Shown here one piece after another: positions 1 through 64,000 of a DNA stretch of 64,000 bases (positions are counted from its first letter, which is position 1; each line of letters opens with the position of its first letter). Under the pieces are notes generated by a model. It was not told the DNA's origin, did not search any database, and saw only the letters and a program-made list of their open reading frames with translations. This DNA comes from an uncultured SAR116 cluster alpha proteobacterium (GTDB lineage Bacteria; Pseudomonadota; Alphaproteobacteria; Puniceispirillales; Marisalimonadaceae): contig CACNGC010000006.1 of assembly GCA_902619805.1 (NCBI GenBank), forward strand, positions 1 through 64,000, read 5' to 3'. The position numbers and the translations under genes were made by a program.

Positions 1-903
1 ACAGCTGAAATGTATCCTACATGTCCATTAAGACCTGAAACCACTGGTGATACCGAAATTATAGTTGGAAATTGGATTTCAAAAAATAAATATCAAAGAT
101 CCTCGATAGTCCTTGCAACTAAAGTTTCTGGTAAAGGCTATATGGCAGTAAGAAATGGTGAAGGCATAAATGCCGAATCTGTAAAAATTGCAGTTGAAGG
201 AAGTTTGAAAAAACTTAAAACTGATTATATTGACTTATATCAACTTCACTGGCCAAACAGAGGTTCATACCATTTTAGACAAAATTGGAATTATGATCCT
301 ACCAAACAAAATTACGATGAAATTAAAGAAAATCTACAAGGTGTTATAAATTCTTTATCTGAACTTCAAAAAGAAGGAAAAATTAGATATCTAGGATTAT
401 CAAACGAAACCTGTTGGGGTACATTGCAATTTATTAAATTTTTAAAAGATTTCCCAAACTTAAAGTTAGTATCTACACAAAATGAGTATAGTTTACTTTG
501 TAGATTGTATGATCTTGATATGGCCGAAATGTCTCACCATGAAAATATAAGCTTATTAGCTTACTCACCACTTGCAGGTGGATTTTTGACTGGTAAATAC
601 ATGAATGATAATGTGCCAAAAAACTCTCGATTATCTAGAGTTCCAAGTTTATTCGGAAGAATTAATAAAAATTCTTCTTTAGCAGTATCTGAATATGTAT
701 CTTTTGCAAAGAAATATCAAATTGATCCTGTACATATGGCTATTGCTTTTTGTAATCAAAGACCATTTATGGGCTCAGTTATTTTTGGGGCAACTGACAA
801 TAGACAATTTAAAAATATTTTAAAAGGTGTAGACGTCAAACTATCTGAAGAAATGATGTTAGAAATTAATCAATTATATAAAAAATTTCCTATTACTTTC
901 TAA
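1..903 (+). CDS. tas: Tas-like aldo/keto reductase (5' end outside window)
   Basis: NADP(H)-dependent aldo/keto reductase of the E. coli Tas type, a cytosolic (beta/alpha)8 barrel reducing carbonyl compounds of unknown identity. The reading frame is open from base 1 (codons for T-A-E precede the first Met), so the N-terminal strand and the true start lie upstream. The AEMYP segment at the edge carries the catalytic Tyr of the family, ATKVSG carries the catalytic Lys, and LYQLHW the His. Similarity to Tas runs through the PLRPETTGDTE insert, the GKIRYLGLSNET strand and the C-terminal QRPFMGSVIFGAT cofactor segment, so the visible part is intact. It ends directly against the convergent downstream gene (TAATTA, stop next to stop). 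Family assignment is firm, substrate unknown. Confidence 0.88.
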   Translation, partial: TAEMYPTCPLRPETTGDTEIIVGNWISKNKYQRSSIVLATKVSGKGYMAVRNGEGINAESVKIAVEGSLKKLKTDYIDLYQLHWPNRGSYHFRQNWNYDPTKQNYDEIKENLQGVINSLSELQKEGKIRYLGLSNETCWGTLQFIKFLKDFPNLKLVSTQNEYSLLCRLYDLDMAEMSHHENISLLAYSPLAGGFLTGKYMNDNVPKNSRLSRVPSLFGRINKNSSLAVSEYVSFAKKYQIDPVHMAIAFCNQRPFMGSVIFGATDNRQFKNILKGVDVKLSEEMMLEINQLYKKFPITF

Positions 904-2109
904 TTAAGCAAAAGCATTTCCAATTTCTTTAAAAACAGAAAACATCAACTCTTCTGTTTTTATGTTAATTGGATCAGATGCAGATGACATTCTAATTATG
1001 GTAAGTTCTTTTTTAGGATTAATCCAAATATTTTGACCATGTATACCTATTGCACAAAATTCATTTTCATCAAAACCTGTTTGGTACCATTTCGATCTAT
1101 AATTTCCATTAGGAAACCTCTCCAATTTGTCTTGATTTAAATAGCACGAATTATCTTTGTATTTCTTTATATCATCTATCCAATTTTCTGGAACAATTTG
1201 CCCATTTTTATTTGTACCATTATTTCGTACCATCTCTGAAATTAATAACAAGTCGTATGGTGATATACTAATTCCACCTGCCGATCTAGTAGCACCAAAT
1301 CTATCCAACGTGACATCTGCATGATTTGTTATTCCTGAGGGTTTGAATAATAAATCAGACATGATTTTAGAATATTTTTCTCCTGAAACTCTTTCAATTA
1401 TCCAACCCAACAAATCACTATGTGGAGAGCAATAATGATATTTTTTTCCATGCAGATGCATGGATTTTGGCAAATTTGAAAGAAATTCATGTAATCCACT
1501 TAAATGTGTCACATCATTATTTGAAGGTAGATCCCACCCTGTAGAAGATCTATATTGTTGAAATATTTTAGCTTTTCCTGAATAATCTTCTATAAAATTA
1601 GATGCTACATTCATATCAAGTACATTTCTTATTGTTGCATCTTCATAAGCTGTACCAATTGTTTCTGGTAAAATTTTAGACACGATAGTATTCACATTTA
1701 TCAAATTTTTTTCTACTAAAATACCAACTAGCAAACTAGTCAGTGATTTAGAAATTGAAAATATTATGTGAGGTGTTTCATAAGTTGTAAAATTATTAAA
1801 AAATTCAAAAACTAATTTTCCTTTTTGCATAACAAGGAAACTGTCAGTATTACAATCAACTAAAATATCTTTTAATTTTTTTTCAGTATTATTATTAGAA
1901 ACCTTTATCTCATTTAAGTCTTCCAATTTTTTGATAACATCTATTCTTTGTTTCGAATCAAACATAATTGGTGACGTGGGAATGATACTTCTCACGTTTA
2001 CAAATGCCCAAATGTTATATGGATATTTTCTCCAATTTTCTAACGTAACTTGGTATTCTCGTGGTGGAGGACTACCTTTCATAATTTTATTTGTATCTAG
2101 TTTAATCAT
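904..2109 (-). CDS. NylB-like serine hydrolase (class C beta-lactamase fold)
   Basis: Cytoplasmic serine hydrolase of the beta-lactamase/penicillin-binding superfamily, closest by eye to 6-aminohexanoate-dimer hydrolase NylB and related esterases. Ser118-Ile-Ser-Lys121 is the nucleophile motif, Tyr226-Cys-Ser228 the second motif, and GIHGQN (355-360) replaces the KTG motif exactly as in NylB. The N-terminal segment TLENWRKYPYNIWAF (about 22-36) is also shared with NylB, and EDYSG near 174-178 covers the NylB Tyr170 position that distinguishes amide hydrolysis from simple esterase activity. There is no signal peptide. 401 residues is normal for the family. The natural substrate is probably some linear amide or ester; actual nylon-oligomer activity cannot be inferred. 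Confidence 0.8.
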   Translation of the reverse strand: MIKLDTNKIMKGSPPPREYQVTLENWRKYPYNIWAFVNVRSIIPTSPIMFDSKQRIDVIKKLEDLNEIKVSNNNTEKKLKDILVDCNTDSFLVMQKGKLVFEFFNNFTTYETPHIIFSISKSLTSLLVGILVEKNLINVNTIVSKILPETIGTAYEDATIRNVLDMNVASNFIEDYSGKAKIFQQYRSSTGWDLPSNNDVTHLSGLHEFLSNLPKSMHLHGKKYHYCSPHSDLLGWIIERVSGEKYSKIMSDLLFKPSGITNHADVTLDRFGATRSAGGISISPYDLLLISEMVRNNGTNKNGQIVPENWIDDIKKYKDNSCYLNQDKLERFPNGNYRSKWYQTGFDENEFCAIGIHGQNIWINPKKELTIIRMSSASDPINIKTEELMFSVFKEIGNAFA

Positions 2110-2208
2110 TTATTATTTCTACAAAACATTTTTAAAAAAATAATTACATTTGACAATTATCTAAATTAAACATACCCCATTATAATCCGAATAAGTGAAG
2201 AGATACTA

Positions 2209-3420
2209 ATGAATTTAACATTTAACGATATAAAAAACATTCATAAAAAAATTAGACACAATGTGAAATGGACTGAAACAACGTTCACATCTTCTATTTC
2301 AGAAAAATTAGGTATTGATACCTTTTTAAAGTTAGAAAATAGACAGCATACTGGCGCATTCAAAATAAGAGGGTCTTATTCAAAATTATTATCTTTGTCA
2401 GAAGCAGAAAAAAAAGCTGGGGTAGTTGCCATGTCAGCTGGCAATCATGCACAGGGATTGGCTTATATTTCTAATAAAATGAATATTAAATCAAATATTG
2501 TTATGCCTGAAGGCACACCATTTACTAAAATTAGAAGGACACAAAATTTTGGTGGTAATGTAATTATCAAAGGTCAAGATTTAAATGAATCATATCAACA
2601 TGTTCAAGACTTAATATCAAACAATGGATTTATACAGGTACATCCATACAATGACCTTAACGTAATTTCAGGACAAGGTACAATTTCATATGAAATGATT
2701 ACTGATTGTAATGAAATTGATGTTTTGTTAGTTCCTGTAGGTGGAGGGGGGTTAATTGCTGGTTGCTCACTAGCAGCTAAACATATGAAAAAAGATATTG
2801 AAGTTATAGGTGTAGAATCTGATCTCTACCCGTCATTGTCCAATAAAATGTTTAATAAGAAATCAAGGTGTAAGGGTTCCACTCTAGCTGAAGGTATTGC
2901 AGTAGCAGAAATAGGTGAAATTCCTTTTTCAATATTAAAGGATTTTGTTGATGATGTTTTAACTGTTTCTGATAAATCTATTGAAAGAGCAATAGCAATG
3001 TTAGCAGAGCATGAAAAAATAGTTGTTGAAGGAGCAGGTGCTACAGGTTTAGCAGCTTTAATACAACATGGTACAAAGTTTAAAAATAAAAAAGTTGGAA
3101 TTGTCATCTGTGGAGGTAATATTGACTCTAAAGTATTATCTTCAATTTTGATGAGAGATCTAGTGAGATCGGGTCAAGTAACAACTTTGGGTATTACTAT
3201 GCCTGATAAACCTGGTCAATTACAGATTATTTCCAAAATTTGTGCTGTAAACGGGGCAAATGTGCTACAAGTTGAGCACAGTAGATTTGCTATGGATTTA
3301 TCGGCTAGTTTAGCAAAATTAAATATAACTATTGAAACACAGAATGCTTCTCATCTTAAAAAAATTATAAAAGAGATTGAGATAAACGATTTGCCAGTTA
3401 ATATTGAAGGTATTATTTAA
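2209..3420 (+). CDS. ilvA: Threonine ammonia-lyase with one ACT domain
   Basis: PLP-dependent threonine dehydratase: L-threonine to 2-oxobutanoate and ammonia, the entry to isoleucine synthesis or a catabolic step. The PLP lysine is Lys52 in HTGAFKIRGS; SAGNHAQG (about 76-83) binds the substrate carboxylate and PVGGGGLIAG (about 176-185) the PLP phosphate. A single C-terminal ACT-like domain (about 325-403) makes it the 400-residue one-ACT type rather than E. coli IlvA with two. Such a domain usually gives allosteric control by amino acids. The start is preceded by a purine-rich GAAGAG. It is convergent with the metallophosphoesterase, with one base between stops. Whether it is biosynthetic or degradative cannot be settled here. 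Confidence 0.9.
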   Translation: MNLTFNDIKNIHKKIRHNVKWTETTFTSSISEKLGIDTFLKLENRQHTGAFKIRGSYSKLLSLSEAEKKAGVVAMSAGNHAQGLAYISNKMNIKSNIVMPEGTPFTKIRRTQNFGGNVIIKGQDLNESYQHVQDLISNNGFIQVHPYNDLNVISGQGTISYEMITDCNEIDVLLVPVGGGGLIAGCSLAAKHMKKDIEVIGVESDLYPSLSNKMFNKKSRCKGSTLAEGIAVAEIGEIPFSILKDFVDDVLTVSDKSIERAIAMLAEHEKIVVEGAGATGLAALIQHGTKFKNKKVGIVICGGNIDSKVLSSILMRDLVRSGQVTTLGITMPDKPGQLQIISKICAVNGANVLQVEHSRFAMDLSASLAKLNITIETQNASHLKKIIKEIEINDLPVNIEGII

Positions 3421-3421
3421 T

Positions 3422-4477
3422 TTATATTTTGCCTAAGTTTAGATGCACAACTTCATTTTTTGAACCAAGTCTTATTTTTGGTCCCCAGCATGCCACACCT
3501 GAACTCACATATAGGCTTGAGTTACCCTTGTTATATAATCCATAAATAAATTTGAATTTTAATTTTATTAAAAAGTTAAAAGGAAATATTTGCCCATTGT
3601 GAGTATGACCTGATAACATAAGGTAATTTATACAATTTAATTTTTGCCAAATATCTGGTTTATGACAGACAAATAAATTAAATAGATTATTATTACAAAG
3701 CTTGTTTGCAAAATTAATTTTTGAACTTTCTGTCTGGTTATCATCAATACCAATTAGATTAATACCATCAATTTCTATTTTATTATTTTTTAAATGATTA
3801 ATATTAAAGGATGCTAGTTGATTGATTTTATGTTGATAATCTTTTAAATAATATTCGTGATTACCACTTACAAAATAAATTGGTTTATTAATTTCTTTAA
3901 GAATATTTAGATCTTTAAAATCAAAAGAACTAGCGTCAATTAAATCACCTCCAATCAATAAGAAATCAAAGTTAAGTTTATTAATTTTTTTTAAAATTTT
4001 AACTAGGTGTTTCTTATTGTTAGTGCCAAGATGAACATCACTTATAAATAATATTTGATGATTTTTTTTTATACTTGATGATTTTATATCTATTTTTTTA
4101 ATGCTTATCTTTCTAGCGTTGTATGCACCATAAAAGTAAATAAAAATTATAAATATTAGAGAACTTATTCCAATAAAGAATGTGCTGATTTGTAAAATAA
4201 AATTTAAAAAAACACATATGGATATTATAATAAAACTGATAAAACCAATTCCTAAACCCTCATAAACAAAAATTTTTAATGGTTTAAAAGTATTATGTGA
4301 TCTTAAATAGTATAATATTAATATATAAAATATCAGGGTATTAATAAGAGAATATTGAAAAGATTGTGTTTGATTGAATAGAAATTTATTAAGTGTTTCG
4401 AATGGAAAAATATAAAATAAATAAGTGATTATAAACAATATAACATTAAATAAGATCCTGTAGAGATTTTTGTTCAT
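3422..4477 (-). CDS. Membrane-anchored metallophosphoesterase (YaeI/YkuE type)
   Basis: Calcineurin-like metallophosphoesterase attached to the inner membrane. The N-terminal 120 residues hold about four hydrophobic helices; the catalytic domain follows with FISDVHLG, GGDLIDA, SGNHEYY and LSGHTHNGQ, the classic D-x-H, G-D, G-N-H-E and G-H-x-H metal ligands. Relatives act on lipid-linked phosphates such as UDP-2,3-diacylglucosamine or on unknown phosphodiesters. I start it at the ATG at 4477 (MNKNLYR); an upstream in-frame TTG at 4501 would overlap the photolyase gene by 23 nt and has no ribosome site. It lies immediately downstream of phr and is probably cotranscribed. Substrate unknown. Confidence 0.82.
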   Translation of the reverse strand: MNKNLYRILFNVILFIITYLFYIFPFETLNKFLFNQTQSFQYSLINTLIFYILILYYLRSHNTFKPLKIFVYEGLGIGFISFIIISICVFLNFILQISTFFIGISSLIFIIFIYFYGAYNARKISIKKIDIKSSSIKKNHQILFISDVHLGTNNKKHLVKILKKINKLNFDFLLIGGDLIDASSFDFKDLNILKEINKPIYFVSGNHEYYLKDYQHKINQLASFNINHLKNNKIEIDGINLIGIDDNQTESSKINFANKLCNNNLFNLFVCHKPDIWQKLNCINYLMLSGHTHNGQIFPFNFLIKLKFKFIYGLYNKGNSSLYVSSGVACWGPKIRLGSKNEVVHLNLGKI

Positions 4478-4478
4478 T

Positions 4479-5915
4479 TTAAGGTATTTTAGTTTTTGCA
4501 AATGCGTCTAAAGCATGTTGTCTTGAACTTTTAATATCTACAATAGGTCTTGGATAATTTTTACCGAGCGTAACACCTGCTTTTTTTAAAATATCATCAG
4601 GCGCTTCCCATGGATTAAAAAGGTATTTATTTGGAACTAATTCCAATTCTGGAACATATTTTCTAGTATATTCGCCATTGGCATCAAACTTAACACCTTG
4701 TGTAACTGGATTAAAAATTCTAAAATATGGCGCAGCATCAGCACCACATCCAGCTACCCATTGCCAACTTGCACTATTGCTTGCTAAATCTGCATCAACT
4801 AAACAATCCCAAAACCATTTCTCTCCTTCATGCCAATGTGTAAGTAAATTTTTAACTAAAAAAGAACCAACTATCATCCTAAGTCTATTATGCATATAAC
4901 CTGTAGACCATAGCTCTCTCATTCCTGCGTCTACTATAGGATAACCTGTTTGACCAGTTTTCCATGCTAAAAGATATTTTGAGTTATTAATCCAAGGAAA
5001 AGTATCAAATTTTGTTTGTAAATTTTTTTTTGGTAATTCGGGATAAAAATACAATAAATAATTTGAAAATTCTCTCCATCCCATTTCAGACAAAAAAATG
5101 TCAGTATCTTGTTGATGTTTTATTCCCATTTGATTTACATCCTTAATAGTATGCCAGACAGTATTGGGAGAAATTTCGCCCCAATGTAAATGTGGAGAAA
5201 GTCTAGATACATTTTTCTTGTGTGGAAAATTTCTACCTTCTTTATATCCATCTAATTCCATATCAACAAAATTGTTAAGCCGTGTTATTGCAGCTTTTTC
5301 TCCAATTTTCCAACTTTCAATTATTTTATTTTTCCAATTATGTTTTGGTAATAAATTTAATTCATTGATTTTAAGACTTTTAAAATTTTTTACCGCGAAG
5401 TAATTAATACTTTTTGGTTTTTCAAGAGGTCTTCTTGGTTCGGTTGCATTCAAACAACCTCTTCTAAAATAAGGAGTAAAAACTTTATAATTTGTTTTAT
5501 CATCTTTCAGTATATCCCAAGGTTCCCATAGGAGTGAACTATTAAAAGAGTATGTTTCTATCTCTAATTTTTTTAAATTTATTTTTATTTTTTTATCTCT
5601 AGAAATAACCCATGGTTCATAAACTCTATTCCAATATATTTTATTTATTGATTCTATTTGACATACTTTAACTAAAATTTCTTCTGGATCACCTTTTGCG
5701 ATTATCAATTTATTCTGAAATTCTTTATCTAGCTCTTTTAAAGATTGATGAAGCCAAACTCTTCCTGCTTGGCCGATTTTGTAGTTCTTAGAGTTAACAT
5801 CATCAAGAATATATATTGGAATTATTGAACCATTTTTGACAGATGCAATTAATGCTGGATTGTCGTGTAATCTTAAATCTTGTCTTATCCAATATATACT
5901 AGTGTTCGAACTCAT
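4479..5915 (-). CDS. phrB: Class I deoxyribodipyrimidine photolyase
   Basis: Blue-light DNA repair flavoenzyme that splits cyclobutane pyrimidine dimers. The N-terminal Rossmann antenna domain starts with IYWIRQDLRLHDNPAL. The C-terminal FAD domain has SRLSPHLHWGEISP, MRELWSTGYMHNRLRM, and the signature run DLASNSASWQWVAGCG followed by DAAPYFRIFNP. 478 residues matches bacterial CPD photolyases and the FAD-domain motifs look repair-type rather than cryptochrome-only. Expected in a sunlit surface-ocean organism. It is first in a two-gene unit with the metallophosphoesterase. Confidence 0.93.
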   Translation of the reverse strand: MSSNTSIYWIRQDLRLHDNPALIASVKNGSIIPIYILDDVNSKNYKIGQAGRVWLHQSLKELDKEFQNKLIIAKGDPEEILVKVCQIESINKIYWNRVYEPWVISRDKKIKINLKKLEIETYSFNSSLLWEPWDILKDDKTNYKVFTPYFRRGCLNATEPRRPLEKPKSINYFAVKNFKSLKINELNLLPKHNWKNKIIESWKIGEKAAITRLNNFVDMELDGYKEGRNFPHKKNVSRLSPHLHWGEISPNTVWHTIKDVNQMGIKHQQDTDIFLSEMGWREFSNYLLYFYPELPKKNLQTKFDTFPWINNSKYLLAWKTGQTGYPIVDAGMRELWSTGYMHNRLRMIVGSFLVKNLLTHWHEGEKWFWDCLVDADLASNSASWQWVAGCGADAAPYFRIFNPVTQGVKFDANGEYTRKYVPELELVPNKYLFNPWEAPDDILKKAGVTLGKNYPRPIVDIKSSRQHALDAFAKTKIP

Positions 5916-6054
5916 TTGAATTTGCTTTTTAAAATTATAAAAAATTATTTGTCTTGATGGTGAATTAAATTAAGATATTAATTAAACTTAAATGGTGTTT
6001 TTCTTAATGTATATCAATAGATAATAATCAAAAATCTATTTTATAGGGAGTTAC

Positions 6055-7227
6055 ATGTCATATCATAAACCTTATAAAGGTCTAAAAGTTATTGATTTTT
6101 CTCAAGGTGTAGCTGGCCCATATTGCGGGATGCTTTTGGCTCAACACGGCGCAGAGGTATTTAAAATAGAACCTAAAGATGGTGATTGGGCAAGAAATCT
6201 TGGACAGGAATATGGAGAACATTCTGCTTTTTCGGTAGCAGCTAACTTAGGTAAAAAAAGCATTATAATTGATTTAAAGAATAAAAAGAGCCAAAGTATT
6301 TTAGATAAAATTATTAAACTGTCCGATATTTTTATTGAGGGGTTTCGACCAGAGGTAATATCACGCCTTGGTTATAATTATGACAGACTAAAAAAAATAA
6401 ACCCAAAATTAATTTATTTATCTATATCAGGGTTTGGTCAAACTGGACCTATGAGTCATAAGCCTGCAATGGATCCTGTTCTTCAAGCTTTTACAGGTTT
6501 TATGTCAGAAAACAAAGGCCCAGACGATATTCCTCATAGAACACCTGTTATTATATTTGATATGACTACTGCTTTATATGCAACACAGTTAATATCAGCA
6601 TCCTTATATGCAAGAACAAATGAGAAGTTTGGGAGAAAGATAGAAATAAGTCTAATGGAAGCTGCTGCAGCAATGCAATCTATAAGACTTATGAGTGGAT
6701 ATATGGAAGGTCCTTATACTCATGCTTCATCTCCCTCTGGAACGTTTAAAACCAAAGATGGTTGGATACAAATTATAGTAGTAAAAAATCATGAATTTAT
6801 TAAATTTTGTAATGCAGTAGGTTGGAAAAAATTTATCAATGATAAACGTTTTGTAAGTAATGCCGAAAGAAGAAAACATGAAGCTATTCTTTCAAGAGAG
6901 GTTCAAAAATTATTTATAAAAGAAAAAACTGACTATTGGAAAAATTTACTAAATGATTACGAAGTTCAAAACGAAAAGGTACAAAATTACAAAGAATTCA
7001 TTGAAAGCGAACAAACAAAGGCTTTAAATTTAATTTCCTGGTTAAAACAACCAACAACAGGAACACTATGGCCAGTTCCAAATATTCCTGGAATGCCAAA
7101 ATTAGAAGATAGTGACATACTTTCAAAGGCACCATCTTTAGGTCAGCATTCAAAAGAAATTTTGAAATCTTTAGGTTATACAGATAGTCAAATAGAAAAT
7201 TTTATAAGTGAACAAGTTATAAAATAA
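6055..7227 (+). CDS. Class III CoA-transferase (CaiB/BaiF family)
   Basis: Family III acyl-CoA transferase, a dimeric interlocked enzyme moving CoA between carboxylic acids. Recognisable family segments are DFSQGVAGPYCGMLLAQHGAEVFKIEP near the N-terminus (given here as the family start motif, residues 14-40), SISGFGQTGP and the GTFKTKDGWI stretch. The Asp in IIFDMTTALY is the likely catalytic residue, by position; I did not align it. 390 residues is standard. The ribosome site AGGGAG precedes the ATG. It stands alone, so the acyl substrate cannot be guessed; formyl-CoA, succinyl-CoA:hydroxyacid and carnitine transfer are all known in this family. Confidence 0.85.
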   Translation: MSYHKPYKGLKVIDFSQGVAGPYCGMLLAQHGAEVFKIEPKDGDWARNLGQEYGEHSAFSVAANLGKKSIIIDLKNKKSQSILDKIIKLSDIFIEGFRPEVISRLGYNYDRLKKINPKLIYLSISGFGQTGPMSHKPAMDPVLQAFTGFMSENKGPDDIPHRTPVIIFDMTTALYATQLISASLYARTNEKFGRKIEISLMEAAAAMQSIRLMSGYMEGPYTHASSPSGTFKTKDGWIQIIVVKNHEFIKFCNAVGWKKFINDKRFVSNAERRKHEAILSREVQKLFIKEKTDYWKNLLNDYEVQNEKVQNYKEFIESEQTKALNLISWLKQPTTGTLWPVPNIPGMPKLEDSDILSKAPSLGQHSKEILKSLGYTDSQIENFISEQVIK

Positions 7228-7228
7228 T

Positions 7229-7333
7229 CTAGATTATTCCAGTAATTGTAAATAGCAGAGGAATAAAAAGTAACACTGCTAGAATAGTTTCTGATTTCAA
7301 ACTTTCGGTAAATGTGTATTCATCTTTACTCAT
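7229..7333 (-). CDS. Predicted 34-residue membrane peptide
   Basis: Short reading frame MSKDEYTFTESLKSE followed by one hydrophobic helix (about residues 16-34) and a TAG stop. An AAAAGGAA element lies about 6-10 nt before the ATG. The charged start plus single transmembrane segment resembles the many conserved one-helix proteins of streamlined marine alphaproteobacteria. The stop lies one base beyond the end of the CoA-transferase gene. Function unknown; support is only composition, ribosome site and tight packing. Confidence 0.45.
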   Translation of the reverse strand: MSKDEYTFTESLKSETILAVLLFIPLLFTITGII

Positions 7334-7428
7334 ATTATGTTCCTTTTTGAAACTACTTTATTTTTTTTTTTATAGAATTCAAGTCTTTTTAAATTTATTG
7401 TGAATTGATATAGTGTTAGGGGATAATA

Positions 7429-7551
7429 ATGAGTTTAATATTTGGAATAATAATTGCTGCTTTAGTGTTTTTCTTTTCAAATGAAATTCAAGAAATTATG
7501 GTTTCTACTGGTTTAAGAGATTATTTGGTTAATTGGCTTCAATCTTGGTAA
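7429..7551 (+). CDS. Predicted 40-residue membrane peptide
   Basis: Reading frame MSLIFGIIIAALVFFFSNE with an N-terminal transmembrane helix (residues 2-17) and a short amphipathic tail ending in NWLQSW. The ATG is preceded by TTAGGGGATAATA, which contains a strong AGGGGA ribosome site. It sits alone between the divergent 34-residue peptide and the GMC oxidoreductase gene. Function unknown; the ribosome site and helix make it a better candidate than a random frame. Confidence 0.5.
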   Translation: MSLIFGIIIAALVFFFSNEIQEIMVSTGLRDYLVNWLQSW

Positions 7552-7643
7552 TTAGAGAGCAATTTTTATAATTGTATAAAAATAATCTTTAATTATTATC
7601 AAATCTTAAAGATAATTATAACATATTAATTTGGACCTTTTTA

Positions 7644-9284
7644 ATGATTGATAATTTTGACTACATCATAGTAGGAGCGGGTTCTTCTGGTTGTGTCTTG
7701 GCTAACAGATTAAGCGCCAATGGAAAAAATTCAGTATGCATTTTAGAAGCAGGGCCTCCAGATTGGAACCCTTTCATACATATTCCAGCAGGTTTTATGA
7801 AAACACTTATTAATCCAAATGTGAATTGGCTTTTTAAAGCTGAACCTAGTTGGGGGACAGATGGAAGAATTATAGATATTCCAAGAGGTAAAACATTAGG
7901 TGGATCAAGCTCAATTAATGGAATGGTTTTCAATAGAGGACAAAATTTAGATTTTGATGTTTGGGCTCAAAAAGGTAATAAAGGTTGGAGTTATTCTGAT
8001 TTACTTCCTTATTTTAAAAAGTATGAAAAAAGACACGGTGAATTTGATGATGTTTATCGTGGGAGTCAAGGTGAGTTGCCAATTACTGATCTTGAATACA
8101 GAGACCCATTATGTGAAGCATTTATAAAAAGTGCAATGGAACAAGGAATTCCATTAAACAAAGACTATAATGGACGATCTCAAGAAGGCGTTTCTTATGT
8201 ACAACGGACTACTCGAGGAAGATTTAGAGTGAGTGCGGCAAAAGCATTTCTTAATCCAGCTAAGTCTCGACACAATCTCCAAATAATAACAAATGCATTT
8301 GTAACAAAAGTTAATTTTAAAAATAAAGTTGCAACTGGTGTAGAATATTTAAGAGGAGGAAGAAGAGGAAAAAAGATTAACCTCACGGCAAATAAAGAAG
8401 TCATTTTATCCTCGGGAGTTATAAAATCCCCACATATTCTTCTAATGTCAGGTATTGGCCCTGCTGAACATCTAAAAAATATTGGAATAGATGTTGTCCA
8501 TGAATTAAAAGGTGTAGGTATGAATTTAAGAGATCATTTTGCTCCAAGATTAACAGCACGAGCAAAAAATATTGAGACTATTAATGAAAAATCTAGGGGG
8601 TTAAAACTTCTAAAGGAGATTGGAAAGTATGTGATTGGAAAACAATCAATAGTGAATTTAAGTCCTACATTAGTGTATTGTTTTTGGCATTCTAATGAAG
8701 AAATAAGAAATCATGATCTTCAAATGACTTTCACTCCAGCATCATACAAAGAAGGTGTGCAATCAACTTTAGATACTGAACCTGGGTTTACTGTAACTGC
8801 ATGGCAGCAAAGACCAGAGTCACTTGGTTGGGTTAAATCTAGAACTAATGATCCATTTGATGCTCCATTAATTCAGCCCAACTACTTAGATGCGGATGAA
8901 GATAAAAAAGTTGTTGTAGCAGGGTTAAAATTATCTAGAAGACTTATGCATTCTAAAGCTCTGTCACATTATTTCGATTATGAAGTTTATCCTGGAATAG
9001 AAAAACAAAGTGATGAGGAATTACTTCAAGTTGCAAGAGAAAGAGGAACAACTACTTATCATCAGATGGGAACATGCAGAATGGGTCCAAAATCTGATCC
9101 AACTGCAGTTGTAGATGATAATCTTAAAGTTTATGGTTTAAAAAATATTAGAGTAATAGATGCGTCTATTATGCCAACTATGCTGTCTGCAAATTTACAC
9201 TCTGGTGCCACATTGATTGGAGAAAAAGGCTCTGATTTAGTCCTTGGTAATAACCCAATTGATCCCGTGATTTTAAATTATTAA
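7644..9284 (+). CDS. GMC-family FAD alcohol dehydrogenase (choline dehydrogenase-like)
   Basis: Flavoprotein of the glucose-methanol-choline oxidoreductase family, oxidising an alcohol to an aldehyde. The FAD-binding start is DYIIVGAGSSGCVLANRLS, followed by the GMC signatures GKTLGGSSSINGM and SSGVIKSPHILLMSGIG. The catalytic His lies in TTYHQMGTCRMG. In the C-terminal SANLHSGATLIGEK stretch a His takes the second catalytic position where choline dehydrogenases usually have NTN, so the pair is His/His as in glucose and aryl-alcohol oxidases. 546 residues fits. Only 24 bases separate it from yghU, so they are probably cotranscribed. BetA-like by overall shape, but the substrate is open and choline is not assured. 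Confidence 0.87.
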   Translation: MIDNFDYIIVGAGSSGCVLANRLSANGKNSVCILEAGPPDWNPFIHIPAGFMKTLINPNVNWLFKAEPSWGTDGRIIDIPRGKTLGGSSSINGMVFNRGQNLDFDVWAQKGNKGWSYSDLLPYFKKYEKRHGEFDDVYRGSQGELPITDLEYRDPLCEAFIKSAMEQGIPLNKDYNGRSQEGVSYVQRTTRGRFRVSAAKAFLNPAKSRHNLQIITNAFVTKVNFKNKVATGVEYLRGGRRGKKINLTANKEVILSSGVIKSPHILLMSGIGPAEHLKNIGIDVVHELKGVGMNLRDHFAPRLTARAKNIETINEKSRGLKLLKEIGKYVIGKQSIVNLSPTLVYCFWHSNEEIRNHDLQMTFTPASYKEGVQSTLDTEPGFTVTAWQQRPESLGWVKSRTNDPFDAPLIQPNYLDADEDKKVVVAGLKLSRRLMHSKALSHYFDYEVYPGIEKQSDEELLQVARERGTTTYHQMGTCRMGPKSDPTAVVDDNLKVYGLKNIRVIDASIMPTMLSANLHSGATLIGEKGSDLVLGNNPIDPVILNY

Positions 9285-9308
9285 TTAAACTTTCATAAGA
9301 GGAAAACA

Positions 9309-10181
9309 TTGAAAAAATCAGAAAAGTATATACCTCCACAAAAATGGGTTTGGGACAAAGAAAATGGTGGAAAGTTTGCAAATATTAATAGACCTATCTC
9401 TGGTAGCACCCATATAAAAGATCTCCCAGTTGGAGAACATCCATTTCAACTATATTCTCAAGGAACACCAAATGGAGTTAAAGTTACCATAATGCTTGAA
9501 GAATTACTCAATTTGGGTATTCAAGAAGCAGATTACGATGCTTGGTTAATAAGAATTGGTGATGGGAATCAGTTTGGTTCTGGTTTTGTAGAGATTAATC
9601 CAAATTCAAAAATACCAAGTTTATTGGATAAATCTGAATATAATGCTGTAAGAATTTTTGAATCTGGTTCAATATTATTATATTTAGCTGATAAATTTAA
9701 TAGGTTTATTCCTCAAAAATTTGAGGATAGAACAGAATGTCTCAACTGGTTGTTTTGGCAAATGGCAAGTGCGCCTTATTTAGGTGGAGGATTTGGTCAT
9801 TTTTATGCTTATGCTCCTGAAAAATATGAATATCCAATTAATAGATTTGCAATGGAAGTTAAAAGACAATTAGATGTTTTAGATAAATTACTATCTGATA
9901 AAAATTTTATTTGTTGTGAAGAATATACTATTGCCGATATAGCAATCTGGTCATGGTATGGAGCCTTGGTGTTGGGTAGACTATATAATGCAGAAGAATT
10001 TTTGGACGTAAAAACATACAAAAATGTTTTGCGATGGGCAAAAAAAATTAATGAAAGACAGGCCGTAAAAAGAGGAATAATGGTAAATAAAATTAAAGGC
10101 AATCCATCATCACAGCTTCATGAAAGACATAGTTCATCTGACTTCATTCATAAAACTCAAGATAAATTAGAAAAATTATAA
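9309..10181 (+). CDS. yghU: YghU-like glutathione transferase
   Basis: Nu-class glutathione S-transferase, very close to E. coli YghU along its length (GGKFANINRPISGSTH, LYSQGTPNGVKVTIMLEELL, NPNSKIPSLLD, FESGSILLYLADKF). YghU-type enzymes bind two glutathiones and show disulfide-bond reductase and hydroperoxide activity; relatives include lignin beta-etherases. The thioredoxin-like domain occupies about residues 50-135 and the all-helical domain the rest. The start is TTG at 9309, supported by an AGAGGA ribosome site at a good distance and by homology reaching the first residues. It follows the GMC oxidoreductase closely and may detoxify or process its product. Confidence 0.9.
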   Translation: MKKSEKYIPPQKWVWDKENGGKFANINRPISGSTHIKDLPVGEHPFQLYSQGTPNGVKVTIMLEELLNLGIQEADYDAWLIRIGDGNQFGSGFVEINPNSKIPSLLDKSEYNAVRIFESGSILLYLADKFNRFIPQKFEDRTECLNWLFWQMASAPYLGGGFGHFYAYAPEKYEYPINRFAMEVKRQLDVLDKLLSDKNFICCEEYTIADIAIWSWYGALVLGRLYNAEEFLDVKTYKNVLRWAKKINERQAVKRGIMVNKIKGNPSSQLHERHSSSDFIHKTQDKLEKL

Positions 10182-10190
10182 TATTATTAT

Positions 10191-10949
10191 TTATAATTCT
10201 TCAATTCCCAGATCTGCAATATATCTCCTATGCCATGTTGGACTAATTGTTAACTCGTTTATACATACATGCCTAGGCATCTGACATAAGAAAGCTATTG
10301 TTTGACCTAAATCATCTGGCTGCAGCATTTTATTTTTTTGTTCAATAGAGAGTTTTTTTGGACGTTTGTCTAATATGGCTGTAGCAACTTCTCCTGGGCA
10401 TAATGCGGTAGCTCTTATACCAAGATTGCAATATTTCATGTTAATAGTTTCTGTCATTGCATTGAGCGCATGTTTCGAAGAAGTATATGAGACACCCGAT
10501 AATAAACTTACATGGTTACCTGACCATGAAGAAACATTAATAATTAACCCATCTTTTTTATCTTTCATAAATGGTATAACTGCCTTACAGCAATAAAATA
10601 AACCATTAATGTTAGTTTGTATTACTTGGTCCCATTCATTTTCATCAATATTATCCCAATCTCTTTTTTCTATATTAATTCCAGCACAATTTACTAAAAC
10701 ATCTATATGCTCAATTTTATTTTTTAATTCATATATAAGATCTCTTACAGACTTTTTATTAGAAATATCAACGGGTTTTATCATAGTGTCTTTATCACAT
10801 TTATAAGCTGTATCTTGAAGGGCTTGAAAATTTCTACCTGATAAAATTACTTTCATACCAAGTTTAGATAATTTTATAGCTGCGTCTTGTCCAATACCTG
10901 ATCCTGCACCTGTTATCCAGACTACTTTATTTTCTAAATCTCTTATCAT
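10191..10949 (-). CDS. Short-chain dehydrogenase/reductase
   Basis: Classical SDR oxidoreductase, NAD(P)-dependent, 252 residues. WITGAGSGIGQDAA is the cofactor-binding TGxxxGxG motif, VNCAGIN the NAG motif, a Ser in INVSSWSG and the pair Tyr-x-x-x-Lys in SYTSSKHALN the catalytic residues, and CPGEVAT follows as usual. It is downstream of another SDR in the same direction (34 bases apart). Substrate unknown; resemblance is to alcohol or 3-oxoacyl reductase-type members. Confidence 0.83.
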   Translation of the reverse strand: MIRDLENKVVWITGAGSGIGQDAAIKLSKLGMKVILSGRNFQALQDTAYKCDKDTMIKPVDISNKKSVRDLIYELKNKIEHIDVLVNCAGINIEKRDWDNIDENEWDQVIQTNINGLFYCCKAVIPFMKDKKDGLIINVSSWSGNHVSLLSGVSYTSSKHALNAMTETINMKYCNLGIRATALCPGEVATAILDKRPKKLSIEQKNKMLQPDDLGQTIAFLCQMPRHVCINELTISPTWHRRYIADLGIEEL

Positions 10950-10983
10950 TTATCTTACCTTCACATATTGCGTGTAATTAAAT

Positions 10984-11787
10984 TTACTGTGCTGTTAAGC
11001 CTCCATCAACAACAAGACTTGAGCCTGTCATAAAACTTGAAGCATCAGAGGATAAGAATAAAATTGTTTTAGCAACTTCATCAGCCGTCCCAAGGCGACC
11101 AATAGGTGTTTGATCGACACCTGCAAAATAAGATTCCTCTGCTGTCATTCCAGGATTTTGATTGATCCTTGCGTTAGCAACTTGCTTTCCCATTTCAGTT
11201 TCAATGATACCAGGGTGAACTTGATTAATTCTAATAGGATAATTTTTTTTCCCAAAATAAATAGCCATTGATTTTGTGAAAGTAGTAATGCCACCTTTTG
11301 TCATTGAATATAATGGGTCAAGTTGAGAGCCAACAAGACCAGCTACAGAGCTAATATTAATTATAGCACTTCCAAATTTTGTTTTTTTTCCTGCCTCTGT
11401 CAACAAGGGCACTAAATGTTTAATACCAAGAAAAACTCCAGTTAAATTTATTGATATTAATTTTTGATATTCTTCTAGTGATACATTATCAATATTTTTG
11501 CCAATCCAAATACCTGCATTATTTACTAGAATATCTATTAGGATATTTTTGTTTTTCAAAAAATTAGAAAAATCAATCCATTCAATTTCATTAGCCACAT
11601 TTATTTGATAAAAGTCTGTTTCAACACCTAATTCAGAAACTTCTTTTACCGTTTTTAAACCTTCATGTTTATCTATATCTAAAATATATACATTTGCTCC
11701 AGCATTTGCCAAACTAAGACAAACACTTTTACCAATTCCTTTTGATCCACCCGTGACTATTGCGTTTTTGCCTTTTAAATCTCTCAA
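10984..11787 (-). CDS. Short-chain dehydrogenase/reductase (3-oxoacyl reductase-like)
   Basis: Classical SDR, 267 residues. Cofactor motif TGGSKGIGKS, NNAGIWIG, catalytic Ser in INISSVAG, catalytic YSMTKGG (Tyr-x-x-x-Lys), HPGIIET, and the C-terminal SSDASSFMTGSSLVVDGG that is shared by FabG-like and alcohol dehydrogenase members. It is the first gene of a two-SDR unit. The specific substrate is not visible. An AT-rich 197-bp gap containing no convincing gene separates it from the divergent DsbA-like gene and presumably carries both promoters. Confidence 0.83.
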   Translation of the reverse strand: MRDLKGKNAIVTGGSKGIGKSVCLSLANAGANVYILDIDKHEGLKTVKEVSELGVETDFYQINVANEIEWIDFSNFLKNKNILIDILVNNAGIWIGKNIDNVSLEEYQKLISINLTGVFLGIKHLVPLLTEAGKKTKFGSAIINISSVAGLVGSQLDPLYSMTKGGITTFTKSMAIYFGKKNYPIRINQVHPGIIETEMGKQVANARINQNPGMTAEESYFAGVDQTPIGRLGTADEVAKTILFLSSDASSFMTGSSLVVDGGLTAQ

Positions 11788-11984
11788 ATTTTTTCCTTTT
11801 TATAAATATTATTTCAAAATTTTATTTTTTAATATAACTTTTATAACTCTATATATTTTGATAAATTTTGAAATCTTAATTTATTTTTCAAAATAAAATA
11901 TAATAAAATTTTTATTGTTATTAAATTTACAATTTAAAAATTTGTATCTAGTGTAATTTTAATTATTTAAATTTTAGGTATCAT

Positions 11985-12599
11985 ATGAGTTCTCATAAAT
12001 TAGAAGTATTCACTGATTACGTCTGTCCTTGGTGCTACCTTGGTGATTCAAGAGTTAAAAAATTAAAAAAAATATTTGATGTAGATATACAAATAATTCA
12101 TTTTCCTTTACACCCTGACACCCCAAAAGAAGGTAAATCTTTATTAGATCTTTTTGGTACCAATCAAGAAGATATTGACAACAAAAATCAAAATATGAAA
12201 AATTTGATGTCCAATGAAAATCTTCCTTATAGCAATAGAACTCATACTTTTAACAGTAGACTAGCGCAGGAAATAGGCTCGTGGGCTCAATCTTTAGATA
12301 ATAAAACATCAATTCATGATAATTTCTTTGAAGCATATTTTGTTAAGGGATTAAATATTGGTTTAGAAAGCGTAATATTAGAAATTGTAGCAAAATCAGG
12401 ATTAGACGAAAATGAGGCTAATGATATAATAAAGAATCGAATATTTAAAAGTTCAGTTGATAAAGACTGGGAAAAATCAAGAACTTACGGTGTTACTGGA
12501 GTTCCTACTTATGTTTATAATAATCACAATGTTGTTGGTGCACAACCTATTGAAAATCTAGTTGAATTTTTAAATCATTTTGGTGTTTCCAAATTATAA
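11985..12599 (+). CDS. DsbA-family oxidoreductase, FrnE-like
   Basis: Cytoplasmic thioredoxin-fold protein of the DsbA/FrnE/2-hydroxychromene-2-carboxylate isomerase family. The CPWC active site is Cys14-Cys17 in FTDYVCPWCYLG; the cis-proline loop is in GVTGVPTYVYN, and the inserted helical domain lies between. No signal peptide. FrnE-type proteins have disulfide oxidoreductase activity with unknown partners. Thirteen bases separate it from the next gene, so the two may be cotranscribed. Confidence 0.85.
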   Translation: MSSHKLEVFTDYVCPWCYLGDSRVKKLKKIFDVDIQIIHFPLHPDTPKEGKSLLDLFGTNQEDIDNKNQNMKNLMSNENLPYSNRTHTFNSRLAQEIGSWAQSLDNKTSIHDNFFEAYFVKGLNIGLESVILEIVAKSGLDENEANDIIKNRIFKSSVDKDWEKSRTYGVTGVPTYVYNNHNVVGAQPIENLVEFLNHFGVSKL

Positions 12600-12612
12600 A
12601 TATGATTAGAAT

Positions 12613-13077
12613 ATGAAGAAAAAAAATATTTTATTTATTCATCATTCTCCATCCAAAAATACCAAAAAATTGTCTAAACTTGTTGAAAATAAGATTGATA
12701 CTTTAATTCCAAACATAAATTTGAAAACGCTAAATTTGATTGATGCAAATTCGTCCTCTTTTAAAGAAATTGACGGTCTAATCATTGGAACTATTGAGAA
12801 CTTTGGATACATGTCAGGTTTAACAAAAGATTTTTTTGATAGATGTTATGATGAGTTAAAAGACAAAACAGAAGGACTTCCGATTATTTATTATGTTAGA
12901 GCAGGATTGGATGGTGAAGGTTGCAAAGTTGCATTAAACAAAATTTTAATTGGTTTACGATGGAGACAGGTTTTACCACCTCTAATATTAAAGGGTTCTT
13001 GGCAAAAAGATTATTTGAAACAATTAGAAAAATTTGTTTTAACTTTTACCAGTGGTATCGAATTAGGAATTTATTAA
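12613..13077 (+). CDS. Flavodoxin-like NAD(P)H-dependent reductase
   Basis: Small flavodoxin-fold protein (154 residues). The phosphate-binding loop for FMN is in IHHSPSKNTKKLSKLV, and GLIIGTIENFGYMSGLTKDFFDRCYDEL resembles the isoalloxazine-binding loop of WrbA/YdgJ-like proteins (described here by segments). No membrane or signal sequence. It probably reduces a quinone or other acceptor. Its TAA stop shares the palindromic TTAA with the stop of the convergent gene. Fold confident, role not. Confidence 0.68.
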   Translation: MKKKNILFIHHSPSKNTKKLSKLVENKIDTLIPNINLKTLNLIDANSSSFKEIDGLIIGTIENFGYMSGLTKDFFDRCYDELKDKTEGLPIIYYVRAGLDGEGCKVALNKILIGLRWRQVLPPLILKGSWQKDYLKQLEKFVLTFTSGIELGIY

Positions 13078-13919
13078 TTATTCGGAAATTTTGGAATGTT
13101 TTTCAATCCATTCAAAAGAGCATTTTGAAAATTAACCATTGCTTTGTTTGAGCTAGAATTTGAATCAGCTAATCCATCCAAAAAACTTCTTACATCTTTT
13201 TCTAAAATTGCAATTGTATTATCTGTCTCATAATTTTCTTTAGCCCAATCTATATTTTCTAAATTTTCACTAAACCAAGTTTGACCAGATGAACTATTTA
13301 AAATTTTTAGCAATTGATTAGTTGTGATATTTAAATTTTTAGCCTCAGATAGGACATGTCTTACTGCTACAACTGAACAAGATGCTACAAAATTATTTAA
13401 AACTTTAACAGACATCCCAGAACCAAATTCTCCAATATGATAAATTTTATCACCTAATATATTTAAAATAGGTAAAATTTTTTCAAACTCATTTACCTTA
13501 GATCCAACCATAAAAGTTAGTGATGCATCTTTTGCTTTCATTGGAGCTCCTGACATTGGTGCTTCTATCATTGTAATATTGTCAGGCGATTGCAGAAAAA
13601 ATTTTTTTAAAAAGGCAGGAGATAATGTTGAACATATAATAAATATTTTAGGAGAATTTAATTTAAAAAGTCCATTATGACCTTCACAAAGTTCTAATGT
13701 CTGATCTATATCTCTAACTGCACTTAAAATAATATCTGATTTATCAAAAAACTCTGTTTTTGATGAGATAAATTTATTTTTTAAAGTAGGAAAATTATCT
13801 TTTGATTTTATATCATATCCAAAAGCTTTTATTTCATTTTTTAACAGAACTTCCAACATAGGTAGTCCCATAGTTCCGCATCCTGCAATTCCAATATTTA
13901 ATTTTAGAATTTCGTTCAT
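13074..13919 (-). CDS. 3-hydroxyisobutyrate dehydrogenase-like NAD(P)-binding protein
   Basis: Beta-hydroxyacid dehydrogenase family member of 281 residues. The N-terminal Rossmann motif is GIAGCGTMGLPMLEVL; the substrate-binding segment MIEAPMSGAPMKAKDASLTFMVG follows, and the catalytic Lys is in GSGMSVKVLNNFVAS. These are standard for 3-hydroxyisobutyrate, tartronate-semialdehyde and related reductases. It is isolated on its strand and overlaps the convergent flavodoxin-like gene by four bases. Substrate not determinable. Confidence 0.82.
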   Translation of the reverse strand: MNEILKLNIGIAGCGTMGLPMLEVLLKNEIKAFGYDIKSKDNFPTLKNKFISSKTEFFDKSDIILSAVRDIDQTLELCEGHNGLFKLNSPKIFIICSTLSPAFLKKFFLQSPDNITMIEAPMSGAPMKAKDASLTFMVGSKVNEFEKILPILNILGDKIYHIGEFGSGMSVKVLNNFVASCSVVAVRHVLSEAKNLNITTNQLLKILNSSSGQTWFSENLENIDWAKENYETDNTIAILEKDVRSFLDGLADSNSSSNKAMVNFQNALLNGLKNIPKFPNN

Positions 13920-14015
13920 ATTTATCCTTAATTATTTGCTATAGTTAACTTGTTTTAAATTATAATTTTCAATATATTAAATAAAATTTATTTAAAATCA
14001 TAAAAAGAAATCATA

Positions 14016-14864
14016 ATGAATGTTAATGTAAACGAATTAAAATCTTGGATTGGTAATGAAGAGACTACATTTGACGAAGTAACAAAATCGTTGGAAACTA
14101 GGTTTAGAGCAACGCTTGACATTGATCCTGGTAATCCTGAAAATGGTGAAATAGCTTCATCTGGTCTTCATTGGGCGCTAGGGCCAACTGTTGTTAGATC
14201 ATCTCTACTTGGAAAAGATTCTCATCCAAAAAAGGGAGATTTTTTACCTCCTGTCCTTCTTCCTAGAAGAATGTGGGCTGGATGTCGAACACATTTTTTT
14301 CATTCTTTAAAAATAGGGGATCAAGTAAAAAAAATATCTAAGGTGGTGGATATCAATTTAAAAAATGGTAAGTCTGGCATGTTATGTTTTGTAACAACAA
14401 AATATCAGTTTTTTGTAAAAGATAAGCTAATGATCGAAGAAGAGCATGATCTTGTGTATAGAGATATAGAAAACACAAAAAATAATGTGATTATTAAAAA
14501 TGATTTACCATTTGAAAAGTCTAATTATGAAGAAAAAATTTTCACACATCCAACAATGTTGTTCAGATACTCAGCAATTACATTTAATGGTCATAGAATT
14601 CATTATGATTACCCTTATTCTACTCAAGAAGAAGGATATAAAGATTTAGTGTTTCATGGGCCACTTCAAGCAACTCTTATGTTAAGAGCTGCAGAAAAAT
14701 ATAAAAAAGCAAAAGCGCATTTTTTCTCACATAGAGGCGTTGCACCTGTATATGCAAATGACAATTTATTTATCAACATTGTTAATAATGAAAATGGTAA
14801 TCTTAATTGCTTTACGAGCACAAAAGATTCAGGCATGACAATGAAGGGTGAGGCAAAATTTTAA
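14016..14864 (+). CDS. MaoC/HTD2-like acyl-CoA hydratase (FAS1-like dehydratase domain)
   Basis: Double hot-dog protein of the mesaconyl-C4-CoA/itaconyl-CoA hydratase and HTD2 hydroxyacyl-thioester dehydratase type, about 280 residues as usual. The N-terminal half contains the family block LHWALGPTVV and the tract LLPRRMWAG; the C-terminal MaoC half contains FRYSAITFNGHRIHYDYPYS and the catalytic-type HGPLQATLML. It hydrates or dehydrates an enoyl-CoA thioester. It precedes gor by 24 bases. Which organic acid route it serves is unknown. Confidence 0.78.
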   Translation: MNVNVNELKSWIGNEETTFDEVTKSLETRFRATLDIDPGNPENGEIASSGLHWALGPTVVRSSLLGKDSHPKKGDFLPPVLLPRRMWAGCRTHFFHSLKIGDQVKKISKVVDINLKNGKSGMLCFVTTKYQFFVKDKLMIEEEHDLVYRDIENTKNNVIIKNDLPFEKSNYEEKIFTHPTMLFRYSAITFNGHRIHYDYPYSTQEEGYKDLVFHGPLQATLMLRAAEKYKKAKAHFFSHRGVAPVYANDNLFINIVNNENGNLNCFTSTKDSGMTMKGEAKF

Positions 14865-14888
14865 ATTATTTTTTATACTGGGGATTTT

Positions 14889-16247
14889 ATGTCAGATTTT
14901 GATTATGACCTTATCGTAATTGGTGCTGGTTCAGGTGGGACAAGAACTGCTAGAATTTCGGCATCTTATGGAGCAAAAACTCTTGTCATTGAAGGAGATA
15001 GAGCAGGTGGCACTTGTGTTTTAAGAGGATGTGTTCCTAAGAAATTACTAGTATATGCATCTCAATTTTCAGAACAAGTATCAGATGCAGAAGGTTTTGG
15101 TTGGCAAATTGATAACTTTAATAGTAACTGGAATGAATTAATTATAAAAAAAAATAAAGAATTAGATAGACTTCACGAAATTTATGTAAAATTAATTAAA
15201 AATGCTGGTTGTGAACTGATTACTGGTTGGGGCAAGATTATTGGACCTAATACTGTTTCAATTACAAAAAGTAATAATGATATTATTGAGTTGTCATCAA
15301 AAAAAATAATGATTGCAGTAGGAGGTGAATCTTCTTTCCCAACTTTTGATGGCAATCATTTTATGATTAATTCTGATAAAGCTTTAGATTTAAGTGAACT
15401 GCCTAAATCAATTGTTATATATGGTTCTGGTTATATAGCTGTTGAGTTTGCGGGAATATTTAACGGTTTTGGAGTTGATACTCATCTTGTTTTTAGGTCT
15501 GATATGGCTTTAAGAGGCTTTGATAAAGATATAAGAAAGTTTTTGATGACATCTATGAAGCAAAAGGGAATAACAATTCATAATGGAGTTACAATTTCAA
15601 AAATTGAAAAGAATAACAAAAACTACAATGTGAAATTATCAAATGGAAAGAGAATTGATGTTGAAGCTGTTATGGGTGCAACTGGCAGATTGCCAAATGT
15701 ATTAAATCTTGGATTAAATGAGGTTGGTGTAAAAACTGGAAGTCGTGGTGAGATAATAGTAAACAAGAATAGCCAGACTAATATTAAATCGATATTTGCA
15801 ATTGGGGATGTGACAAATAAAATTACATTGACTCCTGTAGCTATTGCAGAAGGACATAGTTTTGCAGATAGAGAATTTGGGGGATTGAAAAGATTCATTT
15901 CTTACGAAAATGTTCCTAGTGCTGTTTTTAGTCAGCCATCTATTGCAGTTGTAGGTCTAAGTTTTGATGAAGCGTTAAAGAATGGTATAAATGCAAGAGA
16001 GTATAAAAGTGAATTCAGAGCTTTAAAAAATACTATAACTGGAAATCTTGAGAGAACTCTTATGAAACTTGTTGTCAACGAAAAAACTCAAAAAGTAGTT
16101 GGAGCTCATATGATTGGTCCAGATTCTGCAGAAATAATTCAAGGAATTGCAATAGCAATTAAAGCAGGAGCATTGAAGTCTGATTTTGACAATACTATAG
16201 GCATCCATCCCTCGTCTGCTGAAGAGTTTGTCACTATGAGATCATAG
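14889..16247 (+). CDS. gor: Glutathione-disulfide reductase
   Basis: FAD-dependent pyridine nucleotide-disulfide oxidoreductase that keeps glutathione reduced with NADPH. FAD motif GAGSGGTRTARISASYG, redox-active Cys43 and Cys48 in GGTCVLRGCVPKKL, NAD(P) motif YGSGYIAVEFAGIF, and the C-terminal HPSSAEEF with the active-site His of the partner subunit. The GCVPKK variant and the Arg-rich NADP region are typical of alphaproteobacterial Gor rather than lipoamide dehydrogenase. 452 residues fits. It complements the window's other glutathione-linked genes (yghU, grxD). Confidence 0.92.
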   Translation: MSDFDYDLIVIGAGSGGTRTARISASYGAKTLVIEGDRAGGTCVLRGCVPKKLLVYASQFSEQVSDAEGFGWQIDNFNSNWNELIIKKNKELDRLHEIYVKLIKNAGCELITGWGKIIGPNTVSITKSNNDIIELSSKKIMIAVGGESSFPTFDGNHFMINSDKALDLSELPKSIVIYGSGYIAVEFAGIFNGFGVDTHLVFRSDMALRGFDKDIRKFLMTSMKQKGITIHNGVTISKIEKNNKNYNVKLSNGKRIDVEAVMGATGRLPNVLNLGLNEVGVKTGSRGEIIVNKNSQTNIKSIFAIGDVTNKITLTPVAIAEGHSFADREFGGLKRFISYENVPSAVFSQPSIAVVGLSFDEALKNGINAREYKSEFRALKNTITGNLERTLMKLVVNEKTQKVVGAHMIGPDSAEIIQGIAIAIKAGALKSDFDNTIGIHPSSAEEFVTMRS

Positions 16248-16346
16248 TGATAAAATTAACTCATTAATTGAAGAAAAAGTTAAATTCTGTTATTTGAAGA
16301 TTGTTGGAAAAAGTTTTGTATAGATTTTGTATTTAAAGGAAAAGTT

Positions 16347-17732
16347 ATGATTGATTGGAAAATAGATAGCTGGAGAAAACTTCCTATTAAGCAAGTGCCC
16401 GATTATAATGATCTTGCTAAGGTAAAAAGTGTGGAAAAGGAGTTATCTATTAGGCCGCCTTTAGTTTTTGCTGAAGAAGCTAGAAGATTAAGAAAAAGGA
16501 TGGCTGATGTAGCAGAGGGCAATGCTTTCTTATTACAAGGTGGTGATTGCGCTGAGTCTTTTACTGAACATAATGCTAATAATATAAGAGATAGTTTTAG
16601 AGTATTATTACAAATGGCTGTTGTTCTCACTTTTGGATCAGCCTTACCTGTTGTTAAAATAGGTAGGTTAGCTGGTCAATATTCTAAGCCTAGATCATCT
16701 CCTTTTGAAGAAATAAATAATGTCTCTTTACCTAGTTATAGAGGCGATATGGTCAATGACGTGGCATTTGATGAAAAGGCAAGGGAGCCTGATCCAGAAC
16801 GTCTTCTACATGCATATGATAAATCTGCTTCAACTTTAAATTTATTAAGAGCCTTCGCAAGTGGAGGTATGGCGGATTTAACAAAGTTGCACGAATGGAA
16901 CCTAGAATTTGTTAGAGGTACTAAAGAGGCAGAAAAATATAAAGAGTTGGCAGCTCAGATAACTTCCTCTCTTGAGTTTATGAAAGCATGTGGTATGACA
17001 CCTGAAAATACTGCTCAACTTCGTGAAACTGAATTTTATACATCTCATGAGGGACTGTTACTTAATTATGAAGAAGCCCTTACTAGAAAAGATACTATCA
17101 CAGAAGAGAAAGGTTGGTTTGCTACATCTGCGCACATGTTATGGATTGGGGATAGAACAAGAGATATTAATGAGGCTCATGTTGAATATATGAGGGGAAT
17201 AGCCAATCCAATTGGGCTGAAATGTGGACCATCCACAGAACCTGATGATTTACTAAGATTAATTGAAAAACTCAATCCACTAAATCAAGCAGGTCGATTA
17301 ACTTTGATTGCAAGAATGGGTTCCTCAGAAATACATAAAAAATTAAAACCATTAATATCAGCAGTTAAAAGGTCTGGATTGATTGTAGGTTGGTGTAGCG
17401 ACCCAATGCATGGAAATACCGTCAAAGCCTCTTCAGGATTTAAAACTAGAAAGATGGATGATATTATGAAGGAGGTTAAAGGTTTTTTCGAGGTTCATAA
17501 TGAAATGAATACCATTCCAGGTGGAGTGCATTTTGAGATGACTGGACAAAATGTTACAGAGTGCGTTGGAGGCGTGTATGAAGTTAATGAATCAAATTTA
17601 GCTGATAGATATCACACTCATTGTGATCCTAGGCTAAATGCAACACAATCACTTGAACTAGCTTTTTTAGTTGCTGATTTGTTAACAGAAAATAGAAACA
17701 ATGTAAAAAAGCAAATAGTAGCTGTATCTTAA
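16347..17732 (+). CDS. aroG: Class II (plant-type) DAHP synthase
   Basis: 3-deoxy-D-arabino-heptulosonate 7-phosphate synthase: phosphoenolpyruvate plus erythrose 4-phosphate, first step of the shikimate pathway. The plant-type family is clear from [64 protein letters not shown] and [15 protein letters not shown] (metal and PEP ligands). 461 residues, TIM barrel, no extra ACT domain; class II enzymes carry their own inhibitory insertions. The ribosome site AAAGGA is well placed. It is followed within 10 bases by the nicotinate phosphoribosyltransferase gene. Confidence 0.95.
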
Positions 17733-17741
17733 GGTATAAAA

Positions 17742-18923
17742 TTGGCTAATAATAAAAAAAATCATAATCTTAATATTGTACAAAAAGATACTTGGCCAGT
17801 TGATTTAAGACCTCATCCAAGTCAATTAGCTACGGTTACAGACACTTACTTTTTAAGAACAAAGAACATTGTGGCTTCATATGGAGATACTGAGGTTACA
17901 TATGCAATTTTTATGAGAAGGCCAGTAATTTCTGCTTTAAATCCGGCTATAGATTGGCTAAACCAAATTATAAAAGAGAGAAAAGGTTGCGTAAATATAA
18001 AACGTTGTTTTGCTGAAGGTTCTGATGTTGGTGCTGGAGAACCTCTATTGTACTTATCAGGTTCTTTTTTATTATTAGTTGATTTAGAAACCGCATTACT
18101 TCAAAAAATTGGGGCTACATGTGTTGCTGCTTATAATGCAAAATCTATGGTGGAAAGTTTACCAAAGACTTCATTTTTAGCTATGGATGCAAGACATTGC
18201 GCTGGTGCTGATATGGCAGACCTAATGGCATATGGTGCTCATGTAGGTTCTAAAAGGGTCAAATCAGAAGCCAATGCAATTGGTTTTATTGGATGTGCAA
18301 CAGACAAAACTGCATATTTGTTTGAAAATAACAAAGGATTAGGCACAATGCCTCATGCATTGATAGGCTATGCTGGATCAACATTAAAAGCAGCACAAAT
18401 GTTTCATTCTACCTGGCCAGACGAACCATTAACAGTCCTAATTGATTATTTTGGTAAAGAAATAACAGATGGATTAATGGTTTGTAGATCATTTAAAAGT
18501 TTGGCAGATAAACACTCTTTATCACTTAGATTAGATACTCATGGTGGAAGATATGTTGAAGGACTTGATGTGGCTGGATCATACGCGGTTTTAGATAGAA
18601 ATGCTCCACAAGCTATTCGTGGCTATAGAACCGAACAAGAACTTCGTTATTTAATTGGCACAGGAGTGTCTGCAGCTGCTGTATGGCATTTGAGAGAAAT
18701 ACTTGACAATGCTGGTTTTGAAAAAGTCAAAATTGTTGCCTCAAGTGGATTTGGTCCAGAGAAGTGTAAGGTTTTCTCACTTGCAAAAGTACCTGTTAAT
18801 GTTATAGGTACAGGATCGTATCTACCTAGTCGTTGGTCAGAAACCTATGCAACGGCTGATATAATTTCTTATGGTGGCAAGTCACAAGTTAAACTTGGAA
18901 GAGAGTTTTTACTGAAGCGGTAA
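17742..18923 (+). CDS. pncB: Nicotinate phosphoribosyltransferase
   Basis: NAD salvage enzyme joining nicotinate and PRPP to give nicotinate mononucleotide. Supporting segments are SYGDTEVTYAIFMRRPV near the N-terminus, MDARHCAGADMADL, GTMPHALIGYAGST, DTHGGRYVEG and KIVASSGFG, typical of the roughly 390-residue alphaproteobacterial form. The start is TTG at 17742, placed 10 bases after the aroG stop. Its neighbour nadE supplies the last NAD step, so the pair forms a salvage module; nicotinate mononucleotide adenylyltransferase is not in the window. Confidence 0.82.
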   Translation: MANNKKNHNLNIVQKDTWPVDLRPHPSQLATVTDTYFLRTKNIVASYGDTEVTYAIFMRRPVISALNPAIDWLNQIIKERKGCVNIKRCFAEGSDVGAGEPLLYLSGSFLLLVDLETALLQKIGATCVAAYNAKSMVESLPKTSFLAMDARHCAGADMADLMAYGAHVGSKRVKSEANAIGFIGCATDKTAYLFENNKGLGTMPHALIGYAGSTLKAAQMFHSTWPDEPLTVLIDYFGKEITDGLMVCRSFKSLADKHSLSLRLDTHGGRYVEGLDVAGSYAVLDRNAPQAIRGYRTEQELRYLIGTGVSAAAVWHLREILDNAGFEKVKIVASSGFGPEKCKVFSLAKVPVNVIGTGSYLPSRWSETYATADIISYGGKSQVKLGREFLLKR

Positions 18924-18935
18924 TTATTCTAATAA

Positions 18936-20606
18936 ATGAGTGAATTATTGAAAAATAAAATGAAAATAGCACTTGCCCAATTAAATCCTAAAGTAGGTGA
19001 CGTTAAAGGAAATATTTCTAAACTTATTTCTATCAGAAATGATTTGAGTAAGGATGTAGATATTATGGTTGTTCCTGAGTTATATGTTACTGGATATCCA
19101 ATTGACGATTTAGTTCTAAGAAATGATTTCTTAGAGCTTGTAGAGAATGAAATCAGTGATTTAGCTAAATTAACTAATGATGGTAAAGCTGCTATAATTC
19201 TTGGATCTCCAAGAAAAGACGAAGATAAAATTAGAAATTCTGTTTTCGTTTTGGATCAAGGAAAAATTCTGTCATTTAGGGATAAACATAATCTTCCAAA
19301 TACTGGAGTATTTGATGAACAGCGTATTTTTACACCTGGTTCTTTGTCAGGCCCTGTTAAAATTAGAGAAACATTAGTTGGATTACCAATATGTGAAGAT
19401 ATTTGGAATGAAAAAGTGATAGATTGTCTTTCAGAAACAGGAGCTGAGATAATTATTTCAATTAATGCTTCGCCATATACAACAAAAAAAATTGATCAAA
19501 GGATGTCTGTTGCAGTTTCAAGAGTTTTTGAATCAAAATTACCTTTAATTTACCTGAATAGGGTGGGAGGACAAGACGAATTAGTTTTTGATGGTTCATC
19601 TTTTTGTTTAAGTCATAGTGGAGAATTAACAGTACAACTAAATGACTTCAAAGAAGAAATATTGAATATTGATTTATATAAAAATAATAATAAATGGAAT
19701 TTTCAAAAAAATATTAAAAACATCTCATCTAATATTGAGGCATTGTACAAGTCTCTTGTTGTAAGCGTAAGAGATTATGTTCACAACAACGGTTTTCCAG
19801 GTGTTTTACTTGGGATGTCAGGTGGTGTTGATTCAGCACTAGTAGCTGCAATAGCAACTGATGCTTTGGGGCCAAATTTAGTAAAAGCAGTTATGATGCC
19901 TAGTCCATATACTAGCAAAGAAAGTCTTGAAGATGCTGAAATGGCTTCATCTAATCTTGGAATTAATTACTCATATTTAGATATCAAAGAAGGTATGAAT
20001 ACTATCGATCAAATTTTAATAAATTTTAATGGTCCAAAGATACCACCGGGTATAACTGAAGAAAATATTCAATCTAGAATTAGAGGACTACTTTTAATGG
20101 CAATATCAAATAAGTATGGATCAATGGTATTAGCCACAGGAAATAAGTCAGAATACGCAGTTGGATACGCAACATTATATGGAGATATGTGTGGTGGGTT
20201 TGCGGTTATAAAAGATGTGTGGAAGAGTGATGTTTTCAAATTATGTAAATGGAGAAATTCAAACAAACCAGTGGAATTTTTAGGACCTAAGGGAATAGTA
20301 ATACCAGATAGAATAATTACTAAGCCACCTAGTGCAGAATTAAGAGAAGATCAAAAAGATACAGATAGCTTACCAGAATATAATATCCTTGACGTTATTT
20401 TAAAAAAATTAGTTGAAGATGATCAGTCATTAGATGAAATAGTAAGTGAAGGTTTTAATTTAAATGATGTAAAAAAAATCTCAATGTTGTTATCTAGATC
20501 AGAGTATAAAAGATTTCAGTCAGCACCTGGACCAAAAGTTACTGAAAAAGCTTTTGGGAGGGATAGAAGGTATCCGTTAACCAGTGGTTTTAGGAATTGG
20601 AATTAA
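18936..20606 (+). CDS. nadE: Glutamine-dependent NAD+ synthetase
   Basis: Final step of NAD synthesis: deamido-NAD, ATP and glutamine to NAD. The N-terminal nitrilase-type glutaminase domain (about 1-260) has catalytic Glu in VPELYVTGYP, Lys in FRDKHNLPN and Cys in GLPICEDIW. The C-terminal synthetase domain has the ATP pyrophosphatase P-loop SGGVDSAL and ATGNKSEYAVGYATLYGD. It ends in the usual YKRFQSAPGPKVT and RRYPLTSG. The ATG at 18936 and another at 18960 (MKIALAQLNP) are both possible; homology begins at the second. Downstream of pncB by 12 bases. Confidence 0.93.
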   Translation: MSELLKNKMKIALAQLNPKVGDVKGNISKLISIRNDLSKDVDIMVVPELYVTGYPIDDLVLRNDFLELVENEISDLAKLTNDGKAAIILGSPRKDEDKIRNSVFVLDQGKILSFRDKHNLPNTGVFDEQRIFTPGSLSGPVKIRETLVGLPICEDIWNEKVIDCLSETGAEIIISINASPYTTKKIDQRMSVAVSRVFESKLPLIYLNRVGGQDELVFDGSSFCLSHSGELTVQLNDFKEEILNIDLYKNNNKWNFQKNIKNISSNIEALYKSLVVSVRDYVHNNGFPGVLLGMSGGVDSALVAAIATDALGPNLVKAVMMPSPYTSKESLEDAEMASSNLGINYSYLDIKEGMNTIDQILINFNGPKIPPGITEENIQSRIRGLLLMAISNKYGSMVLATGNKSEYAVGYATLYGDMCGGFAVIKDVWKSDVFKLCKWRNSNKPVEFLGPKGIVIPDRIITKPPSAELREDQKDTDSLPEYNILDVILKKLVEDDQSLDEIVSEGFNLNDVKKISMLLSRSEYKRFQSAPGPKVTEKAFGRDRRYPLTSGFRNWN

Positions 20607-20651
20607 AGTTTACTATATTTATTTAAAAATTTTTATAAATTAGGAAAATTA

Positions 20652-21983
20652 ATGATTAAAGTTCGATTTGCACCAAGCCCAACGGGATATTTACATATTG
20701 GAAATTTTAGAACTGCTTTAGTTAATTTCTTATTTGCTAAGAGCAAAAATGGTCACTTTATGCTTAGAATTGATGATACTGACGATGAAAGATCATCCAA
20801 AGAATATGAGGATGCTATTAAAGATGATTTAACTTGGATGAATATAAATTGGGATAGTGTAGAAAGGCAATCTTCTAGACTTTTATGTTATAACAAAGCT
20901 TTAGAAACTTTATTAGAAAAAAAACGCGCATATCCATGTTTTGAGACGGCAGAAGAATTATCATTAAAAAGAAAAAGCCAATTATCTTCCGGGAAACCAC
21001 CTAATTATGATAGGTCTGCATTGAAATTATCAGACTCAGATATTGCAGATTTGAAGTCTAAAGGGAAAAAACCACATTATAGATTTTTACTCAATCATGA
21101 AGACGTGAATTGGAATGATCTCGTAAAGGGTAAGAGTAAATATAATATGTCTAATTTGTCAGATCCAGTCATATTTAGAGAAGATGGAAGGGTTATTTAT
21201 ACTTTAGCTTCAGTAGTTGACGACATCCAATTTGGAGTAACAGATATTTTAAGAGGTGAAGATCATATGACAAATTCAGCTGCTCAAATACAGTTATTTG
21301 AAGCATTAGGATCATTGTCACCAAAAATGGGTCATTTGTCACTATTGACTGATAATACTGGGTCAGGACTATCAAAAAGACTTGGAAGTTTATCACTTCG
21401 AGATTTAAGAGATCAAGGATTTCAACCAATGGCAATTTCCTCCTTGTTGGCTAAAATTGGGACTTCAGATTCAATTGATATTTTCAAAGATATGAAACAA
21501 ATTGTTAAAAGTTTTGATATCTCTAAGTTTGGAAATTCAAAGCCTAAATTTGATGAAACAGAATTGTCAGCTTTGAATTCTAAGTTTTTTCAGCTTGTAG
21601 ATTATACAGATATTAGTCATCAATTAAATTTATTAGATCTAAAAATTACTAACGAATTTTGGAATTTAATTAGAGGAAATATAAATAATTTAAATGATGT
21701 AAAATTTTGGTGGAACATTGTTTATGGAGATATTAAAGAGGTTTCAAATGATCAAGATTTTAAAAAATTAGCGTTGAAAACTCTTCCTCAAGATATATTT
21801 GATAAAAACACTTGGTCAGTTTGGACTAACTCTCTTATGAAAGAAAGTGGTAAAAAAGGCAAAGAACTTTTCAAACCATTAAGATTATGCCTTACAGGTC
21901 AGAATAATGGACCAGAAATGGCAAATTTAGTCTTAATGATGGGTAAAGATAAAATTAAAAAAAGATTAAATACTAATAATTAA
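20652..21983 (+). CDS. gltX: Glutamate-tRNA ligase
   Basis: Class I aminoacyl-tRNA synthetase charging tRNA with glutamate. The HIGH-type motif is LHIGNFRTAL near the N-terminus and the KMSKS-type motif is GSGLSKRLGS. The latter variant is typical of the second GltX of alphaproteobacteria, which often charges tRNA-Gln for later amidation by GatCAB. 443 residues, with the C-terminal anticodon-binding helical domain. AGGAAA lies upstream of the ATG. Whether a second gltX exists elsewhere cannot be seen. Confidence 0.93.
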   Translation: MIKVRFAPSPTGYLHIGNFRTALVNFLFAKSKNGHFMLRIDDTDDERSSKEYEDAIKDDLTWMNINWDSVERQSSRLLCYNKALETLLEKKRAYPCFETAEELSLKRKSQLSSGKPPNYDRSALKLSDSDIADLKSKGKKPHYRFLLNHEDVNWNDLVKGKSKYNMSNLSDPVIFREDGRVIYTLASVVDDIQFGVTDILRGEDHMTNSAAQIQLFEALGSLSPKMGHLSLLTDNTGSGLSKRLGSLSLRDLRDQGFQPMAISSLLAKIGTSDSIDIFKDMKQIVKSFDISKFGNSKPKFDETELSALNSKFFQLVDYTDISHQLNLLDLKITNEFWNLIRGNINNLNDVKFWWNIVYGDIKEVSNDQDFKKLALKTLPQDIFDKNTWSVWTNSLMKESGKKGKELFKPLRLCLTGQNNGPEMANLVLMMGKDKIKKRLNTNN

Positions 21984-22008
21984 ATTTTAAAAATAAATAA
22001 ATCTCAAA

Positions 22009-23382
22009 ATGATTGAATTAAATTTATATAATACACTTCAAAGGCAATTGTCTGTTTTTCAGCCTATCGATCCAAAAAATGTAAGAGTATATGCATGTGG
22101 ACCCACTGTTTATGATTTTATACATATTGGTAATGCAAGACCTTTAGTTGTTTTTGATGTTTTAGTTAGATTACTAAGAATAATATATCCTAAAGTTACA
22201 TACGTTAGAAACATAACGGATATTGATGATAAGATTAATAAAAGAGCAATTGAAAAAAAAATAAATATTTCAGAATTGACTAATGAAACAATAAAAATTT
22301 TTCATAAAGATGCTCATGCGTTAGGTAACTTGAAACCTGATTTTGAACCAAAAGCAACTGAACATATATCTGAAATGATAGAAATGATTGAAAAATTAAT
22401 TTCAAATGGTTTTGCTTATGTTTCATCAGGTAATGTTTTGTTTGCTGTTGAAAAATATAAAAATTATGGTGCTTTGTCAGGCAGGTCACTTTCTGAGATG
22501 ATATCTGGATCAAGGGTTGAAGTTGCTAAATACAAAAAAAATCCTGGGGATTTTATTATGTGGAAACCTTCTTCTGAAAAACTTCCTGGATGGGATAGTC
22601 CATGGGGTAGAGGTCGTCCAGGTTGGCATATAGAATGTTCAGCAATGAGTAAAAAGTATTTAGGGGCACAATTTGATATTCATGCTGGTGGATTAGACTT
22701 AATTTTCCCACACCATGAAAATGAAATAGCTCAGTCTTGTTGTGCCAATAAATCTGATATTATGGCCAATTATTGGTTACATAATGGTTATGTTACTTCT
22801 GACGGTGAGAAAATGTCAAAATCACTAGGCAATTTTGCTACCATAAATAATTTATTGTTAAATTTTAGGGGCGAGGCAATTAGATATGCGTTAATTCAAG
22901 CTCAATACAGGGCTCCTTTAAGTTTTAGTCATAAATCTTTAGACGAAGCTACTAAATCGCTATCTAGACTTTATAGAGCTGTTGAAGGCTTAGAAGTAAG
23001 TGATGAGCAAGACACTCAGATAATTGATAATCTTTGTGATGATTTGAATTCACCTAAAACTCTTGCCAGATTACATTATCTTGCTGATGAAGCTAATAAA
23101 GGAAGTAAAGAATGTGCTCAAAAATTAAAAAATTCTTCTAATATTTTAGGAATTTTATGCAACTCTACAGACGGATGGTTTAAATTTGGAGAAATAAATT
23201 CAAATGAAGCAATTGAAAACTCTACCATGACAGAAAAAGAAATCGATGAACTCATAATAAAACGTAAAATTGCAAAAGATAATAAAGAGTACAAAAAAGC
23301 AGATCAGATTAGAGAACAATTACTAGAAAAGAATATACAATTAGAAGATAAACCAGATAGAACGGTTTGGAGAAGACTTTAG
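22009..23382 (+). CDS. cysS: Cysteine-tRNA ligase
   Basis: Class I synthetase for cysteine. Zinc and HIGH region ACGPTVYDFIHIGNARP, GRPGWHIECSAMS, HAGGLDLIFPHHENE and KMSKSLGNF are all intact, and the C-terminal helical bundle ends with the ADQIREQLLEKNIQLEDKP segment of CysS. 457 residues. It lies between gltX and trmJ in one co-directional run, giving a translation-related cluster continuing into rpsD. Confidence 0.95.
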   Translation: MIELNLYNTLQRQLSVFQPIDPKNVRVYACGPTVYDFIHIGNARPLVVFDVLVRLLRIIYPKVTYVRNITDIDDKINKRAIEKKINISELTNETIKIFHKDAHALGNLKPDFEPKATEHISEMIEMIEKLISNGFAYVSSGNVLFAVEKYKNYGALSGRSLSEMISGSRVEVAKYKKNPGDFIMWKPSSEKLPGWDSPWGRGRPGWHIECSAMSKKYLGAQFDIHAGGLDLIFPHHENEIAQSCCANKSDIMANYWLHNGYVTSDGEKMSKSLGNFATINNLLLNFRGEAIRYALIQAQYRAPLSFSHKSLDEATKSLSRLYRAVEGLEVSDEQDTQIIDNLCDDLNSPKTLARLHYLADEANKGSKECAQKLKNSSNILGILCNSTDGWFKFGEINSNEAIENSTMTEKEIDELIIKRKIAKDNKEYKKADQIREQLLEKNIQLEDKPDRTVWRRL

Positions 23383-23396
23383 ACTTAGATATATTT

Positions 23397-24158
23397 ATGA
23401 TTGAACTTAATCCATATATAATTTTATCAAAACCACAACTTGGTGAAAATATTGGCTCTACTGCTCGTGCTATGAAAAATTTTGGTATAAAAAATCTTTT
23501 ACTAGTTCAGCCTAGAGATGGTTGGCCTAATAATGTTGCTTTTGCTCCTGCAGCGGGTGCCGACGATGTTTTAAATCAAGCAAAGTTATATGACTCAATA
23601 AGTGAAGCTACCAAAACAATTTCTTTATTATTTGCAACAACTGCACGAAAGCGTGTTATTGGGACAAAATCTTTAAGCATCTTCAAAGCAATAGAAAAAT
23701 CATTTGAACATGTTGTTAATGGCGGTAACGTTGGATTTTTATTTGGTCCTGAGCAATCGGGATTATCCAATGATGATGTTGTCCAATCAGACTACACAGT
23801 TTCAATTCCAATTAATAAAGAATTTTCATCATTAAATATATCTCAAGCAGTATTATTGATTTGTTGGGAATGGAACAAAATAAAAATGTCATTTTTGAAA
23901 GATGATAAGAATTTGGTTAAAATTAATAAAAAATTAAAAAAAAGTACTGAACTCTCTAATGTTGGTGACAGAGAATATTTTTACAAACAATTAGATCAGC
24001 TTTTAACTAAATCAGGGTTCTTTTATTCATCTGAAATGGCTCCTGTTGTTAAAAGAAATATCAGAAGTCTATTTAATAGAGCCTCATTAACTCACCAAGA
24101 TCTAAGAACACTTCATGGTATTATTAGATCATTATCAGGAACTTCAAATCGTACTTGA
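23397..24158 (+). CDS. trmJ: TrmJ-like tRNA (cytidine/uridine-32-2'-O)-methyltransferase
   Basis: SPOUT-class methyltransferase with the deep trefoil knot: N-terminal PQLGENIGSTARAMKNFG, then LFGPEQSGLSNDDV and SLNISQAVLLICWEW, the three SpoU motifs. Members methylate the ribose of residue 32 in tRNA anticodon loops. The C-terminal extension (about 165-253) is that of TrmJ rather than TrmH or TrmL. I choose the ATG at 23397; a TTG at 23367 would overlap cysS and adds residues not in the family. Alphaproteobacteria commonly keep trmJ next to rpsD, as here. Confidence 0.87.
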   Translation: MIELNPYIILSKPQLGENIGSTARAMKNFGIKNLLLVQPRDGWPNNVAFAPAAGADDVLNQAKLYDSISEATKTISLLFATTARKRVIGTKSLSIFKAIEKSFEHVVNGGNVGFLFGPEQSGLSNDDVVQSDYTVSIPINKEFSSLNISQAVLLICWEWNKIKMSFLKDDKNLVKINKKLKKSTELSNVGDREYFYKQLDQLLTKSGFFYSSEMAPVVKRNIRSLFNRASLTHQDLRTLHGIIRSLSGTSNRT

Positions 24159-24179
24159 CATTTTATATAATGATAGTAT

Positions 24180-24292
24180 TTTGCAATCTCATTTCCGATA
24201 AAGTGGATAGTAGCGTGGTGTTATATATCCCGAAGCTCGGCTTCTGGTTGGAATAATTTACTACTTCAAAGTAGTTGTATAAAGGTTTATAA
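24180..24292 (+). promoter_or_regulatory. Hairpin-rich leader of rpsD (candidate S4 autoregulatory region)
   Basis: The 134-base gap before rpsD is locally GC-richer and more structured than other gaps. GAAGC-TCG-GCTTC forms a hairpin at 24232-24244, with flanking CC/GG pairs possible, and an alternative CCGA-AGC-TCGG pairing overlaps it. A second hairpin, ACTACT-TCAA-AGTAGT (24260-24275), ends five bases before the AAAGG ribosome site. S4 represses its own operon through leader structures in other bacteria; that this leader does so is inference. It could also contain the trmJ terminator, but there is no U-tract. Confidence 0.35.
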
Positions 24293-24919
24293 ATGCCTAA
24301 ATCAGATCACAAAAGAACAAGTTCGAAACATAAAATTGACAGAAGATTAGGAGTTAATTTATGGGGACGACCAAAATCACCTTTAAATGATAGAGAATAT
24401 GCTCCAGGTCAGCATGGTCAAAGAAGAAAAAAACCTACAGATTATGGTGTTCAATTAATGGCTAAACAAAAATTAAAAGGCTATTACGGTAATATTGGTG
24501 AAAAACAATTTAAAAAATACTATACAGCTGCAGTTCGTAAAAAAGGTGACACTGGTGCAAATTTAATTGGTATTTTGGAATGTAGACTAGATGCTATCCT
24601 TTACAGAATGAAGTTAGCACCAACTGTATTTGCCTGTCGTCAATTGATTAATCATGGTCATGTTATGGTAAATGGTATCAGATGTAATATACCTTCTAGA
24701 ATGATCAATGTAGGTGAAGTTATTTCTCTGAAGGATAAAGGAAAGAATATTCCATGTGTAATTGAGGCGACAACCCTGCCTGAAAGAGATGTTCCTGGAT
24801 ATGTCGAAGTTGATCACTCAAAGTTCACTGGAACTTTATTAAGGATCCCTATGCCAGATGATGTTCCTTATCCAGTACAAATCGAAACTAACTTAGTTAT
24901 CGAATTTTATTCACGTTAA
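24293..24919 (+). CDS. rpsD: 30S ribosomal protein S4
   Basis: Primary 16S rRNA-binding protein of the small subunit, nucleating assembly of the body and shaping the decoding centre. The full 208 residues are present: basic N-terminal domain beginning [25 protein letters not shown] (alphaproteobacterial form with no zinc cysteines), and the S4 RNA-binding domain [33 protein letters not shown] (described by its ends). It ends with the conserved VIEFYSR. Convergent with grxD, 10 bases apart. Confidence 0.97.
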
Positions 24920-24929
24920 TAAAATTAGT

Positions 24930-25259
24930 TTATGAGGTAGAAATGCCTGCCTCATTAAAATACTGAGTTAACTCTCCACTTTCGTACATTTCTCTAACAA
25001 TATCACAACCACCAACAAATTCTTTTTTTACATATAATTGTGGTATAGTCGGCCAATCTGAAAATTCTTTAATACCCTCTCTTATTTCAGGATCTTCAAG
25101 AACGTTTACACTATTGTATTTAATTCCCATATGGCTTAAAACTCCTACAACTGCTGCTGAAAACCCACATTGAGGCATAACTGGAGTACCTTTCATGAAT
25201 AATAAAACATCATGTTCATCAATAATATTCTGAATTTTATCTTTTGTAATTTGTTCCAT
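24930..25259 (-). CDS. grxD: Monothiol glutaredoxin (Grx4/GrxD)
   Basis: CGFS-type monothiol glutaredoxin that carries and hands on [2Fe-2S] clusters with glutathione. Cys31 lies in [16 protein letters not shown]; the glutathione-binding WPTIPQLYV and [15 protein letters not shown] segments follow. 109 residues, typical. It forms a pair with the bolA gene just upstream; Grx4-BolA heterodimers are established iron-sulfur and iron-sensing partners. The distal stop region overlaps a 9-bp inverted repeat. Confidence 0.96.
24932..24955. terminator. Inverted repeat at the rpsD/grxD convergence
   Basis: ATGAGGTAG (24932-24940) can pair with CTGCCTCAT (24947-24955) over a six-base loop, nine pairs including one G-U. 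It lies where the two converging transcripts meet and inside the last codons of grxD. No clean U-tract follows on either strand, so a bidirectional terminator or a 3'-end protecting hairpin is only a possibility. Confidence 0.3.
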
Positions 25260-25270
25260 TTAATTCTCCT

Positions 25271-25507
25271 TTATTCCTTAGGGGCAGATGTATTCAAAGC
25301 TAATGCATGTAATTCTTTTCCCATTCTGCCACCCATAGCATTGTAGACCATTTGATGTTGTTGTACACGAGTTTTACCCTTGAATTCTTCAGCAATAATT
25401 TGTGCTGCATAATGATCTCCATCACCACGTAAATCATCAATAATAACTTTGGCGTTTGGAAAAGCTTTAATAATTAGTTCTTCGATTTCTGATGCTGTCA
25501 TAGCCAT
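25271..25507 (-). CDS. bolA: BolA family protein
   Basis: Small (78 residues) BolA/IbaG-type protein, partner of monothiol glutaredoxins in [2Fe-2S] handling and transfer. The family segments are DHYAAQIIAEEFKGKTRVQQHQMVYNAMG (described by its ends) with the conserved His, and GGRMGKELHALAL. Directly upstream of grxD with an 11-base gap, so the two partner proteins are made together. Downstream of purL by 14 bases, likely the tail of the purine operon. Confidence 0.94.
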   Translation of the reverse strand: MAMTASEIEELIIKAFPNAKVIIDDLRGDGDHYAAQIIAEEFKGKTRVQQHQMVYNAMGGRMGKELHALALNTSAPKE

Positions 25508-25521
25508 TTTATGAATTAGCC

Positions 25522-27819
25522 TTAATGTTCATCACCCATCATTGAAGGTATTGTTTTTTCATTTATATTTCTTATTTCATTAATAGATATAGTAGCGATA
25601 TCTTTTAAATTCAAGTTACTGCTCGAATCAGTTTGTCCAAGAACAAAAAAATCAACATCATTTTCTTTTAGGATTAATTGTACTTTATTAATATCTTTTG
25701 TTGCAATAATTATTCTTGCTTGATCCTCTCCAAAACACCATGATTGAAGCAAGGGGTCATAACTATTACAATTAATTAGGGTATTAGGTAAATTAATATC
25801 TAATCCTAAACTATATTTAAATAACATTTCACAAACTGCTGTAAGTAATCCACCGTCTGAAATATCATGAGCAGCTGTAAGAAGTTTTTGTTCATTCAAT
25901 TTTAATAAAATTTCAATAACTTTTTTTTCATCTTCTAAATTTATTGGTGGAGGCGCTCCATCATATTTTTTATTAATAATTTCTTGATATATACTACAAC
26001 CAATCCAACCTGTTTCAAAATTATGAGATTGTCCAAGAACAATTAACACATTATCTAGTTTTGCACTTATTTCTAGAGAATTTTCAACCTCATCTATTGC
26101 TCCCACCATACCAATAACTGGTGTAGGAAGAATACTCTTACCATTAGTCTCATTATAAAGAGAAACATTTCCTGATACAATTGGAGTACTTAAAAAAGAA
26201 GCAGCTTCTGAAATTCCTTTTAAAGATCCTACGATTTCTCCCATGACATTTTTTTTATCAGGATTACCAAAATTTAAGTTGTTTGTTATCGCTAGCGGTT
26301 TTGCCCCTGACGAAGCTATATTTCGTGCAGCTTCACAAACTGCTTGCATACCTCCAATTATGGGGTTTGATTTGACATAACGTGGTGTACAATCAGTTGT
26401 AATCGCAATACCTTTTCCATAAGATTCTTTTTTTTCTGTTCCATGAATTTTAACTATTGAAGCGTCACTATCACCATTTGCAAAAATTGTGTCGCCCATT
26501 ACTGAGCTGTCATATTGTTCCCAAATCCATTTCTTACTGGCTATATTTGGATTTTTAAAAATTTTTATTAATATATCCATTATTGTAAGATTGGTTTTGA
26601 GCTCAGAGGGTTTTAATACTTTTGTATTAATTTTTATTTCGTAAGGTTTATTATATTCAGGAGCATCTTCAACAAGAGGTTTAAGAGGTAAATTGCACGC
26701 TTCAAAACCATCTTTAGTAAGGATTAATCTTCCTGTATTTGTAACTTCTCCTATAATAGCAAAATCTAGATCCCATTTATCAAAAATTAATTTTGCTTTT
26801 TCCTCTGATCCTGGTTTTAAAATCATTAACATTCTTTCTTGACTTTCTGAAAGCATGATTTCGTAGCTACTCATCTCATCTTCTCTAATAGGTACTAAAT
26901 CTAAATTTAAATTCATGCCTAATGATCCCTTAGAAGCCATCTCAACGCTAGAGCTTGTTAAGCCAGCTGCTCCCATGTCTTGAATAGATAAAACGGCATC
27001 TGTGTTCATTAATTCTAGACAGGCCTCTAATAATAATTTTCCTGTAAATGGATCTCCAACTTGGACTGTTGGCCTCTTTTCAGCACTGTTTTCTGTAAAT
27101 TCAGCAGAAGCCATTGTAGCTCCATGTATCCCATCTCGTCCTGTTTTTGCACCCACATATATGACTGGGTTGCCAGCGCCTGTTGCTGCTGAATAGAATA
27201 TTTTATCTTTTTTGGCAAGACCAACTGCCATTGCATTCACTAGAATATTACCATCATAAGATTTATCAAAGTTTGTTTCACCGCCAACTGTTGGTATCCC
27301 TATACAATTACCATATCCGCCGATCCCTTTTACTACACCTGAAACAAGATGTTTTGTTAAAGGTTGATTTGGTGCTCCAAATCTCAACGCATTCATAAGC
27401 GCTATAGGTCTAGCGCCCATTGTGAAAACATCTCTTAAAATTCCGCCCACACCAGTTGCTGATCCTTGATATGGTTCTATAAATGATGGGTGGTTGTGTG
27501 ACTCAATTTTAAAAACAGCAGCTAGATTTTCTCCTATATCAATCACACCAGCATTTTCTCCTGGACCTTGGATCACATGAGCAGCCTCTGTTGGTAAAGT
27601 TTTTAACCATTTTTTTGAACTTTTATAAGAACAATGTTCTGAAAACATGGCAGAAAAAATTCCTAATTCTGTTATATTTGGAGTTTTATCAATTTTTTTA
27701 CAAATTAAATCATATTCATTTTTAGTTAAGCCCATATCTAAAGCATCTTCAAGTTTACTTTTTTGTTGAGCTAAATACTCATTTTTGTTTATTTTTAAGA
27801 GTTTTGATTGTGGTTCCAT
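25522..27819 (-). CDS. purL: Phosphoribosylformylglycinamidine synthase, small-type subunit PurL
   Basis: ATP-dependent synthesis of formylglycinamidine ribonucleotide from FGAR and ammonia, fourth step of purine synthesis. It is the 765-residue small PurL, which needs separate PurQ and PurS; both are directly upstream. Motifs: [30 protein letters not shown] region, [22 protein letters not shown] and [13 protein letters not shown] in the first half, and [11 protein letters not shown] and HDISDGGLL in the second, reflecting its internal duplication. Six bases separate it from purQ. Confidence 0.97.
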
Positions 27820-27825
27820 TATTAT

Positions 27826-28518
27826 TTAACCAATAATTTGTTCAACGCAATTTGTTAGAAGTTTTAAACCATCTGTTCCACCGTGTAGATAGTTTATGGC
27901 TCTTTCTGGGTGTGGCATCATTCCTAAAACTCTTCCATTGGTTGATAGAATACCAGCTATGTCATCTGATGATCCGTTCGGATTATAATTTTTTTCACTG
28001 TTATTTTGTTTACTATATTTTAAAGCAATCCTTCCTTCTTCTTTCAGTTGTTTTAATAATTCTTTAGGAGCAAAATAATTCCCTTCATTATGAGCAACTG
28101 GAATCTTTAGATATTCACCTATTTTAAAACCAGAGAGAAAAGGGTTTTTTATACAATTTTGGACTTCTAATGTAGTTTCTCTGCAAGTAAATAGGAGTTT
28201 CTTGTTTCTTATAAGAGATCCAGGGAGTATTTTAGCTTCAATTAAAATTTGAAAACCATTACATACACCTAATACTGTGCCTCCGCGACTTATATGATTT
28301 TTAATTGAACTTATTACTGGAGATCTGGCAGCCAAAGCGCCACATCTAAGGTAATCTCCAAAGGTAAATCCACCTGGGACAACGATTAAATCTAAATTAG
28401 GAAAATCATTTTCTTTATGCCAAATTTTGATTGGAGTTTTTCCTGTAATTTGCCTGAGAGCAACAATCATATCTCTATCACAATTAGAACCTGGAAATAT
28501 TACAACACCTGAACGCAA
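27826..28518 (-). CDS. purQ: PurQ, glutaminase subunit of FGAM synthase
   Basis: Class I glutamine amidotransferase supplying ammonia to PurL. FPGSNCDRDM is the N-terminal strand, nucleophile Cys is in LGVCNGFQILIEA, and the His-Glu pair is in MPHPERAINYLHGG. 230 residues. It lies between purS and purL with gaps of 7 and 6 bases, so subunit production is coordinated. Confidence 0.97.
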   Translation of the reverse strand: MRSGVVIFPGSNCDRDMIVALRQITGKTPIKIWHKENDFPNLDLIVVPGGFTFGDYLRCGALAARSPVISSIKNHISRGGTVLGVCNGFQILIEAKILPGSLIRNKKLLFTCRETTLEVQNCIKNPFLSGFKIGEYLKIPVAHNEGNYFAPKELLKQLKEEGRIALKYSKQNNSEKNYNPNGSSDDIAGILSTNGRVLGMMPHPERAINYLHGGTDGLKLLTNCVEQIIG

Positions 28519-28525
28519 AATTTTT

Positions 28526-28771
28526 TTAATCCTTTAAGATATTTATTTCATAATTTTCAATAACAGTGTTTACTAACAGCTCTTCACACATTTTCTTGGC
28601 TTTTGTAAGAACTTCATCTTCACTATTTTGATCCAAATTTAAAATAATTTGTTTGCCAGTTCTTACATCACTACAATGTTCAAAACCTAGGTTATTTAAA
28701 GAAGACTTTATAGCTTGTCCCTCTGGATCTAAAACACCTTCTTTAAGAGATATATTTACAATAACTTTCAT
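28526..28771 (-). CDS. purS: PurS, bridging subunit of FGAM synthase
   Basis: Small dimeric protein (81 residues) that couples PurQ and PurL and helps the ammonia channel form. The family motif LKEGVLDPEGQAIKSSLNNLGF is visible, followed by VRTGKQIILNL. Gene order purC-purS-purQ-purL is the usual alphaproteobacterial one. Confidence 0.96.
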   Translation of the reverse strand: MKVIVNISLKEGVLDPEGQAIKSSLNNLGFEHCSDVRTGKQIILNLDQNSEDEVLTKAKKMCEELLVNTVIENYEINILKD

Positions 28772-28782
28772 AATAACTCTCT

Positions 28783-29550
28783 TTATTTTACTAATTCGGG
28801 TTTGGTGCTAGAGTATTTTTTTTTCTCAGGAAGAATACCTAATCTATTTGCAACTTCTTGATATGCCTCTTTTAAACCACCTAATTCTTGTCTGAACAAA
28901 TCTTTGTCCATTTTCTTATTAGTGTTAATGTCCCATAATCTACAATTGTCGGGGCTTATTTCGTCAGCTAATAGTAAAATTGAATTACCTTCTTCAGAAT
29001 AATATCTTCCAAACTCAATTTTAAAATCTACAAGTTTAAGACCTATTCCAAAAAACAAACCTCTTAAAAAATCGTTAATCCTTAGACCGTACTCTAGCAT
29101 TTCATCCAATTCATCTCGAGTACCCCATTTAAAATTAACTATATGATCTTCGTTAATAAGTGGATCACCCAACTCATCTTTTTTTAAATAATGTTCTATT
29201 AGGGGTCTTGAAAAAACACTACCTTCTTTTAAACCAAGTCTTTTTACAATTGAGCCTGCTGCAATGTTTCTAACTACAAATTCTACAGGTATGATTTCAA
29301 CTTTTCTTACCAGTTGTTCTCTCATATTTAATTTTTTGATATAATGAGTTGGTATACCAATTTCATTTATTTTTTTCATCAAGTAGTCAGAAATAGAATT
29401 ATTTAAAACTCCTTTACCGTTAATTATGGAGTGTTTTTCAGCATTATTTGCAGTAGCATCATCTTTAAAATATTGTATTACTGTATCTGAAGTAGGACCT
29501 TCAAAAATTGTTTTAGCTTTACCATCATATAAAATTTTCTTTTTTGACAT
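28783..29550 (-). CDS. purC: Phosphoribosylaminoimidazole-succinocarboxamide synthase
   Basis: SAICAR synthetase: CAIR, aspartate and ATP to SAICAR. YDGKAKTIFEG starts the ATP-grasp-like fold, FVVRNIAAGSIVKRLG and LVDFKIEFGRY are family signatures, and ISPDNCRLWD contains the metal-binding Asp. 255 residues. A 15-base gap joins it to purB upstream. Confidence 0.96.
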   Translation of the reverse strand: MSKKKILYDGKAKTIFEGPTSDTVIQYFKDDATANNAEKHSIINGKGVLNNSISDYLMKKINEIGIPTHYIKKLNMREQLVRKVEIIPVEFVVRNIAAGSIVKRLGLKEGSVFSRPLIEHYLKKDELGDPLINEDHIVNFKWGTRDELDEMLEYGLRINDFLRGLFFGIGLKLVDFKIEFGRYYSEEGNSILLLADEISPDNCRLWDINTNKKMDKDLFRQELGGLKEAYQEVANRLGILPEKKKYSSTKPELVK

Positions 29551-29565
29551 AGATTAATTATCCTT

Positions 29566-30873
29566 TTAATCAAAAACTCTATCAAATATATGATCAACAT
29601 GAACAAAATGTTGATCTAAATTGAATAATTTATCTATTTCGGTTTCATTAAGATATTTCATTACATTTTTATCTTTTTTTAACAAATTTTGGTAAACATT
29701 CTTTCTTTTACATTCTGGAGTTTTCCAAACTTTCATAGCATTTTCTTGTACCATTTCATAGGCATCTTCTCTGCTAGCACCTTTCTGTGTTAGTGCAAGT
29801 AACACTTGTTGTGAGTGAACAAGACCACCAAGTTTTTCTAGATTTGTTAACATTGTATCAGGATAAATTAGTAAATTTTCAATTACATTGTTTAGTCTTT
29901 GCAAAGCGAAGTCTAGAGTTATAGTAGCATCGGGTGCTATCATTCTTTCTACGGATGAATGAGAAATATCTCGCTCATGCCATAAAGTAACATTTTCTAA
30001 AGCTGGTATAACCGAAGATCTAACTAATCTTGCTAGACCAGTCAAATTTTCTGTGAGTACAGGGTTTCGCTTGTGTGGCATTGCACTTGAGCCTTTTTGA
30101 CCTTGCGAGAAATATTCTTCTGCTTCCCTAACTTCAGTTCTTTGCAAATGCCTGATTTCTGTTGCTAAGCGTTCAACACTAGAAGCAATTACTGCAAGGG
30201 TTGAAAAAAACACAGCATGTCTGTCTCTTGGAATAATTTGTGTGGAAACATCTTCAGGCATTAAATCCATTTTTTTAGATACGTAATTTTCTACAAATGG
30301 ATCAATATGAGCAAAAGTTCCAACTGCTCCTGATAGAGCACATGTACTTATTTCTTTTTTTGCTTCAATTAATCTTTTTTTATTTCTTTTGAATTCTGCA
30401 TAATAACTAGCAAGTTTCAAACCAAATGTAATTGGTTCTGCATGAATGCCATGTGATCTTCCAATTGTAACTGTATTTTTATGTTCGAATGAACGTTTTT
30501 TTAATGTTTCAAGTAATTTATCAATATCATTTAATAAAATATTAGATGCGTTTCGTAATTGTATAGAAAGAGTAGTATCCAGAATATCAGAAGATGTCAT
30601 GCCCTGATGAATAAACCTTGCATCTTCTCCAATATATTCTGCCAGATTTGTTAAAAATGCAATTACATCGTGTTTAGTGGTTTTTTCAATTTCATCAATT
30701 TTCTTTATATCAAATCTTCCTTTTTCCCAAATTACTTCGGCAGATTTTTTTGGTATTACTCCTAATTGTGCTTGAGCATCACAAGCATGAGCTTCAAGTT
30801 GGAACCATATATTAAATTTTTCTTCTTGAGACCAAATTTTAACCATCTCTTTTCTTGAATATCTTTCAATCAT
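29566..30873 (-). CDS. purB: Adenylosuccinate lyase
   Basis: Fumarase/aspartase superfamily enzyme acting twice in purine synthesis (SAICAR to AICAR, adenylosuccinate to AMP). SSDILDTTLSIQL, GRSHGIHAEPITFG with the catalytic His, and the signature loop GSSAMPHKRNP with the catalytic Ser are all present. 435 residues, short bacterial type. It heads the run purB-purC-purS-purQ-purL-bolA-grxD. Confidence 0.96.
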   Translation of the reverse strand: MIERYSRKEMVKIWSQEEKFNIWFQLEAHACDAQAQLGVIPKKSAEVIWEKGRFDIKKIDEIEKTTKHDVIAFLTNLAEYIGEDARFIHQGMTSSDILDTTLSIQLRNASNILLNDIDKLLETLKKRSFEHKNTVTIGRSHGIHAEPITFGLKLASYYAEFKRNKKRLIEAKKEISTCALSGAVGTFAHIDPFVENYVSKKMDLMPEDVSTQIIPRDRHAVFFSTLAVIASSVERLATEIRHLQRTEVREAEEYFSQGQKGSSAMPHKRNPVLTENLTGLARLVRSSVIPALENVTLWHERDISHSSVERMIAPDATITLDFALQRLNNVIENLLIYPDTMLTNLEKLGGLVHSQQVLLALTQKGASREDAYEMVQENAMKVWKTPECKRKNVYQNLLKKDKNVMKYLNETEIDKLFNLDQHFVHVDHIFDRVFD

Positions 30874-30996
30874 TTCAAAACCTAAATCATTTTTTTAGAA
30901 AGTTTATATTTTTTCTTTTGATCTATTTTCTTATACTGGATAAATAAATATATATACATATATATATTTTGTTTTTAATTTTAATACGAGAATAAA

Positions 30997-31167
30997 ATGA
31001 TTATCGGAACACTTTTAAAAAATGCGGTAAAAATTTTAGCAACTAATCCAGCAGCAAGAAAAAAAGCAGGAGAGTTAGCTTTAAAAGGTTATCAAAAAGC
31101 TAAACCAATTATCAAAGAAACTTCAAAATCTCTAAAAAAAACGATTAAAGAAAATTTAAAGAAATAA
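30997..31167 (+). CDS. Predicted small basic protein (56 residues)
   Basis: Frame MIIGTLLKNAVKILATNPAA continuing into a Lys-rich helix and ending ENLKK. Almost no low-probability codons, strong amphipathic character with a long run of Lys/Ala, no Cys. Similar small basic proteins adjacent to map or purB occur in related genomes to my recollection, but I cannot name a family. Upstream is an AT-alternating stretch (TATATATACATATATATAT) likely to carry promoters for both this gene and divergent purB. Ribosome site weak (ACGAG). Confidence 0.5.
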   Translation: MIIGTLLKNAVKILATNPAARKKAGELALKGYQKAKPIIKETSKSLKKTIKENLKK

Positions 31168-31184
31168 ACACAAAAAATTAATTT

Positions 31185-31973
31185 TTAAATTGGGTAATCT
31201 GGTTGTGTATAACCTTTAGGAGAATTCGTAAAAACTTCATATCCATTTGATGTCACCCCTATACTGTGTTCAAATTGAGCTGATAAACTCTTGTCACGAG
31301 TAACTGCTGTCCAACCATCAGATAGAATTTTGACATCATATTTCCCTGAATTAATCATAGGTTCAATGGTAAAAATCATACCTTCTTCAAGAACATCTCC
31401 AGTATTTGGCTGCCCATAATGTAAGATTGTTGGAGGTGCGTGGAAGACTTTTCCAAGACCATGGCCTGTAAAATCCCTTACAACTGATAATCCATTTTTT
31501 TCAGCATGAGTTTGAATTGCATGGCCAATATCACCTGTAGTACTTCCAGGTTTGACCATTTCAATTCCTAACCAAAGGCACTCATAAGTTACTTTAGTCA
31601 AAAATTTTGCTTTCCTAGATGGCTCTCCCACAAAATACATTCTGCTTGTATCACCATACCATCCATCAAGTATTACAGTTACGTCAATGTTAAGAATGTC
31701 TCCTTCATCAAGAATTTTGTCTCCAGGTATGCCATGACAAACAACGTGATTTACAGAAATACAAGTGGATTTAGGGAATCCTCTATAATTTAATGGTGCT
31801 GGTATAGCGTCATTTTTTAAAATATAATCATGACATAAATCATTTAGATACCCAGTTGAAACACCACTCTTAACATATGATGTTATATAGTCTAAAACAT
31901 CAGCAGCTAATTTACCTGCAGCATGCATTTTTAAAAATGCTTCTTTGTCATGTAAATCTATATCTTTTTTCAT
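31185..31973 (-). CDS. map: Methionine aminopeptidase, type I
   Basis: Removes the initiator methionine from new proteins. Metal ligands are seen as Asp in NIDVTVILDGWYGDTSRMY, His in RDFTGHGLGKVFHAPP, and Glu in IFTIEPMI and QFEHSIGV. 262 residues, no N-terminal zinc-finger extension. Convergent with the small basic protein, 17 bases apart. Confidence 0.96.
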   Translation of the reverse strand: MKKDIDLHDKEAFLKMHAAGKLAADVLDYITSYVKSGVSTGYLNDLCHDYILKNDAIPAPLNYRGFPKSTCISVNHVVCHGIPGDKILDEGDILNIDVTVILDGWYGDTSRMYFVGEPSRKAKFLTKVTYECLWLGIEMVKPGSTTGDIGHAIQTHAEKNGLSVVRDFTGHGLGKVFHAPPTILHYGQPNTGDVLEEGMIFTIEPMINSGKYDVKILSDGWTAVTRDKSLSAQFEHSIGVTSNGYEVFTNSPKGYTQPDYPI

Positions 31974-32071
31974 TCCAATTAGTAATTTGTTTTATATATA
32001 ATTCTCATGAATTGTAATATATGATTATAAATATCTACGTACAATATTAATTTTTATTAAGGATTTTTTTT

Positions 32072-32845
32072 ATGGTGGCCTCAGCAGGTATAATAATTAT
32101 TGGTGACGAAATTTTATCTGGAAGAACAAAAGATTCAAATATTAATTGGATTGCATGTGAATTAGACAATTTAGGTATAAGGTTAAATGAGGCAAGAATT
32201 ATTCCAGATGAATCAAGCACAATTATTAAAACAATTCAAGATTTTACAAATAAATATACTTATGTTTTTTCTTGTGGGGGAATTGGTCCAACCCATGATG
32301 ATATTACCACAGAATGTGTTGCTAAAGCTTTCAATCAAAAGTTATATAAAGACTCCGAAGCTATGAGAAGATTAAAATTACATTATGAGGGTACAAACAT
32401 TGAGTTTAATGAGGCTCGTCAAAAAATGGCAATTTTACCAACAAATTCTGAGTTAATAGATAATCCAGTCTCTGCCGCACCTGGCTATAGAATTGAAAAT
32501 CTTTTTGTTTTTGCGGGTGTTCCAAAAATAATGCAGGGAATGTTTAATTCAATTTTGAGTGATTTAACAGGTGGCAAGAAACTTAAATCAAAAACTGTGT
32601 CAAGCAACATTGGTGAAGGTCTTATAGCAAAAGACTTAGAAAAAATAGAAAATAAATTTTTAAACGTGAAAATTGGTTCATATCCATATTTTAAACCAGG
32701 GAGTTTTGGAACATCTATTGTATTAAGATCAGAAGATGAACTATCTCTAGAAAAAGCCTCTGAAGCAATTTTAGAAATTGTTATAAAATTTGGTGGAAAA
32801 GGAAAAATTTTAGATGGTAATGAGATTGATGATAGATCGTTATAA
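32072..32845 (+). CDS. CinA-type molybdopterin-binding domain protein
   Basis: Single MoaB/MogA-fold domain, as in the N-terminal half of CinA (competence/damage-inducible). IIIIGDEILSGRTKDSN at the start and FSCGGIGPTHDDITTECVAKAF are the family signatures. 257 residues: there is no C-terminal nicotinamide-nucleotide amidase domain, so the ADP-ribose pyrophosphatase-like activity suggested for this domain would be the only one. The stop abuts the convergent rhomboid gene (TAATTA). Confidence 0.85.
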   Translation: MVASAGIIIIGDEILSGRTKDSNINWIACELDNLGIRLNEARIIPDESSTIIKTIQDFTNKYTYVFSCGGIGPTHDDITTECVAKAFNQKLYKDSEAMRRLKLHYEGTNIEFNEARQKMAILPTNSELIDNPVSAAPGYRIENLFVFAGVPKIMQGMFNSILSDLTGGKKLKSKTVSSNIGEGLIAKDLEKIENKFLNVKIGSYPYFKPGSFGTSIVLRSEDELSLEKASEAILEIVIKFGGKGKILDGNEIDDRSL

Positions 32846-33565
32846 TTATTTTGAACTAGGAACAGAGCCATTTAAGGTTCTGTTTTTTTTTGCAATTTTA
32901 TTTTTCATTATATTTATTAAAAGTACTCCTGATATAAATCCACCAATGTGTGCAGCATATGCAACACCCCCAGAATTTAAGTCAGATCCATTAAAACTAA
33001 TAAATTGAATTATTATCCATCCTCCAAGTACAATAAAAGCTCTTATTCTAAATACTTTTACAAAAATTATAAACCAGAATAAAACTTTTATATTTGCTTT
33101 AGGGTATAAAACTAAATAGCCTCCAAGCACACCAGCAATCGCACCTGATGCACCAATCATTGGTATAGTTGATGTGGGATCAATTATTGCTTGAGTGAAC
33201 GCGGCAGCAATTCCAGAAACTAAATAAAAAATTATAAATTTTAATTTCCCTAACCTTTCTTCAATGTTATCCCCGAAAATGTAAAGATAAGTCATATTTC
33301 CAATTATATGCATCCAGCCACCATGTAAAAACATAGAAGTGAAAATTGATAAAAAAGGAGGTATAATTTTAAGATGTCCTGATAACTCAGAATGTCCAAA
33401 TAAAATAGCTGGTATCATACCAAAACTTAAAAAAGTCTGTTCCACTATATAAGTAGGATCAAAAATTTGGTTAAGAAAAATAAATGAACAAGAAAAAATT
33501 ATTAACCAAGAAATAATTGGTTTTTTATTTGTAGGATTTTCGTCTGAAAATGGAAAAAAAAACAT
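32846..33565 (-). CDS. Rhomboid-family intramembrane serine protease
   Basis: Six-helix inner-membrane protease. The nucleophile Ser lies in MIGASGAIAGVLGGY, the catalytic His in AAHIGGFISGVL, and the HGGWMHIIGNMTYLYIFG stretch contains the conserved His and Asn of the oxyanion region. 239 residues. The start codon directly follows the panC stop (TAAATG), implying cotranslation with panC. Substrates unknown. Confidence 0.9.
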   Translation of the reverse strand: MFFFPFSDENPTNKKPIISWLIIFSCSFIFLNQIFDPTYIVEQTFLSFGMIPAILFGHSELSGHLKIIPPFLSIFTSMFLHGGWMHIIGNMTYLYIFGDNIEERLGKLKFIIFYLVSGIAAAFTQAIIDPTSTIPMIGASGAIAGVLGGYLVLYPKANIKVLFWFIIFVKVFRIRAFIVLGGWIIIQFISFNGSDLNSGGVAYAAHIGGFISGVLLINIMKNKIAKKNRTLNGSVPSSK

Positions 33566-34408
33566 TTAAAATTCTATATTATCAATTAATCTAGTATTAT
33601 TTATTGTGACAGATCCTAGAAATACTTTATTACCTTTATAATTATTTGTTGAGATTATATTAAGTTCGCTGTCTCTCAATTCAAAATAATCAGGCATTAG
33701 GTCTTTAGACACTAAAAACGAATTGGCATTATCTAATATTTTATTTAACTTTTCTCTTTTCTCATAAGAATCCACACTATTTTGGAGACACTTAAATAGG
33801 TTAGCAGCAATTTTTAACTCTTTTTCAGACAAGTAATTATTTCTTGAAGAAAGGGCAACACCATTTTTTGATCTTATAATAGGAGCTTTTATTAGAGATA
33901 TTTGAGGGTGAAATGATTTAGCCATTCTTTTTATTAAAATTTGCTGTTGATAATCTTTTGCGCCAAAGACAGCTATATCTGGGTTAATTAATTCAAACAA
34001 TCTATTTACTACAGTTAATACTCCATCAAAATGTCCAGGTCTAATTTTACCACAAAGCTCAGATCCAAGATTTCCAGAATTTAAACTATTAACTTTTTTG
34101 ATTTTTGAAAATACTTCTTCACCACTTCTAGGTATAAATAAAATATCACATTGTTCTTTTTTTAATTTTTCAATATCTAATTTTTCAGTTCTAGGATATT
34201 TTTTAAAGTCTTCATTCTTACCAAATTGAAGAGGATTAACAAATATTGTTGTAATTGTTTTTGATGCTTTTAGTTTAGCTAATTTTATTAAAGATAAATG
34301 TCCATCATGTAAATTACCCATAGTTGGAATTAATGCTAATTTACCTGGCTTTTTAGAAAATTCTTCGAGGATTTTATATAGTTCTTCTCTTGTACGAGTA
34401 ATAACCAT
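33566..34408 (-). CDS. panC: Pantothenate synthetase
   Basis: Condenses pantoate and beta-alanine with ATP to pantothenate, a CoA precursor. PTMGNLHDGHLSLIK contains the HIGH-like nucleotide motif; FVNPLQFG, FGAKDYQQ and SSRNNYLS follow. 280 residues. It is upstream of the rhomboid gene with no spacer. panB is not in the window. Confidence 0.95.
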   Translation of the reverse strand: MVITRTREELYKILEEFSKKPGKLALIPTMGNLHDGHLSLIKLAKLKASKTITTIFVNPLQFGKNEDFKKYPRTEKLDIEKLKKEQCDILFIPRSGEEVFSKIKKVNSLNSGNLGSELCGKIRPGHFDGVLTVVNRLFELINPDIAVFGAKDYQQQILIKRMAKSFHPQISLIKAPIIRSKNGVALSSRNNYLSEKELKIAANLFKCLQNSVDSYEKREKLNKILDNANSFLVSKDLMPDYFELRDSELNIISTNNYKGNKVFLGSVTINNTRLIDNIEF

Positions 34409-34455
34409 TAATATAATGACCTATATGATTTGTTTGATATCAAAAACAAATTATA

Positions 34456-34542
34456 TGGTACGAGCGGGGGGACTTGAACCCCCACGTCCTTATCGGACTC
34501 TGGATTTTAAGTCCAGTGCGTCTACCATTCCGCCACGCTCGC
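34456..34542 (-). tRNA. tRNA-Leu (anticodon TAA)
   Basis: Reading on the minus strand, acceptor GCGAGCG pairs with CGCTCGT (one G-U), anticodon stem CTGGA/TCCAG holds loop CTTAAAA (anticodon TAA), a variable arm of class II length follows, and the T arm is GGGGGTTCAAGTCCCCC. CCA is encoded (34456-34458). It stands alone between panC and the divergent hydroxyacid dehydrogenase gene. Confidence 0.96.
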
Positions 34543-34565
34543 AAAACCATATGTTTGTTGTGTAA

Positions 34566-34594
34566 CTTAGCTTTTTGGCTAAGGCAAGTTTTTT
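34566..34594 (+). terminator. Hairpin followed by a T-run
   Basis: CTTAGC (34566-34571) pairs with GCTAAG (34578-34583), and a six-T run begins five bases later at 34589. In form it is a weak intrinsic terminator reading rightward, but no rightward gene ends here. It may insulate the hydroxyacid dehydrogenase gene from readthrough or attenuate it. Confidence 0.3.
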
Positions 34595-34648
34595 ATAGAT
34601 TTAAATAATAAATTTTATATAGTTTGAGTTATTAATTTGGAGAACAAT

Positions 34649-35749
34649 ATGGTTGAAAATAAATTAGGTAGTAAGATTGAAGGTGAAGAATATTTAGTTC
34701 TTCATGAATTTGCTAAAAAAGCTAAAGCAAAACTCTCAAAAGAAACTTGGGATTATCTAATTGGTGCTGCTGAGACTGAGACAACCTTTAAAAGAAATAG
34801 ATTTGCTCTTGACAGTTTGGCATTTAGACCAAGGGTATTAAGAGATGTTGAAAATGTTGATATATCTACTAACTTAGTTGGTCATTCCTTAAGAATGCCA
34901 GTAATTCTTGCACCCATAGGTTCGATGCAAGATTTTGTTGACGGAGCAGGAATTGCTCCAACAATCGCAGCATCTGAATTTGGTATATTGCACATGATTA
35001 GCTCTACTTGTATGCCAGGATTAGAAGAAGTTGCGAAAAGCGTTAATTATCCAAAACTATTTCAATTATATGTACGAGGTAACCAAAATTGGGTTGATGA
35101 TCAGATCAAAAGTGCTATTGACTCTAATTATGCAGGTATATGTTTAACAGTCGATTTAGACGCTTATGGAAGAAGAGAAAGAGATCTTGCAAAAAGATAT
35201 AGGACAACATCAAGACAAAGTGCAAGTGGTTTTGAGTATCAAATGCGATTTTCATGGAAAGATATTGATAGGATTAAATCTTATTGTGATTTGCCAATTA
35301 TAATAAAAGGTATAGCTACTAAAGAGGATGCTTTATTGGCAATAAAACATGGTGTTGAAATAATTTATGTTTCTAATCATGGTGGAAGACAATTAGATTT
35401 TGGAGTTGGAGGTTTGAATGTTTTGCCAGAAATTGTTGAGGTAGTTGAAAATAAAGCAAAGATTATTTTTGATGGAGGTATAATGCGAGGTACAGATGTT
35501 TTAAAAGCAATGGCATTAGGAGCAGATTGTGTCGGCATTGGAAGGCTTCAGGGATTTGCTGCTGCTGCTGGAGGTTCTAAAGCTATTTTTCGAATGCTTG
35601 AATTACTAGAAGCTGAAATTTTGACAGGCTTAAGATTGCTAGGATTAAACTCATTGACAGAACTTGATAAAAGTTATTTAAGCAAAGATTACGCATTTGA
35701 TTCCAAAAATGTATTAAGTGCTTTCCCATTAATTGATGAGGGATATTAA
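34649..35749 (+). CDS. FMN-dependent alpha-hydroxyacid dehydrogenase (LldD/glycolate oxidase family)
   Basis: TIM-barrel flavoprotein oxidising a 2-hydroxyacid such as lactate, glycolate or mandelate. APIGSMQDF near the N-terminus, CLTVDLDAYGRRERD, IIIKGIATKEDAL with the FMN Lys, and VSNHGGRQLDFGVGGL with the catalytic His and Arg are family hallmarks; FDGGIMRGTDVLKAMALGA binds the phosphate. I start at ATG 34649, eight bases after TTGGAG; the in-frame TTG at 34637 is part of that ribosome site. 366 residues. Substrate not predictable. Confidence 0.88.
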   Translation: MVENKLGSKIEGEEYLVLHEFAKKAKAKLSKETWDYLIGAAETETTFKRNRFALDSLAFRPRVLRDVENVDISTNLVGHSLRMPVILAPIGSMQDFVDGAGIAPTIAASEFGILHMISSTCMPGLEEVAKSVNYPKLFQLYVRGNQNWVDDQIKSAIDSNYAGICLTVDLDAYGRRERDLAKRYRTTSRQSASGFEYQMRFSWKDIDRIKSYCDLPIIIKGIATKEDALLAIKHGVEIIYVSNHGGRQLDFGVGGLNVLPEIVEVVENKAKIIFDGGIMRGTDVLKAMALGADCVGIGRLQGFAAAAGGSKAIFRMLELLEAEILTGLRLLGLNSLTELDKSYLSKDYAFDSKNVLSAFPLIDEGY

Positions 35750-36366
35750 GAAATTTTTGTGATTATTTCTTGAAATCTTTTTAGAAATCTTTTTTTGACA
35801 TCATTGGATGACAGTGGAACTATTTTTTGATGTTTGGAAATCAAATTTGGCTTTTTAATTATTTGTAAGGCTTCTTTTTCTTTATAACCAGCTAAATCAA
35901 TAGCTTCAAACCAAGCAAGAGCTTTGTCAATTTTTTTTATTTTAGATTCAATGTTTTTAGGTAGTAAAGCTGGTAATCCAAACCTAAGATAAATAGCTTT
36001 CATTAAATTATCTTCAACATGTCGATAACTGTTATTGAGAGCATATTTAAAAGGTGTGATTAAATCTCCTATAACATACTCTGGTGCATCATGAAGCAGA
36101 GCTGCTAAATTCCATTTTTTATCTAAGCTTGGATATTCAATGTTGAAGCATTCTTCTACCAACATAGAATGTTGAGCAACTGAATAAGGGTAATTACCAG
36201 TTGTTTGTCCATTCCATCTTGTTACCCTTGATAGCCCTAGTGCAATATCTTCAATTTCTATGTCAAATGGTGAAGGAGATAAAATATCAAGCTTTCTACC
36301 CGATAACATTCTCTGCCAAGCTCTTTGATTGATTTTTTTTAAAGGTTTAATGTTTTTGCTTTGCAT
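35746..36366 (-). CDS. HD-domain phosphohydrolase, YfbR-like
   Basis: Metal-dependent phosphohydrolase of the HD superfamily, like the dNMP 5'-nucleotidase YfbR. The His of SVAQHSMLVEECF, the HD pair in LLHDAPEYVIGDLITPFK and a later Asp give the H...HD...D set. The alphaproteobacterial N-terminal block RMLSGRKLDILSPSPFDIEI is present. 206 residues. It shares the TTAA stop palindrome with the hydroxyacid dehydrogenase gene. Confidence 0.82.
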   Translation of the reverse strand: MQSKNIKPLKKINQRAWQRMLSGRKLDILSPSPFDIEIEDIALGLSRVTRWNGQTTGNYPYSVAQHSMLVEECFNIEYPSLDKKWNLAALLHDAPEYVIGDLITPFKYALNNSYRHVEDNLMKAIYLRFGLPALLPKNIESKIKKIDKALAWFEAIDLAGYKEKEALQIIKKPNLISKHQKIVPLSSNDVKKRFLKRFQEIITKIS

Positions 36367-36433
36367 TCAAAAAATATATTGATTTATTATTCATTAAATA
36401 TAAAAGAGAAAAAAAAATTGTTAAGGTTTAATT

Positions 36434-37135
36434 TTGGATTTTTATCAAGCACAAAATAAGTATAGGCAAAAACAGTTTAGATCAATATTAAATTATATTT
36501 TTAAACTAATAATGATAATTATTGCTGTTTTTATTGGATGGTGGCTTGGTAACCGTGATAAATTAATTCTAATACAAGAAAATGAAAAAATAATTAATGA
36601 TTTTAATGATCAAAAAATTGAATTAGACAGAAAATTAACTGACATAAGATTGAAGCTTAAAGAAGCTAACCTTGCACTTAATACTCAAAATATAAGAAAT
36701 AAAGACACTGACTTTGGTAGAGATGCAAAAAATATTCTTGCATCTAATTTAGCTAAGGGTGTTCCTGAAAATGATATAATCGATGCATTGAGATTACTTG
36801 GTTATAAAAAAACTTGTAGTAAATTTGACTATAAAGAGTTAGCTGTTTCAACACAATCTTTTATACCACCTGAAAATACTTTATTATTATTATCAGGTGG
36901 ATTAAAAGTTAAAGTTGAAGGCAATATTTCTGATACAGTAACTGATAATCCTTATTTTGACCCATCTCAACCAATTAGAGTAATATTTATTTATTTAGGT
37001 AATAATGATATAGTTGAGGGTGATTTACCAATTACAAGAAACATTATGGCTGGAAAGTTTGCAGTAAAAATCAAAATATTAAAATCAAAGGTAAGAGGGG
37101 CTGTTATAGTTCAATATCAAAATTGTAAAATTTAA
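36434..37135 (+). CDS. Membrane-anchored coiled-coil protein of unknown function
   Basis: Not recognised. One transmembrane helix (about residues 22-42, LIMIIIAVFIGWWLG) is followed by a charged helical region (about 48-85) likely to form a coiled coil, then a folded C-terminal domain with a beta-rich look (LLLLSGGLKVKVEG, IRVIFIYLGNNDIVEG). N-in/C-out topology would put the main part in the periplasm. Start TTG at 36434 with AAGG upstream. It precedes the SDR/NTF2-like pair and may be in their operon. Confidence 0.6.
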   Translation: MDFYQAQNKYRQKQFRSILNYIFKLIMIIIAVFIGWWLGNRDKLILIQENEKIINDFNDQKIELDRKLTDIRLKLKEANLALNTQNIRNKDTDFGRDAKNILASNLAKGVPENDIIDALRLLGYKKTCSKFDYKELAVSTQSFIPPENTLLLLSGGLKVKVEGNISDTVTDNPYFDPSQPIRVIFIYLGNNDIVEGDLPITRNIMAGKFAVKIKILKSKVRGAVIVQYQNCKI

Positions 37136-37147
37136 TTTATTAGTAAT

Positions 37148-37921
37148 GTGAATAATTTGAAAATTAATAATGAAGAACAAAAAACTGCTATTGTTACTGG
37201 TGCAAGTGAGGGAATTGGTGCTGCTTTTTCTAAATTATTAATTAAAAAAGGTTGGAAAGTAATTGGTATCAGTCGCAGTTCTAGTAAATTGAGAGCAATC
37301 AGCCAAAACTTACTATCAAATGAACAGTCATTTAAATATTTTTCATGTGATGTCCAAGATCTTAAAAAATTGAAAAATATAGCAAAAGAAGTTGAAGTAC
37401 CTGACTTGCTTCTTTTGAATGCTGGCATTTATTCACCTGTGAATGCATCTGAAATCAATCTAGATCTTTATAAAAAACATTTAAATATAAATTACCTTGG
37501 TGTCTTGAACAGTTATGAAGCATTTTTACCAGGTCTAATAAAAAAACAAAATGGTCACATAATTATTATGTCTAGTGTGTCTGGGTGGATTGGGTTGCCT
37601 AAAGCTGCTGCATATGGACCGACAAAGGCAGCTTTAAGGTCATTTGCTCAGTCTGCTCGTTACGATTTAAATCCTAAAGGTATAAAAGTACAATTATGCA
37701 GCCCAGGTTTTGTGGAAACACAAGCAACCTCAATAAATGATTTTTATATGCCAGGTTTGATGAATGTTAACGAAGCTGCTAATTTAATTTTTAAATATAT
37801 GGGTTCAAATAAATTTGAATTTTCCTTCCCAATGTCATTTTCTATTTTCATGAAGATTTTTAGTTTTCTACCTGATAAGATATCATCTTATTTAATTAAA
37901 AAATTTATCATAAAAATCTGA
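37148..37921 (+). CDS. Short-chain dehydrogenase of the Cfa/DUF1365 gene group
   Basis: Classical SDR: TGASEGIGAAF cofactor motif, LLLNAGIYS, catalytic Ser in MSSVSGW, Tyr-x-x-x-Lys in AYGPTKAAL, then SPGFVET. GTG start. The C-terminal hydrophobic tail (MSFSIFMKIFSFLPDKI) could touch the membrane. The SDR plus NTF2-like pair is repeatedly found next to Cfa-like methyltransferase, DUF1365 and FAD oxidoreductase genes, which here lie convergent just downstream; lipid-linked chemistry is therefore likely, but inferred. Confidence 0.83.
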   Translation: MNNLKINNEEQKTAIVTGASEGIGAAFSKLLIKKGWKVIGISRSSSKLRAISQNLLSNEQSFKYFSCDVQDLKKLKNIAKEVEVPDLLLLNAGIYSPVNASEINLDLYKKHLNINYLGVLNSYEAFLPGLIKKQNGHIIIMSSVSGWIGLPKAAAYGPTKAALRSFAQSARYDLNPKGIKVQLCSPGFVETQATSINDFYMPGLMNVNEAANLIFKYMGSNKFEFSFPMSFSIFMKIFSFLPDKISSYLIKKFIIKI

Positions 37922-37922
37922 A

Positions 37923-38348
37923 ATGGAAAAAAGTATAGTAAAAAATTATATCGATTTATTTAGTAATCTTTCCCCTGATAATATTAATGAATTTGATAAT
38001 TTAATATCCAAAAATATAATTTTCGAAGATCCATTTAATAATATTAAAGGAATAAATGCTTTTAAAAACATTTTTTATCATATGTTTGAAAATGTAAAAG
38101 AACCCAGGTTTTTTATTCTTGACTATTCAATGAATAAACAAAGAGTATTTTTGAAATGGAAAATGACTTTCTTTGCATTTAAGTCTTTACAGACTATTGA
38201 AGGTATGAGTGAATTGATATTGAATGACGCTGGGAAAGTGGTTTCTCATAAAGATTATTGGGATTCATTAAATGGTCTCTACATTAAAATTCCATTTATT
38301 GGTTGTTTCTATAAATTAAGCTTATTTTTGTTTAGATCAAAATCTTAA
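37923..38348 (+). CDS. NTF2/SnoaL-like protein of the Cfa/DUF1365 group
   Basis: Cone-shaped alpha+beta fold predicted from the N-terminal helix YIDLFSNLSPDNI, the FEDPFNNIKGINAFKNIF segment and the closing KDYWD found in this family. 141 residues. It starts one base after the SDR stop. Members in similar clusters are uncharacterised. Its stop uses the TTAA shared with the convergent cfa-like gene. Confidence 0.75.
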   Translation: MEKSIVKNYIDLFSNLSPDNINEFDNLISKNIIFEDPFNNIKGINAFKNIFYHMFENVKEPRFFILDYSMNKQRVFLKWKMTFFAFKSLQTIEGMSELILNDAGKVVSHKDYWDSLNGLYIKIPFIGCFYKLSLFLFRSKS

Positions 38349-39517
38349 TTAATGTTTAATTTTATTTGCTTTAAATCAATATTTTTAGATAAAAAACCGC
38401 CTTCACAATAAGATAAATAATAATTCCACATTAATTTAAAAGTTTCGTCAAATCCAAGCTCTTCAATTTTTTTCCAATTTTTATTAAAACTTTTATTCCA
38501 AATATTTAATGTTTTTGCGTAATCATTTGCAAAACTATTTACTTCATCAATATTAAAGTTGTTTTTAATTACTACATTTGTAAGTATTTTGAAAGATGGT
38601 AACATTCCCCCAGGAAATATATATTTTTGAATAAAGTCTGGGTTATTTTTATAAACTTCATATATTTTGTCATCAATTGTAATTAATTGAAGTCCAACAT
38701 ATCCATCAGGATTCAAAATAGTTCTTATTTTACTAAAAAATTTGTTCCAATATTCTTTTCCCACAGCTTCAAACATTTCAATTGATAATACTTTATCAAA
38801 TTTGCCATCAATATTTCGATAATCGCAATATCTTATATCAATTTTGTTTTCTAGATTTTCTTTTTTAATTCTTTTTTTTGCAAAATTATATTGCTCTTTT
38901 GAAATTGTAATTGCTGTTATTTTACAATCGTACTCTCTACCTAGAAATTCAGAAAAACCACCCCATCCACAACCAATTTCTAAAATGTTGTCACCATCTT
39001 TTACTGAAACTAGTTCTGCGAGTTTTTTATATTTATTTTTTTGAGCGATTTCTAGATTGTCAGTTGTTTTTGAAAAAATCGCAGAAGAATATGTCATAGA
39101 TTTATCTAACCAATAACTATAAAATTCATTTCCTAAATCATAGTGATAAGAGATATTTTTCTTTGCTTGATCTAGACTATTTTTATTTTTGGAATGTGAA
39201 AATTTATTGAAAAAATATTTTAGTATAGAAATTTTGAAAGTGTCCTCAGCTTCATCATTATTTAGAGCAAAATAATGCATTAAAGTTGTTAAGTTCGAAG
39301 ATGTTAATCTTTTGGCCATATATAATTCTGCAAATTTAACAGAACCACCATTTATAATTTCTTTAACAACCTTAACATCAGTAATTTTTAAATTTGCAGT
39401 AGGACCAGTTTTGCTTGCAGAAATCTTTTCAACTTTTCCGTTTGGCCATTCAATTTCAATTGACCCATAAGGAAAATTTCTTATGCCACTTAAAAATAAA
39501 TTATTCCAAAAATTCAT
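38345..39517 (-). CDS. cfa: Cyclopropane-fatty-acyl-phospholipid synthase-like methyltransferase
   Basis: SAM-dependent methyltransferase acting on unsaturated acyl chains of phospholipids. ISYHYDLGNEFYSYWLD with SMTYSSAIF, the SAM site ILEIGCGWGGFSEF, CDYRNIDG and IEMFEAVG, and the FPGGMLPS segment all match Cfa. 390 residues, with the N-terminal lipid-binding region. In DUF1365/FAD clusters such enzymes may make methylated rather than cyclopropane chains, for example furan fatty acid precursors; that is inference from context. Confidence 0.87.
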   Translation of the reverse strand: MNFWNNLFLSGIRNFPYGSIEIEWPNGKVEKISASKTGPTANLKITDVKVVKEIINGGSVKFAELYMAKRLTSSNLTTLMHYFALNNDEAEDTFKISILKYFFNKFSHSKNKNSLDQAKKNISYHYDLGNEFYSYWLDKSMTYSSAIFSKTTDNLEIAQKNKYKKLAELVSVKDGDNILEIGCGWGGFSEFLGREYDCKITAITISKEQYNFAKKRIKKENLENKIDIRYCDYRNIDGKFDKVLSIEMFEAVGKEYWNKFFSKIRTILNPDGYVGLQLITIDDKIYEVYKNNPDFIQKYIFPGGMLPSFKILTNVVIKNNFNIDEVNSFANDYAKTLNIWNKSFNKNWKKIEELGFDETFKLMWNYYLSYCEGGFLSKNIDLKQIKLNIN

Positions 39518-39543
39518 TAATTTTATAACCTATTTAAATTTAA

Positions 39544-40353
39544 TTAATCTTTTGATACTTTAACTCCAAATGAATGTTTATTCTTTTCACCAGGAGGGAT
39601 TTTGTAGAGACTTATTCTTTTAAACCATAGAATTAATGCTTGTAAATGAATATTTATCCAAATTTTACCTGGATATATAGAACATTTTAAAAATGCCTTT
39701 ATAATATTCAAATTATTAAATTTAATTTCTTGCAATTTCATATTAGCTATAAATACTTTTTTATTCTGCAAGGTATATTCTACTGAAATCATAATCTTAT
39801 CATTAACGTAGTTTGCAAATAATTTATAATTTCCCTTTTTTGGATAAAATGGAGATACAAATAGATTCTTAGTTGTTTTTTGAGTAATTTTTTTTAGATT
39901 TATATTTCGTAAAACGTAATGGTGCATATCACCAAAAGTGTTTCTGACTTCAAAAATTGAATGAATTAGCAATCCTTTTTTGTCATAACAAAAATAAACT
40001 GAAAGTGGATTAAAACCAAAACTTAAAACTTTTGGGAAAGTTAACAATTTTATATTATGAATTTCCTTATTATCTTTTGTCTTTTCATTACACAAATTTT
40101 TAATAAATTTATAAAGATCATTTGACGTAGATAATTGACATCGGCTTCCATGTTTAGAGGCACTCCAAGTTAGTAGATTGAATTTTTTTAAAGAAAATAA
40201 TGAAGGGTATTTGTGCATTTTTTGTTGAGATTTATTTTTTAAATCAATTAATACTGCGTTTGTTTTATTTTTAAAGAAATGATTTTTTTTACCATTTCTT
40301 TGATGAGTTATATTTGCTTCAAAGAATTTTATATCACCAGTAATTGGTTTCAT
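39544..40353 (-). CDS. DUF1365 family protein
   Basis: Member of the uncharacterised DUF1365 family, 269 residues. Recognisable blocks are FSLKKFNLLTWSASKHGSR near residue 55, FPKVLSFGFNPLSVYFCYD, FEVRNTFGDMHHYVL and FYPKKGNYKLF. No signal peptide. The family nearly always travels with an FAD-dependent oxidoreductase and a Cfa-like methyltransferase, as here (8 bases after the FAD gene, 26 before cfa). Function unknown. Confidence 0.85.
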   Translation of the reverse strand: MKPITGDIKFFEANITHQRNGKKNHFFKNKTNAVLIDLKNKSQQKMHKYPSLFSLKKFNLLTWSASKHGSRCQLSTSNDLYKFIKNLCNEKTKDNKEIHNIKLLTFPKVLSFGFNPLSVYFCYDKKGLLIHSIFEVRNTFGDMHHYVLRNINLKKITQKTTKNLFVSPFYPKKGNYKLFANYVNDKIMISVEYTLQNKKVFIANMKLQEIKFNNLNIIKAFLKCSIYPGKIWINIHLQALILWFKRISLYKIPPGEKNKHSFGVKVSKD

Positions 40354-40361
40354 TATGATCT

Positions 40362-41624
40362 CTAATTATTTTTTATCCATGGCACTTTTATGTCAAAATA
40401 TTTTGAAATTTCAATGGCTGATGATATTCCGTCTTCATGGAAACCGTATCCTAACCAAGCACCTGCAAAGTAAATATTGTCTTTTCCTTGAATTTTATTA
40501 ATCAGCTTTTGAGCTTCATTCGTACTATTATTAAAAATAGGATGTTCATATACAATTTTTTTATGAATTAGAGATTTATTTGGTATTTTGAACGGATTCA
40601 GGCTAACAAATACATTTAATGAAGTGTTTAAATCTTGTAGTTGATTCATCCAATAAGTTGTTGAGGACTTTTTATTTTTATTAGATAGATAATTCCAGCT
40701 AGACCAAGTTTTGCGATTTCTTGGCATCATTGAAGGGTCTGAGTGTAAAAACACTGTGTTTTTCTTGTATCGAAATTTACTTAAAATATCAGTAGTTTTT
40801 TTATCTAAATCTTTTATTAATTTCAATGTTTGATCAGGGTGAGTGGCCATTATTATTTTATCAAAAGTTTCATAACTATGATTATATTCAATTTTAATCT
40901 TTTTTCTTTTTGAAGTTATAGAAGAAATTTTTGTATTTAATAAAAGTTTATTTTTTTTATTCTGTTCAAGTGTTTTGATTACTTTTTTTACATATCGTAT
41001 AGAACCTCCTTTAACCGTTCTCCATTTAGGTCTAATTAAAAAATTAATTAACTGATGATTCTTAAAAAAAGTAAGTAAATTTTTTGCAGGAAATGTTAAT
41101 ATTTCTTTTTCTGGACAAGACCAAATTGCAGACGACATTGGTATTAAATGATCATTTGCAAATTCATCGCTAAAGTTACATCTATTTAAGTAGTCTTTTA
41201 AATTTTCATTTTCTCTAACATTAAAAGCATATTTATAACCAAAGATAAAAAATCTTATAATATCTTTCAACATTTTATAAAATTTTAAATTAAAATAATT
41301 TTTTTTTTGTGCAAACATTCCTTTGAGGGAACCTGAATATTCTAATTCCCCATCTCTTGCAGAAACTGCAAACGACATATCTGATTTAATAGTTTCAACA
41401 TTAAGATATTTTAAAAAACCGACTAAGTTTGGATAATTTAATTTATTAAATACAATGAACCCAGTATCAACTTTAATAGTTGTATTTTCGTTATTAATTT
41501 GAACAGTATTAGCATGTCCACCATATCTTCTATCTATTTCAAATATTGTTATTTGGTGTTTTTGAGACAATATTAAAGCAGCTGATAGTCCTGATATCCC
41601 AGAACCAATAATAGCAATTTTCAT
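40362..41624 (-). CDS. FAD-dependent amine oxidase-fold oxidoreductase
   Basis: Flavoprotein with FAD motif IAIIGSGISGLSAALILSQ, DRRYGGHANTVQI and C-terminal FAGAWLGYGFHEDGISSA. 420 residues, the NAD/FAD-binding proteins that accompany DUF1365 and Cfa-like genes. A fatty-acyl desaturase or dehydrogenase role has been assigned to relatives in furan fatty acid synthesis in Rhodobacter; whether this gene does the same is an inference from gene order only. Confidence 0.82.
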   Translation of the reverse strand: MKIAIIGSGISGLSAALILSQKHQITIFEIDRRYGGHANTVQINNENTTIKVDTGFIVFNKLNYPNLVGFLKYLNVETIKSDMSFAVSARDGELEYSGSLKGMFAQKKNYFNLKFYKMLKDIIRFFIFGYKYAFNVRENENLKDYLNRCNFSDEFANDHLIPMSSAIWSCPEKEILTFPAKNLLTFFKNHQLINFLIRPKWRTVKGGSIRYVKKVIKTLEQNKKNKLLLNTKISSITSKRKKIKIEYNHSYETFDKIIMATHPDQTLKLIKDLDKKTTDILSKFRYKKNTVFLHSDPSMMPRNRKTWSSWNYLSNKNKKSSTTYWMNQLQDLNTSLNVFVSLNPFKIPNKSLIHKKIVYEHPIFNNSTNEAQKLINKIQGKDNIYFAGAWLGYGFHEDGISSAIEISKYFDIKVPWIKNN

Positions 41625-41640
41625 TTATTTAGGACTCTAT

Positions 41641-41823
41641 TTAATTTTGTTTTAATTTCTTCAATCCAGTTCTAGGAGTGCATTTATCTGAAAACATCTG
41701 TTCAAACATTGATTCTTTACAATTTAAATGTTCAGGCATTTTCATACCTGATTGTTCTCTATAAATTGATGCAATAACTAATACTGATATCAATACTGCT
41801 AATATCCACATGTTTCTAGACAT
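41641..41823 (-). CDS. Small one-helix protein (60 residues)
   Basis: MSRNMWILAVLISVLVIASIY forms an N-terminal membrane anchor; the rest (SGMKMPEHLNCKESMFEQMF, two Cys) would be periplasmic. AAGGAAAAAAA precedes the ATG. It is flanked by the FAD oxidoreductase and YcgN-like genes in the same direction with 16-17 base gaps, which supports a real gene. Function unknown. Confidence 0.65.
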   Translation of the reverse strand: MSRNMWILAVLISVLVIASIYREQSGMKMPEHLNCKESMFEQMFSDKCTPRTGLKKLKQN

Positions 41824-41840
41824 TTTTTTTCCTTATTTAA

Positions 41841-42266
41841 TCACCAATTATAGATATGATTTGGTAGGTTTTTTGTTTTAACTTTAAGTTCATTTGTTAC
41901 TCTGTTTTTTACACTATTACCACTTTTCACAATTTCTTCATTATTTCCACATACTAGTGGATGCCATTTAGGTAATTGATCTCCTTGGTCTATGATTTTA
42001 TAAGCGCATGTTTCTGGCATCCATTTAAGATTTTTTAAGTTTTTAGGAGATAAAATTTTACAGTCTGGAACAAAAGTCTTTCTATTAACATAATCTTTAC
42101 AAAGAGCAGTCTTTTCGCACAAAAGCTTACAAGATACATTTGTATAATAAATTTCTTGTGTGTCATAATCTTCCAATTTGACTACACAACATTTACCACA
42201 TCTATCACATAACGACTCCCATTCATTAGGGGTCATATTTTTTAATAACTTAGTTTTCCAAAACAT
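41841..42266 (-). CDS. YcgN/UPF0260-like cysteine-cluster protein
   Basis: 141 residues with eight or more conserved cysteines: CDRCGKCCVVK, CKLLCEKTALCKDY and CKILSP. MTPNEWESLCDRCGKCC is the family start. Such proteins are presumed to bind an iron-sulfur cluster or zinc. Later WMPETCAYKI and the LPKWHPLV segment also fit the family. No experimentally known role. Confidence 0.88.
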   Translation of the reverse strand: MFWKTKLLKNMTPNEWESLCDRCGKCCVVKLEDYDTQEIYYTNVSCKLLCEKTALCKDYVNRKTFVPDCKILSPKNLKNLKWMPETCAYKIIDQGDQLPKWHPLVCGNNEEIVKSGNSVKNRVTNELKVKTKNLPNHIYNW

Positions 42267-42340
42267 TATAAATATCTCAATAAAAGTCTAGTTTTAGTTT
42301 ATAACTTTAGTAAATTTCTATAAATTGATAAAGATATAAA

Positions 42341-44149
42341 ATGAAAAATAATTTAAAAAAATCACAACTTTTGATCTCCACTGAATTGGGAATTTATTCA
42401 AACCTATATAAAGATATTTATTTTGATAAACTCCATGGAATAAAAGAAACCCAACATAATTTTCTTAAAGCAAATAGTTTGGCTTCTCGTTTTAAAAATT
42501 GTAATAAATTCATCATTTCAGAGCTGGGATTTGGCACAGGCTTGAGTTTTCTAATGACTTTGAAACTCTGGAAAAAAACTAAAAAACCAAATGCTAAATT
42601 AATTTTTATTAGTTTTGAAAGTGCTCCATTAACAAAAATTGAGTTAAAAAAATTATATAAGTATATAAAGGGTTTAAAAACACTTTCTAGTCAATTAATA
42701 AAAAAATTACCAAGCATATATCAATCTATACATAGAATTTTTTTTGAAGCAGATAATGTTGAATTAATTTTAATTTACGACGACTTCAATAGTCTTAAAA
42801 ATTTTAAATTCCAAGCAGATGCATGGTTTTTAGATGGTTTTGCTCCCCAAAAAAACACCTCTGCTTGGAATTCAAAACTTTTTGAACAAATTTATTTTGC
42901 TACTAATTTTCAAGGAACATTTAGTACATTTACAGCTGCAGGGCATGTTAGAAGAGGATTGTCTAATTCTGGATTTTCCGTCTCAAAAGTAGTTGGTTTT
43001 GGTAGCAAAAAAGAAAGTTTAATAGGAATTAAAAAAACTTTATCAAGTGAAATTAATAAAGCATCAAGTTTTAATAATCACATTGGACCTGTGGCAATAA
43101 TAGGATCTGGTATTTCAGGGGCTTCTCTTGCTTATTCATTAAGAAAAAGAAATTTAGAGTGTTTTGTCGTAGATAAATCTTCTAAATATGCAAGTGGAGC
43201 AAGCGGAAATAAGCTGGCACTTCAAATGCCAAAATTAACATTAGACAATTCCCCTTATGGTTTACTATCTTTGGAGGCTTTCACTTATTCAAGAAATCTT
43301 GCCAAAAACCTCAATTCAATTCCTTCCTCTGATGGTCTTATTGTATTACCTTCAAGGGAAAGAGATTTGATTAAATATATAAAACTTTTACAAAATAATT
43401 GGCCAATAGATTTGATTTCCAATAAAGTAGACAATGATAAGTTTCTTGAAAATATAAATTATATATATATGAAATCATCAGGAATATTGGATAATAAAAA
43501 ATTTATAAAAAATTTAATTAAAGATGTTAAATTTGTTGCAAATTTTGATGTAAAAAAAGTTATCAATACTAAAGATCAACTTAAATTATTAATTGATGAT
43601 AAAGGTAATAGTTTAAAAGCTAAAACTGTAATTTGGGCAAATGGTTATGAGATGAAAAATCTAAGTAATAATATCCCCATCAATTCAATTTCTGGACAAG
43701 TAACTTATTTAAAAGAAAATAAAGCATATAAAAATTTTAAACTAAATTTTAGTTATGGTCATCATTTCTCACAAGCATTTGGTGGTTATCACCAAATAGG
43801 ATCTTCATTCAACAGAAATGAAGATAAAAATTACAAAGAAATAGATCAAATTAATAATTTAAATTCTATCCCAGAATTTTTAAAAAAAATAATTAAAAAT
43901 TTTAATAGTGAAACAAAATATAGAGTAAGCGTAAGAGCAAGCACAAAAGATAGAATGCCTTTTTTCTGTAGTTTGGAAACTGTAATAAACAAAAATACAA
44001 AAAATGAATACTTATTAGGAGGTATGGGATCTTGGGGGTTCGTTTATGCTCCCTTATATGCTGAATTTTTAATTAAAAGTCTTTTAAATGAACCTCTTGT
44101 AATTAATTCTAACATGGAGCGTTTATTAGGAGTTAGTAGACTTTTATAA
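42341..44149 (+). CDS. mnmC: Bifunctional tRNA mnm5s2U34 biosynthesis protein MnmC
   Basis: Two fused enzymes of wobble-uridine modification. The N-terminal methyltransferase domain (about 1-235; SELGFGTGLSFL, WFLDGFAPQKNTSAWN) methylates nm5s2U, and the C-terminal FAD domain (about 245-602; VAIIGSGISGASLAYSLR, SGASGNKLALQMPK, GGMGSWGF) removes the carboxymethyl group from cmnm5s2U. 602 residues, full fusion. Gene stands between two divergently oriented neighbours. Confidence 0.92.
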   Translation: MKNNLKKSQLLISTELGIYSNLYKDIYFDKLHGIKETQHNFLKANSLASRFKNCNKFIISELGFGTGLSFLMTLKLWKKTKKPNAKLIFISFESAPLTKIELKKLYKYIKGLKTLSSQLIKKLPSIYQSIHRIFFEADNVELILIYDDFNSLKNFKFQADAWFLDGFAPQKNTSAWNSKLFEQIYFATNFQGTFSTFTAAGHVRRGLSNSGFSVSKVVGFGSKKESLIGIKKTLSSEINKASSFNNHIGPVAIIGSGISGASLAYSLRKRNLECFVVDKSSKYASGASGNKLALQMPKLTLDNSPYGLLSLEAFTYSRNLAKNLNSIPSSDGLIVLPSRERDLIKYIKLLQNNWPIDLISNKVDNDKFLENINYIYMKSSGILDNKKFIKNLIKDVKFVANFDVKKVINTKDQLKLLIDDKGNSLKAKTVIWANGYEMKNLSNNIPINSISGQVTYLKENKAYKNFKLNFSYGHHFSQAFGGYHQIGSSFNRNEDKNYKEIDQINNLNSIPEFLKKIIKNFNSETKYRVSVRASTKDRMPFFCSLETVINKNTKNEYLLGGMGSWGFVYAPLYAEFLIKSLLNEPLVINSNMERLLGVSRLL

Positions 44150-44150
44150 T

Positions 44151-44978
44151 TTATTCAGCTGCCTCCCTTTGAGAATATTTAAAATTATTAAAAATTTCTG
44201 AAAATATTTTTTGCAGATTATCAATCTTATGTATTTTAAGATTTGTTTCGTCCATATATAATGATCTGTTAATTTCTATTTGAATTGTTTCAATGCCTAT
44301 TAATGGATTGCCATAATGTCTAGTTATATAACCACCCGCGTACGGATTATTGATTTCAACCTTAAGACCAAATTTCTCAAAACGGTTTTTAATATTATAA
44401 ATTAGATTTTCAGAGGAGCTTTTACCAAAATTATTTCCTAAAACAATATCAGGTTTAATTTTAAAATATTTTAAAGCTCTAGAGGGCATAGTGTGAAGAT
44501 CAAAATGATAACAAAAACCAAATTTTTTTAATAAAAACTCTAATTGCTTTGATAAAGATTTATGAAAGGGATCATAATATTCTTTCAGCATTTTTTTTGA
44601 ATATGTGATTGATAACTTTGTTTTAAAAATTGATTTATTAGAAATAATTTTAGGGAAAACACCTAGACCATATGAAAGCATTTTTTTTTCATCTGGTTGG
44701 CCAATTATCGCAACTCCATTAAACATATCATTATCTATTGATTTTCTAGATCTATTTAAATCCACTACAGCTCTAGAACATTTTGCAATTAAAAAATCTA
44801 CATTTTCTTTTTTTATTAATTTTAAAATTTTATCAGATTGATAATCTTCAATTTTTCTTATTTTATCTAAGTCTAATTTTATATATTTTTTAAAAAGTTC
44901 AGGGTAAAAACTTCCTGCATGAGGCACCGTTATTAAAACTGGATTTTTAGGGTCGTTTCTAATATTGTAAATTATCAT
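44151..44978 (-). CDS. N-formylglutamate amidohydrolase-like protein
   Basis: Zinc-dependent deformylase/peptidase-like family (FGase). VPHAGSFYPE contains the metal His, FDLHTMPSR another, and IAKCSRAVVDLNRS the catalytic Arg region; IQIEINRSLYMDE is the C-terminal signature. It may act in histidine degradation (formylglutamate to glutamate) or on other N-formyl amino acids; no hut neighbours are present. I start at ATG 44978; the upstream GTG at 45029 would run into the divergent promoter region. Confidence 0.82.
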   Translation of the reverse strand: MIIYNIRNDPKNPVLITVPHAGSFYPELFKKYIKLDLDKIRKIEDYQSDKILKLIKKENVDFLIAKCSRAVVDLNRSRKSIDNDMFNGVAIIGQPDEKKMLSYGLGVFPKIISNKSIFKTKLSITYSKKMLKEYYDPFHKSLSKQLEFLLKKFGFCYHFDLHTMPSRALKYFKIKPDIVLGNNFGKSSSENLIYNIKNRFEKFGLKVEINNPYAGGYITRHYGNPLIGIETIQIEINRSLYMDETNLKIHKIDNLQKIFSEIFNNFKYSQREAAE

Positions 44979-45065
44979 ATAATTTCTATAGTTTATTTCG
45001 TTTATTTGTTCAAATTCAAAAGTGTACAAAATTATGTGTATTTAAAATTTTTTGAAAGATTTTCT

Positions 45066-46283
45066 ATGAGATATTTTGATATTCAATCACCTGCACTTGA
45101 TGCAACTAGACTTATGTTTAAAGAATTAGAAAGTGATAAGAGAACTTCTAAAATTGACTTGGGAATAGGTATATATAGAGATGAAAAAGGTGAGGCGCCT
45201 GTCTTTAAAGCAGTGAAAAAAGCTGAAACTTTATTGTTACAAACCGAAGTTTCTAAATCATATAAAACACCTGCTGGAAACTCAGAATACTGTAAAAATA
45301 TTTTAAAATTGGTTTTAGGAAAAGATATACTTAATGAAAGAAACAATAGAATTGGCGCAATACAAATACCTGGAGCAGGCTCTGGTTTAAGAATTGCTGG
45401 AGAACTTATAAAAAGTAAATTAAAAAACAAACTAATATCTATTCCCAATCCTACATGGGGACAACAAACTTTTATGTTTCAAAAATCTGGTCTAAAAATC
45501 ACAAATCATAGTTATTACGATAGCACAAACAATTTCTTAAATTTTGAAGATATGATTTGTGATTTAAAGAAATTAAAGTCGGGTGATGCATTATTATTAC
45601 ATGGATGTTGTCATAATCCAACTGGAGCTGACTTGAATGCAGATCAATGGGAAGAAGTTGCTAAAATATGTAAAAAAAATGGAATTGTTCCTTTTATAGA
45701 TTTGGTTTACCAAGGTTTGGGTAGAGGTATTGATGAAGATGTTCTAGGTATTAGAAAATTAGTTAAAATTGTTCCTGAAATAATAATAACTATTTCATCT
45801 AGTAAAACTTTTGGTGTTTACAGAGACCGTTGTGGACTGATTGCAGTTATTACTGACTCCAATAAAGTAAAAAGTGATTTTTTAGAAACAATGTTAAGTG
45901 AAATTGCTCGTGAGCTTTATTTTCATCCACCAGATCATGCTGCTGAAATAATAAATATTTTACTTGATAATAATATTTTAAAAAATGAATGGCTCTTAGA
46001 AATTAGTAGAATGCAGAAAAGAATAGTTTCACTAAGAGAAAAGTTTTCAAAAAGTTTACAAAACAAATTACAAACAGATTATTTTAGCTTTTTAAATGTT
46101 CAAAATGGTATGTTTTCACTTTTACCTATTTCTGAAGTAGGAATAAAGACATTAAGAACAAAAAATGGAATATACTTAATGCCTGATGGGCGTATAAATA
46201 TAGCTTCTTTGCCAGAAAATAGAATAGATTTTATAGCATCTAAAATTTGCAATTTAAAAGAATTTGAAAATAGGAAGAATTAA
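45066..46283 (+). CDS. Aspartate/aromatic aminotransferase (class I)
   Basis: PLP-dependent transaminase, AspC/TyrB family: ALDATRLMFKELESDKR, IGIYRDEKGEAPVFKAVKKAE, NPTWGQQTFMF, LLHGCCHNPTGADL, and the PLP Lys in SSSKTFGVYRDRCGL. The ending GRINIASL replaces the usual SGRVNVA. The start is ATG at 45066; an upstream TTG at 45006 adds a low-complexity leader. 405 residues. Which amino acid it serves is unclear. Confidence 0.88.
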   Translation: MRYFDIQSPALDATRLMFKELESDKRTSKIDLGIGIYRDEKGEAPVFKAVKKAETLLLQTEVSKSYKTPAGNSEYCKNILKLVLGKDILNERNNRIGAIQIPGAGSGLRIAGELIKSKLKNKLISIPNPTWGQQTFMFQKSGLKITNHSYYDSTNNFLNFEDMICDLKKLKSGDALLLHGCCHNPTGADLNADQWEEVAKICKKNGIVPFIDLVYQGLGRGIDEDVLGIRKLVKIVPEIIITISSSKTFGVYRDRCGLIAVITDSNKVKSDFLETMLSEIARELYFHPPDHAAEIINILLDNNILKNEWLLEISRMQKRIVSLREKFSKSLQNKLQTDYFSFLNVQNGMFSLLPISEVGIKTLRTKNGIYLMPDGRINIASLPENRIDFIASKICNLKEFENRKN

Positions 46284-46284
46284 T

Positions 46285-46728
46285 TTGCGACAAAATCCTA
46301 CAAATCGAAGTGATTATAATTATTTTTCCAAAATGAACACAAGGTGGAATGACAATGATATTTATGGTCACTTAAATAATGTAATTTATTATGAGTTGTT
46401 TGATACTGCAGTTAACAAATGGTTAATAAAGAATAATTTAATAGATATTAAAAATGGTAGTAATATTGGCCTTATAGTTCAATCAGGATGTAATTATTTC
46501 TCTTCGTTTAAATATCCAGAAGATATCGACGCAGGAATAAGAATAACAAAAATTGGAAATAGTTCTGTCAGATATGAGGTGGGTTTATTTAAACCAAATG
46601 ATGATTTAGCATCTGCAGATGGCTTTTTCATTCACGTATATGTTGATAGAATTAGCAATAAACCAAAAAATTTAGATTATGAATTTAAAAAAAAATTAGA
46701 TACAATTTACGTTAATCTAAATAATTAA
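46285..46728 (+). CDS. 4HBT-type acyl-CoA thioesterase
   Basis: Hot-dog thioesterase of about 147 residues, with active-site block MNTRWNDNDIYGHLNNVIYY (Asp of DxYGH type). A TTG at 46285 with AGGAAG 8 bases ahead is my preferred start; a TTG at 46264 would overlap the aminotransferase. Its stop shares TTAA with the convergent gene. Substrate unknown. Confidence 0.8.
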   Translation: MRQNPTNRSDYNYFSKMNTRWNDNDIYGHLNNVIYYELFDTAVNKWLIKNNLIDIKNGSNIGLIVQSGCNYFSSFKYPEDIDAGIRITKIGNSSVRYEVGLFKPNDDLASADGFFIHVYVDRISNKPKNLDYEFKKKLDTIYVNLNN

Positions 46729-47096
46729 AGTTTTTCTATTTTTACAATCTCGTTTTCTTTAATTGTTTCAATGTAACTTTTTTCGAAATTACTGTCTGCC
46801 CAAATATTACAAGGTGAAATTAATCTAATTTCATCTTCTTTTGAAACTGGAGTTTTACCATAACCAATGGCAATAGCAGACCCTCCATTCCAGAAAGCTA
46901 TTTCTCCAAACTCAACTACTGCCCTAGCATTATCCTCTACATCAACATCAACAGGGGTCTCAAAATAAATCTCTTCTCCCCATTTTTTTACTGTTGAAGT
47001 AAAAGGTAATGCGCCATAAATCATATTTGCTGTTGGTGTGTCTCGTAAGTTTAAAACTAAGTTTTTATCTTTGAATTTTAGAACAATTTTTTTCAT
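46725..47096 (-). CDS. Cyclophilin-like fold protein
   Basis: 123-residue beta-barrel protein of the cyclophilin-like (TM1367/DUF3830-type) group: LRDTPTANMIYGALPFTSTVKKWGEEIYFETP (described by ends), then GEIAFWNGGSAIAIGYGKTPVS. These lack peptidyl-prolyl isomerase residues and have no known role. It is the last host gene before the integrative element. Confidence 0.75.
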   Translation of the reverse strand: MKKIVLKFKDKNLVLNLRDTPTANMIYGALPFTSTVKKWGEEIYFETPVDVDVEDNARAVVEFGEIAFWNGGSAIAIGYGKTPVSKEDEIRLISPCNIWADSNFEKSYIETIKENEIVKIEKL

Positions 47097-47159
47097 AAAT
47101 AATTTACTTTTTTTAATTGTTAATATAATACAATTATATCATAGTTTTTTTATTTATTA

Positions 47160-47226
47160 AATGGGACTATAGCTCAGCGGGAGAGCACTTCGTTGACATC
47201 GAAGGGGTCACTGGTTCAATCCCAGT
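47160..47226 (+). repeat. Left attachment repeat (attL), truncated tRNA-Val copy
   Basis: Identical over 67 bases to 58499-58565. It includes the 5' acceptor strand GGGACTA (47163-47169), D arm, anticodon arm with GAC and the complete T arm to CCCAGT. The next bases are AGGTTTT in place of TAGTCCC, so the acceptor stem cannot close and CCA is absent. The copy should not give a functional tRNA, though it keeps the original upstream flank. Confidence 0.92.
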
Positions 47227-47284
47227 AGGTTTTTTCCATAATATCAACAGTTTAGCTACAAATGTAAATCATATTTTTCGTTGT

Positions 47285-47302
47285 TGTCACTCTACAGTCA
47301 CA
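47285..47302 (+). promoter_or_regulatory. Putative left arm-type recombinase site
   Basis: TGTCAC-N6-GTCACA, two GTCAC boxes 11 bases apart (one helical turn). The same pattern, 14 of 18 bases identical and in the same orientation, occurs at 58376-58393 inside the right end. Position between attL and the integrase start suggests an integrase or excisionase arm site; no binding data support this. Confidence 0.4.
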
Positions 47303-47315
47303 ATAGGAGAGACAT

Positions 47316-48266
47316 ATGGCGACAATTCGTAAACGAAATAATAAGTATCAAGTACAAGTAAGAATAAGAGGAAAGAGAACATCTGCAACTTTTCATACCC
47401 TTGATCTTGCAAGACGGTGGGCAAGATCCAAAGAAGTAGAGTTCGAGAAAAATATAAAAGTAGGTATGCAATATCGTCCCAAAACACTTCTAGAGATTTT
47501 AGACAAATATAAAGAAGTTATAATTCCCCATAAGAAATCTGCTTCATCAGAAACTTATATAATTAACTCTTTTATGAAGAATAAATGGGTTGCATCTCCT
47601 CTTAATATGCTATCAACAGCGCAGATAGCTGAATACAGAGATAAGAGATTATTGAGCGTTAAACCATCTACAATTACACGTGAATTTGGTATTATAAAAC
47701 ATGCGCTACAAGTTGCAAAACTAGAATGGGACTGGGACGTACCTTTTGACCTTTTTGCAGGCATTAGACTCCCACAGATCCATCAAAGTGCTGTTCGGCG
47801 TATAAATGATCATGATCTTAAAACGTTACTGGAAGAAGCTTCAAAGCACAGTAATATCTATTTAAAGCCTATTATTTTAATAGCTTTAAATACTGCAATG
47901 AGAAGGGGAGAAATACTATCTATAAAATGGTCTGATATAGATTTAAAGCGTAATCTTATTAATATTGATAATACAAAAACTGGTTACGCTCGATCTATTA
48001 AGATCAACTATAATGTTCGAGTGATTTTCGAAAACTTAGATATAGTTGATGACAAAATATTTCCAATAAGCATAAATAGTCTGAGGCTCTGTTATCAAAG
48101 GTTATGCAACAAACTTAATATTAAAATAAGGTTCCATGATTTTAGGCACGAAGCTATAAGCCGTCTATTTCAGCAGAACCTATCTATACCCCATATTGCA
48201 TCCATAAGTGGACACAGAACAGTGTCGCAGCTATTTAGATACGCTCATTATAAAGGCTCGATTTAA
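47316..48266 (+). CDS. int: Tyrosine recombinase (integrase) of the element
   Basis: Site-specific recombinase, 316 residues. The N-terminal part (1-60) resembles an arm-binding domain, residues about 55-150 a SAM-like core-binding domain, and the catalytic domain follows with Arg196 (TAMRRGEIL), Lys221 (NTKTGYA), His274-x-x-Arg277 (FHDFRHEA), His300 (ISGHRTV) and Tyr309 (LFRYAHY), a complete set. AGGAG precedes the ATG at a good distance. It reads inward from attL and presumably targets the tRNA-Val gene. It should be active by residue content. Confidence 0.93.
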   Translation: MATIRKRNNKYQVQVRIRGKRTSATFHTLDLARRWARSKEVEFEKNIKVGMQYRPKTLLEILDKYKEVIIPHKKSASSETYIINSFMKNKWVASPLNMLSTAQIAEYRDKRLLSVKPSTITREFGIIKHALQVAKLEWDWDVPFDLFAGIRLPQIHQSAVRRINDHDLKTLLEEASKHSNIYLKPIILIALNTAMRRGEILSIKWSDIDLKRNLINIDNTKTGYARSIKINYNVRVIFENLDIVDDKIFPISINSLRLCYQRLCNKLNIKIRFHDFRHEAISRLFQQNLSIPHIASISGHRTVSQLFRYAHYKGSI

Positions 48267-48527
48267 GACTTGTACAGTGTCAAAACTTTTGAAATAAACC
48301 ACACAGAGACGTTTGAAGAAATACATTGGCTAAGTGACTCTTAAATTAAATCGCCTTTAAATGGCTTTTTAAGTTATATAAAAGGGTGCACAAGGTACAC
48401 TGGGGGTACCCTAGTTATTGCACGTAACTTAGAGAACGTTTAAAGTTGCATCGTTAGTTGTACAAGTAACTTAAAATATATTTCATGCTTTTCTGACAAT
48501 TGCAATTTTTTTTGCAAAGCTTTTTGG
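48267..48527. other. Non-coding stretch after the integrase with short repeats
   Basis: No credible gene. GCC-TTTAAAT-GGC followed by TTTTT (about 48349-48366) is a weak hairpin that might end the integrase transcript. GTAACTTA occurs twice (48424-48431 and 48466-48473), and GGGGGTACCC (48402-48411) stands out in AT-rich DNA. Could hold an origin or a regulatory site; nothing decisive. Confidence 0.35.
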
Positions 48528-49442
48528 TTATCTATAAGGATTTAGAATATCTATATTTTTTGTTCTTAAGAAATTAGGAATTATTTTTTTACTTATTAAG
48601 TCTCCGTTTGGACTATAATTTTTTTCTGTTTGAAGTGATGCTCCTAAAATTGATTCATCTTTTTTAGGAGTTTGATGACTTACTACAATTTTTCCATTTT
48701 TAAAAATAGTAAACCCATTTCTTCCATAATAACTTTTCTTATGACTTAAAAAACAATAATTATTTTTTACTCTTGGAACAAAAATATCTAAAACTTGAAT
48801 ATATCCGTCTGCAACAGTTACGTTGTATTTTAGTAAAAGTTCTTTTTTTCCGTTATTGTTAATGTCTTCAAAAATTGGTTCATAGAAGTATTGGATGGGT
48901 CCATTTATATCAAAAGTATCACAAGGTTGAAGTAATCTGTCAGTTTCGTGAATTTTTCCAATTCTTATTTTGGCATAATGCATGCCCACAGTATAAGCGA
49001 TTTGTTTCTCTTTCCCTTTTGCTAAGATGTACCAAGTTTCAATATATGGCTTTCCCCAAACTGAAACATATTGATTTTCACTTCCATTAATTTTTACAAG
49101 AATATTATCATCATCATCACTCTTTTGTGCCCCCCATTGATGAAGTGGTCTTGTAAAAAAGAATTGAAGAAATTCGTTTGAATATTGACCATCAATAAAG
49201 GATGTTGGTGTTGGTTTATTTTTTCTTTTATGGATAGTTTTTATAACGCTTGTTATGTTTGAATTTCCAGTACCTAAATATTTGGCAATCAAATAATCTG
49301 ATTTATAAAAATTGGAGTTTTTATATTCTATAGTTGATTGTGATAAGAAACTTTCAGGGTTAGAAGGGGAGGCATTAGCAGCGGGAACTGCTAATGCAAC
49401 TAGGAGGTTTATAAATGAAACACAAAATACTTTTAGGTTCAT
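48528..49442 (-). CDS. Secreted protein of unknown function
   Basis: Not recognised. A signal peptide is clear (MNLKVFCVSFINLLVALAVPAANA, cleavage after ANA). The mature part is mixed beta with an Asn/Asp/Gly-rich segment DINNNGKKELLLKYNVTVADG resembling calcium-binding FG-GAP/VCBS-type loops, then IQVLDIFVPRVKNNYC. Two Cys near 177 and 235 might pair. 304 residues. It lies alone on the minus strand within the element. Export to the periplasm or surface is the only thing inferred. Confidence 0.65.
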   Translation of the reverse strand: MNLKVFCVSFINLLVALAVPAANASPSNPESFLSQSTIEYKNSNFYKSDYLIAKYLGTGNSNITSVIKTIHKRKNKPTPTSFIDGQYSNEFLQFFFTRPLHQWGAQKSDDDDNILVKINGSENQYVSVWGKPYIETWYILAKGKEKQIAYTVGMHYAKIRIGKIHETDRLLQPCDTFDINGPIQYFYEPIFEDINNNGKKELLLKYNVTVADGYIQVLDIFVPRVKNNYCFLSHKKSYYGRNGFTIFKNGKIVVSHQTPKKDESILGASLQTEKNYSPNGDLISKKIIPNFLRTKNIDILNPYR

Positions 49443-49525
49443 TTTAATATTTATAAGCCTAATTAAGACTTGATTATGTATGAAATAAGGTAAGTTCGTG
49501 GCAGATAGTCAAATTATAAAATTAA

Positions 49526-50029
49526 TTAATAGGAATAATAAAAGTTTCCAGACATGTACTCTGAAGCATTTGTAATAAACAGATAGATTGGAAAAAGGTA
49601 AGGCGTCAAGTCTTGGGCTATTGGTTCAATTAAAGGAAATATTGGAAGATATATTTTTGTTTTACATAAAATTAATGAAACAGGAATAAATCCAAAAAAA
49701 GCTATAATTGGAAACAAAATAACAGAGATATTGAAAGAGTATTTTTTACCTTTAAATTCGGGAGCAGTAATTTTTGATGATATTATGTAGACACGAACTG
49801 CGTTAATTATGCACCAAACTATCATTAAGAAAGCCATACCTAAAGTTGAATAAAATAATAATTCACCCATGTAAGACATAGTTATTGATCTATTTTTCTC
49901 AATTAATAGGATATGCACAAACTCTGCAGTAAAATTGAGGCATATTACATAGGCAATAATTAATGGCAAAAAACCATAATACCAATACCACTTTCTAAGT
50001 TTACCCATAATCAATATTTGATCAGTCAT
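49526..50029 (-). CDS. Four-helix membrane protein of unknown function
   Basis: Not recognised. 167 residues with about four transmembrane helices (WYWYYGFLPLIIAYVICL, FYSTLGMAFLMIVWCIINAV, SFNISVILFPIIAFFGFIPV, and a final helix LTPYLFPIYLF). Two ATG starts are possible, 50029 and 50008 (MGKLRKWYW); the second fits the positive-inside rule well. Divergent from the next gene with a gap of about 21 bases. Role unknown. Confidence 0.6.
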   Translation of the reverse strand: MTDQILIMGKLRKWYWYYGFLPLIIAYVICLNFTAEFVHILLIEKNRSITMSYMGELLFYSTLGMAFLMIVWCIINAVRVYIISSKITAPEFKGKKYSFNISVILFPIIAFFGFIPVSLILCKTKIYLPIFPLIEPIAQDLTPYLFPIYLFITNASEYMSGNFYYSY

Positions 50030-50050
50030 AAAATAAATATTATCATAATT

Positions 50051-50521
50051 ATGAAATTACAAAAAGTATTAGTAATGGAAAGATGGGGTTATAGTGTTTT
50101 TTGGGATTTATATAGAATGAGAAGTCAATTCGAGAGTTTGTTTACAAGTAAGGATATCGTACGTGCTAAATATCCAAATGGCTGGGTAGGGTGGCTTAAT
50201 GATAAAATGTCTGACGATGATGATGGTAAATTAACTAGGTTTTCAACTATGGATGGAAGATATATGTATATCGTAGTAGAAAAACTTATAGAATATGGCT
50301 TTAGACCACCTGAGTTAATAAAAGATACTATTCATTTTCATGACTTCTATTTAAATGTTTATGAATATCTTGATTATTCACCATATGATTGCTCTAAATA
50401 CAAAAAGAAAATACCAACATGGCTGAACATACAACTGCAGCCAGAGAAAAGACTTCAAGAAATAGATGCACTTGGACTAGATGCATATGATTTTAACGGT
50501 TTAGATTATTCTTGTAATTAA
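50051..50521 (+). CDS. Cytosolic protein of unknown function
   Basis: Not recognised. About 156 residues from ATG 50051 (MKLQKVLVMERWGY); another ATG at 50075 gives MERWGYSVFW, and a TTG at 50018 gives a longer product. No helices in the membrane; a run of acidic residues (MSDDDDGK) and many aromatics. The bases around codons 4-11 recur at 50554-50575. No Shine-Dalgarno is visible, so the start is uncertain. Confidence 0.5.
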   Translation: MKLQKVLVMERWGYSVFWDLYRMRSQFESLFTSKDIVRAKYPNGWVGWLNDKMSDDDDGKLTRFSTMDGRYMYIVVEKLIEYGFRPPELIKDTIHFHDFYLNVYEYLDYSPYDCSKYKKKIPTWLNIQLQPEKRLQEIDALGLDAYDFNGLDYSCN

Positions 50522-50553
50522 CTAATAATTATCCATAAACAAATATAATGATC

Positions 50554-50575
50554 AAAAGTATTAGTAATGGAAAGA
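50554..50575 (+). repeat. 22-base copy of the start of the upstream gene
   Basis: Identical to 50062-50083, with further patchy similarity upstream (CATAAA-rich leader). In frame it would read KVLVMER and then diverge to a stop. It looks like a remnant of a tandem duplication. The surrounding gap (50522-50762, 241 bases) holds nothing else I can support. Confidence 0.5.
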
Positions 50576-50762
50576 GATGGTCTAATTAGTAGTGGCATAG
50601 ATATTTAGTATATTAATTTATTAAGTTATAAATATTTCATAAATATCTGTTTTCTATATATATATCCATTTGATTTGTTTTGGTTTTGTTTACTAAGATA
50701 TTTTATATTTTCTAAATAATAATCTCTGTCTAAGTATTTAGTTGAGTTCAATTGAGTAAGAC

Positions 50763-52031
50763 CTATGCCATTACGATCAATTCTTGGAAGATCAATTTGT
50801 GAAAATTAAAAATAGCCTCAGTCATAATATTTCTTAGATAGTTATCATGTTTATATGAAACTATGAAACTGTCATGAATGCATAAAATAGGAATATTATT
50901 TTGGGTGAATTTATTAATGATGTATTCGGTTATTTGCCCATCAATATTCATTAAGAGTATACCTTTGCCAGAGCAAAAATCATCAGCAATCTCAATATGC
51001 TTCTCTTTAATTTTGTTAAGTATTGATCTTAATTCTTTAAAGTTGAAAGAATAATTAGGAAATTGATCTTGGAGTTCATTCTTCAAGGCTCTAAAAGTTG
51101 AAGGTTCATCTTTTGCATTTATAGCAATTAGCATGAGCCTTTTTACAAGTTTTCGTGAGTCATCTTTACTATTCATCTGGGGGATGTTTATGTCATACGC
51201 ATCCCCTCGATTAAGTTTGTTATAGTCTAAACCTTTTTTTGCATATAATAGGATTGGATGAAGTGACTTGTAATCATCCTCAATAGTTGGTTCATTATTA
51301 ATATATATTTTTGATCTATAAAATGAAGGTATTCTCTGCCACCACCCTCCATAAAATCTCCCTCCATCACTCCATCTACCATTATTAAAAATTCTTGTAA
51401 TAAAACAATCATTGGACGATATGGGAATGTACTTTTCCTTAAAGTTTATTAGTGGTTTATCAAGTTCGGGTATATCAATGAATGTTTTGGCAAGTAAGCG
51501 ATTATATTCTTTTAGTGAAGCTCTCATTTTTATCGATTTTTCGTTATCAATATACTCAATATTTTTTTTATTTTCATTACGTAAGATAATTGTTTCTCTA
51601 TTCGAATTATTAACAATTTTATGTTTCTTCATTTTTGTAATTTTAAATTGCTTTATAAGTTTTTTTGTTGACCAAATTCGCGTTATTCTGCTGTGCAAAC
51701 CAGTTGGATCATAGAAACCACTAGTCAGGTTAATTAACCCAACCTCTTTTAACCGTTTTACAACATCAATTGTTTTTTGAGAAATGTGCAACTCATTATA
51801 TCTAGACTTAGTTTTATAAGCATTTCGATACATATGTACTCCAAGTTTCATATTTTGGTGTTCTGTCCACGCAATATATAAATCTAGTAAAACTACCTTA
51901 ATATGTTTTTTTACAAGATAAGGATTTTGCCACTTGAAATAATTCTCATAGATTAGGTTAATTGATTTATTTATTTCGGGATATTCTGACCATCTATGAA
52001 CATCTAGAGGTCTTGATAGATCATTTTTCAT
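50763..52031 (-). CDS. Winged-helix plus polymerase-palm-like protein of the element
   Basis: 422 residues. The N-terminal third (about 40-125) reads as a winged helix (ISQKTIDVVKRLKEVGLI, then SRITRIWST). The C-terminal half resembles the palm of family A DNA polymerases or single-subunit RNA polymerases: Asp253 in TIEDDYKSLHPILLY as motif A, Arg293/Lys297 in SRKLVKRLMLIAINA as motif B, and His386-Asp387-Ser in ILCIHDSFIV as motif C. GGRFYGGWWQRIPSFYR (224-240) is a further conserved-looking block. Proteins of this build are known to me from proteobacterial mobile DNA without a function. A replication role for the excised element is plausible but inferred. Confidence 0.6.
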   Translation of the reverse strand: MKNDLSRPLDVHRWSEYPEINKSINLIYENYFKWQNPYLVKKHIKVVLLDLYIAWTEHQNMKLGVHMYRNAYKTKSRYNELHISQKTIDVVKRLKEVGLINLTSGFYDPTGLHSRITRIWSTKKLIKQFKITKMKKHKIVNNSNRETIILRNENKKNIEYIDNEKSIKMRASLKEYNRLLAKTFIDIPELDKPLINFKEKYIPISSNDCFITRIFNNGRWSDGGRFYGGWWQRIPSFYRSKIYINNEPTIEDDYKSLHPILLYAKKGLDYNKLNRGDAYDINIPQMNSKDDSRKLVKRLMLIAINAKDEPSTFRALKNELQDQFPNYSFNFKELRSILNKIKEKHIEIADDFCSGKGILLMNIDGQITEYIINKFTQNNIPILCIHDSFIVSYKHDNYLRNIMTEAIFNFHKLIFQELIVMA

Positions 52032-52149
52032 TAAATTAATTAATATTTATTAATGCTGCAGTTTTATGACAATTGTGATTTCTGCCTTTTTCCTAACAAT
52101 TTTTAAACAAAAATGTTTTGTATTTTGAAAATTAATTAAGGAGATAAAT

Positions 52150-52677
52150 ATGAGATTTTTATTTTTACTAACTTTAAACCTATTACTATTTTCATCATTC
52201 TCATATGCAGAAACAAAATTCCCTTTTTATTTAAATATAGTTGGTGAAGATAAAAGCCTAAAAAATTTAGTTAGGACTAAAACTAAAAAATTGGTTTCTA
52301 ATTTTCCTAATTTAACGTTAAGAGAAGACAAAGATGGAAGAGTTTTTGTACAATTATTTATTTATGCGCTTAGGCATAAAAATAGCAATAATTCTAAAGA
52401 TACAATAATCCTCTCTTCGACACACGTTAATAAGCGAAGAATTGTTGAGCTAACAAAAGAAGTTTTTAAAAAAGATAGCAAAAGCTCGGAAGTTACTAAA
52501 ACAATTGCAGCAGATCTTATGCTAAGAGATAGTGGTCTTATGACACATATTAATGTTGCTGCAATAGATGACGTAAAAACAATAAATGTACCAATTACAA
52601 GATTTCTAAAAGATTTATCGAGGAATATAAAGGGATATTATGAATCATCTTTCTTTGACATGTTTAAAAATAAGTAA
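52150..52677 (+). CDS. Secreted protein of unknown function
   Basis: Not recognised. Signal peptide MRFLFLLTLNLLLFSSFSYA, then 155 residues, mixed alpha/beta, no Cys. AAGGAGA precedes the ATG by six bases, a strong ribosome site. Comes just before a 66-residue membrane protein (14 bases apart). It is on the same strand as the Hxs operon but separated by a divergent small gene. Confidence 0.65.
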   Translation: MRFLFLLTLNLLLFSSFSYAETKFPFYLNIVGEDKSLKNLVRTKTKKLVSNFPNLTLREDKDGRVFVQLFIYALRHKNSNNSKDTIILSSTHVNKRRIVELTKEVFKKDSKSSEVTKTIAADLMLRDSGLMTHINVAAIDDVKTINVPITRFLKDLSRNIKGYYESSFFDMFKNK

Positions 52678-52691
52678 AGTGAATAGAAGAA

Positions 52692-52892
52692 ATGTTTGAA
52701 GAAATTATAAAAGAAATTTTTATGGTTTGTGTTTATATCCTTCAAGTGATAGGGGGTACCCCGGGTGAGTTTGGACATGGGTATTATCTAGCAAATTTAA
52801 TAATTTTTGTGTTGTTACAACCTGCCTTGATTATTATTTTTTTTATTTTGTGGAGAATAGATAAAAGAAAAAATAATAACAAAATCAGCTAA
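52692..52892 (+). CDS. Predicted small membrane protein (66 residues)
   Basis: Frame from ATG 52692 with an N-terminal amphipathic part and a C-terminal transmembrane helix (about 37-57, LIIFVLLQPALIIIFFILW), ending in a Lys/Asn-rich tail. AGAAG upstream. The segment VIGGTPGEFGHGY is encoded by unusually GC-rich DNA for the window. Function unknown. Confidence 0.5.
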   Translation: MFEEIIKEIFMVCVYILQVIGGTPGEFGHGYYLANLIIFVLLQPALIIIFFILWRIDKRKNNNKIS

Positions 52893-52938
52893 ATAAGCAC
52901 AAAAATTTAAATAAACTTTGCCAATTGTAAATTAAGAA

Positions 52939-53103
52939 TTACCAGCTAGTTATTTTTAGACATTCAATAGAATCTGAATCATTTAAATTTATACAATTTT
53001 GATATGGTGAAGCTATATAATAAAAGAGAAGTAATAAAATAAAAGCTGCAATTAAAATTATAACTGGATTATGACTCAATATAGCAATAATGTTTTTTTT
53101 CAT
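52939..53103 (-). CDS. Predicted one-helix protein (54 residues) divergent from hxsA
   Basis: Minus-strand frame MKKNIIAILSHNPVIILIA, a transmembrane helix to about residue 30, then an outer part SPYQNCINLNDSDSIECLKI with two Cys and a final TSW. TTGGAGAA lies just ahead of the ATG. The build (helix, then a pair of Cys that could bridge) matches small marine alphaproteobacterial envelope proteins. Its start region faces the hxs promoter. Confidence 0.55.
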   Translation of the reverse strand: MKKNIIAILSHNPVIILIAAFILLLLFYYIASPYQNCINLNDSDSIECLKITSW

Positions 53104-53145
53104 TTTTTTCTCCAATTTTAGAGTATAAAATATACAAAAAAAAGT

Positions 53146-53173
53146 TTGATTAATTTAACAAATTAAGTATAAT
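53146..53173 (+). promoter_or_regulatory. Sigma-70-type promoter of the Hxs operon
   Basis: TTGATT (53146-53151) and TATAAT (53168-53173) separated by 16 bases, 25 bases ahead of the hxsA ATG; GAGGAG (53187-53192) is the ribosome site. A perfect -10 box in this position makes it a good candidate for the only promoter of the seven genes. Confidence 0.55.
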
Positions 53174-53198
53174 AGTAATAAAAATTGAGGAGATTTAA

Positions 53199-53456
53199 AT
53201 GAAAAAAAAATCTTTCCTAATACCTGTAGCTTTAGCTGCAGCTGCTTTAACTGGTATAGTTGAAGCTAATACCCTACCAAATAATATTGCTGATGACAAA
53301 ATTTCCAATGAGAAAATTGATAAGGATAATCTTACAAAAGATTTGTTAATGCTACCGAATGAAGATACAAAAAAAGAACATCTTTTTGCTCAACATTCTT
53401 CACATTATTCACATTATTCACATAGATCTCATCGCTCTCATTACTCAAGCAGATAG
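53199..53456 (+). CDS. hxsA: His-Xaa-Ser repeat peptide precursor HxsA
   Basis: 85-residue precursor of a ribosomally made, modified peptide. Residues 1-23 are a signal-like leader (MKKKSFLIPVALAAAALTGI, Sec-type); 24-64 is a hydrophilic, acidic spacer; 66-83 is six consecutive His-Xaa-Ser triplets (HSS, HYS, HYS, HRS, HRS, HYS), ending SR. This repeat defines the HxsA family. It directly precedes hxsD (4-base gap) in an operon with two radical SAM enzymes. No Cys is present, so crosslinks, if any, must involve His, Tyr, Arg or Ser side chains or backbone carbons. The modification is not known from sequence. Confidence 0.88.
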   Translation: MKKKSFLIPVALAAAALTGIVEANTLPNNIADDKISNEKIDKDNLTKDLLMLPNEDTKKEHLFAQHSSHYSHYSHRSHRSHYSSR

Positions 53457-53460
53457 GTAA

Positions 53461-53748
53461 ATGGTTATTGACCTATCTGTTTACTCTAAAGAAGTAGTTG
53501 TTTCTGTTCTACACAGACTATCTTATATTTTTACGGGTAAATTAGTATCTAAAGACAAACAAATTGCTGAGATTGAGTTTGTCAAAATTGAAAATGGATA
53601 TGATAAAGAAAATCTGGAAGAATTAATTGTAAAAGAGCTAAATGATCAAATTTTGAGAGAACGGATCAGCCAAGAAACAGAAAGTGTTCGTAATCTAATA
53701 CTTGCTCATGCCTTTTCTAGAACGAATTTTATAAAAGATAATGGCTAA
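53461..53748 (+). CDS. hxsD: His-Xaa-Ser system protein HxsD
   Basis: 95-residue accessory protein of the system. Its ELNDQILRE (residues 59-67) fits the LLNDYxLRE-type motif by which the family is recognised, and the N-terminal VSVLHRLSYIFTGKL and closing RNLILAHAF also look like HxsD. No catalytic motif; a small alpha/beta fold. It may bind the precursor leader and present it to the radical SAM enzymes, as similar small proteins do in other peptide pathways; this is inference. The stop overlaps the hxsB start by eight bases. Confidence 0.85.
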   Translation: MVIDLSVYSKEVVVSVLHRLSYIFTGKLVSKDKQIAEIEFVKIENGYDKENLEELIVKELNDQILRERISQETESVRNLILAHAFSRTNFIKDNG

Positions 53749-55189
53749 ATTTCTAAATAAAGAGGAATTTTACAAAGATAATCAAAAATATAGTCTTTTA
53801 CCGTTCAAATTTAGTGATTTTGACAAAGATACAAAAATTTTAAGTAACATGATAGGTGAGTTTCAATTACTTCCTAATTCTACTTTCGAAGACTTTGTTA
53901 ATAACAATTTGACAAATGACAATTCTCTTTATTCTGATTTAAGAGATAAACATTTTTTTACAGATACAAATACATCTGTGGCATTAGATTTATTACCTAT
54001 AAAAATTAGAACAAAATACCAAATGTTATCTAATTTTACCGCCCTTCATATTTTTGTTGTGTCGCTTCGTTGTGAACACAGTTGTCCTTATTGCCAAGTC
54101 TCTAGGCAATCACAAGATAAAAATACATTTGATATGGATGAAGACAAAGCTGAAAAAGCGTTAAACTTAGTTTTTCAATCACCTTCTGAAAATATTAAAA
54201 TTGAGTTTCAAGGTGGGGAACCACTTTTGAATTTTGAAATTGTAAAGTTTATTGTGCTAAAAGCGATTGAAATAAAACCAAATGAGAAAAATCTAAGCTT
54301 TGTTATTGCTACTAATTTAGCCTTAATAAACAATGAAATTCTAGAATTTTGTTCAAAGTATAATATTCTCATTTCTACATCACTTGATGGTCCTAAGGAT
54401 ATACATAACAAAAATCGTCCTAGAAAAGGAAATAACAGTTATGAAAAAACAATTGAGGGTATTAACCTATCAAGGGCCTATCTAGGCTTTGATTCTGTTT
54501 CTGCTCTTATGACTACTACCTATGATAGTTTGCCTAGAGTAGAAGAAATTATTGACGAATATATTAAAAATAAGTTTTCAGGTATTTTTTTAAGACCCTT
54601 GTCTCCTCACGGCTTTGCAATCAAAACGAAATCGTATTCGAAATATAGATTCAATGAATGGTTAGACTTTTATAAAAAAGGATTAGATTATATTATTAAT
54701 TTGAATAAAAATGGTATTGAATTTTTTGAACATTTTTCTCAAGTTATTTTAAAAAAAATGCTTACATCTGATTCTGATGGTTATGTTGATTTAATGAACC
54801 CTTCAGGCTTAGGAATAGCAGTTGCTGTATACAATTATGATGGAAAAATCTATGCCTCTGACGAAGGTAGAATGTTAGCCGAGACTGGTGATGATTATTT
54901 TTGTTTAGGATCAGTAGAAGATGAATACTCAGATATTTTTACGTCTGAAAAATTATTAAATGTGCTTGATACTACCTTTACCAAAAGTGCTCCTTTGTGT
55001 GCTGATTGTGTATACGAAGAATATTGTGGTGCAGATCCCGTGTTTCATTATGCAACCCAAAAGGATATTGTAGGACATAAACCTACATCTGAATTTTGCA
55101 ATAGAAATATAGAAGTTTTCAAATATCTAATAAAGTTAATGAATGAATCAAAGTATGTAGAAAATTTGTTTAGAAGTTGGGTAAGATAA
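53741..55189 (+). CDS. hxsB: Radical SAM peptide maturase HxsB
   Basis: 482-residue radical SAM enzyme. An N-terminal region of about 100 residues precedes the cluster motif Cys111-x3-Cys115-x2-Cys118 (RCEHSCPYCQV); FQGGEPLLNFE is the SAM-binding GGE motif. The C-terminal part has the Cys-rich CADCVYEEYCGAD and a late SEFCNRN, a SPASM-type domain holding auxiliary iron-sulfur clusters, as in enzymes that modify peptides. Acts in the cytosol, presumably on HxsA before export. Its TAA overlaps the hxsC ATG (TAATG). Confidence 0.9.
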   Translation: MAKFLNKEEFYKDNQKYSLLPFKFSDFDKDTKILSNMIGEFQLLPNSTFEDFVNNNLTNDNSLYSDLRDKHFFTDTNTSVALDLLPIKIRTKYQMLSNFTALHIFVVSLRCEHSCPYCQVSRQSQDKNTFDMDEDKAEKALNLVFQSPSENIKIEFQGGEPLLNFEIVKFIVLKAIEIKPNEKNLSFVIATNLALINNEILEFCSKYNILISTSLDGPKDIHNKNRPRKGNNSYEKTIEGINLSRAYLGFDSVSALMTTTYDSLPRVEEIIDEYIKNKFSGIFLRPLSPHGFAIKTKSYSKYRFNEWLDFYKKGLDYIINLNKNGIEFFEHFSQVILKKMLTSDSDGYVDLMNPSGLGIAVAVYNYDGKIYASDEGRMLAETGDDYFCLGSVEDEYSDIFTSEKLLNVLDTTFTKSAPLCADCVYEEYCGADPVFHYATQKDIVGHKPTSEFCNRNIEVFKYLIKLMNESKYVENLFRSWVR

Positions 55190-56355
55190 TGTTGAAATTA
55201 TCAGGCAATTTTGAGCATTTTAATGAATTAGATTTTTCAAGAAAAATGTTTAAGGTTACTTCCAATTATCATTTACCAAAAGTACTTCATCAAGACTGTA
55301 TTTTTCTAAATAAAGGTAATGATTTACATCCTAATTTTGATTTTCAATTAACTTTTAATAAAAAAAATCTTAAACAGTCTAATAAAAATATTATTTTTTT
55401 AGAAACTGATTTTAAATATTTAAGTGATGATGATGTTTTAGTTCTTGATTCTAAAACAAAAAGAACGCGAGTATTATATCGAACTAATTCCCCAAACAAT
55501 TACATTCTCTTGACTGAAAGATGTAATCATTACTGTTTAATGTGCTCGCAACCTCCAAAAAATATTGATGATTCTTTTTTGATTAATGAAGCTATGGAAT
55601 TAATAGACTATTTGCCAAGAAATTTGTCTAATTTTGGTCTAACTGGTGGAGAGCCGACATTATATGGTGATCAGCTTATTACTTTAGTTAATAAATTTAA
55701 AGTTTTTTTACCAGATACACAACTAGATATTTTGACAAATGGTAGGGCTTTTTTGAATCAAAATTACTCACTGGCTTTAGCTAAAATCAAACATCGAAAA
55801 TTAAGAATAGCAGTACCTGTTTATTCCTCAAACCCCATTACACATGATTATGTGGTGCAATCTGAAGGGGCATTTGATGAAACTATAAAAGGTATTTTAG
55901 AACTTAAAAAATTAAATATTAACGTTGAGATTAGAGTTGTGCTTCATAGTGTAACAATTCCTGATCTTGTTTCATTAGCAAAATATATAGTAAGAAACCT
56001 TCGATTTGTTGATCATGTGGCATTAATGGGTCTAGAAATCACAGGCTTTACAAGAGCTAATTTTGATTTGTTGTGGATAGATCCGTGGGATTATAAGGAT
56101 ATTTTGAGTGAGGCAGTATCTATATTAAATGATTATAATGTTCCTACGTCAGTCTATAACAATCAACTCTGTTTAATCAATGAAGATACCAAGTCTAACT
56201 ATCAAAAATCAATTAGTGACTGGAAAAACGAATATATTGATGAATGTAAAAAATGTACTAAAATATTAGAGTGCGGAGGATTTTTTTCTTCAGCAGTCCA
56301 GCATGGGTATAGTAATCATATCAAAGCATTTAAAAATGAAGCTAATCAAATTTAA
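55189..56355 (+). CDS. hxsC: Radical SAM peptide maturase HxsC
   Basis: 388-residue second radical SAM enzyme. Cluster motif Cys112-x3-Cys116-x2-Cys119 (RCNHYCLMCSQPP), LTGGEPTLYG as the SAM-binding GGE motif, and LTNGRAF. The C-terminal CKKCTKILECGGFF could hold one auxiliary cluster site. The sequence differs from HxsB throughout, so the two probably do different reactions or work as a pair. The ATG at 55189 is coupled to the hxsB stop; an upstream TTG at 55177 is less likely. Confidence 0.9.
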   Translation: MLKLSGNFEHFNELDFSRKMFKVTSNYHLPKVLHQDCIFLNKGNDLHPNFDFQLTFNKKNLKQSNKNIIFLETDFKYLSDDDVLVLDSKTKRTRVLYRTNSPNNYILLTERCNHYCLMCSQPPKNIDDSFLINEAMELIDYLPRNLSNFGLTGGEPTLYGDQLITLVNKFKVFLPDTQLDILTNGRAFLNQNYSLALAKIKHRKLRIAVPVYSSNPITHDYVVQSEGAFDETIKGILELKKLNINVEIRVVLHSVTIPDLVSLAKYIVRNLRFVDHVALMGLEITGFTRANFDLLWIDPWDYKDILSEAVSILNDYNVPTSVYNNQLCLINEDTKSNYQKSISDWKNEYIDECKKCTKILECGGFFSSAVQHGYSNHIKAFKNEANQI

Positions 56356-56773
56356 AGAGTATAAGTTAGTTGCTATTACATTTTGTAATATAATATTATT
56401 TTTATTTTTATATTATCAGCATAGGATTTATTTATCTCAAGGTGCAATTATTTGTTATGGAAACAACTGTAACAATTCTAATTTAGAAAAGAAATTTTCA
56501 GACGTTAGAAATGAAAGAAGTACTCCTACTGAATTTATCCTTCCCTCGTCAACAGTAGTTGCAAAAATACAAGAAGAAAAGAAAAGTAAAAGATTAAATG
56601 TTGAGGAAATGAACTGTTTAATAAAATTAGATGATTTAGGATTTAAAATTTTAGACTTAACTTCAGCAAGTAATGCCAATAGTATTGCTGCAATTTTTGA
56701 ATTTCAAGAAAATTTGAACATTCGAACTAACGGAAAATTAGATACTGAAACTAGATCAAATCTGGGTTGTTAA
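56336..56773 (+). CDS. Membrane-anchored peptidoglycan-binding protein of the Hxs operon
   Basis: 145 residues from ATG 56336, overlapping the hxsC end by 20 bases. A transmembrane helix (about 10-32) follows a positive start; a Cys pair (CYGNNCNN) comes next, and the C-terminal 60 residues match a type-1 peptidoglycan-binding domain (LDDLGFKILD, FEFQENLNIRTNGKLDTETR). It would sit in the periplasm on the cell wall. In some Hxs systems, to my recollection, this domain is part of HxsA; here it is separate. Its role may be to position the matured peptide. Confidence 0.7.
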   Translation: MKLIKFKEYKLVAITFCNIILFLFLYYQHRIYLSQGAIICYGNNCNNSNLEKKFSDVRNERSTPTEFILPSSTVVAKIQEEKKSKRLNVEEMNCLIKLDDLGFKILDLTSASNANSIAAIFEFQENLNIRTNGKLDTETRSNLGC

Positions 56774-56777
56774 TGAT

Positions 56778-57164
56778 ATGAAATTCAAAACACTTATCTA
56801 TATCAACGTTATCTGTTCTATAGTTATAATTTTTTTAGGAGCAAAAATTTTTGTTGCTCCTATAATGGGTAAATTTTTTTGGGGAGAAGAATATAAGAAA
56901 TTAGCTTTTGGTTGTGATAATGTAATGAGAGAACATCTAATAACAAAGAATGAATTGAAAGCTAATGTAAATAAAAAAAACGTTCAAAATTTAAGATCTG
57001 CAGAACTTGGACTTTTATCTTGTAACGATTATGATAAGCTTAGGAAAAAACTATTGATTTGGGGTGTAAGTAATAGAGAGCTATCATTACTTAGTCTTGA
57101 AGCGATAGAGGAAAACACAAAAGATGTTAGAGATTTTATAAAAACACATGAGTTTCGTTATTAA
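56778..57164 (+). CDS. Small membrane-anchored Hxs-associated protein
   Basis: 128 residues. One N-terminal transmembrane helix (about 6-29, IYINVICSIVIIFLGAKIFVA) then a helical periplasmic part with two Cys (FGCDN, LSCNDY) and the tail GVSNRELSLLSLEAIEENTKDVRDF. I recall that small proteins of this size are modelled as part of His-Xaa-Ser systems (the TIGR03982 group), and this may be one, but I cannot verify it. It overlaps the di-heme gene by 17 bases and starts five bases after the preceding stop. Confidence 0.6.
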   Translation: MKFKTLIYINVICSIVIIFLGAKIFVAPIMGKFFWGEEYKKLAFGCDNVMREHLITKNELKANVNKKNVQNLRSAELGLLSCNDYDKLRKKLLIWGVSNRELSLLSLEAIEENTKDVRDFIKTHEFRY

Positions 57165-58353
57165 ATTTATTTTAATATTATGTTTGCTATTCACTTCCAA
57201 TAATCTGTTTGCTGATGGCAAAAGTGAGATTTTAAAACAATTCATTTTAAAAAATGGATTTGTTCCTCACCAACAGTTATTTAATAACAAAGATAGTAAT
57301 TTATCTAAAGTAGGAAAGGTACTGTTTAATTCTACAGCTATAAGTCTTAATGGTGATATTTCCTGTTCAACATGTCATTTAGATAATAAAGGTTCTGCTG
57401 ATGGACTTCCAATTGCAGCGGCTATTGGTGGCTCAGGAGAGGGAATTGAGCGCTTTAAATCGGGAGCTCAACTTTTACCAAGAAACACTCTTCCATTTTG
57501 GGGAAGAGGCGGTATAGGTTATGATACTTTTTTTTGGGATGGTAAAGTTCAACTCTTAGAAGGAAGTGTTTCAAGCCAGTTTGGAACCTCTCCTCCCAGC
57601 AACGATCCTTTTGAAGTTGCTGTTCATCTTCCAGCAGTCCAAATTAGAGAAATGCTTTCAGACGGGATGGGTGTAGAAAAACTAAAACAAGAAAATGTAA
57701 ATGTGGCAAATACAACATATGACATAATTACAGAAAAATTGAAAAAGTATGAAATGCATGCCTCTGCTAAATTGGCAGAAACGCTAAAAAAATCAAAAAA
57801 TAACCTAACGTTTAGTGATTATGCAAGATCTCTTGCAGCTTTTATAAGAGATAAATTCCGTATTAAAGAAACTAAATTAGAAAGATTTGTTAATAATGAA
57901 ACAACCTTGTCAAAAAACGAATTAAATGGTGGTTTAATCTTTTACGGTAAAGGTAGGTGTGCAACATGTCATTCTGGACCATATTTTTCTGATTTTGATT
58001 TTTATTCAGTTCCATTTCCGCAACTAGGTTTTGGGGCAAATGGCTTTGGAGTTGATTATGGTAGGTATAATGTAACATTTGATACTAATGATTTATACAA
58101 ATTTAGAACGCCGCCACTTCATAATGTAGAAAAGACCGCACCATATGGACATGATGGTAGTTTATCAACTTTAAATGAAGCAATTATAGCCCATTTTGAT
58201 CCCTTAAGATTAATTGATTTGAACGAAATGGACACTAAAAAGAGACATTATTTTTATCAAAAGCTTGCTTCTAGCGACTCCTTAAACGTAAATTATTTAA
58301 CTGATAGTGAGGTAGATAATCTCGTTGATTTTCTAAAACTTTTGAATTATTGA
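57148..58353 (+). CDS. MauG-like di-heme cytochrome c peroxidase-family protein
   Basis: 401 residues with a signal peptide (MSFVIKFILILCLLFTSNNLFA) and two c-type heme sites: Cys73-x2-Cys76-His77 (SCSTCH) and Cys271-x2-Cys274-His275 (RCATCH). FWDGKVQLLEGSVSSQF and the C-terminal TPPLHNVEKTAPYGHDGSL fit the bacterial di-heme peroxidase/MauG/MbnH family. MauG and MbnH oxidise protein Trp residues; a MauG-like protein has been listed with His-Xaa-Ser systems as a putative maturation enzyme. A periplasmic second-step oxidation of HxsA is therefore likely, but not shown. It is the last gene of the operon. Confidence 0.87.
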   Translation: MSFVIKFILILCLLFTSNNLFADGKSEILKQFILKNGFVPHQQLFNNKDSNLSKVGKVLFNSTAISLNGDISCSTCHLDNKGSADGLPIAAAIGGSGEGIERFKSGAQLLPRNTLPFWGRGGIGYDTFFWDGKVQLLEGSVSSQFGTSPPSNDPFEVAVHLPAVQIREMLSDGMGVEKLKQENVNVANTTYDIITEKLKKYEMHASAKLAETLKKSKNNLTFSDYARSLAAFIRDKFRIKETKLERFVNNETTLSKNELNGGLIFYGKGRCATCHSGPYFSDFDFYSVPFPQLGFGANGFGVDYGRYNVTFDTNDLYKFRTPPLHNVEKTAPYGHDGSLSTLNEAIIAHFDPLRLIDLNEMDTKKRHYFYQKLASSDSLNVNYLTDSEVDNLVDFLKLLNY

Positions 58354-58375
58354 ATGACTAAAATATAAAATTAAA

Positions 58376-58393
58376 TGTCACACTGGTGTCACA
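58376..58393 (+). promoter_or_regulatory. Putative right arm-type recombinase site
   Basis: TGTCAC-N6-GTCACA with two GTCAC boxes 11 bases apart, 106 bases inside attR and oriented like the one at the left end (14 of 18 bases shared). Candidate integrase or excisionase arm site; inferred from matching position and sequence only. Confidence 0.4.
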
Positions 58394-58498
58394 CCTTGAA
58401 TGAAAAATCATTGATAATCCCATAAATTTATATATATATAATCCTTACAGCAACGTTTAAGGTAGACTATATTACAAGCATTTAATAAACATTTTGAT

Positions 58499-58565
58499 AA
58501 TGGGACTATAGCTCAGCGGGAGAGCACTTCGTTGACATCGAAGGGGTCACTGGTTCAATCCCAGT
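58499..58565 (+). repeat. Right attachment repeat (attR)
   Basis: Perfect 67-base copy of 47160-47226, forming the 5' part of the complete tRNA-Val gene. Identity stops one base short of the 3' acceptor strand, so the crossover lies within this segment. The promoter of this tRNA copy is now element DNA. Confidence 0.92.
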
Positions 58566-58576
58566 TAGTCCCACCA
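58502..58576 (+). tRNA. tRNA-Val (anticodon GAC), intact copy at attR
   Basis: Acceptor GGGACTA pairs fully with TAGTCCC (58566-58572); discriminator A, encoded CCA (58574-58576). Anticodon stem CTTCG/CGAAG with loop TTGACAT (anticodon GAC, reading GUU/GUC). T arm ACTGG-TTCAATC-CCAGT. It is the only complete tRNA-Val in the window and is fed by sequence from inside the element. Confidence 0.95.
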
Positions 58577-58597
58577 TTAAAAAAATGTTTTTTTGTT

Positions 58598-59641
58598 TCA
58601 TAATTTTCCTTGTATAACCATGTTAGAAGCAGTTTTGTATGTAACTTTTGTATTTTTAAATCCAGCTTCATTCAAGATAGAGAATAATTTTTGTGGCCCT
58701 GCTTGTGCTCCAAGTGCCATGCCCACTTCTTGAGATTTTGATGCTGGGATACATGCAATAGTCGAAAATGAATAATACATTTGTCCAATTAAATTAAAGT
58801 TATTTTCTGGCAAGTCATCAGCAGTCGGCTCAACAAGCATAATCATTCCATTAGGATTAAGTTTTGTTTTTGCGTATTGAATAGCCCCAAGTGGATCTCC
58901 CATGTCATGAAGACAATCAAAAAAAGCAATTATATCATAATGACCATCATAATTTTTAGCGTTATTAATTCTAAATTCTAAATTACTAAGTTTTCTATTA
59001 TTATTTTTAGCTTCGGCAATTGACGGCTCATGAGGATCAATACCTACTATTCTTGAATTAGGATATTTTTGTGCTATTAATGAAGAGGAGTAACCATGTC
59101 CACATCCAATGTCTGCAAATGTGACACCTTTAGTAAGCATTCCATCTGCACCATCAAGACTTGGAATCCATTTTTTTATTAAAAAAATTGAATATGATGG
59201 CTTGAAAAATCTAGCAGACCCAGATAGGCAACATGGATGTAAGTTTCCCCAACCAGTTCCTTTACCATTTTTAAAATTATCTTTTATTATATCTATATTA
59301 TGAATTGCCCCTACTAAATTTTCAAATCCTCCAATCATCAATGAAATACTATCTTCATCTCCTAAAATTGAAAATTGTTCTGGACTAAGAGAAAATTCCT
59401 CTTTTTTATTGTTATAATCTATATATCCAGCTGCTGCCAAAGCAAGCAACCATTCCCTGATATATCTTTTATCCATTTTAATTTGTTCACTGAATTCATC
59501 CGACGTACATGGACCTAATTTATTTAAATTTTTAAAAAGGCTAAGTTCATCTCCAATTCGCATCATAGGAATTAATGCCCCAGCTGCCATATCTTGCATT
59601 ACTTTATATTGTAACTTTCTGGTTTTTTCGATATCAGCCAA
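58598..59641 (-). CDS. Winged-helix/SAM-dependent methyltransferase
   Basis: 347 residues. An N-terminal winged-helix dimerisation-type domain (about 1-95, MAAGALIPMMRIGDELSLF, CTSDEFSEQIKMDKRYIREWL) is followed by a class I methyltransferase core with FADIGCGHGYSSSLIAQKY (SAM site), VGIDPHEPSI, and FFDCLHDMGDP. The architecture is that of small-molecule O- or C-methyltransferases, with a substrate not evident. First host gene right of the element, convergent with it. Confidence 0.82.
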   Translation of the reverse strand: MADIEKTRKLQYKVMQDMAAGALIPMMRIGDELSLFKNLNKLGPCTSDEFSEQIKMDKRYIREWLLALAAAGYIDYNNKKEEFSLSPEQFSILGDEDSISLMIGGFENLVGAIHNIDIIKDNFKNGKGTGWGNLHPCCLSGSARFFKPSYSIFLIKKWIPSLDGADGMLTKGVTFADIGCGHGYSSSLIAQKYPNSRIVGIDPHEPSIAEAKNNNRKLSNLEFRINNAKNYDGHYDIIAFFDCLHDMGDPLGAIQYAKTKLNPNGMIMLVEPTADDLPENNFNLIGQMYYSFSTIACIPASKSQEVGMALGAQAGPQKLFSILNEAGFKNTKVTYKTASNMVIQGKL

Positions 59642-59902
59642 TTTTTAACTCCTATAAAAAATAAATTATATTTATGTTTGTAAAATATTATTTGATATTT
59701 ATAAAATAGCCTGTCTTCTAATGACACCTACATTAGTTTGTGTTGCTTATTGTTGTATTATTGCGATTTCATTTTTAAATTCCATAAAATACTCTTATTT
59801 TAGCATTCATTTAATTAAATTTACTATTTTCAATTATCTTAATCTACGTTTTACAAATTATAAATTCTTAATTAATGTGAAATTAAGTTTATTATACTGA
59901 AA

Positions 59903-61255
59903 ATGACTAATATGGAAAATCAAACCCAAAATAGCCCATTATCTTTCAAAGATGAACTTCATGCTAGGCCTTATATAAAGCTAAGTAATAACTTAAGAGT
60001 TTTCCATTTTGCATATCTTATAAAAGAAAACGATGATAAAAAAAGCTGGGCCTATTTAGATAAATTTCTGAGTAAAATTAACTTTCAAAATTTACCCAAG
60101 GAAGCTTCAAAATATTGGGTAGCTGAGGGCAAAGATTTAATAATTAGATATGAATGCCACACAGAATTTATTTCTTTAACACTCATATACCCAAACAAAA
60201 TTGAAAATAAGAATAAAAACAAACCTAAATTGTTTGATGAAAATTTTTTAAGACTTTTACCAACTGACTTTTTGAACAATTTTCCTGGCGAACATATATT
60301 ATCATCATGGATTGAAATGGTACCATCGAAATATATTTTCAAACCAATTGATATAGAAGAATATTTTTATCATGACAACTTTGCTGGATCAAATGTTGCT
60401 GAAGATGGTGCTAATGTTTTTATGTCTTTCAAATCTGATAGGACAAATTTTCTTGGTTCTGGATTAAGAAGAGTATTTATACAAAATAAAAATTTAAGAA
60501 CAAGGAGAACTGGAAGACTTTTGCAAAGAATTGTTGAGCTTGAAACTTATCAGGTGCTGTCTTTATTAGGATTACCTCAAGTAAGACAAGAAAGTTTAAA
60601 TTTAAGCTATCTAGAAAAACAAATCACAAAAATTACAAAATCTGTATCAAGAACTGCTAAAAAAAATTTAGATAAAAAATCTATTAGATATCCTGATTAT
60701 CAACAAGACTTAAATGAATTATCATATGTAGTGGCAAAGATAGAAGAAATAGATTCGTCGACAAACTACCGACTATCAGCGACTGCTGCTTATTATAAGC
60801 TAGTTGAACAAAGAATAACAGATTTGCGAGAAGATCGTTTGCAGTCATTCCAAACAAACAATGAATTTTTAAGTAGAAGATTACAACCCGCAGTAAGAAC
60901 AAGTGAAGCATTTTCAAGAAGATTAGAATCATTAGCTACAAGAGCTCAAAGAGCAGATAATTTAGTAAGAACTCAAATTGAAATGGGAGTTCAAATTCAG
61001 AATAAAGATTTATTAGAATCTATGGAACTAAGAGCTAGAGCACAACTCCGGTTGCAAGAGACAGTTGAGTCATTGTCTATCGTTGCAATAACATATTATA
61101 TTGTGGGTCTATTAAGCACACTTGTTGATCCGATAAATTTTGATAAATTTTTAATTAGTAAAGCGGTTTTTTTAGCATTATGTGTTCCAATTATACTTGT
61201 TTTAATTTGGTTTATTGCAAAAATGGTTCGAAAAAAAATTAATAAAATTAAATAA
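59903..61255 (+). CDS. DUF3422 family membrane protein
   Basis: 450 residues. FKDELHARPYIKLS near the start is the DUF3422 signature. Middle part is helical with many Arg and likely coiled coils (about 265-385), including LSATAAYYKLVEQRI and LQSFQTNNEFLSRRLQPAVRT. Two transmembrane helices at the end (about 395-413 and 420-440) anchor it. Function unknown; common in proteobacteria. The 261-base gap upstream shows no credible gene, only AT-rich DNA. Confidence 0.85.
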   Translation: MTNMENQTQNSPLSFKDELHARPYIKLSNNLRVFHFAYLIKENDDKKSWAYLDKFLSKINFQNLPKEASKYWVAEGKDLIIRYECHTEFISLTLIYPNKIENKNKNKPKLFDENFLRLLPTDFLNNFPGEHILSSWIEMVPSKYIFKPIDIEEYFYHDNFAGSNVAEDGANVFMSFKSDRTNFLGSGLRRVFIQNKNLRTRRTGRLLQRIVELETYQVLSLLGLPQVRQESLNLSYLEKQITKITKSVSRTAKKNLDKKSIRYPDYQQDLNELSYVVAKIEEIDSSTNYRLSATAAYYKLVEQRITDLREDRLQSFQTNNEFLSRRLQPAVRTSEAFSRRLESLATRAQRADNLVRTQIEMGVQIQNKDLLESMELRARAQLRLQETVESLSIVAITYYIVGLLSTLVDPINFDKFLISKAVFLALCVPIILVLIWFIAKMVRKKINKIK

Positions 61256-61288
61256 AATTATTAAACGCATATGTTAATGGGTGCATGA

Positions 61289-61749
61289 AGGGTCATTGCC
61301 ATTTATAAATTCAATTCGCAAAATCTAGAACATAAAACAATCAAATCGTGGTTTTTAGAATGGGAAAAATTTGTTCAAAAAAACAATACTCATCAGCACT
61401 ACAATTTTTTGAAAATGATGTTGTAAGTTTTGGTACTTGGATGGATGTAGTCGAGGGTTTAGATCAACTTAAAATTAATCAATGGGAAAATATTTGGCCA
61501 ACTATTAGTGGATTTAAATTTCTAACAGAAACTCTTTTTATTCAATTATCACAAGATAAACTATTCGCGAATTCCATATTGACATGGACATCTCTTGGTT
61601 ATCATCAAGATGGAAAAACTTTTGAAAGATCAGGAAGAGCAACCGTAACTTTAAAAAGATTCAGTTTAAATTCTGAATGGAAAGGAATACACACACATTT
61701 TTCATTAAATAGGGGCGTTCCTCAACAATCTTTTGGAAATTTTAAATAA
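61289..61749 (+). pseudogene. NTF2/SnoaL-like protein gene with an apparent frameshift
   Basis: The C-terminal part, open from GTG 61348, reads as a SnoaL-like protein (FFENDVVSFGTWM, RSGRATVTLKR, HTHFSLNRGVP). Its first 12 codons look wrong. In the other frame the DNA upstream gives IKSWFLEWEKFVQK, which is the usual family beginning. The two join if the A7 run at 61377-61383 had eight A bases (giving FVQKKQYSSALQFF). The upstream frame is open to 61289 but has no ATG, GTG or TTG. Either a one-base deletion with a decayed start, or a sequencing error. Confidence 0.5.
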
Positions 61750-61794
61750 AGTTGTTGTTTTTTATCTTTTAAAGATACTAAATAAAAACTATTT

Positions 61795-61871
61795 CGGGCC
61801 ATAGCGCAGCCTGGTAGCGCGTCCGTCTGGGGGGCGGAAGGTCGTGGGTTCAAATCCCGCTGGCCCGACCA
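61795..61871 (+). tRNA. tRNA-Pro (anticodon GGG)
   Basis: Acceptor CGGGCCA pairs with TGGCCCG; anticodon stem TCCGT/GCGGA around loop CTGGGGG (anticodon GGG); T arm GTGGG-TTCAAAT-CCCGC; discriminator A and encoded CCA (61869-61871). Confidence 0.95.
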
Positions 61872-61917
61872 AAAAAATAAATTAATAAATAAAGTTAAAA
61901 TAAGAATATAAATAACT

Positions 61918-62481
61918 ATGAAAAAAACAATTTTTACAATTTTATTCTTTCTTTTATTAATTGTTGAAACAAATGCTAAAGAAAGTTTCATATCATTAGA
62001 AAAACTTAAAAATCATGATATAAATAAAGTTATTTTTTTAAGGCATGCCTTAGCTCCAGGTAATGGAGATCCACCAAATTTTAATGTTAATGATTGTTCT
62101 ACTCAAAGAAATCTTGATAAGGCTGGAATAGTTCAAAGTAGAATGATTGGGCAATCTTTTAAAAACATAGGTATTAAATTTTCAAAAATTTACTCAAGTT
62201 TTTGGTGTAGGTGTAAAGACACAGCAATGAATATGGAAGTTGGTGAATTCAAAACACACATGGGTTTAAATTCCTTTTATGAAAAACATGCTGATAGAGA
62301 GACTACATTAAGAAAATTAAATAATTTAATTATGAGTTTTGATAAATTAGATGGACCATACTTGTTGGTTACTCACTACGTTAATATTTTAGCTTTTACA
62401 GGTTTATCAACTTCAAGCGGAGGTATGATTGCATATGATCTTAATACAAAAGTATCGACTCATATTAAAACAAATAACTAA
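61918..62481 (+). CDS. Secreted histidine phosphatase-family protein
   Basis: 187 residues. Signal peptide MKKTIFTILFFLLLIVETNA. KVIFLRHALAPGNGDP has the RHG-type motif (RHA) with the catalytic His and Arg; VQSRMIGQSFKNIGIKFSKIYSSFWCRCKDTA supplies the second Arg, and LLVTHYVNILAFTG the second His. Periplasmic phosphatase-fold protein; substrate unknown. Its stop shares four bases with the convergent gene. Confidence 0.82.
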   Translation: MKKTIFTILFFLLLIVETNAKESFISLEKLKNHDINKVIFLRHALAPGNGDPPNFNVNDCSTQRNLDKAGIVQSRMIGQSFKNIGIKFSKIYSSFWCRCKDTAMNMEVGEFKTHMGLNSFYEKHADRETTLRKLNNLIMSFDKLDGPYLLVTHYVNILAFTGLSTSSGGMIAYDLNTKVSTHIKTNN

Positions 62482-62957
62482 TTTTTTTTATTTTCGCTAT
62501 CTTTTATTATTTCATACTCGCCATCGATCACCTCACTCGTTTGAGACTTAGTCTTGAACCTATTCATATTCTGTTGAGAATTTGTATTTACAAATTCATT
62601 AATATTATTTTTTTGAGGTTTTGTTTTATTTTTTGATTTAATTTTAAAATTAAGGATTTGTTTTGGAAAAATAAAAAGAAGACTAGGCAAAGTAAATAAA
62701 ATTGCAAAAATTAAATGCCATTCTAAAACATTAATTATTCCAAAAAACACACCTATAGTTAAAAGTAAAAATGTAAATCGATAGAAAATACTAAATAAAA
62801 TAATTGCACAGGCAAAAAAAGTTCCATACTGATAAGGTTCCATTAAGAATTGTATTCCTAAAAAACCAACAACTACATAGAAACAAAATAAAAATATTAT
62901 TATTCCAAGTGTAATTAATCCAAATTTTAGAAGATTTGTTTGTTTTAATATGTACAT
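62478..62957 (-). CDS. Membrane protein of unknown function
   Basis: Not recognised. 159 residues with three to four hydrophobic helices in the first 110 (LGIIIFLFCFYVVVGFLGI, GTFFACAIILFSIFYRF, FLLLTIGVFFGIINVLEWHLIFAILF in two parts) and a basic, Asn/Gln-rich cytosolic tail ending VIDGEYEIIKDSEN. The tail EVxDGEYEII type occurs in other small alphaproteobacterial membrane proteins. Same strand and close to the next gene. Confidence 0.6.
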   Translation of the reverse strand: MYILKQTNLLKFGLITLGIIIFLFCFYVVVGFLGIQFLMEPYQYGTFFACAIILFSIFYRFTFLLLTIGVFFGIINVLEWHLIFAILFTLPSLLFIFPKQILNFKIKSKNKTKPQKNNINEFVNTNSQQNMNRFKTKSQTSEVIDGEYEIIKDSENKKN

Positions 62958-62970
62958 AGGATTTTAATAC

Positions 62971-63456
62971 TTATTCTTTAAAAATTAACTTTCCGGTATA
63001 TTTTTTTAAATAAAACACTTTTTTTCCAGCCCAAAAACATTTTTTTTTATCTGGTACAGCTTCTACATATTTAAGTCTATCTTTTAAATGAAAAACCTGT
63101 CCACAACCTAAAAAAGATAATATCAGTTTTCCTTTTTGAAAATTGACTTTGTCCTGTCTGCCTTTTCTTACTGTTACAAATTTTAAATCACTTGGAAAAC
63201 ATTGGCCAAATTTATTTTTTTTACAATTAGGTTCTTGACTATCTATTACGGATATATGAGCGGCAATGTTTTTATTAAATATAAACCCATCATTATCTAA
63301 CATTTTACAATCATCAGTTGGTTTGGAGGTTTTGCCAGAAAACTCACATTCAAACCAAGTTCCTTTTAACTCTTCGATTGCATAAGATTTAAAACTTAAA
63401 AAAAAGAATAATAAAAAAGAGGAGATTATTATAACATTTACTTTGAATAAATTCAT
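62971..63456 (-). CDS. Secreted protein of unknown function
   Basis: Not recognised. 161 residues with a signal peptide (MNLFKVNVIIISSFLLFFFLSFKSYA). The mature part has six Cys (ECEFSG, DDCKML, PNCKKNKFGQC, LGCGQVF, KKCFW), likely disulfide-bonded, and is mostly beta. It may be envelope-localised. Cotranscribed with the membrane protein gene downstream (13-base gap). Confidence 0.6.
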   Translation of the reverse strand: MNLFKVNVIIISSFLLFFFLSFKSYAIEELKGTWFECEFSGKTSKPTDDCKMLDNDGFIFNKNIAAHISVIDSQEPNCKKNKFGQCFPSDLKFVTVRKGRQDKVNFQKGKLILSFLGCGQVFHLKDRLKYVEAVPDKKKCFWAGKKVFYLKKYTGKLIFKE

Positions 63457-63549
63457 AGATTTCTCTTTTTTGGTTTTACAAGTCTTATTTTATAATTAAT
63501 TATAAATAAATACTAATATTTTTTCATTGGGATCTAGGGAGAGATAAAA

Positions 63550-64000
63550 ATGAAAATAGAAACAAGAGAAAAATTTCCAAATTTTGTAGGATTTGTCTCT
63601 GGAGTTGATTTGAAAAAAGAATTAAATGATGAAGTCGTTAAGATTATTGATGAGGCAATAAATAAATTGACGGTTTTAGTATTTAAAAATCAAAGTATCA
63701 ATGATAACGAACAAGTGAGATTTACTAAATATTTCGGTGAGATAGAGGCATCAGGTAAAAAATCAAACATTACAAAAGCTAAAGATAGAAGATTGTCTGC
63801 TGATTTAGCAGATGTTTCTAACCTAGACAAAGATAACAAACCTTTTACAAAGAATGATCCACGAAGGATATTTAATTTAGGAAATAGACTATGGCATACT
63901 GATAGTTCTTTCAAAAAAATTCCAGCAAAATACTCTCTGTTATCTGCAAGGAATATATCTAAAGAAGGAGGCAATACTGAATTTGCTGACATGAGAGACG
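63550..64000 (+). CDS. TauD/TfdA-family dioxygenase (3' end outside window)
   Basis: Fe(II)/2-oxoglutarate-dependent dioxygenase, first 150 residues. EKFPNFVGFVSGVDLKK starts as in the TauD family; FKNQSINDNEQVRFTKYFG and WHTDSSFKKIPAKYSLL with iron ligands His116 and Asp118 follow. GGNTEFADMR is the usual next strand. GGGAGA is a good ribosome site before ATG 63550. Substrate (sulfonate, carnitine-type or aromatic ether) cannot be chosen from this part. Confidence 0.87.
   Translation, partial: MKIETREKFPNFVGFVSGVDLKKELNDEVVKIIDEAINKLTVLVFKNQSINDNEQVRFTKYFGEIEASGKKSNITKAKDRRLSADLADVSNLDKDNKPFTKNDPRRIFNLGNRLWHTDSSFKKIPAKYSLLSARNISKEGGNTEFADMRD

Follow-up and report, generated by a model that had tools for sequence, protein, structure and literature searches.

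The Hxs (His-Xaa-Ser) system HxsABCD, covered by the models TIGR03976-TIGR03979, is attributed to Haft and Basu (cited as ref. 10 in PMC9062424). This radical SAM peptide system is widespread, and neither a characterised product nor a purpose is reported for it in the literature that we searched. The systems on a Tritonibacter plasmid (NZ_CP136707.1), a Thioclava plasmid (NZ_CP149519.1) and the viral contig L123 join the HxS repeat and a PG_binding_1 domain in one long HxsA protein encoded after hxsC, and TIGR03982 and TIGR03981 genes, in this order, end the operon.

We analysed a 64,000-nt window, that is, the whole stretch of DNA studied (contig CACNGC010000006.1, positions 1-64,000, assembly GCA_902619805.1), from an uncultured SAR116 cluster alpha proteobacterium. 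Positions 53199-58353 contain hxsA2-hxsD-hxsB-hxsC, a gene for a peptidoglycan-binding-like protein (PGB) and two genes of the TIGR03982 and TIGR03981 families, the latter encoding a di-heme protein (Table 1). Like HxsABCD, the locus encodes HxsB, HxsC, HxsD and a precursor with HxS repeats, and these genes adjoin one another in the common A2-D-B-C order. It differs by the addition of the separate PGB, TIGR03982 and TIGR03981 proteins. The plasmid and viral systems end in the same pair in the same order; however, in the window repeat and wall domain are two proteins and the repeat comes first in the operon. Hxs is a known family, while this split arrangement is rare.

Table 1. Features of the hxs operon and of its host element (positions in the window).
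Feature	Positions	Strand	Remarks
Left att copy	47160..47226	+	first 64 nt (5') of tRNA-Val(GAC) and the 3 nt before it; 3' half of the acceptor missing
Tyrosine integrase	47316..48266	+	PF00589, 78.8 bits; orthologs in sister elements L185, L186, L189
Element core common to sister elements	48528..52892	.	87-96% DNA identity to L186 over 48533-52872
Core ORFs	48528-49442 (-), 49526-50029 (-), 50018-50521 (+), 50763-52031 (-), 52150-52677 (+), 52692-52892 (+)		
hxs cassette (swapped cargo slot)	52873..58375	+	L186 homology stops at 52872, resumes at 58376
hxsA2, precursor	53199..53456	+	NF038296; N terminus like a signal peptide, then a spacer and six HxS triplets
hxsD, small partner protein	53461..53748	+	TIGR03976
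hxsB, radical SAM maturase	53741..55189	+	TIGR03978
hxsC, radical SAM maturase	55189..56355	+	TIGR03977
PGB, TM anchor and PG_binding_1-like domain	56336..56773	+	Domain match below cut-off
TIGR03982 family protein	56778..57164	+	TIGR03982
Di-heme 'MauG-like' protein	57148..58353	+	TIGR03981
Conserved right end before attR	58376..58498	+	Kept in L186, L189, L185
Right att copy, within complete tRNA-Val(GAC) 58502-58576	58499..58576	+	att repeat and tRNA fold

The locus is a complete Hxs system, as the original prediction had it. All seven reading frames are intact, with positions and strand as predicted, and in the HMM search the models for HxsA2 (49.2 bits, cut-off 48), HxsD (60.6, cut-off 50), HxsB (593.5, cut-off 370), HxsC (363.2, cut-off 267.9), TIGR03982 (99.8, cut-off 40) and TIGR03981 (401.6, cut-off 340) were all matched above their cut-offs. 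An assignment of HxsB and HxsC to unrelated radical SAM groups would speak against such a system, and each of them matches exactly its own equivalog model. The conservation of the tail among relatives of the precursor was confirmed as well, the HxS run being present in 115 of 115 HxsA-family precursors of the survey. The genes are closely packed: hxsA2 and hxsD are separated by 4 nt, hxsD and hxsB overlap by 8 nt, hxsB and hxsC by 1 nt (ATG at 55189), hxsC and PGB by about 20 nt, given the likely PGB ATG at 56336 in an ORF that opens at 56303, PGB and the TIGR03982 gene are 4 nt apart, and the last two genes overlap by 17 nt. The 'one good promoter' of the prediction is plausible inasmuch as TTGATT-16-TATAAT (53146-53173) is the only plus-strand site with 10/12 matches, but the number of promoter-like sites in the region (30, against 35.9 +- 6.5 in shuffles) shows no excess.

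The tail of HxsA2 consists of six tandem HxS triplets (residues 66-83, HSSHYSHYSHRSHRSHYS). In 87 distinct repeat runs, 522 of the 523 triplets end in Ser and none ends in Thr, while X varies. The predicted target of modification is therefore Ser and/or His, and this strict Ser-only rule narrows the possible chemistry. Chance or artefact as the origin of the tail is ruled out by a survey of 18,377 ORFs at 116 HxsB loci, in which at least four tandem HX[ST] triplets were found only in HxsA-type ORFs beside hxs genes and control motifs occurred 0 times. Near hxsB, an HxS run is present at 112 of the 116 loci. We claim no recognition motif for HxsA, because the candidate in the signal region is kept in only 59 of 115 sequences.

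HxsB and HxsC possess seven invariant cysteines apiece: C111xxxC115xxC118 with C420, C423, C429 and C453 in HxsB (116 rows), and C112xxxC116xxC119 with C328, C353, C356 and C362 in HxsC (114 rows). Each enzyme would thus carry a SAM cluster and, on the four further cysteines, one auxiliary cluster. The anaerobic sulfatase-maturating enzyme (anSME) acts on Ser or Cys within a short motif. It is the nearest solved radical SAM relative of HxsB, the best PDB relatives being anSME and 5wgg, and among the invariant HxsB residues D374, E375, R377 and M378 the first corresponds in the alignment to the Asp in 'YPCD' of anSME. Contrastingly, HxsB keeps four of the C-terminal cluster cysteines and is without the anSME cysteines around GTCTC and YPC. 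The relatives of HxsB came from alignment-based searches; single-sequence degenerate patterns found none in the genome and viral collections. HxsD is predicted to fold as beta-alpha-beta-beta-long alpha (pLDDT 91.5), and this confident model had no convincing PDB match that would support the winged helix of a PqqD-like RRE.

PGB combines a TM anchor, the motif RN-x2-STP-x2-F-[IV]-LP and a C-terminal PG_binding_1-like domain, and has no HxS tail. The domain scores 16.1 bits in the window protein, below the Pfam cut-off of 23, and 34.4 bits, above it, in the ortholog of locus L074; the profile match between PGB and HxsA is modest (probability 53, E 1.4e-4). In L123 and L149 the long HxsA unites HxS repeat and PG_binding_1 directly upstream of TIGR03982-TIGR03981, whereas a tail-less PG-binding protein occupies this operon slot in the window, in L074 and in L084, with the HxS peptide upstream. 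The domain is therefore fused in one case and separate in the other at the same position, which argues by fusion and fission for display at the wall. It had been predicted that HxsA is held at the cell wall: a wall-binding-like domain is indeed present, but on the separate protein in the long-HxsA slot, and HxsA2 has no anchor of its own. The split arrangement was found in the window, a PS1-clade genome and Polynucleobacter, each cassette in its own tRNA-associated element, and, apart from the window, the combination of split PG-binding protein, TIGR03982 and TIGR03981 was seen at only 2 of the 116 loci surveyed. Because the split operon encodes the repeat peptide and its anchor separately, the two lend themselves to individual testing. 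The extended set (TIGR03982/TIGR03981) has a scattered distribution over the HxsB tree (4 changes, of which at least 3 are forced), so its tie to the HxsA2-type core may be loose.

One would argue that a short precursor with two radical SAM maturases looks like a RiPP cluster, and many RiPP maturase models do score with HxsB, so that the product could be a diffusible, bacteriocin-like or signalling RiPP released once matured. However, protease, ABC exporter and immunity gene are all absent from the cassette, the repeat is tied to a wall domain in the long HxsA forms, and the N terminus of HxsA2 resembles a Sec signal, unlike a leader with a cleavage site ahead of the repeat. We consider such a released product quite improbable. 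The best explanation of the whole, to which we give somewhat better than an even chance, is that the operon makes a modified, envelope-displayed repeat peptide in a split variant with a separate wall anchor; that a Ser/His-modified peptide is displayed in the envelope is likely. HxsB and HxsC, together with HxsD, would modify Ser (and/or His) in every HxS triplet of the cytosolic HxsA2 precursor, leaving X free. HxsA2 would then be exported by Sec with its tail on show in the periplasm; in this scheme both the site of modification and its order relative to export are inferred. Contact with the wall would be made by the predicted membrane-anchored PG-binding protein that occupies the slot of the long, self-anchoring HxsA.

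The TIGR03982 protein, which has one N-terminal TM and the cysteines C46 and C82, invariant in four orthologs, may form a coupled pair with the periplasmic di-heme protein, and this pair would act on the displayed tail or pass electrons to or from it. The di-heme protein resembles MauG and MbnH in its two CXXCH motifs (C73xxCH77 and C271xxCH275) within a CCP_MauG domain (PF03150, 61 bits), its signal-peptide-like N terminus and a possible partner nearby. MauG and MbnH, however, have an axial Tyr and the partners MADH or MbnP, whereas the window protein has His349, invariant in 21 of 21 relatives, and a peptide as partner. In the sequence alignment His349 falls on chain position 294 of 3l4m, the Tyr294 haem ligand of MauG; the window protein thus appears to lack the Tyr that serves MauG as an axial ligand to its six-coordinate haem. 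The ligand argument rests on sequence because the structure model, built from a 4-sequence alignment, is unusable (pLDDT 36.9). A His at this position is ascribed by one paper to cytochrome c peroxidases, which weakens the prediction that HxsA is finished by the di-heme protein, and in view of His349 the name 'MauG-like' is not to be equated with MauG chemistry. A MauG-like query had no match in phages, and among viral contigs it matched only the already known one.

The fixed spacing of His in the repeat, at every third residue, is compatible with HxsA2 being modified into a periplasmic ligand of copper or another metal, the di-heme protein playing the role of CorB/SACCP/MbnH beside CorA/MopE/MbnP. 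MbnH-like di-heme enzymes are believed to act on residues of the copper sites in partner proteins and to modify them (PMC3621798), and the MbnH family model TIGR04039 is the next-best NCBIfam match of the di-heme protein (96.4 bits). Against this stand the Tyr of MauG and MbnH at the His349 position, the lack of a di-heme gene in most Hxs loci surveyed, and a cassette without any recognised gene for metal transport or metal regulation; we regard such a metal-handling system as rather unlikely. Under the envelope-display reading, the host benefit is probably an envelope property that concerns redox, the handling of metals or protection of the surface.

The prediction that the operon is cargo of an integrative element was borne out: att repeats and an integrase are present and two relatives have the site empty, features that characterise tRNA-gene integrative elements, and the cargo is swapped between sister elements. 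The two att copies form a 67-bp perfect repeat, and the left tRNA copy folds without an acceptor stem. The right end (58376-58565) is 98.4% identical to L186, and the right end also reaches 91.4% to L189 and 76.4% to L185. Sister elements carry other cargo in the same slot, which rules out a non-mobile locus, and the cassette limits follow from where sister-element identity ends and returns: the cassette is exchangeable cargo of an 11.4-kb integrative element in tRNA-Val(GAC). These limits, taken from a sister element of 96-98% identity (96% up to 52872, 98% again from 58376), and the comparison of genomes with and without the cassette inside one genus are sharp handles. No relaxase or type IV secretion Pfam match was found in the four larger core ORFs (the smaller ORFs were not all scanned), and the att sequence was absent from the viral contigs searched.

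Additionally, hxs genes occur on a Leptospira phage record, prophage-adjacent DNA, conjugative plasmids and tRNA islands, and the L084 island also carries an MvaI/BcnI restriction-modification pair, as might be expected if the modified surface peptide shielded its carrier from phages or other mobile elements. However, cargo status does not show defence, no recognised defence genes lie in the same slot of the sister elements, and PADLOC, with which we scanned HxsB and HxsC, the di-heme protein and the cargo of sister elements, gave only superfamily-level viperin matches (31-37 bits) that stem from the radical SAM fold. No known anti-phage defence model was matched, the predicted defence trait found no support, and exclusion is in our view very unlikely. 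A broader extension of the envelope-display reading, which we put forward tentatively and think rather improbable, is an envelope device that is traded among bacteria. Unrelated bacteria would independently have, on their mobile elements, a cassette for a Ser/His-modified repeat peptide displayed on the wall through a separate anchor, with a periplasmic His-for-Tyr di-heme enzyme; it would give the carrier protection or a competitive advantage, and the peptide would represent a new class of RiPP that is anchored and does not diffuse. The distribution is patchy, with HxsB in 1 of 58 genomes of the family. The genome was rightly described as AT-rich, the window bins having 26-34% GC in an assembly of 1.98 Mb.

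The original prediction of a His-Xaa-Ser peptide-modification operon was upheld: all seven genes are present, intact and in an operon-like arrangement. In a profile (HMM) search with the NCBIfam models, HxsA2, HxsD, HxsB, HxsC, the TIGR03982 protein and the TIGR03981 "MauG-like" di-heme protein each exceeded the curated cut-off, HxsA2 barely so (49.2 bits against 48). At its N terminus the product of the fifth gene has a single membrane segment, and at its C terminus a domain resembling PG_binding_1, which matches below the cut-off in the window and above it in the ortholog from Polynucleobacter sp. MWH-Jannik1A5 (L074).

The proposal that this operon is the cargo of an integrative element was likewise borne out, by a repeat, by empty sites and by sister elements with other cargo. 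The window holds two copies of tRNA-Val(GAC) which share a perfect 67-nt repeat. Two of 40 genomes of the genus (G039 and G015) have an empty site, where both flanks surround one tRNA and the flank matches overlap by exactly 67 bp. Sister elements at the same tRNA, with the same integrase and core ORFs, are found in three relatives (G007, G014, G026); their slots carry different cargo, encoding a TerB-like protein, a trypsin-like peptidase and a Sel1-repeat protein as well as unknowns. Because homology with G007 ends at 52872 and resumes at 58376, the hxs operon is a 5.5-kb replacement in the cargo slot. By base composition the cassette is not distinguishable from its surroundings in the window. 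A defence role, which had also been suggested, is unsupported.

Coordinates of the element, its cargo and a comparable island
Sequence	Positions	Strand	Feature	Remark
Window	47160-47226		67-nt repeat, left tRNA-Val copy	
Window	50058-52872		Homology with G007	96.0% identity
Window	50626-50751	-	41-aa ORF	Missing tail of the phrog_4756 protein
Window	50763-52031	-	Core ORF of the element	phrog_4756
Window	53199-58353		hxs operon	
Window	58376-58565		Homology with G007	98.4% identity
Window	58499-58565		67-nt repeat, right tRNA-Val copy	Only complete tRNA with acceptor stem
L084	5710-19031		Island between tRNA-Thr repeats	13.2 kb; full split Hxs cassette and MvaI/BcnI-type pair

The phrog_4756 core protein found no Pfam or PDB match, and its motifs IEDDYKSLHP and IHDSFIV recall polymerases. 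It appears frameshifted near the C terminus in the window, with its tail in a separate ORF, and is a single frame in the sister-element locus L186. The tRNA-Val(GAC) gene is an integration hotspot in the genus (L185, L186, L187, L188, L189, L190, L192): differing inserts or elements of about 2 to 15 kb lie at or beside it in many relatives.

The genes for the TIGR03982 and TIGR03981 proteins are also coupled in L074, in the PS1-clade single-cell genome AG-349-L06 (L084), in a viral contig (L123) and in two Rhodobacterales plasmids. In L123 and both plasmids the pair follows a gene for a long HxsA, which in L123 and the Tritonibacter plasmid unites repeat and PG_binding_1. At that place the window, L074 and L084 have instead the gene of an anchored PG-binding protein lacking the tail, and their repeat lies upstream on HxsA2. 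In these three split loci the tail-less protein has two Cys that are invariant, as is its RN-x2-STP-x2-F-[IV]-LP motif. Its PG-binding region and that of long HxsA align as profiles over 48 columns (probability 53, E 1.4e-4), and it may have originated by fission of long HxsA or by recruitment. HxsA2 itself has no such domain, and its attachment to the cell wall would need that second protein.

On the HxsB tree the window, a long branch of unsure placement, clusters with L074 and two other loci, L039 and L040 (SH-aLRT 83), and L084 is placed elsewhere. On this tree the set extended by TIGR03982 and TIGR03981 requires four changes, at least three of them forced; therefore, the module moved or was lost repeatedly. 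All three split loci lie within tRNA-associated elements, that of the window at tRNA-Val. In L084 an 84-nt tRNA-Thr repeat, its copies 13.2 kb apart, flanks the cassette and an MvaI/BcnI restriction-modification pair. In L074 the 3' end of a tRNA-Ser gene is repeated 17.5 kb off (20 nt, 90%), and the element also holds an integrase, AlpA and a VapE-like primase. The L123 cassette lies just beyond a tRNA-Cys repeat bounding phage tail, endolysin and spanin genes.

A count over 87 distinct tandem H-x-x runs, the third place being left unconstrained, gave Ser there in 522 of 523 triplets and Thr in none, the precursors having been collected with a profile that itself includes the repeat; X is variable (Ser, Ala, Arg, Tyr, Gly and others). 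Since Ser is near-invariant and Thr absent, the repeat sequences suggest that the enzymes act on its Ser and/or His and do not tolerate a beta-methyl group, an intolerance that would fit chemistry at the Ser beta carbon. The nearest solved relatives of HxsB are 5wgg and anSME, an enzyme that makes formylglycine by oxidising Ser or Cys. HxsB D374, unchanged across 116 rows, lines up with the Asp that follows "YPC" in anSME, whereas the several anSME Cys nearby are substituted in HxsB. In HxsB and in HxsC seven Cys are invariant or nearly so: three serve the SAM cluster, and the other four lie towards the C terminus. The confident HxsD model (pLDDT 91.5) has the order strand-helix-strand-strand-long helix, unlike that of PqqD, and gave only middling structural matches (Foldseek, VIA-align); HxsD may present the substrate.

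The di-heme protein has two CXXCH motifs. In phmmer alignments its His349 falls on chain position 294 of MauG (3l4m) and on Tyr312 of MbnH (6e1c); 3orv, which we take to be the Y294H mutant of MauG, gave the top score among MauG chains with the alignment shifted one residue further. While MauG and MbnH have Tyr at the ligand position, the Hxs protein would have His349, which is invariant in 21 of 21 proteins, Hxs-linked or not; at position 304 only the six Hxs-linked ones have Tyr. Tyr294 is kept in MauGs, and Met or His stands there in CCPs (PMC7567364). Because, by sequence alignment, the invariant His349 falls at the MauG Tyr294 position, where CCPs have Met or His, the protein may be a peroxidase-like or electron-transfer partner and not a MauG-type oxidase. 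TIGR03981 relatives are also encoded outside hxs context, on Phaeobacter plasmid L151, with an aldose epimerase gene on one side and a CRTAC1 gene on the other, and at L135-L148 in genomes from a single family of the same class; these too keep the invariant His.

The Hxs system is already known through comparative genomics, and maturation of HxS-motif peptides putatively depends on HxsB and HxsC (PMC9062424); we found no characterised product of the system in the open-access literature searched. Mobility is not new as such, since two papers list hxs genes among the accessory or island parts of the Pseudomonas aeruginosa and Vibrio parahaemolyticus genomes. To our knowledge, the cassette limits drawn from sister elements, the counts behind the Ser-only rule, the split layout of repeat peptide and PG-binding protein, and the His349 observation are new. 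The locus belongs to a known but unexplained system; its limits are well defined, its arrangement is rare, and a mobile element carries it.

At a threshold of E 1e-80, a single genome among the 58 of the family has HxsB, and so do 15 of the 398 that were sampled from the whole phylum. The HxsB alignment search yielded 80 loci in genomes and 16 in viral contigs, the plasmid search 371 records (315 from Klebsiella) and the phage search two, among them Leptospira phage vB_LnoZ_CZ214-LE1 carrying hxsA-D-B-C. Jackhmmer, run on 18,377 ORFs from 116 loci, detected HxsC in all 116 and HxsD in 106; an HxS-run ORF lies close to hxsB in 112, several of the remaining loci being cut contigs. Two layouts prevail: in one a short precursor comes first (A2-D-B-C), in the other a long precursor comes last ((D-)B-C-A), its repeat followed by PG_binding_1 or, in Myxococcota, by a PEGA-like tail. 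A class I SAM methyltransferase gene, possibly an alternative tailoring step, adjoins the hxs genes in about ten surveyed loci; it lies downstream of hxsC in L043, L047, L073, L076, L082, L088 and L089, and upstream in L024, L096 and L114. The hxsD-B-C-A set of the Klebsiella plasmids is divergent, its HxsB being about 30% identical; it is present on hundreds of mostly conjugative plasmid records and, in L022, lies beside a mer operon.
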